Of a DNA stretch of 64,000 bases, positions 1 through 64,000 are shown one piece after another. The stretch covers positions 2,957,488 to 3,021,487 of the forward strand of contig NZ_CP070608.1 of NCBI RefSeq assembly GCF_017068455.1, written 5' to 3'. The position numbers were made by a program, and so were the translations under genes. Below the pieces are notes generated by a model. It was not told the origin of the DNA, searched no databases, and saw nothing but the letters and a program-made list of their open reading frames with translations. This DNA is from Fulvivirga lutea. Its GTDB lineage: Bacteria; Bacteroidota; Bacteroidia; Cytophagales; Cyclobacteriaceae. The stretch's first letter is position 1; every line of letters starts with the position of its first letter.

Positions 1-862
1 ATTTTTTGGAAGCCGTTAAAAATTCCGTGACCATATCTTGAAACAAATCGTTATTGGTTTGATATTTCTCTTTGACCTTACCATTCGATTTTTTGATCTG
101 TTTGGCCAGCTCGTCTGTTCTATAATCATAAATAGACCATTGGCCTTTATTGTACTCCAGGGCTGTCATGTTCTCTACCCAATCGCCACTATTTAAATAG
201 GTAACCTGGCCTTTAGAAGTGTTTATTTCCCTATGTTGTGGTTGATGAATATGGCCGCAGATTACGTAATCGTATCTATTATCAATGGCGATATCTGCAG
301 CAGTATTTTCAAAATCATCAATGAACTTTACAGCCGTTTTTACACTGTCTTTTATTCGTTTTGACAGCGATATTTTACCTCTACCTACAGAGCGAAGACA
401 AAAATTTACGAATGTGTTAAGGATGATTAAGGAGTCGTAGCCCACTGCTCCGAGCTTTGCCAACCACTTGGAGTATTGCATGGTAACGTCAAATACGTCT
501 CCATGAAAGAACCATGCTTTTTTACCATCTAATTTTAATACCAGCTTATTTTCTATTTTGAATGAACCTAGCTTAAACCCAACAAAGCGTCTAAGCATTT
601 CATCATGGTTGCCTGTGATATACACCACTTCGGTCTTACGACTCAAAACACTGGTTATATATTTAATAATTTGCATGTGAGAGGAGGGCCAGTAACGCTT
701 GCTGAACTGCCACATGTCGATGATATCACCGTTGAGGATTAGTTTTTTAGGGTTGATAGTTTTGAGATATTGAAGCAATTCTTCCGCCTGGCAACCATAC
801 GTACCGAGGTGTACATCGGAAATAACTACTACTTCTACATCTCTTCTAAATTCTTTTTTCAT
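1..862 (-). CDS. Metallophosphoesterase, LpxH-like UDP-2,3-diacylglucosamine diphosphatase family (3' end cut by window edge)
   Basis: The ATG is at 862 and the frame stays open to base 1, so about 287 residues are present and the C-terminus lies outside the window. The calcineurin-like metal-binding motifs appear in order: DVHLG near residue 17, NGDIID near residue 45, GNHDE near residue 83, HGDVFD near residue 113 and GHIHQP near residue 205. In this family these residues bind a dinuclear metal centre. LpxH-type members split UDP-diacylglucosamine to lipid X in lipid A synthesis at the inner membrane. The motif set fits LpxH-like proteins, but the exact substrate is inferred; other phosphodiesters are possible. 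The gene stands alone, with a 193-bp upstream gap holding an ArsR-type palindrome. Confidence 0.85.
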   Translation of the reverse strand, partial: MKKEFRRDVEVVVISDVHLGTYGCQAEELLQYLKTINPKKLILNGDIIDMWQFSKRYWPSSHMQIIKYITSVLSRKTEVVYITGNHDEMLRRFVGFKLGSFKIENKLVLKLDGKKAWFFHGDVFDVTMQYSKWLAKLGAVGYDSLIILNTFVNFCLRSVGRGKISLSKRIKDSVKTAVKFIDDFENTAADIAIDNRYDYVICGHIHQPQHREINTSKGQVTYLNSGDWVENMTALEYNKGQWSIYDYRTDELAKQIKKSNGKVKEKYQTNNDLFQDMVTEFLTASKK

Positions 863-1003
863 GGGTATAAACAAAAAAAGATACCTCGCCTGATATCTTT
901 ATAACTAATGTTAAAATCAAACGGGTATCTATTAACCATACATTGCAAATGTATCGTCTTGTTTTTACCTCATAATATCCAAAGTATTAACTATCGATTA
1001 CTA

Positions 1004-1019
1004 ATCGTAATATTTCGAT
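1004..1019. promoter_or_regulatory. ArsR-operator-like palindrome upstream of the metallophosphoesterase
   Basis: The 16-mer ATCGTAATATTTCGAT differs at one base from the perfect palindrome ATCGTAATATTACGAT found in the arsenic operon of this same window (44319-44334). It lies about 142 bp upstream of the only start codon it could serve, at 862 on the minus strand. Two further CGATTAC words lie nearby (around 994 and 1015). It may be a regulator binding site or coincidence. Confidence 0.3.
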
Positions 1020-1055
1020 TACCTTACTATGAAGAATGTTATGGGATTGTTAGTA

Positions 1056-3479
1056 CTATTCATATCTAAGGCTATCAACCGGATTGGTATTGTTCAATTT
1101 CAATAAATGAAACGCGATTGTTCCAATCATAATCACTGTTAGAAGTGTAGTGGGCAAAAGGAATGTGATAACATCTAAATCAATTTTAAAAGCATATTCT
1201 TGGAGCCATTTTTCACCAATGAAATAGGCAGATGGTATGGCTATGAAAGAAGCTAAAAGCATCATTTGAAGAAAAGGTTTTAGGTTATTCCAAAACAATG
1301 AAATTGAACTAGCTCCCAATGTTTTCCTTATGCCAACCTCTTTCGTTTTTCTTTCAACACTGTAAAGCGACAATCCGAACAGGCCTAGAATGGCCAATAG
1401 TATTGCAATGGACGTGAAACCAATAACGATACGTGATAGAAACGTTGCAAACGCATAGGCCTCTCCAAATTTTTGATCTAAAAAGGCATAATCAAAATTG
1501 GTTGTAGGAAATATTTGGGTGTAAATCTGCTTAACTTCCTCTATTAAATTAGCCGTATTGGCCAATGAATTGGTGCCCGTATTGTAAGAAATAGTGAATA
1601 TCTGGGCGTTTTCACGAAACAGGAAAATTGCCGGCTTACTCTCCTCTAAGATAGAGTTGTGCTGATAGTTTTCTATCACTCCCACTATTTCTATCGTATC
1701 AGCACCGTTTACCACCTTCATTCCCAGCGCAGCTTCCACACTGGGTATCTCCAATGGTTCTAGCCCTTTCAGGTTCACTAGTGCCTTTAACTGGCTAGTA
1801 TTTTCATTTACGCGATCGGTACCAGCTATTAATTTTAAATTGTAGAGTTCCGCATAATCATTATCAATATAAGTTACATTAATGCCATACTCACCTACCC
1901 GATCAGCCGTTTTATCAATTCTGTGCATGTTGTTGGTAGACCAGTTAAAATGATGCGATGGAACACTCCCAGAAGCTGAAACCCCATTTGTACTGGCTAA
2001 TTTGCTCAACTCATTTTTGAACGACTGTGCCTTAGCCTCGTAATTTTCAATCGATTCTTTGGGCTTATAAACAAGCAATTTTTGATCGATGTCAATCCCT
2101 AAATCTTTATTCTGTAGATAGTTAATCTGTTGGTAAAGGATAAGTGAGCAAGTAAGCATTAAAGCAGATGCTGCAAATTGTATGATAACACTAATTTTTC
2201 GATAACCTGATTTCCCATTAACAGACCTTAAATCGCCTTTGAGAATATTAATCATAGGATAAGAAGATATTATTATCGCTGGCTGAATAGAAGCCCAAAT
2301 AAGTACAAGAAGAATGGGTGCCAATACCCAGCTTATAACCGATTGATTGGCCCAAATAGATTCACCAAATGCACCCCCAAAACCAGCATTAAATAATGGA
2401 TAACACAATTGGATGATGGTGATGGCCAACAGAATGGATAAACTTATAATGATGATCGATTCTGTTGTAAATTGGAGAAGTAAATGGAGTTTTGTTGCTC
2501 CCATATTCTTCCTCACTCCTACTTCTTTGGCTCTTTTTAGTCCTCTGGCTGTGAATAGGTTAATGTAATTCACCGAAGCTAAGAACAGAATAATGATTGC
2601 CACTGCTATTAGAAAATGTATAATTCGCTCGTCCCTTACTGGCTGATATTCATTCATGAACCCTGAGCTTATATGAATATCCTTTATTGGCTGAAGCTGC
2701 ACTTCAATACCGGCACGCTCACGGTTTTCTTTACCAATGTGTTTATCTATGAACTGATTGCTTTGTTCCTGCGTAATTGTCGAAGCAGGATTTAATTCGA
2801 TATAAGTGTAAAAGCCATTCCAGCCCCAGTTATCGAATTTCGCCCAAAAATTATCGCTATTCTCCAGGGTTTTCATGGAGAAAACGGCATCTACCGGTAA
2901 GTGTGTATTTGATTTAGCATTAGAAAAAACTCCTGCTACATTGAGCTTTAGTTCACCAAAATTGCGCTCAAAGAAGATTAACTCACGATTCAACGGATCA
3001 ACATCACCAAAGTATTTAGTAGCTAAAGATTCACTTATAAATAGCTGAAGGGGCTCATTCAGCAGCTTTTCATTACCTGCCTTTAAAGGGTAGTTGAAAA
3101 GTTGGAAAAACCCTGGTGTTACGCTAACCACTCTTTCTTCGATATCTGAAACGGTATTTCCTGAATTATCAAAAGATTTAAGAATGCCTTCAGAATGACG
3201 AACAGCGGTGGTCTGCTTCAACTGCTCAAATTCATCCTTGATTAATGGTTCAACGGGTGCCGGTGTGGTAGCTGAGATGCCGCCATCATCTTTAACAACT
3301 AAGCGATATTTGTTTTCTATATTTTGTTGATGATCGTCATAACTCAACTCGTAAAATGAGTAATGCAGAAGTAAAATACTGGCTGCAATACCAACAGATA
3401 GGCCGATAAGATTAAGGAAAAAATAGATTGGCGACTTCCTTAAATTCCGAACGATTATTTTAATGTAGTTCAATAACAT
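1056..3479 (-). CDS. FtsX/MacB-type ABC transporter permease (two FtsX domains)
   Basis: This is an 807-residue inner-membrane protein of the Bacteroidota MacB-like permease family. The N-terminal transmembrane helix (about 20-40) is followed by a MacB periplasmic core domain (about 45-250). A first FtsX block (about 285-400) has the VGVRKNMGAT signature, then a second periplasmic region, then a last FtsX block (about 690-800) with VGIRKTLGAS. It ends in NPVDSLRYE. Relatives move substrates or transmit force across the envelope with a cytoplasmic ATPase, but none is encoded next to it. It follows its paralogue at 3483-5942 after three bases, so the two are almost certainly co-transcribed. The substrate cannot be read from the sequence; antimicrobial peptide response or lipoprotein export are guesses. 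Confidence 0.9.
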   Translation of the reverse strand: MLLNYIKIIVRNLRKSPIYFFLNLIGLSVGIAASILLLHYSFYELSYDDHQQNIENKYRLVVKDDGGISATTPAPVEPLIKDEFEQLKQTTAVRHSEGILKSFDNSGNTVSDIEERVVSVTPGFFQLFNYPLKAGNEKLLNEPLQLFISESLATKYFGDVDPLNRELIFFERNFGELKLNVAGVFSNAKSNTHLPVDAVFSMKTLENSDNFWAKFDNWGWNGFYTYIELNPASTITQEQSNQFIDKHIGKENRERAGIEVQLQPIKDIHISSGFMNEYQPVRDERIIHFLIAVAIIILFLASVNYINLFTARGLKRAKEVGVRKNMGATKLHLLLQFTTESIIIISLSILLAITIIQLCYPLFNAGFGGAFGESIWANQSVISWVLAPILLVLIWASIQPAIIISSYPMINILKGDLRSVNGKSGYRKISVIIQFAASALMLTCSLILYQQINYLQNKDLGIDIDQKLLVYKPKESIENYEAKAQSFKNELSKLASTNGVSASGSVPSHHFNWSTNNMHRIDKTADRVGEYGINVTYIDNDYAELYNLKLIAGTDRVNENTSQLKALVNLKGLEPLEIPSVEAALGMKVVNGADTIEIVGVIENYQHNSILEESKPAIFLFRENAQIFTISYNTGTNSLANTANLIEEVKQIYTQIFPTTNFDYAFLDQKFGEAYAFATFLSRIVIGFTSIAILLAILGLFGLSLYSVERKTKEVGIRKTLGASSISLFWNNLKPFLQMMLLASFIAIPSAYFIGEKWLQEYAFKIDLDVITFLLPTTLLTVIMIGTIAFHLLKLNNTNPVDSLRYE

Positions 3480-3482
3480 GGC

Positions 3483-5942
3483 TTATTCGTATCTAAGACT
3501 ATCAACCGGGTTTTTCATGGTGGCAGATAATACCTGCGAACCAATGATAGCGCAAGCAATAAGTACTATTGATAGTATTGGAATTACGAGCATCCATGGT
3601 GTTAACTCTATGCGATAGGCATATGCCTCCAACCAATTTTCAAGACCCAAGTAGGCTAATGGTATCGCCACAACAATTCCCACTAAAATGAGCCATAAAT
3701 ACTGCATAGTTAGTAGTTGAATAATTCTTCCCGAAGACGCTCCTAATACTTTTCTAATGCCTATTTCCTTAGTTCGTTGAACTACGGCATAAGAAGCCAA
3801 ACCTAACAACCCTAACCCAGCAATTATTACCGAAAGCAAGGCAAACAGGCTTATGATAAAACTGAATTCCTGATCGCTCTTGTATTGCTCGTTAAAGCGT
3901 GAATCGAGAAAATTATAATCAAATGGATACTCAGGGAAGAATTTCACCCAAATAGCTTCTATTTGATCGAGTGACTCCTTTAACAGTACTGCTTTTCTTT
4001 CTGAAGACAGACTCTCATCAATATTTAAAGCAAGTGAATAATAATTGCTCCAGCTACTGTACACCAAAGCCATTGGCTCAATTTTACTTTTTAAGGACTG
4101 CTGGTGAAAGTCTTTCACAACACCCACGATGGTTAATTCCGGAAACATGCGTCCCTCAATTAGGTTTTTACCGATTGCTTCTTCAGCTGTTTCAAACCCT
4201 AGTAATGACAAGGCGGCCTCGTTGATCACAAAATGACCTTTATCAAAGGTGCCATCACCCAAATTGTAGAATCTACCAGCTGCCATTTCTATGTCATACG
4301 CATCTACGAAATTTCTATCGCAAGCTAGTAGACTGATGTTCTTCTTATCATCATCTGTTTCGTTGGATAATCTCAAAGAAGTAGCCCAACCTGTGTCCTG
4401 ACCTGGAATATCGCTGCTGGCAGTAATATGCTTTATTGCATTTAGTTGATTGATTTCTTCCTTAAAAGAATTGATCACCTGATATCTATCGGTGCTTGAT
4501 GATGTCACATCAGTTGGTGGGGCATCCAAAATTAATATGTTATTGATGTTAAGACCTAAGTCTTTATTTTTCATATACGTGATTTGCTCATAAACCACAT
4601 AAGTGCCTATTATCATAATGGAAGATGCAGCAAACTGAAATATTACAAGACCTTTGCGTAATAATTCACCACTTTTAAAGCTTGTTATTTTGCCTTTTAA
4701 AACAACGGTTGGTTTAAATCCTGATAAAACAAACGCTGGGTACAAACCTGACAAAAATGAACCCAACACCAGTACCGAGGTGAAAGTTGTCCAGAAGAAC
4801 ATACTAGAGTCTTCGGAGAGTGCCATCAAATCTTTAGATCCGAAAAGGGCCGGCAAGCACAGCTGAGTAATGGTTAGTGCTATGGCCGCAGCTAAACAAT
4901 TAATAATGAATGATTCAACCATAAATTGTAACCTAATTTGATAGAGATGAGAGCCTAATGCTTTTCTCACGCCTACTTCTCGAGCTCGTTCGATGGCCCT
5001 GGCAGTAGAAAGGTTAATAAAATTAATCCAGGCTATCGTTAATATGAACAGTCCTATCAATTGCAATCCTAATAATAGCTTTTCTGCCGATTTATCCAAT
5101 GTTGCCTCTTGAGTTACCGTAGTAAGGTGTAGATCAGTAAGCGGCAGCATGTCTAGCGACCATATCGTTTCATCGTTGTGAAAAATATCCAGATCAGTCA
5201 CATTTCTCTTTAATGCATTCTGAATCTTGTTTATCGAATTGTCACTTAGAATATACGTTTCGGCATTCCAGCTATTCCAATTATCCAACTGTTCTGCACC
5301 TTCAATTGACCCTTTCGAAGGCATTGACAAAAGCACAGATAAATTAAAAGTTGTGTTAGTAGGTAAATCCTTGGTAACACCCACAATTTCATAGTCGTGG
5401 TTGCCTATATTCCCACTTAAAGTGATGGTTTTTCCAATTGCTTGTTGTGGATCAAAGAATTTAGCAGCTACAGACTCCGACAGTACTACTTTCATTGGTT
5501 GATCCATTTTAGCAAAAGATCCTGAAACCAATTCTAGGTCGAGCACATTTTTAATTGACTTATCCGCAAACTGAACGCCTTGCTGTGCAAGTGCTACTCT
5601 ACCAGCGTCACTGTCATAAATCAGTGAATTATTTTGGTAATCAATTTTAACCAATCTAAAGGCTCCTTCAATTTCCGGAATTTCATCAAGCTTGTTTTTT
5701 AAGGCTGTTCCGGCATTAAAATAGACCCTATTCTCACCATCCTCCATCTGTCTTGTGAAGTAAGTACGATAAATAGTGCTGCTGTTGGAAAAGTTTTGGT
5801 TGTAGCTAAACTCATAATTCACATAATAGTAAATACTCAGACATGCAGCCATTCCTAAAGCCAGGCCAGCGATGTTGATGAAGCTAAAAACCTTCTTATT
5901 TAATAAATTTCGTATGGCTATTTTAATGTAGTTGGTAATCAT
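3483..5942 (-). CDS. FtsX/MacB-type ABC transporter permease (two FtsX domains), first gene of a tandem pair
   Basis: The 819-residue protein has the same architecture as its downstream neighbour: an N-terminal helix (about 20-42), a MacB periplasmic core, an FtsX block with VGVRKALGSH (about 325), a second periplasmic region, and a terminal FtsX block with IGIRKVLGAS (about 730). The C-terminus NPVDSLRYE matches the next gene, which indicates tandem duplication followed by divergence. It starts 193 bp from, and divergent to, a sigma-54-dependent response regulator, so that regulator is a natural candidate to control the pair. No ATPase gene accompanies it. The family call is firm; the substrate is unknown. 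Confidence 0.9.
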   Translation of the reverse strand: MITNYIKIAIRNLLNKKVFSFINIAGLALGMAACLSIYYYVNYEFSYNQNFSNSSTIYRTYFTRQMEDGENRVYFNAGTALKNKLDEIPEIEGAFRLVKIDYQNNSLIYDSDAGRVALAQQGVQFADKSIKNVLDLELVSGSFAKMDQPMKVVLSESVAAKFFDPQQAIGKTITLSGNIGNHDYEIVGVTKDLPTNTTFNLSVLLSMPSKGSIEGAEQLDNWNSWNAETYILSDNSINKIQNALKRNVTDLDIFHNDETIWSLDMLPLTDLHLTTVTQEATLDKSAEKLLLGLQLIGLFILTIAWINFINLSTARAIERAREVGVRKALGSHLYQIRLQFMVESFIINCLAAAIALTITQLCLPALFGSKDLMALSEDSSMFFWTTFTSVLVLGSFLSGLYPAFVLSGFKPTVVLKGKITSFKSGELLRKGLVIFQFAASSIMIIGTYVVYEQITYMKNKDLGLNINNILILDAPPTDVTSSSTDRYQVINSFKEEINQLNAIKHITASSDIPGQDTGWATSLRLSNETDDDKKNISLLACDRNFVDAYDIEMAAGRFYNLGDGTFDKGHFVINEAALSLLGFETAEEAIGKNLIEGRMFPELTIVGVVKDFHQQSLKSKIEPMALVYSSWSNYYSLALNIDESLSSERKAVLLKESLDQIEAIWVKFFPEYPFDYNFLDSRFNEQYKSDQEFSFIISLFALLSVIIAGLGLLGLASYAVVQRTKEIGIRKVLGASSGRIIQLLTMQYLWLILVGIVVAIPLAYLGLENWLEAYAYRIELTPWMLVIPILSIVLIACAIIGSQVLSATMKNPVDSLRYE

Positions 5943-5974
5943 GGTTGTTTCATTATATGATTCACGAACAACAA

Positions 5975-5993
5975 GCCAATTGCGATGCCAAAA
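5975..5993 (-). promoter_or_regulatory. Possible sigma-54 (-24/-12) promoter for the permease pair
   Basis: Read on the minus strand, this is TTTGGCATCGCAATTGGCT. It resembles the sigma-54 consensus TGGCAC-N5-TTGC, but has T for the last C of the -24 box and an extra G before the -12 GC, giving GG-N11-GC. Its end lies about 33 bp before the permease ATG at 5942. The site lies between the permeases and the sigma-54 activator gene. The non-ideal spacing keeps confidence low. Confidence 0.3.
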
Positions 5994-6135
5994 TCATAAG
6001 TTACTTAATATCAGATAGTTAAAAATAAATTTATATTCTCTAGAAGTAAACATGTGTCATAATGAGACATATAATTTGTGTCAATATGATACAATGTTTA
6101 GTTTCGTTGAATAAGCTAGTGAAATAATAACAGTT

Positions 6136-7503
6136 ATGGGTAAAAAAGGTCTTGTTCTTTTAGTAGATGATGATGAGGATGTTTTATTAACTAGTAAAAT
6201 GATCTTACGGCCCCACTTTGAAAAGATATTGACAGAATCATCCCCAAAGAAATTGGAGTCAATTCTATCCACTTCAAACCCTGATGTAATCATACTAGAC
6301 ATGAACTATAAGACCGGAGCTACCACCGGTAATGAAGGACTGTTTTGGCTAAGAAAGATTCAGGAAATAGATGATTCTATCAAAGTGATTATGAATACAG
6401 CCTATGGTGATATTCAATTGGCCGTGGAATGTATGAAAGAAGGTGCAGCTGATTTTATTACAAAGCCATGGGAGAAAGAGAAGATTCTAAATACAGTTCT
6501 AAACGTTTACAAATTGCGTGTTTCAGAAAAGGAGGTTTCTAAGCTAGAATCAGCGCAAAAAGTGTTGGTTACTGATCTCAACAGATCAGAAAATCCAATT
6601 ATTGGCAACTCAGAAGCTATGAAAAAGGTTTTTGACCTGATTGATAAAGTAGCTGCTACCGATGCAAATGTTCTAATAACCGGTGAAAATGGAACTGGTA
6701 AGGAATTGATAGCCAAAGCAATTCACAAAAAATCGAAACGTAATAACAGGCCTTTTATTAAAGCAGATTTAGGTGCTCTATCCGCTAACTTGTTTGAATC
6801 TGAACTGTTTGGCTACAAAAAAGGAGCATTTACTGATGCCAAGGAAGATCGACCCGGCAGAATTACCATTGCTGATAAAGGAACACTATTTTTAGATGAA
6901 ATTGGCAATATAAGTGAGGCGCAGCAAACTAAGCTGTTGAGTGTATTACAAAATAGAGAGGTGATTCCGCTTGGTGGGCACTCTCCCACTCCCATTGATA
7001 TACGCATAGTTTCAGCAACTAATAAAAACATTTCTAAAGCGGTTGATAATGGCAGTTTTAGAATGGACTTACTCTATCGACTGAATACTATTGAAATTCA
7101 TATTCCGGCCCTGAGAGATCGAAAAGCGGATATACCTTTACTAGTAGATCATTACCTAACAAAGTTTACATCGAAGTATGACAAACCTATACTATACACC
7201 ACCGATGATTGCCTGAAAAAGCTGCAAGAATATCATTGGCCAGGCAACATCCGTGAATTAGAACATGCGGTAGAACGTGCCGTAATTATGGCCTCAGGTA
7301 AGGAATTGCAATCTGAAGATTTTATGCTCACTAATGCCAAGAAACCAGAATCTAATGATTCTTTAAAAGTGGAAGATGTAGAAAAAGACCTCATACTCCA
7401 GGCAATTGATAAGCACAAGGGCAACTTATCTAAAGCATCGGAAGAACTGGGTATGGGTAGAAGTACGCTCTACAGAAAAATGGAGCGCTATAAAATAAAA
7501 TAA
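6136..7503 (+). CDS. Sigma-54-dependent response regulator (NtrC family)
   Basis: The 455-residue protein has three domains. The receiver (about 5-120) has the acidic pocket DDD at 11-13 and phosphoacceptor Asp55 in ILDMNYK. The AAA+ activator domain (about 150-385) has Walker A GENGTGKE, Walker B TLFLDEIG, and the sigma-54 contact loop written GAFTDA rather than GAFTGA. A Fis-type helix-turn-helix closes the protein (about 415-455, ending TLYRKMERYK). It is expected to remodel sigma-54 polymerase at -24/-12 promoters when phosphorylated. The kinase at 8483 is the obvious partner. The divergent permease pair and nearby permease genes are likely targets by position. The GAFTDA loop is a variant seen in some family members. 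Confidence 0.93.
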   Translation: MGKKGLVLLVDDDEDVLLTSKMILRPHFEKILTESSPKKLESILSTSNPDVIILDMNYKTGATTGNEGLFWLRKIQEIDDSIKVIMNTAYGDIQLAVECMKEGAADFITKPWEKEKILNTVLNVYKLRVSEKEVSKLESAQKVLVTDLNRSENPIIGNSEAMKKVFDLIDKVAATDANVLITGENGTGKELIAKAIHKKSKRNNRPFIKADLGALSANLFESELFGYKKGAFTDAKEDRPGRITIADKGTLFLDEIGNISEAQQTKLLSVLQNREVIPLGGHSPTPIDIRIVSATNKNISKAVDNGSFRMDLLYRLNTIEIHIPALRDRKADIPLLVDHYLTKFTSKYDKPILYTTDDCLKKLQEYHWPGNIRELEHAVERAVIMASGKELQSEDFMLTNAKKPESNDSLKVEDVEKDLILQAIDKHKGNLSKASEELGMGRSTLYRKMERYKIK

Positions 7504-7526
7504 GCCAGGCGTAGTAGCCTAGCTTA
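7501..7526. terminator. Weak hairpin between convergent genes
   Basis: TAAGCCAGGC pairs with GCCTAGCTTA around a 6-nt loop with one mismatch. The response-regulator stop codon forms its 5' base. No clear T-run follows on the plus strand, so termination activity is uncertain. Confidence 0.35.
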
Positions 7527-7548
7527 TATTTAATGTATGTCTGCTTAC

Positions 7549-8391
7549 TTATTTGAAAACTCCACTGAAGAAGGTCTTCATTTCCTCCCATGAAGCCTCA
7601 TCAGCCTTAGCATTATACTCTAATGGCAATTCAAATTTCTCACCCATGGCCGTTGCGCCTTTGCTTGTAAACGCATGCTTAGCACTATCATAGGCTATGT
7701 ATTTGTAATTTGCATTTACACTGTCCATCGCTGATTTAAACGTTTCAACTGACTCTTCAGAAATAAAAGGATCTGCAGCACCATTGCATACCAATATTTT
7801 GGCTTGAATATCATTCGTAGGCATTACTGGCAGCTGAAGCCCGCTATGAAATGCAGCTACAGCATCTATATCTTTGCCCATGTTAGCCATCGTTAATGCT
7901 ACACTTCCTCCAAAGCAATAACCAACGACACCAATTTGATCTGGATCTACATTCTCATTCGACTTTAACAGCTCCATCGCCTTATCGAATCTTGCTTCCG
8001 CTTCATCCATATTTGAAAAGACAGACGTCATAAATTTCTGAGCATCTTTAGGGTGCTCAGCCACTTTTCCATCGCCATACATATCTACTGCCAACGCTAC
8101 ATAGCCTAACTCAGCAAGCATATCCGCACGCTTTCTTGTGTATTCGTTGTGTCCCCACCATTCGTGAACTACTAAAATTCCTGGTTTCTTCTCTGTACTA
8201 TTTTTATCATAAGCTAAATAGCCTTTCATCGTTGTTGAATCAGTAGAATAAGTAACCTCTTCCCCGACATATTCCGGAGTGGTTTCTACAGCTACCGTTT
8301 CATCTGACCCATTATCTGATTTCTTACCACAAGAAATAATAATGGTTAATAGAAAGAGTATTACTAGAAATTTTGTACTTAATTGTTTCAT
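7549..8391 (-). CDS. Dienelactone hydrolase family lipoprotein
   Basis: The ATG at 8391 is chosen over a TTG at 8418 because it begins a lipoprotein signal peptide (MKQLSTKF, hydrophobic stretch, then IISCGKK). The mature part is an alpha/beta hydrolase of the dienelactone hydrolase type. It carries the nucleophile elbow GYCFGG, the acid in GAADPF and the histidine in SAKHAF, giving the Cys-Asp-His triad of that family. The family hydrolyses lactones and esters; this copy is predicted to sit on a lipid anchor in the envelope. It is inserted, in the opposite orientation, between a response regulator and its probable kinase. The natural substrate is unknown. Confidence 0.88.
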   Translation of the reverse strand: MKQLSTKFLVILFLLTIIISCGKKSDNGSDETVAVETTPEYVGEEVTYSTDSTTMKGYLAYDKNSTEKKPGILVVHEWWGHNEYTRKRADMLAELGYVALAVDMYGDGKVAEHPKDAQKFMTSVFSNMDEAEARFDKAMELLKSNENVDPDQIGVVGYCFGGSVALTMANMGKDIDAVAAFHSGLQLPVMPTNDIQAKILVCNGAADPFISEESVETFKSAMDSVNANYKYIAYDSAKHAFTSKGATAMGEKFELPLEYNAKADEASWEEMKTFFSGVFK

Positions 8392-8482
8392 CTGCTTAAA
8401 TTTTAGGTTTAGCTTCAATATAATAATTTGTTTTAGATACTTCTAAACACGATCCTATTTAATCAAGTAACCAAATCAAATT

Positions 8483-9826
8483 TTGATATCCTTCCGATTA
8501 AACATCAGCCTGAAGATAGTGTTCATATCTATCTTACTTTTTTCAGGATTTTACGTGCTCACTCAAACCTATTTCTGGCTGGTTTCAATTTGGCTGTTTC
8601 TTGGAGCATTGATTATGCTGGTATCGCTGATTCACACGATAGAAAGGCACCAACGGGATCTTACTAATTTTTTAATTGGCATCAGTCAGAATGATTTTTC
8701 TATTTATTACAAAGGCAAAGGAAAAAATAAATTAGACAGAGAAATGCAAGCGGCCTTTTCAATCATTTCTGATAAGATGCTTGAGCTGAGAAAAATTAGT
8801 GAGGCTAATTACCACTTTTTAAAAGCTGTGGTTGAACATTCCTCCATAGCTATGCTTGGTTACGTAGAAAATACAGGCGAAATAACACTTTTAAATAATG
8901 CTGCCAAACAGATATTTGGTAGCCAATTCATTAAGAATATCAAGCAGTTAAACTCTATCGATTCGCATCTCTTTGAAACAATTAAGGGACTTGAAAGCGG
9001 GGATCGCTCCTTACTAAAACTTCAGCATGACAATGAGTTGGTCAACTTATCTATTAGTGCCAAGGAATTAAAACTGAATGATGAGATGTATAAACTCGTT
9101 TCATTGCAGAATATCAATGCTGAACTGGATGAAAAAGAACTAGAGTCGTGGCAGAAATTGATTCGTGTGTTAACTCATGAAATTAAAAACTCCGTTATCC
9201 CAATTTCTACTCTTACAGAGGTAATTAATCAGCTTATATTAGATTCAAATGGCAATCTAAAGGAATTAGCCTCTCTAGATGAAGAGGATAGTGAAGATGT
9301 GAAACAGGGGCTTAAAACAGTTGAAAAAAGAAGTAAAGGATTAGTGAAGTTTGTTAACTCATACAGTGAGTTTGCCAAAATACCGGAACCTAATTTAGAG
9401 AAAGTATCAATCAAAGTATTGTTTGATGATGTTACATCACTACTGAAAGAATCTTTTCAGAAAAACAAGGTTGAACTAGACATACAGTCTACTCCAGCAG
9501 AATTGTTAATTGACCATGAGCTGATAGAACAGGTGTTAATTAATCTTTTAAAAAATGCACTTGAAGCAGTAAAAGATATTCCTGACGCTACCGTAACGAT
9601 GCAAAATTACATTACAGCTGATGGCCGCAATTCTATAACAATTACAGATAATGGCCCTGGAATTGATCAAAATACATTAGAGAATATTTTTGTTCCTTTT
9701 TTTACAACAAAAAAAGAAGGCTCAGGTATTGGCCTGAGCCTTTCAAAACAAATTATGCGAGCTCACAAGGGTTCTATTAAGCTGGTTCCTTTAGAAACAG
9801 GAACAAGAGCCACGCTAGAGTTTTAA
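8483..9826 (+). CDS. Sensor histidine kinase, NtrY-like
   Basis: The 447-residue protein starts at a TTG codon; the frame closes at a TAA 13 bp upstream and no in-frame ATG lies nearby, so TTG is the best start. Two transmembrane helices fill residues 8-50. A PAS-like region (about 110-215) precedes the dimerisation helix LTHEIKNSV with phosphoacceptor His232. The HATPase domain follows, with N box (LINLLKNALEA), G1 (DNGPGI) and G2 (GSGIGLSLSKQI). NtrY-type kinases phosphorylate sigma-54 activators, matching the regulator at 6136. The stop codon abuts the stop of the convergent permease gene at 9827. Confidence 0.92.
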   Translation: MISFRLNISLKIVFISILLFSGFYVLTQTYFWLVSIWLFLGALIMLVSLIHTIERHQRDLTNFLIGISQNDFSIYYKGKGKNKLDREMQAAFSIISDKMLELRKISEANYHFLKAVVEHSSIAMLGYVENTGEITLLNNAAKQIFGSQFIKNIKQLNSIDSHLFETIKGLESGDRSLLKLQHDNELVNLSISAKELKLNDEMYKLVSLQNINAELDEKELESWQKLIRVLTHEIKNSVIPISTLTEVINQLILDSNGNLKELASLDEEDSEDVKQGLKTVEKRSKGLVKFVNSYSEFAKIPEPNLEKVSIKVLFDDVTSLLKESFQKNKVELDIQSTPAELLIDHELIEQVLINLLKNALEAVKDIPDATVTMQNYITADGRNSITITDNGPGIDQNTLENIFVPFFTTKKEGSGIGLSLSKQIMRAHKGSIKLVPLETGTRATLEF

Positions 9827-12406
9827 TTAATCTCCTCTTAAATTATTTACCGGATTGGCTTTTCCTACTTTGTACACCTGTCTAGCCACTGTTATGATAA
9901 ACGAAAGCATAATAATGAGGATGGCAACTATAACTGGGTAAGCTGTCATTTGTGTTGTATCAGGGTAAACACTGGCTATGAGTTGGTTCATCATATAAAC
10001 TCCAAATGGTGCCCCTATAATAAGTGCAACAACAAGCAGCCACATATATTCTTTGTTAATCAGTTTGATGATGTAAAATAAGTTAGCGCCAAGCACCTTT
10101 CTAATACTAAACTCTTTCATGCGTCTGCTAATATTATAAGCTACCAACCCATATAAGCCGATGCTTGCAATTATCAAGGTAACAACCGCCAGAAACGAAA
10201 TGATAAGCATATTCATTTGATTCTCATCAAAAAAACTATCCATAATCTTGGCTTGATAAAATCCATCAAAAGGGTCGTCCGGTGCTAATTCCTTCCAATA
10301 ACCTTTTAAATCTGACATCGCTTTCATTGATGCATTTTCTTGCGTTTTAAAGGTGATGTAGTTCGGTTCTTTATCATGCAAAGGTTTAAATAGCATCGGG
10401 GACATGCCTCCATAATAATCACTAATTACAACATCCTTTACCACTCCTATCACATCGTATCTCGTAGAGTCAATAACCAAATGTTCTCGTAGTGGAGCAT
10501 CCCAGCCCATTTTTCTCACTAATTTTTCATTAATAATTATTTTTTGATAATCACCCTTCTCATTAAAAGGTCTTCCTTCCAGTATTTCTAGCCCCATTAC
10601 ATCTACATAATTATGATCAATTTCATAACTATTGGTTTGGACGGTTGTCTCACCATATCGGGCAGAAATTAAGGGGTTATATGGACCAATATGTCCAAAA
10701 GATTTTGCCGCCTGCTGCACTGAAGAATTAGACACTATTTTGTTGTACAGTGCTTCTGAAGTACTATTTTTTACAGTAGGTGTTGAAATGATATCATTAG
10801 GAGTATAACCCCAATCGGCATTGGCCAACTGCAAACTGGCATCGGTAAAAACAAAACTTCCAACAATGGTAAAAAAAGCGATCACAAATTGAAATGTGAG
10901 TAATATTCTGCTCAACCATGATTTTCTACCAAACTTTTGCGACCCTCTAAAAATACTTATTGGCTGAAATTTTGAAATAAATAACGCAGGGTATAATCCA
11001 GACAATAAACCCAACCCAATTAAAAGGCCTGCATAAAGCAGTACATTATTCAGCATATTGTAGGACGAAAAAGGTATTTCAACAGGCATAGCCATATTAA
11101 ACCCCGGCAACAGAAAAAAGTAGCTTAAGAATGTACCTATTATAACCGCAATGAGACATACTAAAATATTTTCAATAATAAATTGCCTCATAATCATCCC
11201 TCTGCTGCCGCCTAATACTTTTCTCATAGCAATTTCCTTGAGCCTTTTACTTGCTGAGCTTACAGAAATGTTAATGTAATTTGAACAGGCCAGTAGTAAA
11301 AGAAGAATAGAAGTAACACCGAGCGCTATTCTACCTGCCGGATGCCCACCGCCCATTATGCTACCAACAATTTCATAGTTAATATCCAAAACATGGTTAT
11401 AAGATAGCAAACTGGAGCTAATTACTTTCTTATTGGCTTGTACATTATTTTGCTCTTCAACTGTGGCCTTTAAAATATCATTCGCTGCTGTTGGTCCTGC
11501 ACCATCATGTACCATCACAAATATGGCATCTGTATCGTACGAAAGTGATTCATACTCTTCTGGCCTTAATTCTTTAAATACATCGATGGATATAATTACA
11601 TTAGGATTAAAGCTGTGTCTTGGTGGCGTTTTGTCCAACACACCGCCAATTTGAAATGCTAAAATTTTATCATCCTTAAACTTGATTGATACTTGTTTAC
11701 CTATTGGGTTGGTTTGTCCAAAATACTTCTGAGCTATTCTATCACTGATTATGATTTTAGACTTTTCTGAAAGAGCATCAGGTTCCATTTGTTTTGTTGG
11801 AAAGCTGAAAATTTCTTTAAAATCAGGATCAACAAAATGGATAAACTCACTAAAAACATTGTCTTCATAACGCATGTTTCCATTGCCATATTCTATTCTT
11901 GTAACCTTCTCAACATCTGCAATATCCCTTAATTTGCTTTCTAAGGTTATGGGTACATCACTGTATTTCTGATGATGTCCATTGTCATTAACTACATTAA
12001 TTACTTGATAAATTCTTTCTTTATTTAAATGAAAAGCATCCATTCCAATAAAGTAATCGATGCAAAAGAAGGTGGTAATGGCGCAACCTACGGCTAATGA
12101 TAACCCTAGAACGCTTATTGTGGTGGTAACTTTATCCTTAAGTAAGTTACGATAACCAGTTTTAAAATAATTTCCGAGCATAATTGTGTTGTTTAAATAG
12201 TTATTTTGAGTTGTTGTTCTTTTAATCGTTGACCAGCGAAAGAACCTGATGACATCCCAGACAAAAAGGCGCTTTGCTCTTGCAGTATTCTGTTCTAATC
12301 GTTTCTCAAAGAGTTCATATACATCCCCTTGTATTTCCTCGAGTAGTTCAGGATTACAATACCATGCTAGAAACTTATCGGCCCATTTTGGTGGTGTAAC
12401 TTTCAT
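9827..12406 (-). CDS. FtsX-type permease with N-terminal permease-prefix domain, under PadR gene
   Basis: This 859-residue protein carries about 75 extra N-terminal residues (begins MKVTPPKWADKFLAWYC) before the first membrane helix. That segment matches the cytoplasmic prefix domain seen on PadR-linked permeases (NPELLEEIQGDVYELFEKR). A MacB core, an FtsX block with IAMRKVLGGS (about 395), a second periplasmic region and a final FtsX block with FSIRKVLGAN (about 760) follow. The ATG at 12406 directly follows the PadR stop at 12407, which implies translational coupling. No ATPase is encoded beside it. The prefix domain might recruit a partner or sense a cytoplasmic signal; that is inference. 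Confidence 0.9.
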   Translation of the reverse strand: MKVTPPKWADKFLAWYCNPELLEEIQGDVYELFEKRLEQNTARAKRLFVWDVIRFFRWSTIKRTTTQNNYLNNTIMLGNYFKTGYRNLLKDKVTTTISVLGLSLAVGCAITTFFCIDYFIGMDAFHLNKERIYQVINVVNDNGHHQKYSDVPITLESKLRDIADVEKVTRIEYGNGNMRYEDNVFSEFIHFVDPDFKEIFSFPTKQMEPDALSEKSKIIISDRIAQKYFGQTNPIGKQVSIKFKDDKILAFQIGGVLDKTPPRHSFNPNVIISIDVFKELRPEEYESLSYDTDAIFVMVHDGAGPTAANDILKATVEEQNNVQANKKVISSSLLSYNHVLDINYEIVGSIMGGGHPAGRIALGVTSILLLLLACSNYINISVSSASKRLKEIAMRKVLGGSRGMIMRQFIIENILVCLIAVIIGTFLSYFFLLPGFNMAMPVEIPFSSYNMLNNVLLYAGLLIGLGLLSGLYPALFISKFQPISIFRGSQKFGRKSWLSRILLTFQFVIAFFTIVGSFVFTDASLQLANADWGYTPNDIISTPTVKNSTSEALYNKIVSNSSVQQAAKSFGHIGPYNPLISARYGETTVQTNSYEIDHNYVDVMGLEILEGRPFNEKGDYQKIIINEKLVRKMGWDAPLREHLVIDSTRYDVIGVVKDVVISDYYGGMSPMLFKPLHDKEPNYITFKTQENASMKAMSDLKGYWKELAPDDPFDGFYQAKIMDSFFDENQMNMLIISFLAVVTLIIASIGLYGLVAYNISRRMKEFSIRKVLGANLFYIIKLINKEYMWLLVVALIIGAPFGVYMMNQLIASVYPDTTQMTAYPVIVAILIIMLSFIITVARQVYKVGKANPVNNLRGD

Positions 12407-12739
12407 TTATCCAATGTTGAATGAAACCTTTGGAATCTGATTGTATAATTGTGATCTTACTTCCATAGACTCATCTAAGGCCTTTTTACCCAGGTTGGTT
12501 AAATTGAATATTCGTTTTCTCCTTCCACCCCTTTCAGCAGTAGCACCACCCATTTTCGATTTCACCATTCCTTTTTTTTCTAACCTTTTCAACACGGAGT
12601 GCACGGCACTTATATTGAGAGATCTTCCGGTTTGCCGTTCAATTTCTTCCATGATACTAACACCATAAGATTCTTCAAAAAGCGCACCTACAGTTAGCAA
12701 AACCAATTCTTCAAGTTCGCCTATGTGATTTCCTTTCAT
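12407..12739 (-). CDS. PadR family transcriptional regulator
   Basis: The ATG at 12739 (MKGNHIGELEE) is preferred over an upstream TTG at 12760. The 110-residue protein has the PadR winged helix: an LGEL-like start helix, GVSIMEEIERQTG, the recognition helix region AVHSVLKRLEKKGMVKS, the wing GGRRKRIFNLTNLGKKAL, and a short C-terminal helix. PadR repressors of this small type typically control an adjacent transporter. Here the next codon after the stop is the permease start. A strong 15-bp inverted repeat lies 14 bp upstream of its ATG, fitting autoregulation and possibly control of the divergent lipoprotein at 12859. Confidence 0.92.
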   Translation of the reverse strand: MKGNHIGELEELVLLTVGALFEESYGVSIMEEIERQTGRSLNISAVHSVLKRLEKKGMVKSKMGGATAERGGRRKRIFNLTNLGKKALDESMEVRSQLYNQIPKVSFNIG

Positions 12740-12752
12740 AGCTTTTGATTTG

Positions 12753-12796
12753 TTATACAAACGTGAATCTAATTTATATGTTTCACTTTTGTATAA
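12753..12796. promoter_or_regulatory. Probable PadR operator (15-bp inverted repeat) in a divergent promoter region
   Basis: TTATACAAACGTGAA (12753-12767) and TTCACTTTTGTATAA (12782-12796) are inverted copies matching at 14 of 15 positions, separated by 14 bp. They lie between the PadR ATG at 12739 and the lipoprotein ATG at 12859. A site of this size in a 119-bp divergent gap is a good candidate for a dimeric repressor. Confidence 0.6.
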
Positions 12797-12858
12797 TTTA
12801 CCTTATTATAATTTTCAGTATCAATCACTTACATTTGAACCAATAAAATTATAATCCT

Positions 12859-13611
12859 ATGAAATTGAACAAGCTATTTTATTTTTTACTGGCATTTACC
12901 ATTGTATTAGCAGGTTGTAATGACGATGATGACTCTACACCTTCTCAGTCGCTAGAAAATGCAGAATTAAGTTTCTCTGCCTCAGACACTCCCATTGAGT
13001 TGCCTGCTGCGATGCTAGCATCAGATGATCCGAATGCTCAATTAGCAGTTGGCTATGTGCAACAAATCAACGGCTTATCAACACAACTATCTTTGTTTGA
13101 GGTTCCTGCGGGAGCAACAAAATCAACCACACCAATAGGAAAGAAAGGTGCTGAAAACGGAAGAACTGAAGAAGATTATTTAGTTTATACCTTCACTGAT
13201 GGTGATTACTCAGTTGCCTACCAAATTTCTGAAACAACAACACATTATGTATTTGAACTTTTTTGGAAGTTTACTCCAGAGTCTGACTATGTAAAAATTG
13301 TGAAGGCACAAGAATCTAAATTAATTCGAGAAGGTTTCTTGGAATATTACACAGGTCAGGCCGAGAGCGAATTTGTGTTTAGGTATGAATGGTTCGAAGA
13401 CCCTGATGGAGTATTGTATTTTGATTTATTAACATCTGATGATGAATTTAGAATTAATGCAATTATAAATCCAAATAACTCTGGTACAATTGATTACTAT
13501 ATAAATGGAGTGATTTTCTATGAAATTTCATGGAATGCGGATGGCAGCGGGTCTTGGAGAAGTTATGATTTTGAAGGGAATCTATCTGAAACTGGTGAAT
13601 GGACCGTATAA
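12859..13611 (+). CDS. Hypothetical lipoprotein, probably surface-exposed
   Basis: The 250-residue protein starts with a lipoprotein signal (MKLNKLFYFLL, lipobox LAGC at about residue 20). The acidic run NDDDD directly follows, a pattern linked in Bacteroidota to export of lipoproteins to the cell surface. The rest shows no family I can name; it is rich in acidic and aromatic residues with alternating beta-like segments, and the final part (GSWRSYDFEGNLSETGEW) resembles repeat-like beta hairpins. It is divergent from the PadR gene and shares its promoter region, so it may be PadR-controlled. It has its own terminator at 13633. Confidence 0.8.
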   Translation: MKLNKLFYFLLAFTIVLAGCNDDDDSTPSQSLENAELSFSASDTPIELPAAMLASDDPNAQLAVGYVQQINGLSTQLSLFEVPAGATKSTTPIGKKGAENGRTEEDYLVYTFTDGDYSVAYQISETTTHYVFELFWKFTPESDYVKIVKAQESKLIREGFLEYYTGQAESEFVFRYEWFEDPDGVLYFDLLTSDDEFRINAIINPNNSGTIDYYINGVIFYEISWNADGSGSWRSYDFEGNLSETGEWTV

Positions 13612-13632
13612 TCCATTAAAACATAAATTTAG

Positions 13633-13658
13633 AAGGAGGCCTTTAGCCTCCTTTTTTT
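13633..13658 (+). terminator. Rho-independent terminator of the 12859 lipoprotein gene
   Basis: The stem AAGGAGGC / GCCTCCTT with a CTTTA loop is followed by a T-run, 22 bp after the stop codon at 13611. Confidence 0.9.
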
Positions 13659-13763
13659 ATATATTAACTTTCAGTGATATTGATTGATCTAAAAGTTCAT
13701 ATTCCCACCCCGGTTTGGATAACTAATTATACATGATTAAATTATCCTATTAATTCTTCCTAA

Positions 13764-15914
13764 ATGCGTTTAATCGCCTTTACATTACTTTTCATAACCT
13801 TTGGCTGTTCTACCATCGCACAGTCCTTAGATTCTGTTGCCATCAAGAACTTTGGTACCGGAGACTATAAAGCGGCTTCTGCCAACTACTCTGTAGTAAT
13901 GGATGAAATGGGAGTGCTTTATTTCGCAAACGAAAATGGAATTCTTAAGTATGATGGTAGTGAATGGGAACTAATACCCATAGTCAATTTTGGTGGCGTC
14001 TATTCCATTAATATTAGTGACGATGGTAAATTTTATGTAGGTGGCATTAATGAATATGGCTACCTCGAACGTGATTCTTCTGATGGCTTTACATATCATT
14101 CACTAAGAAGTTCATTAACAAAGCAACATGAGTTTGGGGCATTCTGGCAGATAGAAACTGTCGGACAGGACGTTTACTTTGCCTCCTATGAAGGAATAGT
14201 GAAGTATGATGGCGAAGGTTCAAAGCATATCGACATTAATAATAGCGGAATATTTGTGCTGAACAACGAAGTAATAGCTTCAAAATTTAATGAATACTTA
14301 TATAAAGTAAAGGGAGATACAACTGAGCTTCTTAATAATCAATTTAAGTGGAAGGAAGACAATGTTTATTCTGCATTAAAAAGTTTAACTGATGAATCCT
14401 ATGTGTTTGCAACTTCTGAAAATGGCTTGTTTAAGTACTTTCCCCAAAAGAATGAAATGGTTCAGTTTGAATCCTCTGATGACGAGTATCTAAAAAAATA
14501 TGGTATTTATGATGCACACATTTTTAGGGATAGCTTGTATGCCTTTTCATCCTGGAGCGGAGGACTAATCATCATGGATAAGTATGGTAAAATCTTATCA
14601 AAAATTGATAAATCACAAGGAATGCAAAGCAATGCACTGCACGACTTTGTAGTGGATAAAAGAGGCCATGTATGGGCAGGTAGACCAACAGGAATCAGCT
14701 ATATACAATGGTCAACTGATTTTGTTCAAGTAGGGTATGTCCCAAAAACCTATATCACTAAAGTAAGATCAAAGTATGACCTCGATGACAATTTAAGGTC
14801 TTTAGAGTTTCACTTCGCCACGCCCGGATATGACAAATCAGATTTACAGTATTCGTACTATTTGGATGGATATGATCAGGGATTTGGTGATTGGGTAAGC
14901 GATGTTAAGAAAGAATACACTAACCTTGATGGTGGTGAATATGCCTTTAAAGTAAAGGCTAAGTTGCCTGACGGGTCATCAACTCAAATGCAGGTACATT
15001 CTTTTAAGATACCCATCCCCTGGTATAAGACTAAATTATTCATCTTCCTGGCAGTTCTTGCCATCTCAGCATTGATTTTTGTGATTTTTAGATTTAGAAC
15101 CAAGCGGCTAAAACTTCTTAACAAACGCCTCGAAAGAATTATTAATAACCGTACCCAAGAACTAATACAGCAAAGGGAACAACTAAGGCAAGCCAATGAT
15201 GAATTAATTATCACCAATACCGAATTAGACAATTTTGTTTATCGCTCTTCGCATGACTTAGTTGCACCATTAAAGTCCTTAAAAGGTTTAATCAATCTGG
15301 CCAGAGCCGAAGAGCCAAATGAAAGGCAAAGTGAATACCTAAAAATGATGAATTCGAGTGTAGCCAAACTTGAAGATTTCATTAAGAGTATAATGGAATA
15401 CTCAATAAACTCTAAGCGTGAAGTGGTAAAAAATGATGTTTTATTGGACGGCATCATCGAAGGCATTTGTCAGGACCTAAAGTATTACGACAATGCCGAT
15501 AGGGTGACATTTTATAGGAATTATGATAAGGATCTAACGATTAAGTCAGATGAAAGTCGATTGAAAATTGTACTTAGCAACCTAATTACAAATTGCATTA
15601 AGTACCATAATTACGATCAGGACGCACCCAAAATTGAGGTAAATGTTGATCTCAATTACCCTAAAGGTATTTCAACAATAGAAATTGTAGACAATGGTAT
15701 GGGCATAGATAAAGAGCATTTGGACAAAATTTTCAATATGTTCTTCAGAGCCTCCAGCGATAAGGCCGAAGGGTCTGGCCTTGGGTTATATATTGTGAAG
15801 GATACAGTGACCAAAATTGGCGGTCAAATAGATGTAGACTCTGAAATTGGAAAGGGTACGGTATTCAAGGTTACGTTATATGACTCCTTAGAAGTGGTGC
15901 ACGAGAAGGCATAA
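13764..15914 (+). CDS. Propeller-type (Reg_prop/Y_Y_Y) sensor histidine kinase
   Basis: This 716-residue membrane kinase has a signal peptide (to about residue 20) and a periplasmic beta-propeller with repeated motifs such as GILKYDGSEWELIP and GHVWAGRPTGISY (about 30-325). A Y_Y_Y-like Ig domain follows (about 335-415; YSYYLDGYDQGF), then one membrane helix (about 422-445), a coiled coil, a HisKA with SSHDLVAPLKSL (His near 497) and an HATPase with NLITNCIKYHN, DNGMGI and GSGLGLYIVKD. Unlike Bacteroides hybrid systems it has no receiver and no AraC domain, so its response regulator must be encoded elsewhere. The ligand is unknown. Confidence 0.9.
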   Translation: MRLIAFTLLFITFGCSTIAQSLDSVAIKNFGTGDYKAASANYSVVMDEMGVLYFANENGILKYDGSEWELIPIVNFGGVYSINISDDGKFYVGGINEYGYLERDSSDGFTYHSLRSSLTKQHEFGAFWQIETVGQDVYFASYEGIVKYDGEGSKHIDINNSGIFVLNNEVIASKFNEYLYKVKGDTTELLNNQFKWKEDNVYSALKSLTDESYVFATSENGLFKYFPQKNEMVQFESSDDEYLKKYGIYDAHIFRDSLYAFSSWSGGLIIMDKYGKILSKIDKSQGMQSNALHDFVVDKRGHVWAGRPTGISYIQWSTDFVQVGYVPKTYITKVRSKYDLDDNLRSLEFHFATPGYDKSDLQYSYYLDGYDQGFGDWVSDVKKEYTNLDGGEYAFKVKAKLPDGSSTQMQVHSFKIPIPWYKTKLFIFLAVLAISALIFVIFRFRTKRLKLLNKRLERIINNRTQELIQQREQLRQANDELIITNTELDNFVYRSSHDLVAPLKSLKGLINLARAEEPNERQSEYLKMMNSSVAKLEDFIKSIMEYSINSKREVVKNDVLLDGIIEGICQDLKYYDNADRVTFYRNYDKDLTIKSDESRLKIVLSNLITNCIKYHNYDQDAPKIEVNVDLNYPKGISTIEIVDNGMGIDKEHLDKIFNMFFRASSDKAEGSGLGLYIVKDTVTKIGGQIDVDSEIGKGTVFKVTLYDSLEVVHEKA

Positions 15915-15921
15915 TACTACT

Positions 15922-16152
15922 TTACTTCTTCTTTAATTCATCTAATTGCTTAGCAACATTTTCAAGTAACTCCTGACCGTCAGAATCGAGCTGCGATGAA
16001 ATTGATTTTGCTTTCAGGTAATTAAAGACTTTTTTTAAAGTAACATGAATGGGATTTTCAGGCTCACCTTGCTTCTCTTTTAAAGATTTGTCCAACTCCT
16101 CCTTCAGTTTATTGAAGTGGGTTTGGAGCATTAAATCAGACATGGATTTCAT
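15922..16152 (-). CDS. Small helical hypothetical protein (76 aa)
   Basis: The short protein starts at 16152 (or at an in-frame ATG at 16143, MSDLM). It is predicted to be almost all helical with heptad-like charged segments (LKEELDKSLKEKQ, LLENVAKQLDELKKK) and has no signal or membrane segment. It could be a coiled-coil adaptor. It lies 7 bp from the convergent kinase stop and is not obviously part of an operon. I do not recognise a family. The reading frame is clean and codon use resembles its neighbours. Confidence 0.6.
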   Translation of the reverse strand: MKSMSDLMLQTHFNKLKEELDKSLKEKQGEPENPIHVTLKKVFNYLKAKSISSQLDSDGQELLENVAKQLDELKKK

Positions 16153-16304
16153 TGATGAAAAAGTTTATCTGAAAATTGATTAGTCAAAAAAATAGTTACT
16201 ACCAACTCACCAAAAGGTGCCCTGGCAATAAATAAAGTATACTAATTTAACAATTTTTGAGAAATAATCGATTGAGAGCTCTTTAGGCTATTTTTAGGAT
16301 AAAC

Positions 16305-19300
16305 TTAGCCCCCTAACCTTGTTTTTTTATCGGTAACTTTTTTGATTAATCTTTTTAGCGCATCGAAATAAAGTGTAACAAATAAGGTGATGGTCATCAA
16401 CCAGATTACCACTATATTGAATTTAAACGTATCGAAGTACATGCCTGCAAAATGTTTTACAGGCACATAGAATTTCGCTCTAAAGTCAAGAAAATGGTCA
16501 GGCTTATGGTCAGTATAATAAATTGGGTAAATTTTCCTAACCAGCCTGTTATCTAACTCAATTACTCTAAATTCTGATGTATTGTTAAGCAAGGCGGTAA
16601 CAATAGCTTCATTTTGATAGGTAAATTTCATGGTACTCAAAGAATCCAGACCATCTTCTGACGAATTAAATTGAGCCAAAATAGCAGCCTTTTCTTGTTC
16701 AGCTTCAACAAACTGATTAGTGTACATTTTCTTTAATTTCGCCAAGAAATCTTTTGTATCATTATAAGTAGCTGAATCAAAACGCTCAATAACCAATCTA
16801 TCTAACTTCTTGAATTTATCGTCTCCTACCCGCTCCAATTCGCTAGCCACTTCATTTCGAACTATCTCCAACGATTTTCTAATGTCAACTGCCATGTCCG
16901 CATTTAGCTTATAACGCATATTTACAAATGCATTAGAAAGCTCAGATTCAATTCGGGGTATATAATATAACTTCTTATACTCAGCATCTGCAGCCTTCTT
17001 ATCAACTTCGTAAAATAGCTTTTCGTAAGGATTATCCTTGTATTGAGTGACAAGTGCAGCTTCAAATGCCCAGCGAGAAGCCATCATCTCTCCTACTATC
17101 GGCACACCATCCATGGTGCTTACGGCAGGATTAAACTTATCGAAGTTAATCACAACACCGCTTAGCAGTAACTGTGGTATTAAAAGCAATGGGATAAGAA
17201 TGTAAATGGTAACAGCTGAATTAAAGGAGGCAGAAATATTTAAGCCAAGCATATTCGAAAAGCACGAACAGCTGAACAAGATCATCCAGAAAGACAAGCC
17301 CATATCCTTCAAACCAAGAATAAAGTTTCCAATGATCACAAATGAGCCTGTCTGTATAGCAGATAGGGCAAACAGTATCAAGATTTTTGAAAGTAAATAA
17401 CTGCCTTTACTAAGATTTAAGAAGCGCTCTCGCTTCAGTATCTTCCTGTCTCTAAATATTTCTTCGGCACTAACCGTTAAACCCATAAAAAGAGCAACGA
17501 TAATACTCATGAAGAAATAGACAGGAATGTTATCATTCTCGTAGAATGAATAATGCGGATTATCTCTTTCGATAGTGGCATAATACCGCACTAAAAACGT
17601 CATAAAAATGGCAAGAATAGGCGCTTGAACCAGGTTAATGATCAAATACTGCTTGTCGCTAAGTTTTGAAAGCAAATCTCTGATTGAGAATACTTTTAGC
17701 TGTTTAAAGAAGTTAGGAATCTTCTGAGAGACCTTTATTCGCTCTTTCGTATGCTCTATTTTCTTCGGTTTATTATTCTCCCTGAAGTATTGGTACCATT
17801 GCCCCGGAGATATCTTTCGGGTGTTGGTTAGCCTCCCAAATTCATTCACCACCTTGGTTTCGATGATACTGAAAATCTGTTCTGGATTAATATTGCCACA
17901 TTCAGGACAAGCATTTTGCTTTCGATTAGCAGCATTGACCACATTCTTGAAGTAAGTGATTGCTTCAACAGGGTTGCCATAATAAATCTGAAATCCACCG
18001 GAATCGAGTATCAATAGATCGTCAAACATTTTAAAAATATCTGACGATGGCTGGTGTATCACCACAAAAACCAGCTTGCCTCTTAGGGATAATTCCTTCA
18101 AAAGATCCATGATATTCTCAGAATCCTGCGATGATAAACCCGATGTTGGTTCATCTACATATAATACACTGGGCTCACGAAGTAGCTCTAAGCCAATATT
18201 TACTCGCTTTCTTTGTCCGCCACTAATGGTTTTGTCGAGCGGAGAGCCTACTTTTAAATGCTTAATTTCATGTAAGCCAAGGTTCAATAAAACCTTATCA
18301 ACGAGTTCTTCTGTTTCTTCTTCGGAATACTGACTAAAGCACAATCTGGCCGCATAATATAGGTTTTGCGCTACAGAAAGTTCTTCCATCAGAAGGTCGT
18401 CCTGTGGGATATAACCTATCACACCTTCAACCAATTCGGGTGTATCATGAATATTAATATTATTAATAAGCACTCTACCGCCAGAAGGCATCTCATTACC
18501 ATTAATAACGTTGAGCAAAGTAGATTTTCCGGAGCCACTGGCACCCATGATACCAATAAGTTTCCCACCGTTAACATTGAAGTTTACATTTTGCAGTCCG
18601 GCCCTACCGCTTTTAAAATGATAAAAGAGGTGTTCCGCACTGAACGTTATATTAATCTTATGTCTGGAGTGAAGGAATCTGCTGACAACATCGCTGTAGT
18701 AAATGGTATCAATCTTATCTCCCCGAATGGTGCTACCAGTAGGAAATATTTCTATTTTTCTACTCTTTAACGCAATACCATTAAGATATAACGTGCTGAT
18801 ACCTAAATACTTAATGAAGTAAGTTTCAATATCAGCTAATCGAAATATTGAAATTAGGCCGGTTAAATGCTTAGATACTATTCTCGGACCTTTCGTATGA
18901 TATTCTCCAGATCCCTCATCAATAATTAGTATGTCTTTAGAGGATAACTCTTCCAAATCTTCACCAACCACAAACGTTTTTAAGGCACCTATATTTTTAC
19001 GGGTAATTTTTAAAGCCTCACCAATGTAAAAAATCAGATTCTCCTGTCGCTCAGATATCTCATGATCGGCATATACCAGCTCAATAATTTTAGCCACTAA
19101 CACAACCTTTTGCTGAGCTGTAAGGGCAAGGTTTACCTGTTTCGCAATGGCCATAATTTTTGACCAGTCTTCAACAAAGGCTAAAGTATCATCATCGAGG
19201 TCATCTAAGTCCTCATTTTCCTTAACATTCTCACGGCAGTGATTATCGAATAACTGAAGGTAATACGGTATTGCATCCTGATTAAGATGAACTGATAGGA

Positions 19301-19394
19301 ATTCCTTAATATTTGCTCTCTCATCTTCCGTTACCCGTTCTTTTGCTACTATGGCAAATAACTGGATAATGGCCTTCAGTAATTCTTCGCTCAT
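16305..19394 (-). CDS. TerB-like / ABC ATPase / ABC2 membrane fusion transporter
   Basis: The 1029-residue protein fuses several modules. An N-terminal helical TerB-like domain (about 1-150; VTEDERANIKEFL) leads to a linker with a compact beta region (about 160-240). An ABCG-like ATPase follows with Walker A GASGSGKST (about 284), signature SGGQRKRV (about 393) and Walker B VLYVDEPTSG (about 415). A CPECG pair (Cys 496 and 499) may bind metal. The C-terminal ABC2 domain has about six helices, with a long extracytoplasmic insert rich in charged helices (about 750-960). One polypeptide thus carries ATPase and permease halves, so it probably works as a homodimer. The cargo is unknown. It has no neighbours in an operon. 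Confidence 0.87.
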   Translation of the reverse strand: MSEELLKAIIQLFAIVAKERVTEDERANIKEFLSVHLNQDAIPYYLQLFDNHCRENVKENEDLDDLDDDTLAFVEDWSKIMAIAKQVNLALTAQQKVVLVAKIIELVYADHEISERQENLIFYIGEALKITRKNIGALKTFVVGEDLEELSSKDILIIDEGSGEYHTKGPRIVSKHLTGLISIFRLADIETYFIKYLGISTLYLNGIALKSRKIEIFPTGSTIRGDKIDTIYYSDVVSRFLHSRHKINITFSAEHLFYHFKSGRAGLQNVNFNVNGGKLIGIMGASGSGKSTLLNVINGNEMPSGGRVLINNINIHDTPELVEGVIGYIPQDDLLMEELSVAQNLYYAARLCFSQYSEEETEELVDKVLLNLGLHEIKHLKVGSPLDKTISGGQRKRVNIGLELLREPSVLYVDEPTSGLSSQDSENIMDLLKELSLRGKLVFVVIHQPSSDIFKMFDDLLILDSGGFQIYYGNPVEAITYFKNVVNAANRKQNACPECGNINPEQIFSIIETKVVNEFGRLTNTRKISPGQWYQYFRENNKPKKIEHTKERIKVSQKIPNFFKQLKVFSIRDLLSKLSDKQYLIINLVQAPILAIFMTFLVRYYATIERDNPHYSFYENDNIPVYFFMSIIVALFMGLTVSAEEIFRDRKILKRERFLNLSKGSYLLSKILILFALSAIQTGSFVIIGNFILGLKDMGLSFWMILFSCSCFSNMLGLNISASFNSAVTIYILIPLLLIPQLLLSGVVINFDKFNPAVSTMDGVPIVGEMMASRWAFEAALVTQYKDNPYEKLFYEVDKKAADAEYKKLYYIPRIESELSNAFVNMRYKLNADMAVDIRKSLEIVRNEVASELERVGDDKFKKLDRLVIERFDSATYNDTKDFLAKLKKMYTNQFVEAEQEKAAILAQFNSSEDGLDSLSTMKFTYQNEAIVTALLNNTSEFRVIELDNRLVRKIYPIYYTDHKPDHFLDFRAKFYVPVKHFAGMYFDTFKFNIVVIWLMTITLFVTLYFDALKRLIKKVTDKKTRLGG

Positions 19395-19483
19395 TTATTG
19401 TCAGTTATCTTCTATTGTTTTTAAAGACAAGGCCAAATAATAAAAGGTTGTCCATTGATACAATTAAACTAGTGGTTAATTTA

Positions 19484-22021
19484 CTAATTATTGCTATCAG
19501 TAAAATGATTATTTGACCGAAACAGTAAATCGCTTGACTGAAGCAGCTTGTTTTTTAGGTCTTGCGGCATATTATGATTTTGATAAAGAAAATTCTTAAC
19601 CACTTCATAAGCCTCTTCAGAATTGTGCCCCTGAAATACTGCATCTAACCATCGTTTGGGAAAGAAGATATCACCAGTTAGTTTAATCTCCTCCAGTAAT
19701 TCCAAACTAGCCTCCAACTGATTGATTGATTGATCCTGCATCAATGGGTGATTAAATAGGCGTAAGGATTCTAATACCCACTCTTCATTCTCCCTGTTTT
19801 CCGGTTGTTTGAGGCTATTAAAAAATTGTAGTCTTTCGTCAGGATCGGTTGTAATTGCCTGCCGTACAAACTGAAATCTTGCTAATTCATCCGGGTTGTC
19901 CAATTCAGTTTCATGGTAATTTAAAATGGAATCTGCCTTTTCTTCATTTCTCATTGAAAGCTGGTAAGCTAACTGCGTTTGATCAGATTTACTGAGGTTG
20001 TAATCTTCCAACTCAAGATTTCCATTCCATATGTTGTAAAGTACCTGCCAGGCTTGCTCCGACTCAAATACTTTACAAAGTGCATGGAACATCGTACTTC
20101 TGGCCCCGGCTTCTGTTCTGTTAACAATACCATTTAGTAAGACCCCTTCTAAGCTTGGAGATATTGCCTTGCGCTCTTTTTCAGTAAGAAACTGCCAATA
20201 AAGTATCTCTATGCTTTCACAGAGGTAGTTGAGGACAATCTGTTCATTTTCAATCGACAGGTTTCTGATCATGGTTTTTAATACGTTCATTCTGTCAATA
20301 TTTCCTCTAATCGCTCCCTCGTAAAAATTCATCCAAATTGCACTGCGTTGAATAGGATTAGACATTGAGTCCACCTTATTCATATAATGAACTGCACTAG
20401 CCGAGTCAATCTTAAAATACCCATACCCCAAACTATTACTATTGGGTAGTAAGTGATTAACTGTACCTACATCTGTAACCACATGATAATTATCGAAATA
20501 GATAGTGTGGGTGGCTGAATCGTTAATCAAAGAAGTGAGTGATTGGTGCCAGTACTTGCGTGTATTATTATTCTGATGAAAGAATATAAGCCCCTTACTT
20601 CCCTTTCTATAATCTACAGCAGGCATTCCTTCTCGCTCAACCCAATCTTTATTCCATTGCTTTAAGTCCTTATCCGTTTGGTCAGCAAGAATAGTGATTA
20701 GTTGATCCCATGTGGCATTGCCAAATGAGTAAGTAGCTAAATATGTGCGAATGCCATTTTGAAACTCTTCCTCCCCCATAATTCTTTCCAATTTATCCAT
20801 AACAATTGGAGCCTTTTGGTAGATAATATTTCCATAGAGAAAACCCGCATTTTTTAAGTTATCAAGATTCTGACTTATCGGATGGGTTCCTAAAGTGCGA
20901 TCTACCTCATAAGCTTTTGGGTAGTGCGACAAGATAAACTGTAGTTCGTGGTTAATTTCGGAAAATGAAGGTGCAATGATCTTTGCAGCCATGAAGTTGG
21001 CAAATACTTCTTTTAGCCAGACATCGTCAAACCATTTCATGGTCACCAAATTGCCAAACCACATGTGAGCTACTTCATGCGCAATTAACCGCGCTCTGTT
21101 AAGCTTCTGTACGTCCGATGCATTTTCATCTAAAAACAACGAAGATGCCTTATAAAAAATAGCACCCGGATGCTCCATACCATTGTATTGAAATGCAGGC
21201 AACAAGACATAATCTAGTTTATTAAACGAGTAATCAATGCCAGTATAATTTTCTAGCCATAACTGTGATTTGGCATGCCAATCGAAAATAGCATTTAAGT
21301 TCTTGGCCACTTTAGCTGAGTCAGTTTCTCTATGGTACAATCTTGTTTCTCTACCATTTAACTCAACCTTTTCCACCTTAAACTCACCCGCAGCAAAAGC
21401 AAAAAGATAGGAGCTGATAGGCAGTGTCTTCTCAAATGTATAGTGCAACTTCTCTCCTGCCTTTTTCTGATTAATTACTTTTGAATTAGCCACAGCCTTC
21501 CAGTAAGATGGAATTGTTAATTCAAGCGAATATTTGGCTTTAATGTCTGGCTGATCGAAAAGTGGAAAGCACGTAGCTGCTCTGTCAGGAACAAATAAGG
21601 TGTAAAGAAAATCCTCTTTTCTATTGAGTGATAAATCACCAGCAATAAACTCAATGTCAATCTTATTACGCTCATTGATGTATTTGCCTTCAATAACAAC
21701 GTGCTCATTGATGTAGTCAAATGGAACATTGGTATTATCAATTTTTACCGAAAGAACACTACTGTCATTGGTATTGAAGTCGAGAATAAGATCTTCAGAG
21801 CTCGGCTCAGAATCGAAATTAATGGAAACCTTACCTTTTATTTCCTTTTCCTTATTTGCCGGTATATCAAATGATAAATGGTATTCGACATTTGAAATTT
21901 GGCTTTTACGCAATGCTGCTAGTTCCTTAGAAACTCCAGCATCCAGCAACGTACTATTGTCACTGCATGACGTTAGAATAAAAAATGAAGCAAGGGATAA
22001 AATGAATCCGAACCTAAACAT
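19484..22021 (-). CDS. M1 family aminopeptidase, lipoprotein
   Basis: This 845-residue protein begins with a lipoprotein signal (FFILTSCSDNS). The gluzincin core carries the aminopeptidase motif as GMEHPG (about 281; GAMEN in many relatives), then HEVAH (about 315-319) with the downstream zinc ligand Glu in WLKEVFANF. N-terminal beta sandwich, catalytic thermolysin-like, and C-terminal helical regions are present, as usual for 800-900-residue M1 enzymes. The family removes N-terminal amino acids from peptides. The lipid anchor places it in the envelope, suggesting peptide scavenging. It is 29 bp from the stop of the SDR gene, same strand, so the SDR may be upstream in one transcript. Confidence 0.93.
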   Translation of the reverse strand: MFRFGFILSLASFFILTSCSDNSTLLDAGVSKELAALRKSQISNVEYHLSFDIPANKEKEIKGKVSINFDSEPSSEDLILDFNTNDSSVLSVKIDNTNVPFDYINEHVVIEGKYINERNKIDIEFIAGDLSLNRKEDFLYTLFVPDRAATCFPLFDQPDIKAKYSLELTIPSYWKAVANSKVINQKKAGEKLHYTFEKTLPISSYLFAFAAGEFKVEKVELNGRETRLYHRETDSAKVAKNLNAIFDWHAKSQLWLENYTGIDYSFNKLDYVLLPAFQYNGMEHPGAIFYKASSLFLDENASDVQKLNRARLIAHEVAHMWFGNLVTMKWFDDVWLKEVFANFMAAKIIAPSFSEINHELQFILSHYPKAYEVDRTLGTHPISQNLDNLKNAGFLYGNIIYQKAPIVMDKLERIMGEEEFQNGIRTYLATYSFGNATWDQLITILADQTDKDLKQWNKDWVEREGMPAVDYRKGSKGLIFFHQNNNTRKYWHQSLTSLINDSATHTIYFDNYHVVTDVGTVNHLLPNSNSLGYGYFKIDSASAVHYMNKVDSMSNPIQRSAIWMNFYEGAIRGNIDRMNVLKTMIRNLSIENEQIVLNYLCESIEILYWQFLTEKERKAISPSLEGVLLNGIVNRTEAGARSTMFHALCKVFESEQAWQVLYNIWNGNLELEDYNLSKSDQTQLAYQLSMRNEEKADSILNYHETELDNPDELARFQFVRQAITTDPDERLQFFNSLKQPENRENEEWVLESLRLFNHPLMQDQSINQLEASLELLEEIKLTGDIFFPKRWLDAVFQGHNSEEAYEVVKNFLYQNHNMPQDLKNKLLQSSDLLFRSNNHFTDSNN

Positions 22022-22050
22022 CTCATAAACTTAATGAGATTGGTTCAATT

Positions 22051-22740
22051 TTATAACATTCTTAATGTAGACATACCACCGTCTACACCAATCACTTGTC
22101 CGGTAATCCAACTTGATTTATCGCTCAGTAAAAACTCGGCTATGTTAGCGATATCCTCAGCCTCACCTACTCTTTTTAGAGGATGCCTCTCACCAGATTT
22201 TTCCTTCTTATCACTGGAGGATAAGATTTTGGATGCAAGTGGCGTATCTGTCACTGATGGGGCAATAATATTGACCCGCACAGAGGGAGCTAATTCCGCT
22301 GCCAAAGATTTTCCAAAACCTTCAATAGCCCCTTTAGCTGCAGCCACAGATGTATGGAAAGGCATACCTTGTGTTACAGCCACAGTACTAAATAAAACAA
22401 TAGACGCCTGAGTTGATTTTTTGAGTTTGCCTAAATTGGCCTGTATCGTTTTTACCGCTCCTAAGAGGTTAATATTTATATCAGATTCAAAATCCTCAAT
22501 GGATAATCTGTTAAATGGTTTTAAGTTAATTGAACCGGGGCAGTAAACCAACCCATCCAATTGATCGCCTTCATATTCAAACACCTCTTTTGTAACATCT
22601 GACTTAACATGATTAACATCACTTGCAAGCTCATCACTGGATTCTCTACTGACAACTGTAACCTTGTTTGTTTTGGCCAAAGCATTTGCCAGACTTAACC
22701 CTATACCTTTTGTTCCTCCGATAATTAATATATTGCTCAT
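22051..22740 (-). CDS. SDR family oxidoreductase with altered active site
   Basis: A 229-residue Rossmann protein. The nucleotide site GGTKGIGLS lies at residues 8-16, and DVTK and the NAG-equivalent region (YCPGS) follow. The active-site Ser sits in VLFSTVAV. At the YxxxK motif the sequence is HTSVAAAKGA: the Lys is kept but Tyr is replaced by Val. C-terminal GxDGGM is typical of SDRs. Some atypical SDR clades in Bacteroidota carry similar changes, so this may be a real subfamily, with altered chemistry or a non-catalytic role. The gene precedes the aminopeptidase on the same strand. Confidence 0.85.
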   Translation of the reverse strand: MSNILIIGGTKGIGLSLANALAKTNKVTVVSRESSDELASDVNHVKSDVTKEVFEYEGDQLDGLVYCPGSINLKPFNRLSIEDFESDININLLGAVKTIQANLGKLKKSTQASIVLFSTVAVTQGMPFHTSVAAAKGAIEGFGKSLAAELAPSVRVNIIAPSVTDTPLASKILSSSDKKEKSGERHPLKRVGEAEDIANIAEFLLSDKSSWITGQVIGVDGGMSTLRML

Positions 22741-22882
22741 GCCATCTTAACCAATCAAAGAAGCATTTGTTCACATCCATATTTGTTAAAATATCCTAAT
22801 AAATAACCATTCATTAAATTTTGTAATAATTTTCAGCTTGTTGTTACTAACATTGGAAAGTATTAACCCAAACAAATTAAAA

Positions 22883-23635
22883 ATGAAAAAAATAACTCTT
22901 TTTGTAATAGGACTTTTTGTTGCAGGAATGGCAACAGCCCAAACTGCCAACGAAATTGTAGATGGCTACATAGAAGCTACTGGTGGTTATGAAGCATGGG
23001 ACAATATCAAAAACCTAAAGATTAAAGCGAAAGTAAATCAAGGCGGTTTAGAAATCCCTATTGAAGTAGTAAACATGAAAGATGGAAGGCAGTATACTAA
23101 ATTTACCGTTCAAGGTAATGACTTTATGCAAGGTGTATTTGATGGTGAAACACTTTGGAGTACAAACTTCCAATCAACTAAACCAGAAAAAGCTGATGCT
23201 GAATCTACAGCTAACCAAAAATTAGAAGCTAATGACTTTCCAAGCGACCTTTTTAATTACGAAGACAAAGGTTATACACTGGAATTAGAAGGTGAGGAAA
23301 CCATTGAAGGAACCGAAGCATACAAGTTAAAACTTACGAAAGAGCCAATCACTGTTGATGGTGAAGAAGTAGAAGACGTGGTATATTTCTTCTTCGACAA
23401 AGAAAGTAACGTGCTTTTAGCGCAAGAAGAATCTATTGTTAGAGGTCCTCAAAAAGGAGCTATTGCACAAACTGTATTTAGTGATTATGACGAAGTGGAA
23501 GGCGTTTACTTCCCTTTCTCAATCAGCCAGGGAATTAAAGGTGTAGGCATGCAGCCTTTAATAATCGATAGTATCGAAGCAAATGTAGAAATTGATGAGA
23601 CTATGTTTGCTTTCCCAGAAGAAGCTGGAGAATAA
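22883..23635 (+). CDS. LolA-like outer-membrane lipoprotein-sorting family protein
   Basis: The ATG at 22883 (MKKITLFVIGLFVAGMATAQ) is chosen because it gives a clean Sec signal with an Ala-Gln cut site; the longer frame begins at a TTG. The mature protein (about 230 residues) opens with ANEIVDGYIEATGGYEAW and runs through alternating beta strands, as in the LolA/LolB fold; phrases such as DGETLWS and VYFFFDKESN fit the periplasmic lipoprotein-sorting family. It may carry a hydrophobic ligand in the periplasm. A terminator separates it from the BNR gene, although read-through is possible. A second, related protein is encoded at 27418. Confidence 0.75.
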   Translation: MKKITLFVIGLFVAGMATAQTANEIVDGYIEATGGYEAWDNIKNLKIKAKVNQGGLEIPIEVVNMKDGRQYTKFTVQGNDFMQGVFDGETLWSTNFQSTKPEKADAESTANQKLEANDFPSDLFNYEDKGYTLELEGEETIEGTEAYKLKLTKEPITVDGEEVEDVVYFFFDKESNVLLAQEESIVRGPQKGAIAQTVFSDYDEVEGVYFPFSISQGIKGVGMQPLIIDSIEANVEIDETMFAFPEEAGE

Positions 23636-23648
23636 TCAATAATTTCTA

Positions 23649-23677
23649 AGGCTACCTATTCGGGTAGCCTATTTTAT
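23649..23677 (+). terminator. Terminator after the LolA-like gene
   Basis: AGGCTACC pairs with GGTAGCCT around a TATTCG loop (23649-23670), followed by ATTTTATT. It lies 13 bp beyond the stop at 23635 and 17 bp before the next start at 23695. Confidence 0.8.
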
Positions 23678-23694
23678 TAACTAAGATTTAGAAA

Positions 23695-26600
23695 ATGAAG
23701 AAAATATTATTTGCTGCATCAGCTCTGCTATTATCAGGCTGGAGTGTAGCACAAGAAGAAGAAATAGTGCTTAATGGCAAGGAGCTTTTTGGTGACTTAC
23801 AAGCCAGACAAATTGGACCTGCTATCATGAGTGGGCGTATTTCGGATTTAGAAACGCATCCTACGAATGATCGCGTAATCATAGCCGGAACGGCAGGTGG
23901 TGGTGTTTGGAAGAGCTCCAATGGCGGATCATCTTTCACCTCTATTTTTGATGAACATGCGCAATCAATTGGTGCGGTGGCTATCGATCCTTCAGATCCT
24001 GACAAAACCATTTGGGTAGGTACAGGTGAAGTTTGGACTCGAAATAGCGTTTCCGTGGGCGATGGTTTATACAAATCTACAGACGGTGGTGTAAACTGGG
24101 AAGAGATCAAGGGTTTTGAAAAGTCTGAGCGAATTAGCGGGATTGAGATCAACCCAAATAACTCCAATGAAGTATATGTTGGTGTATTGGGCGCTCTTTA
24201 TTCCGACAGCGAAGTAAGAGGTGTATACAAAACTATTGATGGCGGCAAGACATGGAATAAAGTACTATACACTGATCAAAAGACAGGTTGTAGCGACATC
24301 ATTATGGATCCAAATGATCCTAATACATTGTATGCTGCCATGTGGGAGTTTAGAAGAACGCCTTGGTCATTCAATTCTGGTGGAGAAAATAGTGCACTCT
24401 ATAAAACTACTGATGGCGGTAAGACATGGAATAAAATTCATAATGGCTTTCCTAAAGGGAAACTAGGAAGATTCGCTATTGCAGTAGCACCTTCTAACTC
24501 AAACAGGTTATATGCTGTTGTTGAATCTGAAAAAGACGAAAATAAAGGCCTTTACAGGTCTGATGATGCAGGTAAATCGTGGGAGCATTTAAATAAAGAT
24601 TTCGGTTTGGTTGTGAGGCCATTCTATTTCTCAAGAATTACAGTAGATCCTAAAAACCCTGATATCGTTGTAAAAGGTGGTTTATTTGGTTCCATCAGTA
24701 GAGATGGAGGTAAAACTTTCAGAAACTTAGGAAACATGCACCCTGATATTCATGATATTGTATTCGATATCAATAATTCAGACAGAATGTATGTAGCTAC
24801 CGATGGTGGCGTATATCGTTCTTGGGACGGTGGAAATACGATGGAAATAGTTGCCAACCTTCCAGTATCACAATTTTATCACATCAGTATCGATGACAAA
24901 GAGCCTTACAACATCTATGGAGGTCTTCAGGATAACGGTTCTTGGTATGGCCCTTCAAGATCTCCGGGCGGAATTGAAGCCAGAGACTGGAATGTAGTGG
25001 GTTTTGGTGATGGTTTCCGAGTATTGAAACACCCTACCAAAGACTTCATTTACACTGAAATGCAAGGTGCACAGAATGTATGGCGAATTGATCTTAAAAA
25101 CTCAAAAACTAAGACTATTCAGCCTTTACCCGTAAAAGGTGATCCTAAACTTCGATTCAACTGGAATGCTCCAATGGCGGTTAGTAAACACCAGCCAGAC
25201 CGTTTTTACATGGGTAGCCAGTTCCTTCATAAATCAGAAGATATGGGTAATACCTGGACTAAAATATCTCCAGATCTAACGACCAATGATCCTAAAAAAC
25301 AAAATCAGGAAGAGTCCGGTGGGTTATCTAAAGATAATTCAGGTGCAGAAAACCATACTACTATATTCACCATTGCAGAGTCACCTATTGATGAAAAAGT
25401 AATTTGGGTTGGTACGGATGATGGAAACGTTCAGGTAACAAAAGATGGAGGTAAAACATGGACAAACACTGTTAAGAATATAAGTGGTCTGCCAGCCAAT
25501 ACGTGGGTCTATCACATTGAAGCTAGTGTGCATGATAAAGGAACTGCCTATGCGGTATTCGATGGCCACCAAAGTGGTGATATGAACACTTATGTTTATA
25601 AAACTTCAGACTATGGTAGCACATGGAAGTCTATTGCAACAGATGAAATCAAAGGCTTTGCAAGAAACATTCAGGAAGATTACGTTCAGCCCGATTTACT
25701 TTACTTAGGTACAGAGTTTGGTTTATTTATCACTATCGATGGTGGTAAGCACTGGAACAGGTTTACCAATAATATGCCTGCTACAGCAGTACACTTTATT
25801 GAGTTAAGTGAAAAAACAAATGACCTTGTTTTAGGAACTCACGGTAGAGGGATTATTATCATTGATGATATCAGTCCATTGAGACAAATAAATCAATTAG
25901 TATTAAAGGAAGATGTACATTTCTTCGAATCTAAACCCACTGTCATTGATGAGGAAAGTGGATTTGGTGGTACTGCCACAGAGCGTGAATTTGTTGGGCC
26001 AAACCCAAACAGAGACGCAAAAATTATCTATTACCTCAAAAAGCGCCACACGTTTGGTAAGATGAGTATGGATGTTTACGATAGCGAAGGTAATCACATG
26101 ATCGACCTCTCTCCCGGTAAGTCGAAAGGTATAAATGTAGTTACCTGGAATTACAGAATTAAACAACCAAAAGTGGCAAAGGGTAAATCATTAAGCTTTG
26201 GTGGTTTTACAGCTCCAAGGGTACCTGCTGGTAAATACAAAGTAGTAATGACCAAAGGAAAAGACACCTATGAAACGGAAATTAAATTGGTGAATGATCC
26301 TAATTCAGCTCTTACTGCGGAAGACAGAATTGCTCTGCATAGAACTACAATGGAGTTGTATGAAATGTCTGAACAACTTGCTTACCTTGTTTACAGAATA
26401 GACGAAACTATTGAAACAGCGGAAAAAGTTGTGGCCTCTGGTAAGTCAGGCGCTAAAGTAGCTCAGCCTATCTTAGACGATTTAAATAAGTTGAAAGAAA
26501 CGTTGGTAATAACTACTGGCGACAACTATGTAGGCAGTGGTGAGCCACAATTAAGAGAAAAAATATCTGATTTATTTGGAAAGATTGCCGGTGGATTTGA

Positions 26601-26778
26601 AGCACCTTCTGCTTCAGAAATGGAAAACTTAAGTTTATTAGAAGGCAAGTTTAATGAAGCCAAAAAAGAATATGAGAAGATTGAGGAGAAGCAAGTTTCT
26701 AAAATGAATAAATATATGAATGAAAGTAAAATGAACCCCACCGTTCATAAATCATTCGAAGAGTTTATTGATCATTAG
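23695..26778 (+). CDS. Large BNR/sortilin-like beta-propeller exported protein
   Basis: The 1027-residue protein has a Sec signal peptide (MKKILFAASALLLSGWSVAQ). It then has many BNR/Asp-box repeats of the type S-x-DGG-x-TW, for example TDGGVNWEEI, IDGGKTWNKV, TDGGKTWNKI, DDAGKSWEHL and KDGGKTWTNT, spread from about residue 65 to 700. These form one or two seven-bladed-type propellers as in sortilin/VPS10 and xyloglucanase-like proteins. The C-terminal third (about 720-1027) has an Ig-like region (VVTWNYRI) and a helical bundle. Bacterial members are often annotated as glycosyl hydrolases, but no catalytic pair is evident here, so a binding role is as likely. Confidence 0.85.
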   Translation: MKKILFAASALLLSGWSVAQEEEIVLNGKELFGDLQARQIGPAIMSGRISDLETHPTNDRVIIAGTAGGGVWKSSNGGSSFTSIFDEHAQSIGAVAIDPSDPDKTIWVGTGEVWTRNSVSVGDGLYKSTDGGVNWEEIKGFEKSERISGIEINPNNSNEVYVGVLGALYSDSEVRGVYKTIDGGKTWNKVLYTDQKTGCSDIIMDPNDPNTLYAAMWEFRRTPWSFNSGGENSALYKTTDGGKTWNKIHNGFPKGKLGRFAIAVAPSNSNRLYAVVESEKDENKGLYRSDDAGKSWEHLNKDFGLVVRPFYFSRITVDPKNPDIVVKGGLFGSISRDGGKTFRNLGNMHPDIHDIVFDINNSDRMYVATDGGVYRSWDGGNTMEIVANLPVSQFYHISIDDKEPYNIYGGLQDNGSWYGPSRSPGGIEARDWNVVGFGDGFRVLKHPTKDFIYTEMQGAQNVWRIDLKNSKTKTIQPLPVKGDPKLRFNWNAPMAVSKHQPDRFYMGSQFLHKSEDMGNTWTKISPDLTTNDPKKQNQEESGGLSKDNSGAENHTTIFTIAESPIDEKVIWVGTDDGNVQVTKDGGKTWTNTVKNISGLPANTWVYHIEASVHDKGTAYAVFDGHQSGDMNTYVYKTSDYGSTWKSIATDEIKGFARNIQEDYVQPDLLYLGTEFGLFITIDGGKHWNRFTNNMPATAVHFIELSEKTNDLVLGTHGRGIIIIDDISPLRQINQLVLKEDVHFFESKPTVIDEESGFGGTATEREFVGPNPNRDAKIIYYLKKRHTFGKMSMDVYDSEGNHMIDLSPGKSKGINVVTWNYRIKQPKVAKGKSLSFGGFTAPRVPAGKYKVVMTKGKDTYETEIKLVNDPNSALTAEDRIALHRTTMELYEMSEQLAYLVYRIDETIETAEKVVASGKSGAKVAQPILDDLNKLKETLVITTGDNYVGSGEPQLREKISDLFGKIAGGFEAPSASEMENLSLLEGKFNEAKKEYEKIEEKQVSKMNKYMNESKMNPTVHKSFEEFIDH

Positions 26779-26800
26779 TTTGTTCTTTTAAACATAGTTA

Positions 26801-26827
26801 AAGGCGCTTTCGAGCGCCTTTTTTTTT
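26801..26827 (+). terminator. Terminator of the BNR gene
   Basis: AAGGCGCT pairs with AGCGCCTT around a TTCG tetraloop, followed by seven T residues. The repeat array starts at the next base. Confidence 0.95.
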
Positions 26828-27335
26828 GTCATTCCGTAGTGGAAACGAAGGAATCCTTGCCACATAGAAAGTGTGCTGTTTACTTTCAAAATGGTAAAGA
26901 TGTCTCCACTACGTTGCGACATGACGTTAAATAGTTGAGTTCGCTTAAATTCTTAAACCGTGTAGTCATTCCGTAGTGCTAACGAAGGAATCCTTGCACA
27001 TAGAAAGTGTGCTACTTACTTTCAGGACGGCAAAGATATCTCCACTACGTTACGATATGACGTTAAATAGTTGAGTTCGCTTAAATTCTTAAACCTTGTA
27101 GTCATTCCCTAGTGGTAACGAAGGAATCTTTGCCATATCGAAAATCCACTATTTGCTTTCAGGACTGTAAAGATGTCTTCACTACGTTACGACATGACGT
27201 TAAATAGTTGAGTTCGCTTAAATTCCTATACCCTACAGTCATTCCGTAGTGCTAACAAAGGAATCTTTGCCATATAGAAATTCTGCTGCTTACTTTCACA
27301 ATGGTAAAGATGTCTCCACTGCGTTGCGACATGAC
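26828..27335. repeat. Array of four tandem palindromic repeats (about 98-bp units, 39-bp spacers)
   Basis: Units lie at 26828-26925, 26965-27061, 27101-27198 and 27238-27335, a period of 136-137 bp. Each opens with GTCATTCC(G/C)TAGTG and ends near CACTACGTTGCGACATGAC, so the ends are inverted copies. Inside, GGAATC(C/T)TTGCC pairs with GG(T/C)AAAGAT.TCT and GAAAGT with ACTTTC, so each unit can fold into one long hairpin. The spacer starts GTTAAATAGTTGAGTTCGC each time; spacers 1 and 2 differ at one of 39 bases, while units 1 and 2 differ at about 12 of 98. This fills most of the gene-free stretch 26779-27417. I see no coding potential in it. Confidence 0.92.
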
Positions 27336-27417
27336 TACATATTTAGAAGTACCGTTCTACAATGCTTTGTCAACTCTGTGACATAAGATTTCAGATTAGG
27401 TGAGCTACCTTAGCAAT

Positions 27418-28230
27418 ATGAAAAAAATAGCCATATCACTCCTTTGCCTAATTGCATTCGGAGCATGTAATCAAACACCAAAATCAGATAGTGAAAATAT
27501 TGCTAGTGAAGAAGCTCAGGAAACCAAAAACAATTATCCTGAATTGTTAACTGCAGCATTGGAAGCACACGGTGGAATTGATCAATGGAACAGCTTTTCA
27601 ACCATGCAGTATGATCTTAGCATGGCGGGTAATGATCAAACAGAAACACACATCATCGACCTAAATAAAAGATTAGTTCGAATTAACAGTGAAAATTTTA
27701 CGATTGGGTTTGATGGCAAAGAAGTGTGGGCCTCTCCTACCATCGAAGCTACTGGAAAGAACTCACCCAGGTTTTATCATAATTTGTTCTTTTATTTCTT
27801 TGCCATTCCTTATGTACTGGCTGACCCGGGAATCAATTATGATGACTTGGGTACAGTGAAAATCATGGATAAAGAGTATCGAGCGTTGAAAGTATCCTTT
27901 AATGAAGGTGTTGGCGATGCCGATGAAGATTTATATATTGCTCATTTTAACCCTGAAACATTTAAGCTGGAGCTCTTACTTTATACAGTTACCTACTACA
28001 CTGGCGAGAAGCACGAGAACTATAACGCATTAAAGTATGGCGCTTACAAAAATGTAAATGGTCTGCTATTTCCAATGTCATTAAAAGGCCATAAATACGA
28101 CAGTGGTAAAATTGGCGATCTTCGATATGACGTCACCTTTAGCAATGTTGCGTTAAGTAAAGAACCAGCTGTAGATTCGTTATTTGTAATGCCTGAAGGT
28201 GCTGAGGTGGATAGTTTGAAGGTGAATTAG
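27418..28230 (+). CDS. Lipoprotein, LolA-like fold suspected
   Basis: The ATG at 27418 (MKKIAISLLCLIAFGACNQ) gives a clear lipoprotein signal; the longer frame uses a GTG at 27400. The mature protein starts with an acidic linker and then LTAALEAHGGIDQWNSF, which parallels the start of the LolA-like protein at 22883 (EATGGYEAWDNI). The strand-rich body (GFDGKEVWASP, DLYIAHFNPETFKLELLLY) supports a half-barrel fold. It probably sits in the envelope on a lipid anchor and may bind a hydrophobic molecule. It lies just past the palindromic array with no detectable operon partner. Confidence 0.75.
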   Translation: MKKIAISLLCLIAFGACNQTPKSDSENIASEEAQETKNNYPELLTAALEAHGGIDQWNSFSTMQYDLSMAGNDQTETHIIDLNKRLVRINSENFTIGFDGKEVWASPTIEATGKNSPRFYHNLFFYFFAIPYVLADPGINYDDLGTVKIMDKEYRALKVSFNEGVGDADEDLYIAHFNPETFKLELLLYTVTYYTGEKHENYNALKYGAYKNVNGLLFPMSLKGHKYDSGKIGDLRYDVTFSNVALSKEPAVDSLFVMPEGAEVDSLKVN

Positions 28231-28237
28231 TTAAATA

Positions 28238-28780
28238 TTATTTACCTGAAAGCTTAATTATTTTATTGAGCTTGTCCTTTGGAACTAATTCAACATTTTT
28301 AATAGATTTAAATGCCAAAGAATGCTTAAGCATAGGACATAATTCTGAATTACTAGGAATACCAAGCGTGCTTTGAACCCATTTATTATTTGATTCATAT
28401 TGCCAGAATTCTGCGTCAATTTCAGTTACCGCCATGGTAACATGGGATTTATCAGCCAATTCAAAATACAATAAACTTTGATTATCTTTTAAATTACGCA
28501 GTTCTTTAGCTGATAGACTATTTATTTTACAATGTTCTAATTGAGGAATAAAAGTATATTCCTTATTTACTGTATAATAACCAACAGAAAGTAAAGAACA
28601 AATAAATTTATCAGAGTTTGTTTCATTTAATTCAATTTGATCAATATCATTTATTAATATTGATACTTCTACATTATCGACAAATGTATTTAAGTAGTAT
28701 ACATTGGTCTTTTCTATAATGTTACAAGGCTCTATTCCTAAATAGGATGAAATCAATATCATTAAAACAGTCAATTTCAT
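28238..28780 (-). CDS. Hypothetical exported protein
   Basis: The 180-residue protein has a short hydrophobic N-terminus (MKLTVLMILISSYLG) that could be a signal peptide. The rest is mixed, with five cysteines (CNIIEK, FICSLLS, EHCKINS, LCPMLKH) and no family I recognise. Its ATG overlaps the stop of the DUF2721 gene by four bases (ATGA), which shows the two are translated from one message. Its stop lies 7 bp from that of the convergent lipoprotein gene. Local AT content is somewhat higher than that of neighbouring genes. Confidence 0.65.
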   Translation of the reverse strand: MKLTVLMILISSYLGIEPCNIIEKTNVYYLNTFVDNVEVSILINDIDQIELNETNSDKFICSLLSVGYYTVNKEYTFIPQLEHCKINSLSAKELRNLKDNQSLLYFELADKSHVTMAVTEIDAEFWQYESNNKWVQSTLGIPSNSELCPMLKHSLAFKSIKNVELVPKDKLNKIIKLSGK

Positions 28781-29184
28781 AACTTCCTCTTCAACTCCAT
28801 ATCACTCAATTCCAAATTCAATGCTTTGGTGCTTATCTGAAGCTCACGTAAACTAATAGCTAATGAAATAAGCAATAGAATCATACTCGCACCGAAAATC
28901 CAGCTGCCAACTTTTGCGGCATTCTGAAATAGAAAGAGCATACTTAGCACGCACAGAAAGAAACTAGATACACCAAACACCTGCATCATCTTAATTAAAG
29001 ACAACCTGGAACGCAAATTTTCTATTTGTCCAATAATAGGCGTGGGGTGCTCCGGATTGCTAATATGCTTTTGATGCAAGCTTCTTATGAGCGTTGCAAT
29101 GGCCAAAAAACGATTGGTATATGCCAAAAGCAAAAGCGAGATGGCGGGAAAAAGAAGCGCTGGTGTAGTTAAATTTATAAGCAT
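28777..29184 (-). CDS. DUF2721 family membrane protein
   Basis: The 135-residue protein has three predicted membrane helices: about 7-27, 68-90 and 95-115. The first carries the family-like start LTTPALLFPAISLLLLAYTNRF and the arginine-containing loop ATLIRSLHQKH. DUF2721 proteins are small inner-membrane proteins of unknown function. A conserved length of 120-150 residues fits this one. It is the first gene of a two-gene unit, overlapping the next gene by four bases. Confidence 0.75.
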   Translation of the reverse strand: MLINLTTPALLFPAISLLLLAYTNRFLAIATLIRSLHQKHISNPEHPTPIIGQIENLRSRLSLIKMMQVFGVSSFFLCVLSMLFLFQNAAKVGSWIFGASMILLLISLAISLRELQISTKALNLELSDMELKRKL

Positions 29185-29235
29185 TCTTTCTATTTTTAAA
29201 TTTCATTCATCAACCAAAGATAAATGTATCCGCTT

Positions 29236-30108
29236 ATGAAAACCAGAAAACTCGTTTTACTTGTTCTAGCTTTATCATGTTTCTTCCATACTCATGCTCA
29301 AAAAGAAGCCAATTCATTACTATGGGAAGTTTCAGGAAATGGGCTTGACAAACCATCCTACATTTTTGGCATACTAAAATTCATTCCTGCCGATGATTAC
29401 TACTGGCCAAAGAAGGCTGATGATGCATTTAAATCGAGCCAGATATTATCTACTGAAACGCAATTAGATCATCACGCGCGACACGAGCTCAACAAAGCCG
29501 CACATTTGGAAGGCGGAAATTCTCTAGAAGATTATTTAACCGAAGCAGAAATGGAAAAACTCTCCGGAATTTTTTCTGATCGTTTTGGAATCTCAGATTT
29601 CAAATTCAATGTGGTGTATAAAAAGTTCAAGCCTATCATGCTATCTACCACAATGACTCGCCTCTCCTACGGAGAAAATGTAAAGTATTATGAGTTAGAA
29701 CTGATTAATCAAGCTAACACGCTTGGTATTACCACTCAGGCTTTGGAGAAAGTTGAGAAAGAGGTGGAAGCTTTAGAAAAGATCAAATTGGATGATCAGT
29801 TAAAATCATTAAAGCATACTTTAGAAAATTTTGATGCTCAACTAAAAGATTATGAAGAACTGGTGAGCTTCTATAAAAAAGGTGATTTACATAAAACCCT
29901 GGAATACACCATGCACCCTTTGGAAAATCATGAGGATTATGAAACGCATTTCATATTCGGAAGAAATAGGTCATGGATTCCTAAAATTGAAGAATACATG
30001 AAGTCAGGCCAGACGTTTTTCGCCTTGGGTGCCTCGCATCTATCAGAAGAAGCAGGCGTTTTAAATTTATTAAGAAAGAAGGGTTATACTGTTGAGCCTG
30101 TTCAATAA
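29236..30108 (+). CDS. TraB/GumN family protein with a degenerate first GxxH motif
   Basis: Two ATGs lie in frame (29224 and 29236); the second gives the usual charged signal start MKTRKLVLLVLALSCFFHTHAQ. The mature part matches the TraB/GumN/PrgY family, related to Tiki proteases: SLLWEVSGNGLDKPSYIFGI at the start and ALGASHLSEEAGVLNLL with GYTVEP at the end. The family has two GxxH motifs. The second is kept (GASH), but the first reads GILK, without its His. The enzyme may therefore be inactive or use another residue. It is expected in the periplasm. The gene ends 9 bp from the convergent bshB1 stop. Confidence 0.85.
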   Translation: MKTRKLVLLVLALSCFFHTHAQKEANSLLWEVSGNGLDKPSYIFGILKFIPADDYYWPKKADDAFKSSQILSTETQLDHHARHELNKAAHLEGGNSLEDYLTEAEMEKLSGIFSDRFGISDFKFNVVYKKFKPIMLSTTMTRLSYGENVKYYELELINQANTLGITTQALEKVEKEVEALEKIKLDDQLKSLKHTLENFDAQLKDYEELVSFYKKGDLHKTLEYTMHPLENHEDYETHFIFGRNRSWIPKIEEYMKSGQTFFALGASHLSEEAGVLNLLRKKGYTVEPVQ

Positions 30109-30117
30109 CAAGGCTAT

Positions 30118-30834
30118 TTAAAGAAGGTTATGTAAGTCAGAAACACCCAAATTTTTAACTTTAATAAATCCTTCCCCGTAGCTAACACCAATAGAATAAC
30201 CTAAATCTTTGGCCCTTCCTTCAATCATTTTCATGAAGTCGAGCGAAGAAATAAAGGTTTCAGGCTCCTTGCTTTCAGGGTCGTAAAATTGAGTCTTAAA
30301 GCATTTGATCGCCTGCATTTTTGTATCCCACGAATCTGTAACATCCACTACAAAATCGGGTATCATATTGTTGCTTTGAATGTAGTGGTATACTGATTTC
30401 GGTCTCCAGGGAGTTTGTTTCTCACCATCTAGTTCCGTTTCAACTTTAACCAGTCCCGCCAAAAAGCAAGAATCTAATTCCAGCTGTGCTGCCCTGCCAT
30501 GATCTGGGTGTCTGTCGCTAGGTGCGTTAATCAACACTATGTCAGGCTGATACTTTCTTAGGACTTTTATTAATTCCAGCTGACTGTCTTTATCATTCTG
30601 AAAAAAACCGTCTGCAAGGTTCAAATTATCTCGAACTGATAGCCCTAGGACTTTCGCAGATTCAGCAGCCTCTTTAGCTCGAATTTCATCTGTACCTCTG
30701 GTTCCTAATTCACCGGCTGTTAAGTCCACTACACCTACCTTATAACCTTTTCTAACATGTGTGGCCAGTGTGCCTGCACAAGATAATTCAGTATCGTCAG
30801 GGTGAGCTGCAAATGCGAGTATATTTAATTTCAT
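30118..30834 (-). CDS. bshB1: Bacillithiol biosynthesis deacetylase BshB1
   Basis: This 238-residue LmbE-type zinc deacetylase starts MKLNILAFAAHPDD, where His and AspAsp form the metal site. Later come the NAPSDRHPDHGRAA motif, which supplies another zinc ligand, and the C-terminal SYGEGFIK typical of BshB1. BshB1 removes the acetyl group from GlcNAc-malate in bacillithiol synthesis, in the cytoplasm. Its ATG overlaps the stop of the COG3014-like gene by four bases (ATGA). It is the last gene of a likely operon with trxB, an lpoB-like gene and the COG3014-like gene. The bshA and bshC genes are not in this window. Confidence 0.93.
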   Translation of the reverse strand: MKLNILAFAAHPDDTELSCAGTLATHVRKGYKVGVVDLTAGELGTRGTDEIRAKEAAESAKVLGLSVRDNLNLADGFFQNDKDSQLELIKVLRKYQPDIVLINAPSDRHPDHGRAAQLELDSCFLAGLVKVETELDGEKQTPWRPKSVYHYIQSNNMIPDFVVDVTDSWDTKMQAIKCFKTQFYDPESKEPETFISSLDFMKMIEGRAKDLGYSIGVSYGEGFIKVKNLGVSDLHNLL

Positions 30835-32264
30835 CGGTTAAACTGGTTATTATAGGATGAAGGCGCAGATGACTCAAGGTTGTTAAATATAAAAAATTCT
30901 GTTCTACCCTTTTCTCCTTCAAAGTACAATTCTTCGGTCATCGAGTCATTCCCTTTGCCTATAGCTGTAAACTTAATGTTATTCGCTCCATCTTTTAAAG
31001 GAACACGTGCATAATGTATGTCGTGCGGTAAAGTTTGCCAGTTTCTGGTATCTGCCTTTTCAGTAACTGCGTTCACTAATGAGACGAGTGCCCCAAGGTT
31101 TTCATTTTCACTTCTTGTAGCCTCTTCAGCAGCTTGCTTTAGTGCCAAACGTAATAATGAGTTCGCAAACTCTCTCAACATTCTGTCTTCTAGTGTTACA
31201 AATGCAATAGCTGATATATCTTCACCCTTCTCGAGAGCATAGGTCTTATCGCCTATTGATAATTTGGCTTTATCAAAATAAGGTTCTCGGTCAACATATT
31301 TAGGAAAGGCCGCACGAACTATTTTCAAATCGCCCAATTGTGTCTTACCATCTTGATCCTGGCGCACATAAAAAGGAAAATTCATTCCATATTCTTTGTT
31401 TTCAAATGTCACCAATCCGCCTTGGCCTTTAATCACAACAAAATTAACAGTCCATTCACTTTTAACAGGCCCTAGACCATTATGCCAGAAAAAAACTAAC
31501 TCTCCAGATTTATCTTTTTTAGGCTCATATTTTAGATTGAACTCTTTTTCATAAGTTTCCAATTCAGTTCTAAAGCCCATAAGACCTGCAGTGCGTACTA
31601 AATCTCTTTTCAGCTGATCAGGGGCTTTCACATTCAATATTGAACCAACTTCCTGATAAGCCTCATACGCATTACGATAAGCGATAAATGCATCGTTAAT
31701 CTCACCACTTGCTTCAAAGATTATTCCCATCAGGTTATGGGCAAAAGGATCGACCTTATACCGATTTTTCTTATCCTCATAACGATCGTTGAGCTTATTG
31801 AGCTTAATATTTATTCTTCTACACTCTACAAGAGCTTCCTCCATTTGACCCATTCTTAAATAGTTTAGGGCCTTATAATAATGAATGAAAATTACCTCAT
31901 GGTCTTCACCGGTATATGGCTTTACATTAGGATTTGTGAGAAGACTAAGTGCTTCTAATGAGTAGTTCTTTTTATAGTCTTCAGTAAAAATATAGGCCTC
32001 TTCGAAGTAGGTGTTACTAGCCTCATACTCGTCTAGCAGTTGTAATACAACACCCTTCTGAAGGTTATATAGTAATTGATTGTTTCCTTTGCTGAGCTTT
32101 TTATTCTTATCTAAAAACTTGTCGGCAGCCTCAATTTGTCCACTGGTGAACTTCTGCTGAAACTCTATATTTTTCTGATAATAGGTAGCGCAGCTAAAAA
32201 AAATTAATATAAAAGGTATAAAATAATAGTGCCGCAGAGCGGCACTTAAATACTTGGTCATCAA
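30831..32264 (-). CDS. COG3014-like lipoprotein with TPR-like repeats
   Basis: The 477-residue protein has a lipoprotein signal (IFFSCATYYQ) and an N-terminal helical array resembling TPRs (about 30-230), including HYYKALNYLRMGQMEEALVECRRIN. The C-terminal half is strand-rich and ends with a domain resembling an envelope assembly factor (ANNIKFTAIGKGN). Proteins of the COG3014 type are commonly encoded beside LpoB-like lipoproteins, as here: the lpoB-like gene lies 8 bp upstream. It probably acts in the outer membrane with that protein. It overlaps bshB1 by four bases at its 3' end. Confidence 0.78.
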   Translation of the reverse strand: MMTKYLSAALRHYYFIPFILIFFSCATYYQKNIEFQQKFTSGQIEAADKFLDKNKKLSKGNNQLLYNLQKGVVLQLLDEYEASNTYFEEAYIFTEDYKKNYSLEALSLLTNPNVKPYTGEDHEVIFIHYYKALNYLRMGQMEEALVECRRINIKLNKLNDRYEDKKNRYKVDPFAHNLMGIIFEASGEINDAFIAYRNAYEAYQEVGSILNVKAPDQLKRDLVRTAGLMGFRTELETYEKEFNLKYEPKKDKSGELVFFWHNGLGPVKSEWTVNFVVIKGQGGLVTFENKEYGMNFPFYVRQDQDGKTQLGDLKIVRAAFPKYVDREPYFDKAKLSIGDKTYALEKGEDISAIAFVTLEDRMLREFANSLLRLALKQAAEEATRSENENLGALVSLVNAVTEKADTRNWQTLPHDIHYARVPLKDGANNIKFTAIGKGNDSMTEELYFEGEKGRTEFFIFNNLESSAPSSYNNQFNR

Positions 32265-32272
32265 TAAGATGC

Positions 32273-32857
32273 TTAGTTAATGACTTTCTTAATTTTCTTA
32301 GATCCTATCCAAACTTTTTCATTAGTCTCTAAGTGTGTAAGTTCCAAATCAGTTTGATAGAACAATAATGACTGTTTCCCATTAGAATCGGTTACAGAGC
32401 TTACAGTACCTTGAAGAATAAAATCGGCACCGCGCTCCATACCCCATCTTTTGGTAGTAGCTGCAGAAGCAAATTCCTGCTGGTCTGCTCTTTCTTTTCT
32501 TAGCTCTTCTCTTTCTTCACCACCTTGCACGACTCTTACCTTTCCAGAATTGATAAACTCTCTTTCAATATCATTAGTAAAAGTTTCTGTACTAATATGC
32601 TCACTGGTCTTATTTCTAATAATACCCACAATTACAGTAGGCTTCTTTCCATTTTCTTCCACGAAGTCAGTTACCCATACCCTGCTCAAACCGTCACGAA
32701 CCATTTCTTCGGCTACAAGCCTGCTATCGGTGTCATTCCATCTGCCACTAAGGTCTATTTGTGAGTCGGAATCAACTCTGGTAACTGTTTTTGAAGAAGA
32801 ACATCCTGTGAAAATGGCTGCCCCTACTAGTAATACTAAAGCTATTTTTTTCATCAT
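32273..32857 (-). CDS. LpoB-like penicillin-binding protein activator lipoprotein
   Basis: The 194-residue protein has a lipoprotein signal (ALVLLVGAAIFTGCSSSK) and then DLSGRWNDTDSRLVAEEM, the start of LpoB-family domains. The remaining body has VIVGIIRNKTSEHI and ADFILQGTVSSV, typical of the family's TolB-N-like fold. LpoB activates a bifunctional peptidoglycan synthase from the outer membrane in Enterobacteria; for Bacteroidota the role is inferred from homology. It sits 7 bp from trxB and 8 bp from the COG3014-like gene, so all are probably one transcript. Confidence 0.85.
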   Translation of the reverse strand: MMKKIALVLLVGAAIFTGCSSSKTVTRVDSDSQIDLSGRWNDTDSRLVAEEMVRDGLSRVWVTDFVEENGKKPTVIVGIIRNKTSEHISTETFTNDIEREFINSGKVRVVQGGEEREELRKERADQQEFASAATTKRWGMERGADFILQGTVSSVTDSNGKQSLLFYQTDLELTHLETNEKVWIGSKKIKKVIN

Positions 32858-32864
32858 TGTTTAT

Positions 32865-33812
32865 TTATGCAGTTTCAAATTCTTTTGCTTGCAAAAACCG
32901 TTCCGCATCCAAAGCACCCATACAACCCATACCGGCAGCTGTTACAGCTTGTCTATATACTTTATCGGCAGCATCACCAGTTACAAATACTCCTTCAATC
33001 TTAGTTTTAGATGTTCCCGGCACTACTTTTAAATAACCAGTCTCGTCCATATCTAGATATTCTTTAAAAATATCTGTATTAGGTTTGTGCCCAATAGCCA
33101 CAAAGAAACCATCTATTTCTAAATCTTTCTTCTCTCCTGTCTTATTATTAAATACCCTTACACCAGTTACGGCCTCACCATCACCCAGCACTTCCTCAGT
33201 TTCAGTATTCCATAAAACTTCAATATTTGGTGTGTTCATCACACGTTCCTGCATAATTTTAGAAGCTCTTAATTCATCTCTTCTAACAATCATATATACT
33301 TTAGGGCAGATATTAGCCAAATAAGTAGCTTCTTCAGCCGCAGTATCACCACCACCAACTAATGCAACTGGCTTACCTTTGTAAAAGAAGCCATCGCAAA
33401 CAGCACACGCAGAAACTCCTTTATTCGCATATTTCTTTTCTGATTCTAAACCTAGATATTTTGCACTGGCACCTGTAGATATGATCACAGCTTCGGCAGT
33501 TATCTCATGTTTCTCATCAACTACCGCTTTATGAGGGTATGAAGAAAAATCAACAGAAGTTACCATTCCATAACGAACATCCGTACCAAAACGCTCTGCT
33601 TGCTTTTGGAAGTCCATCATCATTTGCGGACCATTAACACCCTCAGGATAACCAGGATAGTTTTCTACATCATTAGTAGTGGTTAATTGTCCACCTGGCT
33701 CGCCACCTGTTACTAATACCGGGTTAAGTCCGGCTCTAGATGCATAAATAGCTGCAGTATAGCCTGCAGGCCCAGATCCTATAATTAATACTTTTACTTT
33801 TTCTTGAGTCAT
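32865..33812 (-). CDS. trxB: Thioredoxin-disulfide reductase
   Basis: The 315-residue flavoprotein has the FAD motif GSGPAGYTAAIYASRAG at 13-29, the redox-active CAVC in GVSACAVCDGFF (about 136-139), the NADPH motif GGGDTAAEEATYL, and the C-terminal FAD stretch GVFVTGDA. Length and motif order match bacterial low-molecular-weight TrxB. It transfers electrons from NADPH to thioredoxin in the cytoplasm, supporting ribonucleotide reductase, MsrB-type enzymes and arsenate reduction. It is the first gene of the trxB, lpoB-like, COG3014-like, bshB1 unit, and follows the rpoD terminator by about 100 bp. Confidence 0.96.
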   Translation of the reverse strand: MTQEKVKVLIIGSGPAGYTAAIYASRAGLNPVLVTGGEPGGQLTTTNDVENYPGYPEGVNGPQMMMDFQKQAERFGTDVRYGMVTSVDFSSYPHKAVVDEKHEITAEAVIISTGASAKYLGLESEKKYANKGVSACAVCDGFFYKGKPVALVGGGDTAAEEATYLANICPKVYMIVRRDELRASKIMQERVMNTPNIEVLWNTETEEVLGDGEAVTGVRVFNNKTGEKKDLEIDGFFVAIGHKPNTDIFKEYLDMDETGYLKVVPGTSKTKIEGVFVTGDAADKVYRQAVTAAGMGCMGALDAERFLQAKEFETA

Positions 33813-33907
33813 TTTTCTAATTTATTCTCCACTAACTAACTACGAACTCTTCAAAAAAGTTGTAGATAATTTAAATTTTTAACTTACTGTAAAACCAATG
33901 ACAAAAT

Positions 33908-33942
33908 TAAAAAAAAGAGGCCTCAAATTTCCTTGAGACCTC
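33908..33942 (-). terminator. Terminator of rpoD
   Basis: On the minus strand GAGGTCTCAA pairs with TTGAGGCCTC (one G-U pair) around a short loop, followed by a T-run at 33916-33908. It lies 24 bp after the rpoD stop at 33966. Confidence 0.9.
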
Positions 33943-33965
33943 AACTATTCTTCGTTCAATTTATG

Positions 33966-34829
33966 TTATCCTAAATAAGGCTTTAAAGCTCTGCTTCTTG
34001 AAGTATGTCTCAACCTTCTTATAGCTTTTTCCTTTATCTGACGTACTCTTTCGCGAGTTAAAGCAAATTTTTCACCTATCTCCTCCAGGGTCATCGAATG
34101 TTCGCCATTTAAGCCAAAATAATAGGCAATCACATCAGATTCTCGTTGAGTTAAGGTTGAAAGTGCACGCTGCACTTCTCTTCGTAGTGAGTCAGACATT
34201 AATTCAGAATCAGGTGTTTCTTCCAAATCATTCTCCAATACATCTAACAGGCTATTCTCCTCACCTTGTACAAATGGCGCATCCATGGAAACATGCCTAC
34301 CTGAAATTTTCATTGTGTCAACAACTTCTGCTGTTGTTACTTCCAAAACTTCAGCCAACTCATCTGGTGAGGGCTCACGCTCAAACTTTTGCTCTAATTC
34401 AGAAAATGTTTTTGAAATCTTATTGAGTGACCCTACTCTATTCAGTGGTAGTCTCACAATTCTCGACTGCTCTGCCAATGCTTGTAAAATAGACTGGCGA
34501 ATCCACCAAACGGCATATGAAATGAACTTAAAACCACGTGTTTCATCGAATCTCTGAGCGGCCTTAATCAAACCGAGGTTGCCTTCATTGATTAAATCAC
34601 CTAAAGACAACCCCTGGTTTTGGTATTGTTTTGCTACTGAAACTACAAATCTAAGATTAGCTTTCGTAAGTTTTTCAAGAGCAAGCTGATCGCCCTCCCT
34701 TATCCTTTGCGCTAATTCTACCTCTTCATCGGGAGTGAGCAGGTCTACTTTCCCTATCTCCTGCAGATATTTATCGAGAGATTGGCTCTCTCGGTTAGTT
34801 ATCTGTTTACTAATCTTAAGTTGCCTCAT
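33966..34829 (-). CDS. rpoD: Primary RNA polymerase sigma factor (RpoD/SigA), short Bacteroidota form
   Basis: At 287 residues this is the short primary sigma typical of Bacteroidota, without the long region 1.1. Region 1.2 ([20 protein letters not shown]) is followed by region 2 with the core-binding and -10 recognition segment ([19 protein letters not shown] and [14 protein letters not shown]), region 3, and region 4 with the helix-turn-helix [24 protein letters not shown]. In Bacteroidota this factor recognises the unusual -33/-7 promoters of the phylum. The start at 34829 is preceded directly by a strong hairpin with a U-run, between it and pnp. Confidence 0.97.
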
Positions 34830-34831
34830 TC

Positions 34832-34871
34832 AAAAAATCGTTGTCGTTCATAACTGATCAACAACGATTTT
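34832..34871 (-). terminator. Hairpin with U-run between pnp and rpoD
   Basis: On the minus strand AAAATCGTTGT pairs perfectly with ACAACGATTTT (34871-34861 with 34844-34834) around 16 nt, then runs into TTTTTT. The U-run ends two bases before the rpoD ATG. It can serve as the pnp terminator, but its place makes it also a possible control element of rpoD translation. Confidence 0.75.
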
Positions 34872-34913
34872 AAAGAATTAACTACCAAATGGCAAGATTT
34901 GTAGAATATTTAA

Positions 34914-37046
34914 TTATTCCTTACTTGCTGTTTCTTCTTTCTTTTCAGGTTTTGGCAATAATACCTTTCGTGAAAGACGGAATTTGCCAGTTTTTTTATC
35001 GATTTCTATCAACTTCACCTTCACATTCTCTCCAACTTCCATTACGCCATCCATTTTCTCAACACGTTCCCACTTAATTTCGGAGATATGTAGAAGACCA
35101 TCTTTACCTGGCATAAACTCAACAAATGCACCAAAAGGCATAATTGATTTTACAACACCATCATACACTTCACCAACTTCTGGCTGAGCTACGATAGCTT
35201 TTATTTTGGCTAATGCACCGTCCATAGATTCCTGATCAACAGCAAAAATGCTTACCTCACCATGGTTATCAACTTCTTCGATAACTACAGTTGCACCAGT
35301 ATCTTTCTGTATCTGCTGGATAATTTTTCCACCAGGTCCGATAACTGCACCAATAAGATCCTTATCAATAGTCAACTTTACAGATCTTGGAGCATTAGGC
35401 TTAAGATCAGCTTTAGGCGCGGCAATGGTTTTCTTCATTTCATTCAATATGTGAAGTCTGCCTTCTTTAGCTTGCTCTAATGCCTCTTTTAATACTTCGT
35501 ATGATAAACCATCTACTTTAATATCCATTTGAGTAGCAGTAATACCTTTCTCAGTACCTGTAACTTTAAAGTCCATATCACCCAGGTGATCTTCATCACC
35601 TAAAATATCAGATAGAATTGCATGGTTTTTACCATCAGAGATCATACCCATTGCAATACCTGATACAGGAGCTTTTATTTGAATACCCGCATCCATCAAT
35701 GCTAATGAACCAGCACACACAGTGGCCATTGATGAAGAACCATTAGATTCCAAGATATCAGAAACAATTCTGATTGTATATGGATTTTCTTCAGGAAGCA
35801 TATCTTTTAACGCTCTCCAAGCTAAATTACCATGACCAACTTCTCTTCTACCTGGTCCTCTGTTTGGTCTTACTTCACCAGTTGAGAAACCAGGGAAGTT
35901 ATAATGAAGCATGAATTTGTTAGTGCCAGAGTACATGGCTCCATCAATAAGTTGCTCATCAAGCTTAGTACCTAATGTAACAGTACTTAAAGATTGTGTT
36001 TCACCTCTTGTAAATACAGAAGAACCGTGTGCGCTTGGCAAATAATCAACTTCTGACCAGATAGGTCTGATTTCGTTCATTTTTCTACCATCTAATCTTT
36101 TCTTCTCGTTCAATACTAGGTCTCTACAAGCTTTCTTCTGTATAGATTTATAGTATTTCGAAATCAGGGTAGAATCATATTCATGTTCTTCACCTAAGCT
36201 TTCTACAAACTCTTCTTTTATTTTTGAGAATGATTCTGATCTGATTGATTTATCAGTTATCTGTTTTGCAGCTACAGCATAAACCTTGTCATATAGCTCA
36301 GAGTTCATTCTTTTTTCAAGTTCCTCATCATTAGTTTCATGAGAATACTCTCTCTTTTCTGTTTTTCCAGCTTCTTTTTCAAGTTCAATTTGAACTTTGC
36401 ATTGTTCTTTGATTGCATCATGAGCTATTTTGATAGCCTCTAGCATATCATCTTCAGAAGCTTCTTTCATCTCACCTTCTACCATCAAGATATTATCGAT
36501 GCTGGCAGCAACGATCAAATCCATATCGGCATCTTCCTTTTGAGACTTTGTTGGATTAACTAACCACTCTCCATTGACTCTAGCTACACGTACTTCAGAA
36601 ATAGGTCCGTTGAACGGAATATCTGAAACTGCAAGCGCAGAAGAAGCAGCTAATGCCGCTAACGAATCGGGAAGAGAATCTTCGTCTCCTGAAATTAATG
36701 AAATCATGATCTGAATGTCAGCATGATAATCATCTGGAAACATTGGTCTGATAGCTCTGTCAACCAATCGGCTAATTAAAATTTCATAATCAGATAATCT
36801 ACTCTCTCTCTTAAGAAATCCTCCAGGGATTTTACCAGTTGAAGCAAACTTCTCTTGGTAATCTACTGATAGAGGTAAAAAATCCACACCTTCTTTGGCC
36901 TCTTTGTTGGCCACCACTGTTGCAAGAAGCATGGTATTACCCATTCTTACTACAACTGAACCGTCAGCTTGCTTAGCTAACTTACCAGTTTCAATGGTGA
37001 TGGTTCTCCCATCAGGTAGGTTAATTGTTTTGTTAATAATCTGCAT
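34914..37046 (-). CDS. pnp: Polyribonucleotide nucleotidyltransferase (PNPase)
   Basis: The 710-residue protein has the full PNPase layout: first RNase PH domain (about 1-230), a helical linker, second RNase PH domain (about 310-550; [17 protein letters not shown]), a KH domain (about 565-620; [15 protein letters not shown]) and an S1 domain (about 630-695; [18 protein letters not shown]). It degrades RNA from the 3' end using phosphate. Gene order rpsO-pnp is the classic bacterial pairing. Between them stands a terminator hairpin, so pnp is expressed by read-through or from its own promoter. Downstream is rpoD. Confidence 0.98.
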
Positions 37047-37098
37047 ATATATTTATTGTTAAAAAATTTCTGTTGAATGGTTAAAACTAACCATAATG

Positions 37099-37121
37099 AA
37101 AAAAAGGAACCCGAGGGTTCC
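37099..37121 (-). terminator. Terminator or attenuator between rpsO and pnp
   Basis: GGAACC pairs with GGTTCC across CGAG (core 37106-37121), flanked by A7 on the left, which becomes a T-run on the minus strand. It lies 8 bp after the rpsO stop (37129) and 53 bp before the pnp start. Confidence 0.85.
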
Positions 37122-37128
37122 CTTTTTA

Positions 37129-37404
37129 TTATTTTCTCAAGTTCAATTCAGCTATTATAGCTCTGTATCTTTCGATATCAGTTTTGTGAAGATAGTTGAG
37201 CAATTTTCTTCTCTTACCAACCAATCTTAAAAGACCCTGCTGTGTAGAGTAGTCTTTTTTATTAGATTTCATGTGGTTTGTAAGGTGAGTGATACGGTGG
37301 GTAAAAAGTGCTATTTGCGATTCTGGTGAACCAGTATCACTCTTAGACTTTAACCGACCATGATTCTCGAAAACCTTTTCTTTGTTCTCTTTAGATAAAT
37401 ACAT
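37129..37404 (-). CDS. rpsO: Ribosomal protein S15
   Basis: The ATG at 37404 (MYLSKENKEKVFENHG) gives the expected 91-residue protein; the longer frame begins at a TTG. The core helix pattern DTGSPESQIALFTHRITHL followed by HMKSNKKDYSTQQGL and RKLLNYLHKTD is diagnostic of S15, which binds 16S rRNA helices 20-22 and helps organise the central domain. Placement before pnp is conserved in bacteria. It is preceded by an lptF/G-like gene on the same strand. Confidence 0.98.
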   Translation of the reverse strand: MYLSKENKEKVFENHGRLKSKSDTGSPESQIALFTHRITHLTNHMKSNKKDYSTQQGLLRLVGKRRKLLNYLHKTDIERYRAIIAELNLRK

Positions 37405-37471
37405 GACTAGCAAAAGTTTAGTTTCTTAAAAATTAAGCCGCAAAAGTAACATTAAACTTAATAAGTAGCAA

Positions 37472-39493
37472 TTATTTAGATGTAATTTCTTTTTTGTCTT
37501 TGTTCTTACTGAACCATTGTTTGAATTTATCGAAAACAACATTGTAGAAGTCTGCTTCAAACAATCGGGCATCGTTTCGGGCCTGACGTAAAAACAATAA
37601 CCCAACAGGTAAAAGAATAAAGTTTGCAGACCAGATTGCCACGAATGGATCAACTAAATCCTGTTTAGCATACTTTTCACCAGTCATTGAAATCACATAA
37701 AAAATAATAAAAAAGATAATCGACAATAAAACAGGCATACCCAATCCACCTCTTTTAATAATTGCACCTAACGGAGCACCGATTAAAAACATGATGATAC
37801 ACGCTACAGAATTGGCTAATATCTTATGATACTGTATCGCAAAAACGTTTTGATCGTATACCTGCCTTTCTAATGTTGTATTATGTGCTTGTATCTTGGC
37901 CCTTGCCTGTCGCACATTATTCAATGTTGTTTGAACGGTACGCATGGAAGGTTCGCTCAATTCAGTTTCTACATACTTAACTATTTCCTCGTGGTTAAGG
38001 GTATCATTGATATCCTTTTTAACTTGTGGAGTAACTGTTTGGACTGGCACAGGAGGCACTCTTCTCTGCCTCTTATTTTTATTTTGCTCGTTGCGCTTAA
38101 CAATTGTATTACTTTTTGATCTTTCTTTCTTTTTGGGTTTAGGTGCAGGTTTAATAGTGGTTGTATCTTTAGTTACTGGTGCTAAAGCTTTTTTCTTTCT
38201 TCTAAGCTCTTTTAAATTTGCACCTTCAACATTCAACTCTTGCTTTTCAGGTGTAACTACTTTCGCACTTTCTCTTGTGAGCAATTTTTTATTGTTTTCC
38301 GTTTCAGAAGACGTCTTACTACTCTCTTTAGAGGCTGTTGGTTTACCCTCCTTCACTTTAGCCACAGTATTAGGTTCAACCTGTTTTTCTTTATTCTGCT
38401 TCTGAACCACATCAGGTGTCTTTTCTTTACTCTCCTCTTCTACTTTGTTGTTCTTAGTTTTTATGGAGTCTTGCTTTACCAGTTCACGGCTGGCTTTGGC
38501 AAGAGAATCTTGTACCTCTAACTCTCTTTTATATGCATTTAACTTTTCCTGAGCAGCCTTCAGGTCATCAGTAAGCGGAATTGTGTCGTTCCTTAAGTGA
38601 TAAAAGAAAGTGAATTTAGGTTCTTCAAATACTTTTAGTTTTGTTTCATAAATGCCGCGTTGAACAGAATCTACATCATTAGTGAGTTGACTCATATTGC
38701 GCATTATACGGTTACCCTCAAACAGGCTTTTATCTGTTCTATCGAGACCAAAAGATGATAGATCTAATACATACTCACTACGTTCAAAGCTACTTCTTGC
38801 CATTGTTTCATCAGACCTTGATTTAGCCGTTTCTTTGTAATCTTCGAAATAAAAATTCCCTCTGAAAAGCTCCAATTTCAGGTAACGATCATTGTTAATG
38901 GTGTACATTAATCCTGAGTCTGCCAGAATTACTTTCTTGTTGCCGACCGAGTTTCGATGATCATACATGATGATATCCTCAATGGTCTTTCCATCATCAC
39001 TCTTCTTCTCTACTTTAATACTAAAATCAGGGATACCATTATAAAATGCTCCCTGCTTTAAATCTAAGGCTGGTTTCTTTTGCTTGATGTCGTATAACAA
39101 GCTGTAGGCCTCAAGTGCAGCCTTTGGAACGAAGTAGTTATTAGAATAAAATGCAACTACAGATAGACCCAATACAAAAATAAAAATGGGGAAAAGTGCC
39201 CTAAGTAATGAAATACCGGCACTTTTGATGGCTGTTAGTTCGAAGTGTTCCCCTAGATTACCAAATGTCATTAATGATGATAATAAAACAGCAAGGGGAA
39301 TTGCTATTGGTGTCATAAACACCGCAAAATAGAACAGTAGCTGAGCCAAAACATCCCAACCCAAGTCTTTGCCAACAATGTCATCGAAGTATTTGAGCAT
39401 GTGTTGGGTGAGCAGAATAAACACTACCACAACAAAAGTCAGGATAAACGGACCTAAAAATGACGATATGATTAACTTATCTATGCGCTTCAT
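37472..39493 (-). CDS. LptF/LptG (YjgP/YjgQ) permease with a long charged insertion
   Basis: The N-terminal part has three helices (about 10-125) beginning MKRIDKLIISSFLGPFILTF, with the YjgP/YjgQ pattern; the C-terminal part (about 550-640) has three more, including LANSVACIIMFLIGAPLGAII. LptF and LptG form the inner-membrane core of the lipopolysaccharide exporter with LptB. The usual length is about 360-480 residues; this one has 673. The excess, about 318-500, is low-complexity and rich in Lys, Glu, Ser and Thr, inserted into the periplasmic jelly-roll region. Only one LptF/G gene is present in the window. Confidence 0.88.
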   Translation of the reverse strand: MKRIDKLIISSFLGPFILTFVVVVFILLTQHMLKYFDDIVGKDLGWDVLAQLLFYFAVFMTPIAIPLAVLLSSLMTFGNLGEHFELTAIKSAGISLLRALFPIFIFVLGLSVVAFYSNNYFVPKAALEAYSLLYDIKQKKPALDLKQGAFYNGIPDFSIKVEKKSDDGKTIEDIIMYDHRNSVGNKKVILADSGLMYTINNDRYLKLELFRGNFYFEDYKETAKSRSDETMARSSFERSEYVLDLSSFGLDRTDKSLFEGNRIMRNMSQLTNDVDSVQRGIYETKLKVFEEPKFTFFYHLRNDTIPLTDDLKAAQEKLNAYKRELEVQDSLAKASRELVKQDSIKTKNNKVEEESKEKTPDVVQKQNKEKQVEPNTVAKVKEGKPTASKESSKTSSETENNKKLLTRESAKVVTPEKQELNVEGANLKELRRKKKALAPVTKDTTTIKPAPKPKKKERSKSNTIVKRNEQNKNKRQRRVPPVPVQTVTPQVKKDINDTLNHEEIVKYVETELSEPSMRTVQTTLNNVRQARAKIQAHNTTLERQVYDQNVFAIQYHKILANSVACIIMFLIGAPLGAIIKRGGLGMPVLLSIIFFIIFYVISMTGEKYAKQDLVDPFVAIWSANFILLPVGLLFLRQARNDARLFEADFYNVVFDKFKQWFSKNKDKKEITSK

Positions 39494-39547
39494 TGAGCCT
39501 CATTGAGCAAAAAGAAGGCCAAAATTAAGTAATAAAATAGAGATTGA

Positions 39548-39943
39548 TTAACCGCCTACGGTTTCTTTTAAATTATCGATGAGTCCCTGCCATAAATCAG
39601 TCAACTCTTCTACATCTTCCATCTCAGAATAATCGGTGATTTTAATAAAAACGGATTGCGTTATTTCATTCAATTCCAATCTTATTTCAAAGTAAGCAGG
39701 GTCTTCTTCATCTTCAGGAGTCTCTGGAAGAAACTCGAACTTAACGTAGTGATTCGTTCTGTGCGAAACCATTTTGGCTTTGTGGTCTTCATCATCCCAA
39801 ATAAAGTTGTATACTTTATCTTCATCGATGGTTACATCATCTGCAAACCATTGGGCTAAACCACTTGCTGAATTTAGGTATGGATACAGCATCGGTTTGG
39901 ATGCATTGATCTCAAAATCACCAGTATATAAAAACTTACTCAT
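39548..39943 (-). CDS. START-like (SRPBCC) domain protein
   Basis: The 131-residue protein begins MSKFLYTGDFEINAS and has the helix-grip pattern: strand, then SGLAQWFADDVTID, a run of strands (VYNFIWDDEDH, HYVKFEFLP, YFEIRLEL, SVFIKITDYS), and a C-terminal helix (LTDLWQGLIDNLKETV). This resembles AHSA1/START-like proteins of Bacteroidota, which are soluble ligand-binding domains of unknown role. It lies 54 bp upstream of the lptF/G-like gene on the same strand and may be co-transcribed with it. No catalytic residues are evident. Confidence 0.8.
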   Translation of the reverse strand: MSKFLYTGDFEINASKPMLYPYLNSASGLAQWFADDVTIDEDKVYNFIWDDEDHKAKMVSHRTNHYVKFEFLPETPEDEEDPAYFEIRLELNEITQSVFIKITDYSEMEDVEELTDLWQGLIDNLKETVGG

Positions 39944-40019
39944 CGCTGCTTAAGTTATACCATTTTTATGAAAGTGCCAACACAAAATAAAAATTATGAA
40001 GGGGTTGGTAATTAAAACA

Positions 40020-40036
40020 CAAACTTATTAAGTTTG
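40020..40036. repeat. 17-bp perfect palindrome upstream of the tRNA relic
   Basis: CAAACTTATTAAGTTTG is a perfect palindrome around a central T. It sits between the START-like gene (start 39943) and the decayed tRNA copy, and may be a further palindromic element or a regulatory site. Confidence 0.5.
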
Positions 40037-40053
40037 CGCTCCATTTAACAAAT

Positions 40054-40190
40054 GGCGAGGTTCCCGATAGCTATCGGGACAGATGGTCGTTGACGAAGCA
40101 AAGCTTGTCACGATGCTGAACGTAACGTCAGCATTAGAGTGCAGGATTCATATCCGCCAGTTGGCGGACGGGGGTAAAAGTTCTTCCGTA
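40054..40190 (+). pseudogene. Decayed tRNA-Met copy interrupted by palindromic insertions
   Basis: Blocks of the functional tRNA at 40210 recur in order: GGCGAGGT (40054-40061), CAGATGGT (40080-40087), TAGAGTGCAGGATTCATA (40135-40152, one mismatch) and GGGGGT (40170-40175), then similarity fades. Between the blocks lie palindromes: TCCCGATAGCTATCGGGA (40062-40079), whose centre AGCT equals the missing tRNA bases; GACGAAGCAAAGCTTGTC (40092-40109); ATGCTGA..TCAGCAT (40113-40134); and TCCGCCAGTTGGCGGA (40153-40168). The copy cannot fold as a normal tRNA. The gene-free stretch 39944-40412 holds this relic, the intact tRNA and its terminator. Confidence 0.8.
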
Positions 40191-40209
40191 AAATAGTTAG
40201 AGAAATTAT

Positions 40210-40283
40210 GGCGAGGTAGCTCAGATGGTTAGAGCGCAGGATTCATAACCCTGAGGTCGGGGGTTCAATTCCCCCTCTCGCTA
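40210..40283 (+). tRNA. tRNA-Met (anticodon CAT)
   Basis: The 74-nt cloverleaf has acceptor GGCGAGG with TCTCGCT (two G-U pairs), D arm GCTC/GAGC, anticodon loop TTCATAA, and T arm GGGGG-TTCAATT-CCCCC, with discriminator A. The CCA end is not encoded. The first pair G1-U72 and the lack of three G-C pairs at the foot of the anticodon stem argue against the initiator tRNA. The anticodon stem has an A31-C39 mismatch. It reads AUG internally. A strong terminator follows. Confidence 0.96.
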
Positions 40284-40285
40284 CT

Positions 40286-40313
40286 AAAAGCAGCTTAACA
40301 GCTGCTTTTTTTT
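40286..40313 (+). terminator. Terminator of tRNA-Met
   Basis: AAAGCAGCT pairs with AGCTGCTTT around TAAC, followed by a T-run. Confidence 0.93.
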
Positions 40314-40412
40314 ATTCCTAATGCTTACAGTAAACGTTTTAAATAGCAAGAGCAATCTATAGCCTTTACCACCTTATTAGTTTTGATTAAAGGTCTCTGA
40401 AACTTCTCGTCT

Positions 40413-40937
40413 TTATTTATCACCCTTGTTTATTGCCGTGCGATCTTTTTTAATCATCTTCTGCATAAATATGTTACTAGGCATAGTTATTTCCTCACCA
40501 TCTATCGTTTTTATTGTTAAAAAGAAAATGCTTATATCCATAATTCTACCGGATATATGATAGTCCTTATCCAAAACGGATATTGTATCACCCACTTTTA
40601 CAGGGTGACTGAAATAAACAATTATTGTTGAAGTAATATTAGAAATGATAGACCATTGGGCAAAAAAGGCAATACCAATAATTGCTAACAATGATGTGGT
40701 ATAATAAACTATTTTGTTCTGATCTACACCCCAAATGAAAAGGACAATTCCTGCAGTAATGTAAAATAAAATAGAGTTGATGATTTTGCTCAGCATTTGA
40801 ACACGAACACGCGGATAGGCAAATTTTAGTCCTACGCTATTAATTATTTTATTGCTAACTAAGCGTAATACAAAGTATAATAATACAAGAATGAGGCTTT
40901 CAATTATCTGTTCTTTATGATCAATTATATAGGTCAT
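40413..40937 (-). CDS. Small MscS-like mechanosensitive channel domain protein
   Basis: The 174-residue protein has an N-terminal helix (about 12-32), two more helices (about 50-90), and the MscS pore/beta segment: IIGIAFFAQWSIISNITSTIIVYFSHPVKVGDTISV (read in short: AQWSIISN and HPVKVGDTI), followed by a beta domain with GRIMDISIFFLTIKT and the EITMPSN motif near 155. That order matches the MscS family, in which the pore helix precedes the beta domain. It is short, lacking most of the C-terminal cage. It may form small-conductance channels that relieve osmotic stress. It shares a strand with the MFS gene 14 bp upstream. Confidence 0.85.
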   Translation of the reverse strand: MTYIIDHKEQIIESLILVLLYFVLRLVSNKIINSVGLKFAYPRVRVQMLSKIINSILFYITAGIVLFIWGVDQNKIVYYTTSLLAIIGIAFFAQWSIISNITSTIIVYFSHPVKVGDTISVLDKDYHISGRIMDISIFFLTIKTIDGEEITMPSNIFMQKMIKKDRTAINKGDK

Positions 40938-40951
40938 GGTTTTCTAACTTA

Positions 40952-42229
40952 TCATTCGTAACTATTGGAAATATTATTTTTTATCTGAGTAAAAAAATAA
41001 GAAGCAATAATACCAATCATTCCTATTATTGCCAGCAGGCCAAATAAATATTCATGACCCCTTGAACCTGGAAACTCATCTAGCAAATAGCCCATGAGAG
41101 GACCAAAAAAAACATCAGGTGTAAAACCAATGACAGAGACCACTCCTACCGCGCTACCTGTATACTTTAATGGAATATCCGATTCTTTAAAGAGCGCATA
41201 ATACAAGCCGCGTAACCCAAATATTCCGGCACTTATCGCTGCAATAGTAATAACTGCTTGTACTCCATTATTTTCATTGATTAGCCCGCTGTAAATGGTT
41301 AAGCCACCTGCAATAATTATCATAAAGCAGACTGATACTATTTTCGAATGGAGATACTTATCGCCAAGTAAACCAGCCCCTAATGCAGCTACTGGCCTCA
41401 TCCAAAATGCGATAGTGGCAATGTGTGCAGAGCTAACATCATCATAATGAAGTACATCATACGCAAAAAGTGAGAAATCATCGGTGCATTTATAGGCCAC
41501 ATAGGCGCACAACAAAATTCCAGATTGAATCCATACTGATTTTTTTCGTAGACAATAGCGAAGGCCTTCTAAATCAATCTTGGTTGATTTGATAGTTGCA
41601 GTTTCATACTTAGGAATTGCCAACCAGGTAATAATAGCAGTGCAAAGTGTGAATAAGGAAAAAGCATATATAACATTACTAAGGGCGTTTGAAAGAACTT
41701 GTACAGATGGTTCGGCAATACTTTCCGGAATAAAGAAATCTATCATAATAACTGAAAGTGATGCTAGCAAAGCCGCAACCAACCCCCTACCTCCATCAAC
41801 TAATCCAAAAGCCTTTCCCTGATCTTCAATACCACCCCAAACGCGTGTAGCCTTTGTAAATGCTGCCCAAAACAAAAGAATAGTGGTTACTCCCCAAAAG
41901 CCGTATAAGATAGTTAGAGTGAGTAATGAGGGTATTTTGGCCATGATAAATCCAGCTAATGAAGTAACTACCAATGAAAATGAAATAAGTTTCCTGGACT
42001 CAAATCGATCGGCAATTGGTCCTCCCAGGAAATAAGAAATCATGGCAGTAATTCCATATACTGAAAAGGCAGACCCTAATTCAAAGTTATTGATATCAAA
42101 AACTGCAAGGAATGTAGGTCTGTATATTCGAGTGACAACAAAGGGTAACAGAAATATCACCTCACCAGCCAATATTAGAGCCGTGATGGTAAAGTACTTC
42201 TTAAGTAATTTTTTTTCAATCAAAACCAC
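40952..42229 (-). CDS. MFS transporter
   Basis: The 425-residue protein has about twelve membrane helices, with the loop 2-3 motif GGPIADRFESRK (a version of GxxxDRxGRR) after helix 2 and a long central loop (about 200-225). The N-terminus is best placed at a GTG at 42229, since no ATG lies nearby. Spacing and signature resemble sugar-phosphate/organophosphate or nitrate-like antiporters, but the substrate cannot be assigned. It is divergent from pgi by 49 bp and is followed by the MscS-like gene on the same strand, so the two may be co-transcribed. Confidence 0.85.
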   Translation of the reverse strand: MVLIEKKLLKKYFTITALILAGEVIFLLPFVVTRIYRPTFLAVFDINNFELGSAFSVYGITAMISYFLGGPIADRFESRKLISFSLVVTSLAGFIMAKIPSLLTLTILYGFWGVTTILLFWAAFTKATRVWGGIEDQGKAFGLVDGGRGLVAALLASLSVIMIDFFIPESIAEPSVQVLSNALSNVIYAFSLFTLCTAIITWLAIPKYETATIKSTKIDLEGLRYCLRKKSVWIQSGILLCAYVAYKCTDDFSLFAYDVLHYDDVSSAHIATIAFWMRPVAALGAGLLGDKYLHSKIVSVCFMIIIAGGLTIYSGLINENNGVQAVITIAAISAGIFGLRGLYYALFKESDIPLKYTGSAVGVVSVIGFTPDVFFGPLMGYLLDEFPGSRGHEYLFGLLAIIGMIGIIASYFFTQIKNNISNSYE

Positions 42230-42278
42230 CTACACTAATCAAAAATTCTAGTTTTGCCTTCTTTTAATTAGAACTATT

Positions 42279-43934
42279 ATGCTTAAAGATATCAATCCTA
42301 CAAAAACACAGGCCTGGAAAAAGCTGAAATCTCATTTTGAGGAAGTTTCAAGTACTCACATGAAAGATTTATTTCAGAATGATAAAGCGAGGTTTTCTAA
42401 CTTTTCTGTACTGTTTGAAGATATATTGTTAGACTATTCTAAAAATAGGATTGATAAAAATACGCTTCCATTATTAGTTGAACTGGCCAATGAGTGTAGT
42501 TTAAAAGATGCTATCCATGCCATGTTTAATGGTGACCCTATTAATGCCACTGAAAAAAGAGCTGTATTACATACTGCTTTAAGAAACATATCTAACAACA
42601 AAGTTTTAATAGATGGCAAAGACGTTATGCCTGACATTAACCGAGTACTTGCGCAGATGAAATCATTTTCAGAAGCAATAATTTCCGGTGAGTGGAAAGG
42701 CTATAGTGGAAAAACCATTAACACCATCGTAAATATAGGAATAGGCGGCTCGGACTTAGGTCCTGTAATGGTTACCGAAGCTTTGAAACCATACAAGATT
42801 CCACACATAGAAACATATTTTGTATCAAACGTTGATGGTACTCATATCTCTGAAGTTTTGAAAAAAGTGGATGCAGAGACCACATTATTTATGATTGCCT
42901 CAAAGACATTTACAACTCAGGAAACAATGACAAATGCCCACAGCGCACGCGACTGGTTTCTGTATAATGGAGGATCTGAGTCTGCCGTAAAAAATCACTT
43001 TGTGGCAATTAGCACAAACGCCAGTGCCGTTGCAGAATTTGGTATTGATACTAAAAACATGTTCGAATTCTGGGATTGGGTTGGAGGAAGATATTCATTG
43101 TGGTCGGCCATTGGCTTATCGATAGCTTGCAGCATTGGCTATGATAACTTTGAAAAGCTTTTAAGTGGTGCTCATGCAATGGATAACCATTTTAAGGAAG
43201 CAGATTTTAAGGAAAATCTACCTGTAATTTTGGCGCTTTTAGGCGTTTGGTATAACAATTTCTTTGGTGCCGAATCTCATGCTCTTTTACCATACGATCA
43301 GTATATGCATCGTTTTGCAGCATATATGCAGCAAGGTGATATGGAGAGTAATGGCAAGTATGTAGACAGGGGCGGTAAAAAAGTTGATTACCAAACAGGG
43401 CCTATTATTTGGGGAGAACCAGGCACAAATGGTCAGCATGCGTTTTATCAACTGATTCATCAGGGAACCAAACTCATTCCTTGCGATTTTATGGCTCCAG
43501 CGATAAGTCATAATCAATTAGGCGATCATCATGAAAAACTTTTGGCCAATTTCTTTGCCCAGACCGAGGCATTAATGAACGGTAAAACAGAAGATGAAGT
43601 AGCAGCTGAATTAGGGGGATTATCAATAGAAGAAGCAGATCAATTAAAACCATTTAAAGTCTTTGAAGGCAATAGGCCTACCAATTCTATTCTGTTTAAG
43701 AAACTTACCCCCGAAACACTCGGAAGCTTAATTGCCATGTATGAGCACAAAATATTCGTGCAAGGTGTTATCTGGAATATTTATAGTTTTGATCAATGGG
43801 GTGTGGAATTAGGTAAGCAATTGGCTAAGCAAATTCTGCCAGAACTTAGAAGTGAAGATGAAGTTACTACGCATGATAGTTCAACAAATGGGTTGATAAA
43901 CGCTTATAAAGTATTTAGAAATAATTTACGATGA
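42279..43934 (+). CDS. pgi: Glucose-6-phosphate isomerase
   Basis: The 551-residue enzyme carries the PGI signatures [11 protein letters not shown] (about 156), [14 protein letters not shown] (about 208), [15 protein letters not shown] (about 268) and [13 protein letters not shown] (about 384). The Glu and His of the last two provide the active-site acid-base pair, with the C-terminal Lys helix [12 protein letters not shown]. It interconverts glucose 6-phosphate and fructose 6-phosphate in the cytoplasm. It stands alone, divergent from the MFS gene, with the arsenic operon starting 36 bp downstream on the same strand, beyond an ArsR-type operator. Confidence 0.98.
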
Positions 43935-43945
43935 ATGAAACTTTT

Positions 43946-43961
43946 ATCGGCTAATTACGAT
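43946..43961. promoter_or_regulatory. ArsR-type operator 1
   Basis: ATCGGCTAATTACGAT, an imperfect version of the 16-bp palindrome repeated in the operon, ends 9 bp before the arsR ATG. Confidence 0.6.
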
Positions 43962-43970
43962 TAAGGTAGT

Positions 43971-44300
43971 ATGGGACACTCAAAATCAGAACAATTCAGT
44001 GCTAAACACAATCAAATGGCTGTGCTGGCAAAAGCATTGGGTCATCCGGCTCGCATTGCTATCATAGAGCATTTGATTAACAGTCCATCTTGTATTTGTG
44101 GCGACATTGTAGAAGAACTTCCGCTCTCACAGTCTACCGTTTCACAGCATCTTAAAGAATTGAAAAATGCAGGTATAATTAAAGGAACTATAGAAGGTCC
44201 AAGTGTATGTTATTGCATCAACGATGAGATGTGGGACAAGGTGAAGTCTCAATTTGCTTCTTTCTTTGAAGCCTATGTACCAAGCAACGGTTGTTGCTAA
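43971..44300 (+). CDS. arsR: ArsR family metalloregulatory repressor
   Basis: The 109-residue protein is a classic ArsR/SmtB winged helix: [19 protein letters not shown], then the Cys-containing segment SCICGDIV (Cys 43 and 45), the recognition helix [17 protein letters not shown], and the wing [17 protein letters not shown]. The C-terminus ends SNGCC. The CxC pair near the recognition helix and the extra Cys at the end could bind As(III), releasing the protein from DNA. Its own start is preceded by an operator-like palindrome, and two more lie further on in the operon, which supports autorepression of the whole set. Confidence 0.92.
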
Positions 44301-44318
44301 AAAAATTTAAATACATCC

Positions 44319-44334
44319 ATCGTAATATTACGAT
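44319..44334. promoter_or_regulatory. ArsR-type operator 2 (perfect palindrome)
   Basis: ATCGTAATATTACGAT is a perfect 16-bp palindrome, 15 bp before the ATG at 44350 of a small ORF and 18 bp after the arsR stop. Confidence 0.7.
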
Positions 44335-44349
44335 ATATTAATTACTAAC

Positions 44350-44520
44350 ATGAAGAATCAAATAAAAAACCAAAATCCAGATATGAGCAATAATCACAAT
44401 TGTTGTAGATCACTTCCCAATCATGGCGGTATAAGCAACAAAGAACTCAATTGGAAAAATCTAGGCATTATTAAGTTTATTATGAATCAATTCGTAAATC
44501 CATTGACTATAACCACTTAA
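44350..44520 (+). CDS. Unrecognised 56-residue small ORF framed by ArsR-type operators
   Basis: ATG at 44350 and TAA at 44520 give a 56-residue frame. It starts MKNQIKNQNPDMSNNHNCC and continues RSLPNHGGISNKELNWKNLG to a short hydrophobic tail (IIKFIMNQFVNPLTITT). The CC pair near residue 19 could bind As(III). The stretches before this ORF and before the DUF6428 gene are alike: an A/T-rich run, operator, then ATG. That could mean duplicated regulatory DNA, and either a true small gene or the remains of a deleted one. No family is recognised. Confidence 0.4.
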   Translation: MKNQIKNQNPDMSNNHNCCRSLPNHGGISNKELNWKNLGIIKFIMNQFVNPLTITT

Positions 44521-44538
44521 AAAATTTGCCTTCTTTCA

Positions 44539-44554
44539 TCGCATTATTACGATT
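44539..44554. promoter_or_regulatory. ArsR-type operator 3
   Basis: ATCGCATTATTACGAT, matching operator 2 at 14 of 16 positions, lies 20 bp before the ATG of the DUF6428 gene. Confidence 0.6.
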
Positions 44555-44574
44555 TTAAAATTTAATTTAACATT

Positions 44575-45045
44575 ATGAAACTCTCAGAGATCAAAAAACA
44601 ACTTTTAACACTTGAAACTATAGGGTTTAAATTACCAGATGGTTCTATGGTTGCGGGGCATTTCCACGTTACCGAAGTAGGTAAAATCAATAAGCACTTT
44701 ATCGATTGTGGTGGTACTGTTCGTAAAGAAGAAAAGGCTAACTTTCAACTTTGGGAAGCCAATGATTATGATCATAGATTACACCCTGAAAAGCTGCTAA
44801 AAATAATTGAGCTTTCTGAAAAGGTATTGGAAATGGGTGATTTGGAAATAGAAGTAGAATATCAGGGTACTACCATTGGTAAATATGGGTTGGACTTTGA
44901 TGGTGAAAATTTTCTTTTAACCACCACCCTAACTGATTGCCTTGCCAAAGACAATTGCGGCATTCCTGCAGCAAAACCAAAAGTAAGATTATCTGAATTA
45001 ACCACAGAAGCAGCTTGTTGCACACCCGGTGGGAATTGTTGTTAA
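44575..45045 (+). CDS. DUF6428 family protein of the arsenic operon
   Basis: The 156-residue protein begins MKLSEIKKQLLTLETIGF and contains GHFHVTEVGKINKHFIDCGG and FQLWEANDYDHRLHPEKLL, which I recognise as the DUF6428 family frequently found beside Bacteroidota arsenic genes. The C-terminus is unusual: EAACCTPGGNCC has four cysteines in the last ten residues, a candidate As(III)-binding tail. It has no membrane helix or signal, so it is probably cytoplasmic. Its stop lies 4 bp before the next ATG, so it is co-transcribed with the GNAT gene. Function is unknown. Confidence 0.8.
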   Translation: MKLSEIKKQLLTLETIGFKLPDGSMVAGHFHVTEVGKINKHFIDCGGTVRKEEKANFQLWEANDYDHRLHPEKLLKIIELSEKVLEMGDLEIEVEYQGTTIGKYGLDFDGENFLLTTTLTDCLAKDNCGIPAAKPKVRLSELTTEAACCTPGGNCC

Positions 45046-45049
45046 TTTT

Positions 45050-45538
45050 ATGCAGATAGAATCGTTATCCAAATCAAATTATCCAGATGTAGCTAACATT
45101 TACCAGCAAGGTATCTCTACTGGTATTGCCACATTTGAAACCAAAGTACCTGGTTGGGAAGACTGGGACAAATCCCACCTACCCTATGGGCGTTTGGTGG
45201 CTGTGGAGGGTAATACGGTGTTAGGTTGGGCTGCACTATCACCTGTATCGAGTAGATGTGTATATGGCGGTGTGGCCGAAGTAAGCATTTATTTAGCTGA
45301 GCAAGCCCGTGGCAAAGGTATTGGCAAGCAATTGCTCAATGCGCTTATAGCCGCAAGTGAGGAAAATGGCATTTGGACTTTGCAGGCAGGCGTATTTCCT
45401 ATGAACAAGGCCAGCATAGCGCTACACGAAAAATGTGGCTTTAGAATGATAGGTTACAAAGAGCGCATTGGACAATTGAACGGCCAGTGGATAGACAACA
45501 TATTATTAGAAAGAAGAAGTAAAATCGTAGGAATTTAA
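45050..45538 (+). CDS. GNAT acetyltransferase, ArsN1/phosphinothricin acetyltransferase-like
   Basis: The ATG at 45050 (MQIESLSKSNYPD) is used rather than the GTG-like start at 45029, which lies inside the previous gene. The 162-residue protein has the GNAT motif A QARGKGIGKQLL with preceding EVSIYL, and a C-terminal GFRMIGYKERIGQLNGQWID typical of the phosphinothricin acetyltransferase group. Related ArsN1 enzymes acetylate arsinothricin or similar compounds in arsenic operons. The substrate here is inferred from location. It is followed by the phosphatase-like gene after 3 bp. Confidence 0.85.
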   Translation: MQIESLSKSNYPDVANIYQQGISTGIATFETKVPGWEDWDKSHLPYGRLVAVEGNTVLGWAALSPVSSRCVYGGVAEVSIYLAEQARGKGIGKQLLNALIAASEENGIWTLQAGVFPMNKASIALHEKCGFRMIGYKERIGQLNGQWIDNILLERRSKIVGI

Positions 45539-45541
45539 ACA

Positions 45542-46150
45542 ATGTATCATCCACTAAAAGAAACCATTGCTCAATTAGATATAAGCTCCATAACTAATGA
45601 CCGAAAGGCGGTTTTAAAAGAACTAATTGATTACATCAACAATAAATTAGCAAAGAAAGAGGCTGTGCGATTAAATTTTATTTGCACTCATAACTCACGC
45701 AGAAGCCAACTATCTCAAATTTGGGCTAAGATAGCCGCTGCTTATTATGGCATATCTATAGCAACCTATTCAGGCGGTGTTGAGGTTACAGCCTTTAATG
45801 AACGTGCAGTTGAAGCGTTGAAGAAATCGGGATTAAAAATCGAAGGAGAAGTTGCTGATAACCCCGTTTACAAAGTTTATTATAGTGATTCAGAAGAACC
45901 AATCTTGGCTTTTTCAAAAGTATACGATAATCCTATCAACCCAAACTCAGGTTTTGCGGCTGTAATGACTTGCTCCCATGCAGATGAAAACTGCCCGTTT
46001 ATACCTGGCACTGAACAACGCATTCCGGTAAGGTATGACGATCCAAAAGAATTTGATGGCACTGATCAAGAGGCAGAGAAATACTTAGAACGTTCGTTAC
46101 AAATTGCTAACGAAATGTTTTATGTATTCTCAAAAATCAGAGAAAAATAA
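45542..46150 (+). CDS. Arsenate-reductase-like low-molecular-weight phosphatase
   Basis: The 202-residue protein carries the phosphatase loop [13 protein letters not shown], where CX5R holds the nucleophile (Cys near 48). A second Cys pair appears in [15 protein letters not shown] (about 140-150), which could resolve a disulfide, as in thioredoxin-linked ArsC. An N-terminal helical segment of about 40 residues precedes the loop. In the arsenic operon its likely role is reduction of As(V) to As(III) for export. It overlaps the ACR3 gene by one base (TAATG). Confidence 0.85.
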
Positions 46151-47190
46151 TGATCAATAAACAAAAAAAACTTTCTTTTTTAGACAAATACTTAACCCTT
46201 TGGATATTCCTTGCAATGGTATTTGGCGTTGGTATCGGTTATTTTTTTCCATCGAGTTCTGGTTTTATTAATTCATTTAGTACTGGCAGCACTAATATAC
46301 CTATTGCCATTGGCCTTATTTTGATGATGTATCCTCCATTGGCAAAGGTAAATTACAAACTACTGCCACAGGTGTTCAAGAATGTAAAGGTGCTGTCCGT
46401 TTCGTTATTACTCAATTGGATCATAGGTCCTGTGTTAATGTTTGCGCTGGCAGTGCTATTTCTTCAAGACTATCCCGAATATATGGTGGGACTAATTCTG
46501 ATTGGCCTGGCGCGCTGTATTGCCATGGTGTTGGTTTGGAATGATCTGGCAGAAGGTAGTAGCGAATACGGTGCTGGGTTGGTGGCTCTCAACAGTATTT
46601 TCCAGGTATTTGCCTATAGTTTATATGCATGGATATTTATTACCATACTACCTCCTTATTTTGGGTTTGAAGGCGCAATCGTTGACATTTCCATAGCTAC
46701 TATTGCTGAGAGTGTGGCTATCTATTTGGGTATACCTTTTTTAATGGGCATTTTGAGTAGGACAGTCTTAGTAAAGATGAAAGGTGAAGAATGGTTCAAA
46801 ACAATATTTATCCCGACAATATCACCTATGACTTTGATTGCGTTGCTGTTCACCATTTTGGTGATGTTCTCTCTAAAAGGTCAACTGATCGTTCAGATAC
46901 CAATGGATATTGTAAGAATAGCCATTCCGCTATTAATTTATTTTGCATTGATGTTCCTAATTGGGTTTTTCATCAGCAAAGCAATGGGTGCAGAATATGA
47001 CAAAAATGCGGCAATTGCCTTTACCGCTGCAGGGAATAACTTTGAATTGGCCATTGCCGTTGCCATAGCTGTTTTTGGTCTCAACTCCGGACAGGCATTT
47101 GCAGGTGTTGTTGGTCCTTTGGTGGAAGTTCCTGCATTAATCCTATTGGTAAGAGTTTCTTTTTGGTTGAAAAAGAAATATTATACCTAA
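46150..47190 (+). CDS. ACR3 family arsenite efflux transporter
   Basis: The 346-residue protein has about ten membrane helices and the ACR3 signatures: [20 protein letters not shown] at the start, [29 protein letters not shown] (the conserved Cys in helix 4 that binds As(III)) and [21 protein letters not shown] near the C-terminus. ACR3 exports As(OH)3 using the membrane potential or proton gradient. It is the final gene of the operon and overlaps the phosphatase-like gene by one base. An inverted repeat, not a clear terminator, lies downstream at 47317-47362. Confidence 0.95.
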
Positions 47191-47316
47191 CGGTGACAGA
47201 CTGATAGATCCATTGTCCTCTGCTTATTAACAGAAAGACAATCTCTTGTTCAGTAAATCATCAACTTAATGCATTTCAAAAGTTGTTTTGTAATGTTACC
47301 AATTAGCTTCATGTTG

Positions 47317-47362
47317 TAGATTGAGATCTATTTTTATCATCAAACAGCTATATCTCAATCTA
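47317..47362. repeat. Inverted repeat in the ars / permease convergent gap
   Basis: TAGATTGAGAT (47317-47327) and ATCTCAATCTA (47352-47362) are 11-bp perfect inverted arms with 24 bp between. GTTACCAA lies before and TTGGTTAC after, extending the pairing imperfectly. No T-run follows. It is the only structure I see in the 190-bp gap 47191-47380. Confidence 0.5.
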
Positions 47363-47380
47363 TTGGTTACAACACCATAA

Positions 47381-50083
47381 CTATTCATTTTTCAGACTTT
47401 CAACTGGATTGACAATAGCAGCTTTTATGCTTTGATAACTAACAGTTAATATTGCTATTCCTGCAGCTAAAAGCGCACAAATAATAAGTAGCCCTACACC
47501 TAGTTCTATACGATATGAGAAATTCTGCAGCCATTTATTCATAAGCAACCAACTTAGGGGAAGTGCTACTACCAGTGCAATACCTACAAGCTTCAAAAAG
47601 TCGACTGATAATCTCACAAAAATCTGTCCTATACCCGCCCCAAGCACTTTTCGTATTCCTATTTCTTTGGTTCTTTTCTCTGTGTTGAAAGCCGCTAAGC
47701 CAAATAAACCTATACACGCAATGAATATGGAGAGAGAAGTGAAGAGCAGAAAAATACTCCCCAGTCTCAATTCCGAACGATAAGTATTATCAAATGATTC
47801 ATCCATAAAATAATACTCAAAGGGCTGACCAGGACTAACCTTTTCCCATATTGTCTGAATATTCTCGATAGCTTTCTGGTAGTCTCCACCTTTAAGCTTC
47901 ACCATCATCTTATTGGCATCTGCCCCCAAACGAAAAGTAAGACCATTAATAGCATTTCGCATAGATTCGAAATGAAAATCCTTAACAACTCCTATAACAG
48001 TATAGTACTCCATATTCTCTTTATCCTCTCTCTGAAAATCTCTTGTCACCCGCATACCTATGGCTTCTTCAATACTGATATCAAACATGGATAATGATGT
48101 TTCATTTATCAATAATGCTGAAGAATCAGCGGCATTAGTTGGATCAAAGTTTCTTCCAGCTACCAACTCAAGTCCAAGCGTTTCCAGATAATCATGATCG
48201 ATTCTCCAATTGCCAATTATAACGGCATCACTCGGCCCTAATGAAGACTCCTTAAAAAATGTAGTGCCATTTCTATCTGATGGAGTAGGCAAAAAACTGC
48301 TTAGCGAAACATTTTCAGTACGTGCAAGAGTTTGAACTTCTTGTTTGAATACATTCAAATTATTGCCAGCTGACTTTACATTATCAATGACCAAAATTCG
48401 ATTCTTATCATAGCCCAGAGATTTAGTTTTAATGTATTGCAGTTGCTGATAAACAACAAGTGTACCCACCATAAAGCAAACCGAAATTGTAAATTGAAAA
48501 ACAACTAATACATTACGCATCAATCCACCAGAGCTTGTTACTTTACCATTACCAGCCAGTGCTTTAATCGGAGCAAATCTGGAAATTACTAATGCAGGAT
48601 AGATCCCTGCCAACAATCCTAAGATCAGCGTGGATAAAACCACAATCAACCAAAACAAAATACTGTCAAAAGGTATTGTTAATGATGTTCCGCCCAATTG
48701 ATTAAAAAATGGCAGCATTGTAACAGCCAAAATCAAAGCCAGGATTACTGAAACACTTGCTATTAATTCAGATTCCACCAAAAACTGCCTCACCAAACCG
48801 AAACGGTTAGAGCCCACTGTTTTGCGAATACCTACTTCTTTGGCTCGCTTTAACGATTGAGCTGTAGATAAATTCATGAAATTTACCACCGCCATAACTA
48901 CTAGGAACAGACCTACAATAGCAAGAATATAAATATTGCGTATGTCACCATTCTCATTAAAATCTCCCGATCTGTCCTGAGAGTTCAAGTGAATATCTGT
49001 TAATGCTATGGAACTAAAGCGCATATAATTCCCAGTTTCTTCTGAGGATTTACGTGAGCTTTCCACAGTTAACCCAGGTATGAACGTCATGGCCCAAGGA
49101 ATTAAATAACCTTCCACTACCCCACTTAAAAACACATCCAGGTCTTGCTGATTTTGAGTAGAATTCAATTTCACAAATGTTGGAAAATACCACGTATTCC
49201 AAGCTTCGGTTTTTGCATCCTTATAACTTGATAAGGATATTAACATACTGTAATTCTTTAAGAAACTGTTTGAAGGAAAATCCTCGATAATACCAGTAAT
49301 AACATAACTCTCGCCATCATCTATAATCATTGACTGATTCATTGCATCATTAGACGATCCAAAATATTTTTCAGCCATTGTACGCGTTAGAACCAGAGAA
49401 AATGGTTTAAGTAGCGCATCTTCTTCATTTCCAATTATCAGTGATAGACCAAACATTTCAAAGAACGTTTCATCAACAGCTGTGACTTTGTCTATTTTAG
49501 CGTTTGACTCAGCCCCTTCCTTTTTAATTAGAATAGGATCAACTTCTCTAAATCTGGTAACTAGCTGTTGATAAGGAAAATCAGTCCTTAAAACATCTGC
49601 CAAAGGAGCAGATACAGAGGCATATTTAGTAACCTCACCAGCTGTTTTATTATCAATATTTACTCGATAGATTAACTCAGATTGGGTGAACATGCGATCA
49701 TACCCAAGCTCTTCATAAAGATATAGCGCAATAAGTATTGCACCCGCCATACCAATCGCAAGCCCCATCACATTGAGAAAGCTAAAAAATGGCTGTTTTG
49801 TAACGCTTCTAAGCGCAATTTTGATGTAATTTCTATACATAGTAAGTGGAATGTTTGATCGAACTTGTTGAGTAGTAAATTCTTCGTCTGCCATAGTTGG
49901 TATTTCGCCAAATTCTTGAACAGCCGTATTAAAAGCTTCTTCCTCCGTAAGGCCTTCTGCAATTAAATCATCAATATGATCTTTAATATGCAATTCCATT
50001 TCTCGAATATGACCATGATCGAAAGCACGATGTTTTCGGAATTGCTTTAGCCATTTTTGTATAGATCTTTCTAGATGAAACAT
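47381..50083 (-). CDS. FtsX-type permease with prefix domain, second PadR-linked copy
   Basis: The 900-residue protein has a cytoplasmic prefix (about 1-75) with HGHIREMELHIKDHIDDL and LTEEEAFNTAVQEFG, a different prefix type from that of the 9827 permease. The first membrane helix and a MacB core follow, then an FtsX block with VGIRKTVGSN (about 420), a second periplasmic region, and a terminal FtsX block with IGIRKVLGAG (about 810), ending NPVESLKNE. It follows the four-helix membrane protein by one base, in an operon with a PadR repressor. No ATPase gene is nearby. Confidence 0.9.
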   Translation of the reverse strand: MFHLERSIQKWLKQFRKHRAFDHGHIREMELHIKDHIDDLIAEGLTEEEAFNTAVQEFGEIPTMADEEFTTQQVRSNIPLTMYRNYIKIALRSVTKQPFFSFLNVMGLAIGMAGAILIALYLYEELGYDRMFTQSELIYRVNIDNKTAGEVTKYASVSAPLADVLRTDFPYQQLVTRFREVDPILIKKEGAESNAKIDKVTAVDETFFEMFGLSLIIGNEEDALLKPFSLVLTRTMAEKYFGSSNDAMNQSMIIDDGESYVITGIIEDFPSNSFLKNYSMLISLSSYKDAKTEAWNTWYFPTFVKLNSTQNQQDLDVFLSGVVEGYLIPWAMTFIPGLTVESSRKSSEETGNYMRFSSIALTDIHLNSQDRSGDFNENGDIRNIYILAIVGLFLVVMAVVNFMNLSTAQSLKRAKEVGIRKTVGSNRFGLVRQFLVESELIASVSVILALILAVTMLPFFNQLGGTSLTIPFDSILFWLIVVLSTLILGLLAGIYPALVISRFAPIKALAGNGKVTSSGGLMRNVLVVFQFTISVCFMVGTLVVYQQLQYIKTKSLGYDKNRILVIDNVKSAGNNLNVFKQEVQTLARTENVSLSSFLPTPSDRNGTTFFKESSLGPSDAVIIGNWRIDHDYLETLGLELVAGRNFDPTNAADSSALLINETSLSMFDISIEEAIGMRVTRDFQREDKENMEYYTVIGVVKDFHFESMRNAINGLTFRLGADANKMMVKLKGGDYQKAIENIQTIWEKVSPGQPFEYYFMDESFDNTYRSELRLGSIFLLFTSLSIFIACIGLFGLAAFNTEKRTKEIGIRKVLGAGIGQIFVRLSVDFLKLVGIALVVALPLSWLLMNKWLQNFSYRIELGVGLLIICALLAAGIAILTVSYQSIKAAIVNPVESLKNE

Positions 50084-50084
50084 A

Positions 50085-50591
50085 TCAGAATTTGCTTATA
50101 AGTGAGAGGAATAACCTTCTAATAAAATGATACTCAATGGCGTATATAACTAATAGAACTAGGCCTATAACAACTGGCAATACACCTCCAAATCCAACAA
50201 TCATACTTAAGACAAACCCAAGATAATACTCCACTGTGTAAAGAGGGATAAATAACGCAATACCGAAGGTTAGAAGTAAACCGTAAGAAGTTAAATCTGG
50301 AATAGTATAGAACAATACTGTTATGAGTAAACCAAATAACAAACCTCCAATAAACCCAATGTAAACTTGCTTTGTAACAGGTGTCTTCTTGCTAATGAAA
50401 ATGAGTCCTGTCCATGCTGCTAGAGGCAGAGTTAACAAGCTCCACCAATTAGACAACTTTGGCATATTCTTATCATGCAAAAAGTAGTGTGATGCTACTC
50501 CACCATTAAAATGTTCATAAAGGATAACCGCCAATGCTACTAGAAAAAATAGCGCGGTGATTAATAATCTGTTTGTATTAGTTAATTGCAT
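50085..50591 (-). CDS. Small multi-helix membrane protein in the PadR-permease operon
   Basis: The ATG at 50591 (MQLTNTNRLLITALFF) gives 168 residues and clears the PadR stop at 50602; a longer frame, from 50672, would overlap PadR. About four or five hydrophobic helices are spaced through the protein: ALFFLVALAVIL, LTLPLAAWTGLIF, IGFIGGLLFGLLITVLF and IVGFGGVLPVVIGLVLLVI. No family is recognised. Since it is placed exactly between the repressor and the permease, it may be a permease accessory or a membrane sensor. Function is unknown. Confidence 0.75.
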   Translation of the reverse strand: MQLTNTNRLLITALFFLVALAVILYEHFNGGVASHYFLHDKNMPKLSNWWSLLTLPLAAWTGLIFISKKTPVTKQVYIGFIGGLLFGLLITVLFYTIPDLTSYGLLLTFGIALFIPLYTVEYYLGFVLSMIVGFGGVLPVVIGLVLLVIYAIEYHFIRRLFLSLISKF

Positions 50592-50601
50592 TGCTACTGA
50601 A

Positions 50602-50934
50602 TCATTTTGTTGCTGTACCCCAAATGGCATTAAGTACCGAGTTGACTTGTGACCATTGTTCTTGTTCTGCAATGAGTTCCTGCTTTCCTGCTTCGGTTAT
50701 TTCATAGTATTTTCTAGGTCTCGCATCATCCTTTACAGTCCAATGAGAAACGATTAAACCATCCTTTTCTAATCTGTGCAATACCGGATAAAGCATACCA
50801 TCGGAATACTTCATCTTGCCATCAGAAAGCTCTTTAATTTTTTTAATTATCAGATACCCATAACTATTTCCTTGTTTAAGTATTCCAAGAATAATGGGCT
50901 TGGTTGATGCTGCTGTTAGGTTCTTTGAAATCAT
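50602..50934 (-). CDS. PadR family transcriptional regulator (second copy)
   Basis: The 110-residue protein has a winged helix of the PadR type: KPIILGILKQGNSYGYLIIKKIKEL, DGMLYPVLHRLEKDGLIVSHW, and wing DARPRKYYEITEAGKQEL. It resembles the regulator at 12407 in length and layout but is diverged in sequence. It heads the operon with the small membrane protein and the permease. A 16-bp near-palindrome (TTCTATATACATAGAA, 50945-50960) lies 10 bp upstream of its ATG, suggesting autorepression. Confidence 0.93.
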   Translation of the reverse strand: MISKNLTAASTKPIILGILKQGNSYGYLIIKKIKELSDGKMKYSDGMLYPVLHRLEKDGLIVSHWTVKDDARPRKYYEITEAGKQELIAEQEQWSQVNSVLNAIWGTATK

Positions 50935-50944
50935 AGTTTTGTTT

Positions 50945-50960
50945 TTCTATATACATAGAA
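50945..50960. promoter_or_regulatory. Candidate operator of the second PadR
   Basis: TTCTATATACATAGAA has six-base perfect outer arms and one mismatched inner pair. It lies 10 bp upstream of the PadR ATG at 50934 and contains the ATAT/ACAT words common in PadR sites. Confidence 0.45.
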
Positions 50961-51131
50961 TACCAAAGTATAACGAATCATAAAACCTAAGGTTACATAA
51001 ACATGAAATAATTATGCGTCAGGATCAGGCGAGTAAGCAAACGATTGCAAAACTTACTCACATAATTTAATCTTCAATAAGCTTTATTAAGATGAATTAA
51101 TCTGCTTATTTCGCTTGATACGGTTTGAAAG

Positions 51132-53030
51132 ATGAGCAAAGGAAATAAGAAATACTTTATAATCGATTTTGATAGCACCTTCACACAAGTTGAAGCCTTA
51201 GATATTCTTGGGGAGATTTCCCTAAAAGATGCTCCCGATAAAAAAGAACGTTTAGAAAAAATCAAAAGCATTACGGACCAGGGAATGAATGGTTCTTTCT
51301 CGTTTCGTGAATCTCTGGAACAAAGAATTGAAATACTTCAGGCACACAAAAGCCATTTACCCAAGCTAATAGAAGAGTTGCGTAAGTTGGTTTCGAAATC
51401 CTTTCAAAGAAACACTGACTTTTTTAAAGCTCATGCTGATAATGTGTTCATTATGTCTAATGGGTTTAAAGATTTTATCGTACCCATTGTTAGTGAATAC
51501 CATATACAACCGGAAAATGTTTATGCGAATGATTTTGAGTTCGATTCAGCCGGAAACATTGTAGGCTTTAATAAAGACAATGTACTCTCATCGAATAATG
51601 GAAAAGTAGAGCAGCTTCGGTCACTTGAATTAAAAGGAGATATTTATGTCATTGGTGATGGCTATACCGATTATGAAATTAAAGCAGCCGGGCTTGCCAA
51701 TAAGTTTTATGCTTTCACAGAAAATGTAGAAAGAAATAACGTTACAGAAAAAGCGGATCATGTTGCCCCAAGCCTGGATGAATTCTTATATCTTAATAAC
51801 TTGAACACAGCAATATCTTATCCTAAGAACAGAATTAATGTACTTCTCCTTGAGGGTGTTCATCCCAAGGCCATAGAATTAATGAAGTATGAAGGTTATA
51901 ACGTAGAAGTTTACCCTGCCGGACTTGATGAAGACGAGCTGGTTAAAAAGATTAAAAACGTATCTATTCTCGGTATCCGCTCTAAAACGCAGGTTACAAA
52001 AAAAGTATTGGATAATGCCAAACGCTTAATTTCCATAGGTGCATTTTGCATTGGCACTAATCAAATTGATCTGGAAGAATGTCTTAAAAAAGGAATAGCA
52101 GTATTTAATGCTCCATTTAGTAATACACGATCTGTTGTTGAAATAGCCATTGCAGAAATAATCGTGCTCATGCGAAAGCTTTTTGATCGCTCTGCGGCTA
52201 TGCACGAAGGCCAATGGGATAAATCAGCGAAAGGAAGTTTTGAAATAAGAGGTAAAAGCCTTGGCATCATTGGCTATGGTAATATTGGTGCACAGCTTTC
52301 TGTTTTGGCAGAGTCATTAGGTTTAAATGTACTGTATTACGATGTAGAAGAGAAACTGGCATTGGGTAATGCTACGAAGTGCGATTCTTTAGAAGACCTA
52401 CTCAAAAGATCCGATATCGTTTCGCTACATGTTGATGGAAGAAAGGAGAATCAGGATATCATAGGTGCTAACGAGTTCAATCTCATGAAAGATGGGGTAA
52501 TTTTTATTAACCTAAGTCGTGGCCATGTGGTTGATTTACAAGCTTTAAAAGCAAATGTAGAAAGTGGTAAAGTGGCTGGTTGTGCCGTTGATGTATTCCC
52601 TGAAGAACCAAAAAGTAATGACGAAGAGTTCATGTCTGAATTGCGTGGTTTACCTAATACCATTCTAACTCCGCATATTGGTGGTAGCACCATGGAAGCG
52701 CAAGAAAACATTGCAGCTTTTGTTCCAAATAAAATTATGGATTACATCAATACAGGTGGAACAACCAATAGCGTTAACTTTCCTAACCTTCAGTTGCCCA
52801 AGCTACAAAATGCTCATCGATTAATTCATATTCACCACAATATGCCGGGTATTCTGGCGAAAATTAATAACGTGTTAGCTGATCATGCGATCAATATTGT
52901 GGGGCAATACTTAAAGACTAATGAAACCATCGGTTATGTGATTACAGATATCGATAAGGAATATGATAATGAGCTCATCAGAGAATTGCGACAAATTGAG
53001 CATACCATCAAGTTCAGGGTCTTATATTGA
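51132..53030 (+). CDS. Fused phosphoserine phosphatase (HAD) and D-3-phosphoglycerate dehydrogenase
   Basis: The 632-residue protein is two enzymes of one pathway joined together. Residues about 1-215 form a HAD domain: IDFDSTFTQVEALD (Asp nucleophile and partner), SNGFKDF, and VIGDGYTDYEIKAAG near 175, as in SerB. Residues about 230-632 form SerA: nucleotide motif GIIGYGNIGA near 380, NLSRGHVVD, the catalytic His in TPHIGGSTMEAQ (about 515), and an ACT-like C-terminus (IHIHHNMPGILAKIN). SerA and SerB catalyse the first and third steps of serine synthesis; SerC must come from elsewhere. The ACT domain suggests serine feedback. Confidence 0.92.
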   Translation: MSKGNKKYFIIDFDSTFTQVEALDILGEISLKDAPDKKERLEKIKSITDQGMNGSFSFRESLEQRIEILQAHKSHLPKLIEELRKLVSKSFQRNTDFFKAHADNVFIMSNGFKDFIVPIVSEYHIQPENVYANDFEFDSAGNIVGFNKDNVLSSNNGKVEQLRSLELKGDIYVIGDGYTDYEIKAAGLANKFYAFTENVERNNVTEKADHVAPSLDEFLYLNNLNTAISYPKNRINVLLLEGVHPKAIELMKYEGYNVEVYPAGLDEDELVKKIKNVSILGIRSKTQVTKKVLDNAKRLISIGAFCIGTNQIDLEECLKKGIAVFNAPFSNTRSVVEIAIAEIIVLMRKLFDRSAAMHEGQWDKSAKGSFEIRGKSLGIIGYGNIGAQLSVLAESLGLNVLYYDVEEKLALGNATKCDSLEDLLKRSDIVSLHVDGRKENQDIIGANEFNLMKDGVIFINLSRGHVVDLQALKANVESGKVAGCAVDVFPEEPKSNDEEFMSELRGLPNTILTPHIGGSTMEAQENIAAFVPNKIMDYINTGGTTNSVNFPNLQLPKLQNAHRLIHIHHNMPGILAKINNVLADHAINIVGQYLKTNETIGYVITDIDKEYDNELIRELRQIEHTIKFRVLY

Positions 53031-53053
53031 TGCCCGATTAACTATCTTTAATT

Positions 53054-53530
53054 ATGAGCCAGGAGTCCAATATCCAATTAATTACTAAGTTTTACGAGGC
53101 ATTTCAAAACAGAGATGCTGAAACCATGGCCAGCTGCTATCACGAGGATATAACTTTCGAAGACCCTGTATTTGGAGAATTAAAAGAGCAACACGCGTCA
53201 AACATGTGGCGAATGCTTTTGAAGCAAGGTGATTCAGAACTCAAAATAAGATACTCTAATGTCAATGCTTCTGACTCTGTCGGAAGCTGCAATTGGGAAG
53301 CAGATTATCATTTTTCTAAAACCGGTAGACTAGTTAAAAACAGAATTAAAGCCAATTTTAAATTTAAGGATGGGCTAATTATTGACCATAGAGATTCTTT
53401 TAGCATGTGGAAATGGGCACAAATGGCACTCGGTCCTGTCGGCCTACTATTAGGGTTCACTCCTATCATTAAAAATAAAGTAAGAGCTCAGGCCTTAAAG
53501 GCACTTTCGCAATTCGAAAGTCAATTTTAA
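53054..53530 (+). CDS. SnoaL/NTF2-like domain protein
   Basis: The 158-residue protein begins with LITKFYEAFQNRDAETMASCYHEDITFEDPVFGEL, the typical opening of NTF2-like folds (short form: FYEAFQNRDAETM), followed by strands and a C-terminal hydrophobic helix region (WAQMALGPVGLLLGFTP). The cone fold usually binds small ligands or acts as a dimerising module. No catalytic residues can be assigned. It starts 23 bp after the SerB-SerA stop and may be co-transcribed; no link to serine metabolism is clear. Confidence 0.8.
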   Translation: MSQESNIQLITKFYEAFQNRDAETMASCYHEDITFEDPVFGELKEQHASNMWRMLLKQGDSELKIRYSNVNASDSVGSCNWEADYHFSKTGRLVKNRIKANFKFKDGLIIDHRDSFSMWKWAQMALGPVGLLLGFTPIIKNKVRAQALKALSQFESQF

Positions 53531-53590
53531 CCTATTTACAATTATTATTTTTGGTATCAATTCTGTTAATTGTGCCCTAAATTATAGTTT

Positions 53591-54736
53591 ATGAGAGCAT
53601 TACTATTACTCATCATTTTATCTATTCCATTACTTTTTTCTGCTTGTACATCAGGAAAAAAAGCTTTCGAACGAGGCAGTTATTACGAAGCCTGTGTAAA
53701 AGCTATCAATCGATTAAGGCAGAAACCTAATCACAAAAAATCGAAAGAAATATTGAGAAAAAGTTATCCTCTAGCTATTCAAACGTTGGAAGATAATGCG
53801 CAACAAGCTATGATCAGCAACGATCAGTATAAATACAAAAAGAAGCTGCAGGCATACGAGGCCATTAATAATCTACATCAAAACATCAAAGCTTCTCCCG
53901 CTGCCAGAAAAGTAATTTCCAACCCTAAAAACTATTTTGCCGAAGTAGCTGATCTAAAAGAAAAGGCAGCTGAAGAAAGTTATGCTATAGGCATGAATTA
54001 TTTGAGCAATAATACACGTGAAGATGCCAAACAGGCGTATTACCATTTTAGAGATGTAGACTCATTTGTGCCCGGCTTCAAAGATGTTAGAAGTAAAATG
54101 GACGAAGCCAAATTCACAGCAACGTTAAAAGTAATTGTCGAACAAATACCAGTTCCTTCTATTTACAGCCTTAGTGCCGATTTTTTTCAGGATAAAGTGG
54201 AAGAATACTTACACTCCCAATACCGAAGTAATGAATTTGTACGATTCTACACTCAAGCGGAGGCTGATGCTGAAGATTTACCTTATGTAGATCAATATCT
54301 GAGGCTACAGTTTGATGATTTTGTTGTTGGTGAAACTCACATAGAGCGAATTACAGAAACATTTACAAGAGATAGTGTTGTAGTAGGTAAAACAAAAGTG
54401 AGAGATGGCAAAGAAGTGAATGTCTATGGAACAGTGAAAGCAAAACTTACCGTCAATAGAAAAGAGGTGAAATCCAGAGGTTTATTTAGTATGAGAGCAG
54501 TTGATGCTCATTCGAAGGCAGTATTAACACATAGAAAGTTCACTGGTGAGTTTATTTGGTTTACCCAATGGGGAAATTTTAACGGTGATGAACGCGCTCT
54601 TACCGATGAACAACTAGCTATTTGCGCAGCTTATGATGTTCCGCCCCCAGCACCACAAGTGCTTTTTATAGAATTTACCAAGCCTATTTATGATCAGCTA
54701 GTGCCGGCATTAAATCAGTTCTATCAGCAGTACTAG
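53591..54736 (+). CDS. Lipoprotein with TPR-like N-terminus, unknown function
   Basis: The 381-residue protein has a lipoprotein signal (LLFSACTSGKKAFERG). The N-terminal 170 residues are helical with TPR-like spacing (FERGSYYEACVKAINRLRQ, QKPNHKKSKEIL). The C-terminal half is strand-rich (LPYVDQYLRLQFDDFVVGET, VYGTVKAKLTVNRKEV) and resembles lipoproteins of unknown function. Its stop shares the palindrome CTAG with the stop of the convergent helicase, a four-base overlap at 54733-54736. I do not recognise a family with confidence. Confidence 0.75.
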   Translation: MRALLLLIILSIPLLFSACTSGKKAFERGSYYEACVKAINRLRQKPNHKKSKEILRKSYPLAIQTLEDNAQQAMISNDQYKYKKKLQAYEAINNLHQNIKASPAARKVISNPKNYFAEVADLKEKAAEESYAIGMNYLSNNTREDAKQAYYHFRDVDSFVPGFKDVRSKMDEAKFTATLKVIVEQIPVPSIYSLSADFFQDKVEEYLHSQYRSNEFVRFYTQAEADAEDLPYVDQYLRLQFDDFVVGETHIERITETFTRDSVVVGKTKVRDGKEVNVYGTVKAKLTVNRKEVKSRGLFSMRAVDAHSKAVLTHRKFTGEFIWFTQWGNFNGDERALTDEQLAICAAYDVPPPAPQVLFIEFTKPIYDQLVPALNQFYQQY

Positions 54737-55950
54737 TTCCTTTTACTATTTCTACTTTTCGATTTTCGATTAGAGGATCTTGTAAACTTCGATGGGTCAT
54801 AGACAGGGCCTTCGCCAAGATGTGCAGGCAACTTTGCTTTTGGTACCGGATCGCCCAATAATTCCTCTATCTGGTAGAATTTTCTTTGTTCTTTCTCATT
54901 GACAAATGTAAATGCAGCGCCCTTAGAAGCTGCTCTCGCTGTTCGACCAATTCGGTGAATATAATCTTCGCCTTCATTAGGCACATCATAATTAATTACC
55001 AATTCAATATCTTCAACATCTATCCCTCTGGATAAAATATCGGTAGCTACCAGCACATTCAATTTTTTATTTTTGAAGCTCCTCAAAACATTTTCTCTTT
55101 CCTTTTGATCTAAATCTGAATGAATCTCTTCAGATGCAATGTCATGCTTCTTTAATTCTCTATTTAAGGCTTTAGCACTCGATTTTGTGCTGCAAAAAAT
55201 AATGACACTTTGAAGTTTTTTAGCTTTCAATAAATGCTTCACCAATTCAATCTTTTGGGTATCATACACTGAAAAAGCAACCTGAACCACCCTTTCTGCT
55301 GGTTTTGAAATGGCTATGTTAATTTCAGCCGGATCGTTCTTTAATAGCTTACGTGCCAAATCCCGTATTTTGTTTGGCATTGTTGCTGAAAACATGAGGC
55401 TCTGGCGTTCTTTCGGAAGCTTATTCACAATTTTCATGATATCTTCATTAAAGCCCATATCCAACATTCTGTCGGCTTCATCAAGGATTAAGAACCCTAA
55501 CTTATCCCACTTAACATAGCCCATATTTAAATGTGCAATTAGTCTACCAGGCGTGCCTATTATAATATCAGCCCCATTCATCAGTGCTTTCTTTTCCTGA
55601 GAAAATTCAGAACCATCTCCACCACCATATACCGCCAATGAACTTATAGATGTATAATAAGATAAACCTTCCAGCTGCTGATCTATTTGCGTGGCCAGTT
55701 CCCGTGTGGGCACAATAATTAGTGCCTTTACAAATTCATCATGCGGCAGGTTCATAATCTTGTTTATAACCGGCAATAAAAAGGCAGCAGTTTTTCCTGT
55801 GCCGGTTTGTGCTGATGCAATTAGGTCCCTTCCTTCTAAAATTAACGGGATTGTTTGTTCTTGAACAGGTGTAGTTTCTTTGAAGCCCATGGCTTCAATA
55901 CCTTCCACCAATTTGTCTTCAAGGTTTAGGTCTTTAAATTTTACAGGCAT
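54733..55950 (-). CDS. DEAD-box RNA helicase, RhlE-like
   Basis: The 405-residue protein carries the helicase motifs in order: Q motif (FKETTPVQEQTIP), Walker A AQTGTGKT, PTRELA, GTPGRL, DEAD (LDEADRMLDMGF), SAT, and HRIGRTAR in domain 2. The C-terminal tail (KFTRSSNRKSKSRNSKRN) is basic and likely binds RNA. RhlE-like helicases remodel RNA structure in ribosome assembly and cold adaptation; the exact role here is inferred. It is the only gene in its transcription unit and ends opposite the lipoprotein stop. Confidence 0.93.
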   Translation of the reverse strand: MPVKFKDLNLEDKLVEGIEAMGFKETTPVQEQTIPLILEGRDLIASAQTGTGKTAAFLLPVINKIMNLPHDEFVKALIIVPTRELATQIDQQLEGLSYYTSISSLAVYGGGDGSEFSQEKKALMNGADIIIGTPGRLIAHLNMGYVKWDKLGFLILDEADRMLDMGFNEDIMKIVNKLPKERQSLMFSATMPNKIRDLARKLLKNDPAEINIAISKPAERVVQVAFSVYDTQKIELVKHLLKAKKLQSVIIFCSTKSSAKALNRELKKHDIASEEIHSDLDQKERENVLRSFKNKKLNVLVATDILSRGIDVEDIELVINYDVPNEGEDYIHRIGRTARAASKGAAFTFVNEKEQRKFYQIEELLGDPVPKAKLPAHLGEGPVYDPSKFTRSSNRKSKSRNSKRN

Positions 55951-56038
55951 TTATTACTCATTAAGCTCGCAATTTAGCTAAAAATAGTAGAATAGCTGTG
56001 AGTAAAAAATTATCATTGTACATCAATCAGACAACCCA

Positions 56039-56698
56039 ATGAAGTTCAAACATATTATTTTTGACTGTGATGGTGTGCTTGTAGATAGCGAAATTGTTGC
56101 TGCTGAAGTAATGGCCCCGGTATTAAGCACTTTTGGTTTGTCCATAACTGTAAAACACTATTTAGCTAATTATACAGGCAAAACCTTCAGACATATATTT
56201 GAGCAATTTAAGATTGATCAGCGAGTGGATATTGATATGCTCATAAAGAATGTGGAGGAGCGTGTTTATAGCGACATTAGGCCGGTTGATGGCATTGTTG
56301 AAGTAGTGAAGTCGATAGAACTTCCAAAATCTGTGGTGTCAAATAGTGGCTTAAGCCAAATAAAGCATGCCGTTGAAAGTGTTGAATTATCAGAGCAATT
56401 TCTCTTTCAATTTTCATCGTCTCAGGTAAGTATGCCTAAGCCTAGCCCTGAGGTTTACCTTTATGCATCCAAAAAGCTGGAATTGAAGCCGCAGGACTGC
56501 TTAGTAATTGAAGACAGCATCAGCGGTTGTACTGCAGCATTAGAAGCCGGAATGACTGTGATTGGCTTCTGTGGTGGCAAACATATTACCCCTAAGCATA
56601 AAGTATTGCTCAAAGAATTAGGCGTTCATGATTTGGCTTTGAACTCAAAGGAACTGAATCAAAAAATCTCTAAAATGACAAAAAGCGAATCGGTCTAG
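56039..56698 (+). CDS. HAD-superfamily phosphatase, beta-phosphoglucomutase-like
   Basis: The 219-residue enzyme has the four HAD motifs: FDCDGVLVDSE (motif I; nucleophile Asp near 9), SNSG (II), KPSPEVYLYASKKL (III) and VIEDSISGCTAALEAG (IV). The alpha-helical cap between motifs I and II suits the beta-phosphoglucomutase/phosphoglycolate phosphatase group, which acts on small phosphate esters in the cytoplasm. The substrate cannot be read from the sequence. A terminator overlaps the stop codon. It is divergent from the helicase gene by 88 bp. Confidence 0.88.
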   Translation: MKFKHIIFDCDGVLVDSEIVAAEVMAPVLSTFGLSITVKHYLANYTGKTFRHIFEQFKIDQRVDIDMLIKNVEERVYSDIRPVDGIVEVVKSIELPKSVVSNSGLSQIKHAVESVELSEQFLFQFSSSQVSMPKPSPEVYLYASKKLELKPQDCLVIEDSISGCTAALEAGMTVIGFCGGKHITPKHKVLLKELGVHDLALNSKELNQKISKMTKSESV

Positions 56699-56715
56699 CC
56701 AATTCGCTTTTTGAT
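56682..56715 (+). terminator. Terminator overlapping the HAD phosphatase stop codon
   Basis: AAAGCGAAT pairs with ATTCGCTTT, with the TAG stop at 56696-56698 inside the loop region, followed by TTTTT. The arms are part of the final codons. Confidence 0.85.
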
Positions 56716-56747
56716 TATAATGCCAAATTAATTTCAGCTTGGTATAC

Positions 56748-58676
56748 TTACCCTTTAAACTTGCTGATATCCATAGCTACCAGCATTACTTTGTTAATAC
56801 TGCCATCTCTGCCTTTTATAGGAGCGTAATTCTCAGCCAGCCATACAACCTTACCGCCTTTTCCTAAACGACTGAATTCGCCCGTTTTAGACCTTCCGGC
56901 AGCCAGATCTTTCCAGAACTGTCTGTACTCATCGCTTGCTTTATCGTCTTTATTAACAAAAATTCTATGACTTTCGCCTTGAATCTCATCTTTGAAATAA
57001 CCCGTTAAATCCAGGAAGTTCTGATTGGCATTAAGTATTGTTCCATGCTCATCAAACTCAATAATGGCCACTGAACTGTTAATAGCTTCCATCGTAGATT
57101 CTGCTTCAGATTGTCCACGTTGCATCTCTTCCTGAGTGGCTTGCAACTCTTCCATATTCTGGCGCATCTCCTCTTCCTGAGATCTCATCTGCTCGGTCAT
57201 TTCTTGCGACTCTTCTAACAGCTTTTGAGTAGTAGCATTGATTTTAACAGAAGAAACTGTAGAAGCTATACTCTCTGCGATTTTTTGAACAAACTCAATT
57301 TCATAGTCTTCAAACATTTTAAAAGAAGCTATTTCAACCACACCATAAATCTCTTCGTTCACTTTTAATGGCACGATTAGTACACTCTTAGGATTCGCGT
57401 CCCCTAGCCCTGATGTGATTCTAATGTAGTTGTCAGGAACTTCAGTTAGATAGATTGTATCCATTTCCTGCCATACCTGACCGGAAAGGCCTTCTCCCTT
57501 ATGTATCTTTTGATCAATGTATTTTTTCTTATCCCAGGCATAGCAAGCCATTAATGTCATAAATGGTTCGCCACTTTCTGAGTCGTCAATAATATAAATT
57601 CCTCCTTGGTTACAACCCATGTAGGTTACCAGGTTTCTGATGATATCATCGCAAAGCTTTTCAATGTTATCATTATTTCTACGTAGGATATCTCCAAATT
57701 TGGCCAACCCTTCTGTAGACCAGTTACGTTTTTTATCTTCTTCAGCTACTCTTGCTAGGTTACTGCGCATTTCAAGAAGCGCATTACCCAACACATCATG
57801 ATCACTCAATGGCTTAAATTCAGAATCGTATTTTCCATTACCTATGTTCTCAGCAAATATGGTGGTAGACCTTAGACCTTGAATTAGATTATCCATGGCA
57901 ATGGCCATTTCACCAATTTCATCATTGTTAAATTTCTTGCCCTGATCTTCCACAAGCTCACCTTTACCAAGCTTAACAACCACATCTTTAATATAATTGA
58001 TTGGGTTGGTAATAGATCTAGCCATAAAGTAGGCGCTAAGCAGGCCAATAAGTATGATAATAGCTCCAAGTATAATGGTGATACTCCTCAGCCGAACTGT
58101 AGCATCAGTCAAAGCCTCGTCAGACTCTTGCGTCACTTCTTGCTGCATTTGAGCCACTTTATCAAGCTTTTCAATAATTGATGCTGTCATTGGTATAACC
58201 TGACTTTCGATGGCATCTTCTGCTAATAACTTCACTAGCGGGTCTTCGTAATTCTCAAAGGTTACGAGCTGACTCATAATGTCCTTTTCAATTTCAAGAA
58301 GAGCTTCAAATTCCGCTTTGACGGTATCCATTAAATATCTTTGACTGTCGATTTCCCATGATTTTTGAAGATCTTCTATACGATCTTTTAAAGCTGGATA
58401 ATCCTGAGAGTGCAACACCTTAAGTGCTTCCTTATCATCAACATTATACTGCACATACACCCAGTTAATACTTAGCATTTTTGAGCGTGTTACAAGCAGT
58501 TTAAAGTCGCTAATTGCTTCTTTACTTGGTCTTATTATTTCTGAAGACTTCTTTACAACCTGATCTATACCATTACCAGTAATAAATATTACAGCGGCAT
58601 TAAGCACAAATAAGATTATTAGGATTAGGAAACCTCCAAAAATTTTGTTTCCAATGTTTAGTTTAAACTTTCGCAT
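56748..58676 (-). CDS. HAMP-GAF-PAS membrane sensor without output domain
   Basis: The 642-residue protein has two transmembrane helices (about 12-32 and 197-217) bracketing a periplasmic helical ligand-binding region. A HAMP linker (about 215-270), a GAF-like domain (about 330-465; CNQGGIYIIDDSESG), a coiled coil (about 480-530; long Gln/Glu/Met stretches) and a PAS domain (about 535-640; FDEHGTILNANQNFLDLTG) follow. It stops after the PAS, with no histidine kinase, GGDEF, EAL or methyl-accepting signalling tip. The partner that receives its signal is thus unknown. It lies 25 bp downstream of a YfiR-like gene in the same orientation. Confidence 0.85.
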   Translation of the reverse strand: MRKFKLNIGNKIFGGFLILIILFVLNAAVIFITGNGIDQVVKKSSEIIRPSKEAISDFKLLVTRSKMLSINWVYVQYNVDDKEALKVLHSQDYPALKDRIEDLQKSWEIDSQRYLMDTVKAEFEALLEIEKDIMSQLVTFENYEDPLVKLLAEDAIESQVIPMTASIIEKLDKVAQMQQEVTQESDEALTDATVRLRSITIILGAIIILIGLLSAYFMARSITNPINYIKDVVVKLGKGELVEDQGKKFNNDEIGEMAIAMDNLIQGLRSTTIFAENIGNGKYDSEFKPLSDHDVLGNALLEMRSNLARVAEEDKKRNWSTEGLAKFGDILRRNNDNIEKLCDDIIRNLVTYMGCNQGGIYIIDDSESGEPFMTLMACYAWDKKKYIDQKIHKGEGLSGQVWQEMDTIYLTEVPDNYIRITSGLGDANPKSVLIVPLKVNEEIYGVVEIASFKMFEDYEIEFVQKIAESIASTVSSVKINATTQKLLEESQEMTEQMRSQEEEMRQNMEELQATQEEMQRGQSEAESTMEAINSSVAIIEFDEHGTILNANQNFLDLTGYFKDEIQGESHRIFVNKDDKASDEYRQFWKDLAAGRSKTGEFSRLGKGGKVVWLAENYAPIKGRDGSINKVMLVAMDISKFKG

Positions 58677-58701
58677 ATTTCGCTGATTGAGTACTTAAGT
58701 T

Positions 58702-59217
58702 TTAAATTACAATTGCCAGTCTGGATAATTCTGATGAAACCTTCAATTGTGCTTCATCAACCGATGATTTATTTAGTTCAAATGCTAATTTACCATTTCT
58801 CTCCACAAAATTAATTCCGCTGCCTTCCATGCCTAACCCTTCCTTCTCAGATATTATTAGTGTATTATTTGATAATGCCTTTGCCTTAACTTCTGTAAGC
58901 ATTTCAGAAGCCGATTTTGATATAAACAGAATATTGGTGCCAGAAACATCTCCGGTTCCATTAAATTTCTTAATAACAATTGATCTTGCGCCTGCTTTCT
59001 TGCTGGCGGCCATCTTTTCTAAGTGTTCAATGATTGGCGAATCACCAAGGACACCAATAGTAAAATCTCCTTCATTTAACGGAGCAGGCCATTGGATATA
59101 ACGTATAAAACTGTAGATATAAACTGTGTGGAGCTGATAACTTTGAGCGCTAGCGACAACTGCACCTAAGCTTAGTAAGGCAGTGATTATCCATTTACTG
59201 AAACCAACTTTTAACAT
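58702..59217 (-). CDS. YfiR (DUF4154) family periplasmic protein
   Basis: The 171-residue protein has a signal peptide (MLKVGFSKWIITALLSLGAVVASAQ, cut after ASA) and the YfiR features YIYSFIRYIQWP, FTIGVLGDSPI and LIISEKEGLGMEGSGINF. In Pseudomonas YfiR is a periplasmic repressor of the diguanylate cyclase YfiN. Here the next gene, 25 bp away, encodes a HAMP-GAF-PAS sensor instead, so YfiR probably regulates that membrane protein through its periplasmic domain. That extrapolation is inference. The pair is divergent from msrB. Confidence 0.9.
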   Translation of the reverse strand: MLKVGFSKWIITALLSLGAVVASAQSYQLHTVYIYSFIRYIQWPAPLNEGDFTIGVLGDSPIIEHLEKMAASKKAGARSIVIKKFNGTGDVSGTNILFISKSASEMLTEVKAKALSNNTLIISEKEGLGMEGSGINFVERNGKLAFELNKSSVDEAQLKVSSELSRLAIVI

Positions 59218-59401
59218 ACTGAGAGTAAATTAACCTGCAATTAATTTAATTTCAAAAATTAACTTCAAAATAGCAATTATAAATCACAATTAGCTCGTTT
59301 CTAGTGTTTTAAATTTGCTGTCAACTAGCAGACAATACATTGGGCTTTCAAAACCTTTTTATCTGATAGTAGTTAAGACAAGTATCAAATGAAACAACAA
59401 T

Positions 59402-59899
59402 ATGGTACGCGAAACACTATTATCTTTAACGTTAATTTTAAGTTTGATTTCCTGTAGCAAGAGTCAGGAAACTACAAAATCGATGGTAAAGAAAAGTTCC
59501 ACTGACAAAATTGAAAAAACAGATGAAGAGTGGAAAAAAGAACTCACCGATGAAGAATATTATGTGCTTCGGGAAAAAGGAACTGAAAGAGCATTTACGG
59601 GAGATTTGTGGGATAATCATGAAGAAGGAACATATTACTGCGCAGCTTGCCAGACAAAGCTGTTTAGCTCTAAAACAAAGTTTGAGTCAGGCACAGGCTG
59701 GCCAAGTTTTTATGAGCCTATCAATGAGGAAAATGTTGAAATAGTGAAAGACACTTCGTTTGGAATGGTTCGAGAAGAAGTGGTATGTGCACGATGTGGT
59801 GGGCATTTAGGCCACGTGTTTAATGATGGGCCTGAGCCAACCGGTTTAAGATATTGCATTAATTCAGTAAGCCTGGATTTTGAAAAAGACGATAAATAA
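59402..59899 (+). CDS. msrB: Peptide-methionine (R)-S-oxide reductase MsrB, lipoprotein form
   Basis: The 165-residue protein has a lipoprotein signal ([11 protein letters not shown]) and then the MsrB core starting near residue 40. Zinc ligands CAAC and CARC, the [10 protein letters not shown] motif and the catalytic Cys in RYCINS are all present. MsrB reduces methionine-R-sulfoxide. The lipid anchor puts it in the envelope, where it would repair oxidised surface proteins; its reductant there is unknown. A bidirectional terminator ends the gene. Confidence 0.95.
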
Positions 59900-59924
59900 A
59901 AAAGGGCGACAAAGTCGCCCTTTT
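59899..59924. terminator. Bidirectional terminator between convergent msrB and the metalloprotease
   Basis: AAAGGGCGAC (59901-59910) pairs with GTCGCCCTTT (59914-59923) around AAA. An A-run precedes and a T-run follows, so it can end both transcripts. Confidence 0.9.
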
Positions 59925-59944
59925 ACTTTTTCTATAGTTAAACA

Positions 59945-62503
59945 TTAACCTTTGTATTCATCCAACGCATTTTTAATTAACGCTCTCAAATGAGACTTAT
60001 GCGCTCTAGAAAGTGTATTCCCTGAACTATTAGTAGCCTTTCGGTCTATGGCATTTAAATTATAAAGCACCATTGACTTAGCATGGTTTGAATAACTGCT
60101 CGACTTATCCTTAAGTAAAATCTCTGTGAGCATTTTAGTATATTCTATCTGGAGGTTTTGTCGGAACGTATTCACATTTCCGCTAATGTCTGCATCAAAA
60201 ATAGCAGAATTCAAATCTGTCATAAACTCACCTAATTGATACGAATTACCATAAAGTTCAGAGTCAACCAACCTCTGCAATGTGTTTTCATGCAATAAAT
60301 GACTTAACACATCTTTTTGAGCGCTAAGAACAGATTCATGTATTTTAGGATCCTCAGGTCCACGATAGAAATTATAACCCCTTCTCTGAAGAGCAAGATA
60401 ATTGTATATGTCATTAGATGTGTTGAAAGCATTTGGAGCAAACATGTATTTACTAATTCCATTCATTGCTCTTTTTTGTTCGGACTCACTTACGGGAGTA
60501 TATGGCTTAGTTGCTCCTGGCTGGCCTTGCATTGCTCTATCTACATAAATACCACCAATAAACCTCGACATCACCTCGCCTGCTTGTGCTCTTTGACGTG
60601 AAAGAATGTAGTAAGCCTGTCTGAGTTCCTGGTAAGATTCACCCGGATCATTGTACTTTTCTCTAAGGTCCTTCATCAAATTATCTACCAACTCAATTCT
60701 ATCAATAGAATAAGTAATTTGATCATTTGATAAGTCACCAGTATTAATTCTTGGGTCGATACCTCTGCTTGAGCTGCGCATGTCATCCGCATCATTACCA
60801 AACATCAACTCAGGCTCTGTAGACCTTGCCAATAGTTTGTCCATATCTACATCAGAAATATCTGGAGTGTAACCGAACTGGATAGCCCAAACATCATAAG
60901 GACCAACTACTGTAGAATAATAGTGACTTTGCTTACTGCGATCCTTAGTCAGATTTATTGTTGCATAGTCCATTACTGAGCCTGTAAGTGCTTTACCCTG
61001 AATAAACTCTTTATTATAAAGTTGTTCCGGAGAATATAACTGTGAAGATTTCATATTGTGATTTAATCCAAGTGTGTGGCCTACTTCATGCATGATTAAC
61101 TCTAACATTGCCTCATTCTGCAAAACATCCAACTCATCAGTTTCAGCAGCAACTGCCATTTGTCCGAATAGGTTGTTTTCCAGCATTAAGCCACTGTACA
61201 TACAGTAATTTGCCTCATCTCCAGGATTCCAGGCTGGCAACTCTTCATCTGAATTTGCAGATAAGCTATACAACTTCGAGTATCTTACTCTGTTTGTATG
61301 ATGAACGAACTCCAACATTATATCAGCACCAATGATCTGGCCTGTTCTTGGGTTCTTAAAGCTTGGCCCATAGCCACCAAATGGAGGGTTAGGTGAAGAA
61401 GTCCATCTTAATACATTGTATCTAATGTCTCCTGCATCCCACTCTGCTGTGTCTGGCTGAACTTTAACCACCATAGCATTTTTAAAACCAGCTTTTTCAA
61501 ACGCTTTATTCCATTCCAACACACCCTGTTTGATTGACTCTCGCCATTCTAACGGTGTTGTGTTTTCAATCCACCAAGTAATTGGCTCTATTGGCTCTGA
61601 AACAGCTGCTTCTGGATCTTTCTTAACTAAATGCCAACGATTAATCATGTCTCTGTAAGCCACAGCTTCTTTTGAAGTTTGATCATCCACCTGAGTAGTA
61701 AAATATCCAACTCTTGGATCATCAAAACGAGGTTTATAATCATTTTCAGGCATTGCTACCAAACTATGAAAAACAGAAATACTCACGTTTCTGGCATCAG
61801 CAATGGCGTTAGAACCACCATTTAACACAGAAGAAGTGCTGTATACATACTCCACTTTAAAATCAATGTTCTGCGGGTAATTTCTAATAGCACGTACTTT
61901 CGTTTTTTCGCTGGATAAACTTCCTAGTTTAAAAGCCGTTGGCGATTGACCCGGGAAGCTTGGAGGTTTAATCTGTGACCATGTTTCTTTTAAAAAGAGG
62001 TTGTCGGCTTTAATGAGATATTTTCCGTTCTCTTCAACTTCAATTTTCTCACTTGCTAACAATGAGTTACTCATATTAGCTTCCTGAGATCTGCTTAATG
62101 GATTTTCAGGATCATAATAGAAACTGGTATTCACTTTTACGAACTCTAATTCATTATAGAACTTTCGTATTTTAAATATATCTGAGCCCCGGTAAGCACC
62201 TCTAAACGAATATGCTTCTAACACACCATCCGCAATTTGACTGAAATAGATATACTCTTTATCCAGCTGCTCTTTTGAGACTTCCATCATAATACTACCG
62301 GATGTAGTATCTCGATAAAAAGTAAAAAGTCCTTCTAATTTATCATGACCTTTTACCTTGCTGGCAATTGTTGTTTTTTCTTCTGTTTTTGGTTTCTCTT
62401 CTTCGCCCTTTTTCTTTTTCTTTTTTTGCGCTTCTAATGAACTAAAAGCAAACAGGCAAAGTGTGCTTAGCAAGAGCACATTTAATCTCATTTTTTTATT
62501 CAT
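59945..62503 (-). CDS. Large zinc-dependent metalloprotease (DUF5117/DUF5118-type)
   Basis: The ATG at 62503 (MNKKMRLNVLLLSTLCLFAF) starts a signal peptide and gives 852 residues; the longer frame reaches into the upstream intergenic region and would overlap lhgO. A Lys-rich stretch (KKKKKKGEEEK) follows the signal. The N-terminal half is a beta-rich DUF5117/5118-like region, and the catalytic motif HEVGHTLGLNHN (about 480) is HExxHxxGxxH, as in metzincins. The C-terminal region is helical. It is expected in the periplasm or outside. Substrates are unknown. Confidence 0.88.
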   Translation of the reverse strand: MNKKMRLNVLLLSTLCLFAFSSLEAQKKKKKKGEEEKPKTEEKTTIASKVKGHDKLEGLFTFYRDTTSGSIMMEVSKEQLDKEYIYFSQIADGVLEAYSFRGAYRGSDIFKIRKFYNELEFVKVNTSFYYDPENPLSRSQEANMSNSLLASEKIEVEENGKYLIKADNLFLKETWSQIKPPSFPGQSPTAFKLGSLSSEKTKVRAIRNYPQNIDFKVEYVYSTSSVLNGGSNAIADARNVSISVFHSLVAMPENDYKPRFDDPRVGYFTTQVDDQTSKEAVAYRDMINRWHLVKKDPEAAVSEPIEPITWWIENTTPLEWRESIKQGVLEWNKAFEKAGFKNAMVVKVQPDTAEWDAGDIRYNVLRWTSSPNPPFGGYGPSFKNPRTGQIIGADIMLEFVHHTNRVRYSKLYSLSANSDEELPAWNPGDEANYCMYSGLMLENNLFGQMAVAAETDELDVLQNEAMLELIMHEVGHTLGLNHNMKSSQLYSPEQLYNKEFIQGKALTGSVMDYATINLTKDRSKQSHYYSTVVGPYDVWAIQFGYTPDISDVDMDKLLARSTEPELMFGNDADDMRSSSRGIDPRINTGDLSNDQITYSIDRIELVDNLMKDLREKYNDPGESYQELRQAYYILSRQRAQAGEVMSRFIGGIYVDRAMQGQPGATKPYTPVSESEQKRAMNGISKYMFAPNAFNTSNDIYNYLALQRRGYNFYRGPEDPKIHESVLSAQKDVLSHLLHENTLQRLVDSELYGNSYQLGEFMTDLNSAIFDADISGNVNTFRQNLQIEYTKMLTEILLKDKSSSYSNHAKSMVLYNLNAIDRKATNSSGNTLSRAHKSHLRALIKNALDEYKG

Positions 62504-62576
62504 TGGGTTTGGATTTTTTGTCAATCTTCGAAGATAATTAAATGTGACCTGTTTGGGTATATTTGCAACTTCATAA

Positions 62577-63785
62577 ATGACCATAAATGTGAAATACGAC
62601 ATTATAGTTATAGGAGCGGGAATTGTTGGATTAGGAACGGCTTTAAAGCTCCTGGAAAAGAGTCCCAATTTAAGGTTACTTATACTCGAAAAAGAAGGTG
62701 AAATAGCTAAACATCAGACCGGAAATAATAGCGGAGTTATTCACTCAGGATTGTACTATAAACCGGGCAGTTTAAAGGCTACTAATTGCATTAATGGATA
62801 TCACATGTTGGTTGATTTCTGCCAAAAGCAGGATATCCCATTTGAGCTATGTGGTAAAGTGGTGGTAGCTACCTCAGAAGAAGAAATACCATTATTGGAT
62901 AATCTTGAAAAAAGAGGTGCTGAAAACGGCTTGCAGAATATAAAACCATTAAACAGAGAGGAATTAAAGGAGTATGAACCTCATGTGAATGGTGTAAAAG
63001 GAATCTTTGTGCCGCAAACCGGTATTGTTGATTACAAATTGGTTTCACAAAAATATGCTGAGCTAATACAAACGTCTGGTGGTTCTATACACTTTGATGA
63101 GAAGGTAATAAACATAACCACAGGCAGCGATGGATGCCATGTTGAAACAAGCAAATCCGGCTACCAGTCTACTTTGGTTGTTAACTGTGCTGGTTTATAC
63201 TCAGACAAAGTGGCGAAGTTTACCAATCAAAAATTGGATGTTAAAATCATTCCATTTAGAGGTGAATATTACAAGCTATCAAAAGAGAAGGAATACCTGG
63301 TTAAAAATTTAATATACCCTGTGCCTGACCCAAATTTTCCGTTTCTTGGAGTACATTTTACCAGAATGGCTAAAGGTGGTGTAGAAGCAGGACCAAATGC
63401 AGTGTTAGCCTTTCAGAGGGAAGGTTATAAAAAATCTGATATAAATCTTAGTGAATTGGCGGAGTCATTAGCATGGCCTGGATTTCAAAAAGTAGCTATG
63501 AAATATTGGAAAACAGGTTTTGGAGAAATGTATCGTTCATTTTCGAAAGCAGCATTTACTAAAGCCTTACAAAAATTGCTGCCAGAAATTACTGAAAATG
63601 ACCTAGTAGAAGGTGGTGCGGGTGTACGAGCTCAGGCCTGTGATAGAAATGGTGGTTTAATTGATGATTTTTTAATTATCGAAAATGAGCACGCTATTAA
63701 TGTCTGTAATGCGCCATCTCCTGCGGCCACGTCTTCATTATCTATTGGTGATACTGTTTCTGACCTGGTTTTAAAGCGATTCTAA
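62577..63785 (+). CDS. lhgO: L-2-hydroxyglutarate oxidase
   Basis: The 402-residue flavoprotein begins with the FAD motif VIGAGIVGLGTALKL at residues 11-25, with SGVIHSGLYY soon after, a DAO-family hallmark of L-2-hydroxyglutarate oxidase (LhgO). Later segments VNCAGLYSDKVA and GGAGVRAQACDRNG complete the fold. LhgO oxidises L-2-hydroxyglutarate to 2-oxoglutarate, removing a metabolic by-product. Its stop TAATG overlaps the start of the ThiF-like gene, so the two are translated together. Divergent from the metalloprotease gene. Confidence 0.92.
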   Translation: MTINVKYDIIVIGAGIVGLGTALKLLEKSPNLRLLILEKEGEIAKHQTGNNSGVIHSGLYYKPGSLKATNCINGYHMLVDFCQKQDIPFELCGKVVVATSEEEIPLLDNLEKRGAENGLQNIKPLNREELKEYEPHVNGVKGIFVPQTGIVDYKLVSQKYAELIQTSGGSIHFDEKVINITTGSDGCHVETSKSGYQSTLVVNCAGLYSDKVAKFTNQKLDVKIIPFRGEYYKLSKEKEYLVKNLIYPVPDPNFPFLGVHFTRMAKGGVEAGPNAVLAFQREGYKKSDINLSELAESLAWPGFQKVAMKYWKTGFGEMYRSFSKAAFTKALQKLLPEITENDLVEGGAGVRAQACDRNGGLIDDFLIIENEHAINVCNAPSPAATSSLSIGDTVSDLVLKRF

Positions 63786-64000
63786 TGCTCAGTAAAGAGG
63801 AAATACAACGGTATCAAAGACATTTTCCTCTGCCAGACTTTGGAGTTGAAGCGCAAGAGAAATTAAAAAAATCTAAAGTGCTAATAGTAGGCTGCGGTGG
63901 TCTTGGAAACCCGGTATCTTCTTATTTGGCTGCCTCAGGTGTAAGTTGTATTGGCCTAATTGATTCAGATGTGGTTTCAATTTCTAACCTACAAAGACAA
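63785..64000 (+). CDS. ThiF/MoeB/HesA family adenylyltransferase (cut by window end)
   Basis: The frame starts with ATG at 63785 inside the lhgO stop and is open to the window end (72 residues). It begins MLSKEEIQRYQRHFPLPDFG, followed by the nucleotide-binding segment VLIVGCGGLGNPVSSYLAASG and DSDVVSISNLQRQ, the E1-like ATP-binding region of ThiF/MoeB proteins. These activate the C-terminus of small sulfur carriers (ThiS, MoaD) by adenylation. The rest is missing, so thiF and moeB cannot be told apart. Confidence 0.9.
   Translation, partial: MLSKEEIQRYQRHFPLPDFGVEAQEKLKKSKVLIVGCGGLGNPVSSYLAASGVSCIGLIDSDVVSISNLQRQ

Follow-up and report, generated by a model that had tools for sequence, protein, structure and literature searches.

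The window, a stretch of 64,000 nucleotides from the 4.14-Mb genome of Fulvivirga lutea (G000), contains a dead copy of a tRNA-Met gene (40052-40175, plus strand) that is truncated in the T arm, carries palindromes in the D stem, D loop and anticodon arm, and adjoins an intact copy of the gene (Table 1). ARAGORN called a single tRNA, the intact Met(cat) gene, and a whole-genome search found it to be the sole full tRNA-Met of its kind in the genome, with a next best match of 76%. The earlier note, made from the letters alone, had described blocks of the functional tRNA kept in order, with palindromes filling the D stem, the D loop (two hairpins) and the anticodon stem. Every block was found in its place, with one mismatch in TAGAGTGCAGGATTCATA, and all of the palindromes are real; the third, however, was found to replace tRNA nt 38-47 (the 3' half of the anticodon arm and the variable loop) and not the stem alone. 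The suggestion that the AGCT at the centre of the D-stem palindrome represents retained tRNA bases fared less well, as AGCT is the commonest centre of relic hairpins elsewhere (17/57), which makes it weak evidence, and other relics have other centres. In what follows, R5 and R3 denote partial tRNA copies upstream and downstream of an intact tRNA gene, which is denoted F.

Table 1. The tRNA-Met relic of the window and the features that follow it.
Feature	Position	Strand	Basis or comparison
5' end block of the relic (R5), ATGGCGAGGT	40052..40061	+	Identical to 40208-40217
Palindrome TCCCGATAGCTATCGGGA, 18 nt, replacing D-stem AGCT	40062..40079	+	Palindrome also present in the syntenic G010 relic
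D-loop block CAGATGGT	40080..40087	+	Identical to 40222-40229
Double-hairpin insert in the D loop, 47 nt	40088..40134	+	Identical at 40/48 aligned positions to an insert that a tRNA-Val relic of G002 (L191) has at this spot
TAGAGTGCAGGATTCATA: 3' strand of the D stem, 5' strand of the anticodon stem, anticodon	40135..40152	+	One mismatch to the functional gene
Anticodon-arm hairpin TCCGCCAGTTGGCGGA, 16 nt, replacing tRNA nt 38-47 (ACCCTGAGGT)	40153..40168	+	Same junction in other genera and phyla
T-arm start CGGGGGT; relic truncated beyond it	40169..40175	+	Sequence comparison with the functional copy
Spacer between relic and intact tRNA, 34 nt	40176..40209	+	Arrangement shared with several other loci
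Intact tRNA-Met(cat), F	40210..40284	+	ARAGORN; whole-genome search
Terminator-like hairpin, then a T run, downstream of the tRNA	40286..40313	+	Inverted repeat 40286-40295/40300-40309, then Ts
Possible remnant of a GIY-YIG gene start: ATG, MLTVNVLNS, stop after 13 codons	40321..40362	+	Resemblance to the nuclease start

The last feature in Table 1 consists of nine codons, MLTVNVLNS, that resemble the start of the tRNA-linked nucleases described below (MFTVYVLYS), and it begins 36 nt past the tRNA, as compared to a median of 50.5 in relatives (64 tRNA-gene pairs). That this stretch is the remnant of a nuclease gene is suggestive only, because its score was also reached by 25 of 4000 Markov resamplings and by 8 of 1066 120-mers from the window. 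A PF01541 profile search of 15 genomes of the genus gave no match at this site, and a search of plasmids found no match to the window region.

Relics and GIY-YIG genes in the genus

Among these 15 genomes the distribution at tRNA-Met is patchy. An element or relic is present at this one site in four (G010, G013, G001 and G000), ten have a single intact tRNA-Met with neither an adjoining relic nor a PF01541 match in the profile search, and in G003 a contig ends there. A small PF01541 gene directly adjoins tRNA copies in G010, G013 and G001. The relic of G010 is syntenic with that of the window and contains the same two kinds of palindrome, in the D arm and the anticodon arm; its GIY-YIG gene sits ~131 kb away, at 3' copies of the tRNA. 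Partial 3' copies of tRNA-Met were found in both G001 and G010, some with an extra hairpin in the T arm. On contig 2 of G010 (G010:C2, ~76160-207500), tRNA-Met is apparently split by ~131 kb, with 5' pieces at ~76160 and ~76310 and the 3' half at ~207520. In relic-free G005, an intact tRNA-Met occupies the position of the window's relic and is identical to the intact gene of G000 throughout the region of the replaced segment. In the sister genome G013, both D-arm palindromes are missing and the anticodon-arm hairpin is slightly degenerate, so the palindromes of the window's relic were probably inserted in separate events, as the earlier note had supposed.

Two further observations concern tRNA-Met itself. 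Relic-free G006 has a partial 3' copy ~17 kb downstream (L056, G006:C8 ~169514) that keeps the native segment and has no hairpin; the PF01541 search gave no GIY-YIG match nearby, and the copy is possibly the edge of an island. A group I intron (RF00028) lies in tRNA-Met directly after CATA in G010 (L038, 1062-1323) and G001 (L041, 191-450), a site that is the left border of the segment replaced by the relic hairpin. While group I introns of tRNA anticodon loops thus share this border with the hairpin in two genomes of the genus, the relics differ in containing a short hairpin and no intron.

The profile search gave 93 PF01541 matches in the genus, long proteins included, and 45 GIY-YIG places were checked. 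Thirteen lie within 600 bp of a tRNA or tmRNA called by ARAGORN, and at 10 of these that RNA was matched a second time, in one case weakly and on the opposite strand (L107). GIY-YIG genes were found downstream of tmRNA genes in four genomes (L118, L107, L117, L122), and no same-strand partial tmRNA copy lies beside the gene in these four loci. Other GIY-YIG genes are embedded in interspersed GTCAT..ATGAC hairpin repeats (L098, L106, L112, L116, L126, L127, L129, L135), some of which have a hairpin nested in the loop; a REP-like pairing of these repeats with the gene is possible.

A tRNA gene, a GIY-YIG gene and partial tRNA copies across phyla

The same arrangement recurs across phyla. One genome per species (84,980 species) was scanned with patterns from two Met-linked GIY-YIG proteins, which yielded 112 nuclease relatives; the 80 loci kept include Bacteroidota, Balneolaceae, Rhodothermia and Cloacimonadota. 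A tRNA was called by ARAGORN within 600 bp in 62 of the 80 loci and was absent from that range in 18. The nearest tRNA was Met in 58, Asn in 2, Val in 1 and Asp in 1, and in all except the Asp locus it lay upstream and on the same strand. Both initiator and elongator tRNA-Met are used. Where a tRNA lies within 450 bp upstream, a partial copy of it was found downstream of the GIY-YIG gene in 52 of 61 loci, as compared to 0 of 61 in shuffled DNA, and was lacking in 9. Wherever loci were read, the order is tRNA and terminator, GIY-YIG gene, downstream copy, with the gene in neither an intron nor an intein. By eye, a terminator-like hairpin often stands between F and the GIY-YIG gene. Both flanking copies are seen at some loci only, and tandem arrays of R5 units lie next to F in three (L271, L275, L293). 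A strict 23-nt pattern of the Met junction occurs in 3 of 390 genomes of the order, G000 among them, and is too strict for counting elements. Carriage of the nuclease by plasmids or phages was considered and rejected, as a collection of 72,556 plasmid records gave 3 matches and one of 50,697 phage records gave 2, all below 60% identity.

The upstream and downstream copies are truncated on opposite sides. The best downstream copies reach the 3' end of the tRNA in 43/49 cases and the 5' end in 2/49, and upstream copies reach the 5' end in 21/25 and the 3' end in 0/25, as would be expected had a tRNA gene been split at nt 38-47 and a unit that brings a complete tRNA along been copied into the gap. 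The segment is left unreplaced in F itself in 60 of 61 loci, the exception being a tRNA-Val.

In the downstream copies, CATA-ACCC..AGGT-C has mostly become CATA-TCCGYY-NNNN-RRCGGA-C. When segments were located by the flanking tRNA letters alone, 50 of 60 loci gave a downstream segment and 10 gave none. The native segment is 10 nt long in 50/50, and the segment of the copy is 16 nt long in 44, 15 nt in 3, and 14, 18 and 25 nt in one each. At least five of the six outer positions are complementary in 47/50, the remaining three being non-hairpin by that rule. Across the 44 16-mers, 257 of 264 cells pair, as compared to a mean of 227.4 and a maximum of 240 over 1000 shuffles that ignore the relatedness of the loci; because related loci enter more than once, the hairpin counts are not independent events. 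The TCCG..CGGA frame is kept in 39/44, and the inner pairs vary together (CC/GG 30, TC/GA 6, CT/AG 3, TT/AA 3, GC/GC 2). Judged from these segments, the anticodon-arm hairpin is a conserved and covarying part of the element rather than a random insertion. Two Cloacimonadota loci have the same type of nuclease with tRNA-Asn and a hairpin at the identical tRNA position; at the tRNA-Val locus L309, a different segment is replaced.

These values agree with a first count, biased in that CATA, CTTA or CGTA had to be followed by a hairpin with at least five of six pairs; because its segments were chosen by pairing, it is unfit to test complementarity. It gave 123 raw hits, of which a letter filter kept 112 in 65/80 loci and dropped 11, two of them genuine in appearance (L281 downstream, L322 upstream). 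A 16-nt hairpin was present in 57 loci, where 337 of 342 cells of these pairing-selected segments are paired, with inner pairs CC/GG 39, TC/GA 7, CT/AG 6 and TT/AA 5. Also among first-count hits, the nearest hairpin upstream matches the first one downstream of the same locus exactly in only 12/22, and additional TC..GA hairpins were seen before the anticodon arm in 15 of 54 upstream relics and after it in 4 of 58 downstream relics. No such hairpin was found in the 68 tRNAs that ARAGORN called at the same loci. The perfection of the hairpins could stem from arm-to-arm conversion rather than from selection.

The PF01541 profile scored above its cut-off in 3/3 tRNA-linked proteins, and Y5, Y16, G18, R26, H30 and E63, which we take to be catalytic-type residues of the GIY-YIG domain, are invariant in 10/10. 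The closest solved relatives by sequence profile are UPF0213 (E 1.7e-12) and SLX1 (E 6e-7), with a weaker match to I-TevI (E 0.008), and these matches would fit a structure-specific nuclease as well. To our knowledge, no GIY-YIG proteins of the UPF0213 or SLX1 kind are parts of tRNA-linked elements. In a tree of 26 chosen proteins, the tRNA- and tmRNA-linked nucleases split from those linked to GTCAT..ATGAC repeats (support 100/98), and six repeat-embedded proteins form one clade. The nucleases also group by RNA gene, with supported clades for Ala (98/96), Asn (98/92) and tmRNA (100/98; three of the four tmRNA-linked proteins are in the tree). The Met clade (91/96) is an open fork that also holds Asn and Val loci.

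Palindromes in other RNA genes

The window's relic contains one exact copy each of TCCCGANNNNNNTCGGGA and TCCGCCANNTGGCGGA, and there are five exact copies of each in G000, as compared to 0 and 0 for the reversed controls. When two mismatches are allowed, the counts become 13 versus 10 and 38 versus 26 in the controls, and because this excess is small only near-exact copies are informative. In the 15 genomes of the genus together, TCCCGANNNNNNTCGGGA occurs 71 times versus 11 for its reversed control, and the form TCCGCC-NNNN-GGCGGA 20 times versus 0. The 17 TCCCGA sites of G010 fall in tRNA relics (10), tmRNA (1), RNase P RNA (1) and terminator-like hairpins (2), with three remaining; relics and terminators were assigned by eye. 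In partial tRNA copies, TCCCGAxNNNNxTCGGGA and TCCGCC-NNNN-GGCGGA replace the anticodon arm or parts of arms, and palindrome-bearing copies of tRNA-Ala, Asn, Pro, Gly, His, Asp, Val and initiator Met were recognized by eye. At the Ala, Asn and Pro loci, a GIY-YIG gene is flanked by the intact tRNA on one side and the downstream copy on the other, and the anticodon arm is wholly or partly replaced. Outside tRNA copies, the genus has the same palindrome forms in functional RNase P RNA, as well as in tmRNA and terminator-like hairpins. The proposal of repeated targeting to RNA hairpin regions stands in so far as palindromes recur precisely in the arms of tRNA copies in many species, while the growth of a new stem from AGCT is not supported.

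Several other occurrences were recorded. The apices of peripheral stems in RNase P RNA carry these palindrome forms in several of the 15 genomes (L205-L219), and the RNase P RNA of G009 has three exact palindromes and a fourth, imperfect one. A family of ~300-bp repeats, recognized by eye (L057, L059 and L061 of G000, L181 of G005), holds TCCCGATAGCTATCGGGA at one fixed internal place; one copy has a mismatch in the palindrome, the G005 version reads TCCCGATAGTTATCGGGA, and L057, L059 and L181 gave no Rfam match at gathering score. Further copies of the D-loop double hairpin in G000 were sought and rejected, as 3 sites lie within 2-3 mismatches of an 18-nt piece versus 2 in the control. A second GIY-YIG gene of G000 (L128, G000:C1:1938600-1940300) adjoins a fragment, a tRNA by eye, with the same palindrome in its T arm; by eye, this fragment adjoins a truncated tRNA, whose break lies close to what looks like a tyrosine recombinase gene.

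The excess of TCCCGANNNNNNTCGGGA over its control, and the concentration of the G010 sites in tRNA relics and, beyond these, in other structured RNAs and terminator-like hairpins, favor a reading in which the D-arm palindrome and the D-loop double hairpin of the window belong to a separate family of mobile palindromes, which would have a preference for RNA stem-loops and only happen to occur alongside the GIY-YIG element. We regard this as possible but doubtful, since the TC..GA form also appears in the D and T arms of relics elsewhere, where some copies, by eye, are like the local anticodon-arm hairpin.

Origin of the relic

The best explanation of the window's relic, to which we assign a probability of roughly 0.55, is that it is the R5 flank of a decayed homing-like element that has spread between bacteria with a putative nuclease. 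A complete unit would run R5, spacer, F, terminator, GIY-YIG gene and R3, in which R5 and R3 would be the 5' and 3' parts of the host's former tRNA-Met gene, both with a hairpin in place of nt 38-47, and F would be the complete tRNA gene that keeps the cell alive. The putative nuclease would break a naive tRNA gene near nt 38-47, and repair would copy the element in between the two tRNA halves. The hairpin would then be the altered target in the copied flanks and would keep the displaced halves dead. Recombination between R5 and R3 would remove the element and leave only a dead tRNA-Met; the element would be hard to lose because its flanks are direct repeats that both hold the hairpin. Both the homing-like spread and the maintenance by lethal loss are steps that we infer from sequence comparison. 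The extra D-arm and T-arm hairpins of relics may be later events of the same kind, and the window locus looks like an element that has lost its nuclease gene and R3 and whose R5 has gained two further palindromic inserts. Membership in such a GIY-YIG nuclease/tRNA element is the likely driver that the earlier note overlooked.

The intact segment of F speaks against simple homing. Because F retains nt 38-47, a simple cutter of that segment should also cut F, and either cleavage would need a context that is absent from F or the nuclease would act elsewhere, for example on palindrome cruciforms in the manner of SLX1. Nor does a cut at nt 38-47 explain the extra hairpins of the upstream and downstream relics. 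The different segment replaced at L309, the 18 of 80 loci that lack a tRNA inside 600 bp, the 9 of 61 that lack a downstream copy and the merely suggestive gene remnant of the window likewise count against the homing-like reading. In an alternative that we consider unlikely, though the best of the remaining ones, an SLX1-like GIY-YIG protein would cut cruciforms or branched DNA formed by the palindromes of R5 and R3, so that the hairpins would be its substrate and would be kept because they drive tandem amplification and conversion at the locus. It would account for the sparing of the hairpin-less F, and it agrees with the SLX1 and UPF0213 profile matches, with the covariation of the hairpins and with the tandem R5 arrays next to F. 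However, it leaves unexplained both the entry into a naive tRNA gene and the retention of the 5' end in R5 and of the 3' end in R3, and what the protein has in common with UPF0213 and SLX1 is a catalytic domain.

Stem covariation, the constant order and same-strand layout, and the replacement of arms by stems rather than by random sequence would also suit a role in RNA, with R5 and R3 transcripts folding as tRNA-like strings of hairpins that process or regulate the F/GIY-YIG transcript and with selection on the RNA keeping the stems. We consider this improbable given that R5 and R3 are truncated at opposite sides and that a terminator-like hairpin often separates F from the gene. Ordinary decay of a duplicated tRNA gene, hit at random by repeat-type palindromes of the forms also seen in non-tRNA repeats and terminator-like hairpins, is very improbable, as exact copies are rare (five and five in G000) yet the same 10-nt segment is replaced in 47/50 downstream copies across phyla, the G006 copy without a nearby GIY-YIG match keeps its native segment, and the shuffle test, the shared junction, the geometry and the anchors-only hairpin test all contradict it.

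Returning to the homing-like element, no published account of it was found among the matches listed from the open-access literature, as judged by title or start of abstract. The closest known system is SegB of phages T4/T6, a free-standing GIY-YIG homing endonuclease adjoining tRNA genes that is reported to cleave within tRNA-containing DNA, to promote tandem amplification of tRNA segments through recombination and to lack isotype preference (PMC13096335). Both systems place a small free-standing GIY-YIG nuclease beside tRNA genes, and the R5 arrays suggest a similar amplification; unlike the phage-borne SegB, the present genes are chromosomal and their clades tend to particular RNA genes, and hairpin-marked dead tRNA halves are a feature of the present element that the excerpts of PMC13096335 do not mention for SegB.

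Genomic islands that integrate at tRNA genes likewise insert at the gene, bring a copy that restores its function and leave partial tRNA copies at their edges. Here, in contrast, the restored tRNA is complete and internal and the edge copies bear hairpins, and no integrase was seen on reading the element units (spacer, tRNA, terminator, GIY-YIG gene). Short palindromes in genes are also known from Rickettsia palindromic elements, longer palindromic repeats found in protein genes, and from REP/RAYT systems, in which dispersed copies of one palindrome sequence are paired with a nuclease-like gene, the Y1 transposase. The present hairpins differ in being 14-18 nt long, at one tRNA position, variable in sequence with complementarity kept, and paired with a GIY-YIG nuclease; the TCCG form is fixed at a single tRNA position with varying stems, and the TCCCGA form is dispersed. 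Identity with Rickettsia palindromic elements was rejected, as the hairpins measure 14-18 nt and lie, among the sites read, mostly in RNA genes or their copies.

More tentatively, at a chance that we put below even, these loci may represent an undescribed class of element that holds an essential single-copy tRNA gene hostage, supplying its own tRNA copy and a GIY-YIG nuclease while the host's halves are marked dead by hairpins and recombinational loss is lethal. Different nuclease clades would act in this way on Met, Ala, Asn or further RNA genes, and small palindromes in tRNA arms and other RNA stem-loops would be seeded by this process. Since nuclease clade, neighboring tRNA and 16-nt hairpin vary together in nature, a candidate target can be named from sequence. 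An odd pseudogene in this way becomes a diagnostic mark for an element that occurs in several phyla. If the reading is correct, it would point to a new way for a selfish gene to resist loss and to a traceable source of the small palindromes in tRNA copies and RNA stems.
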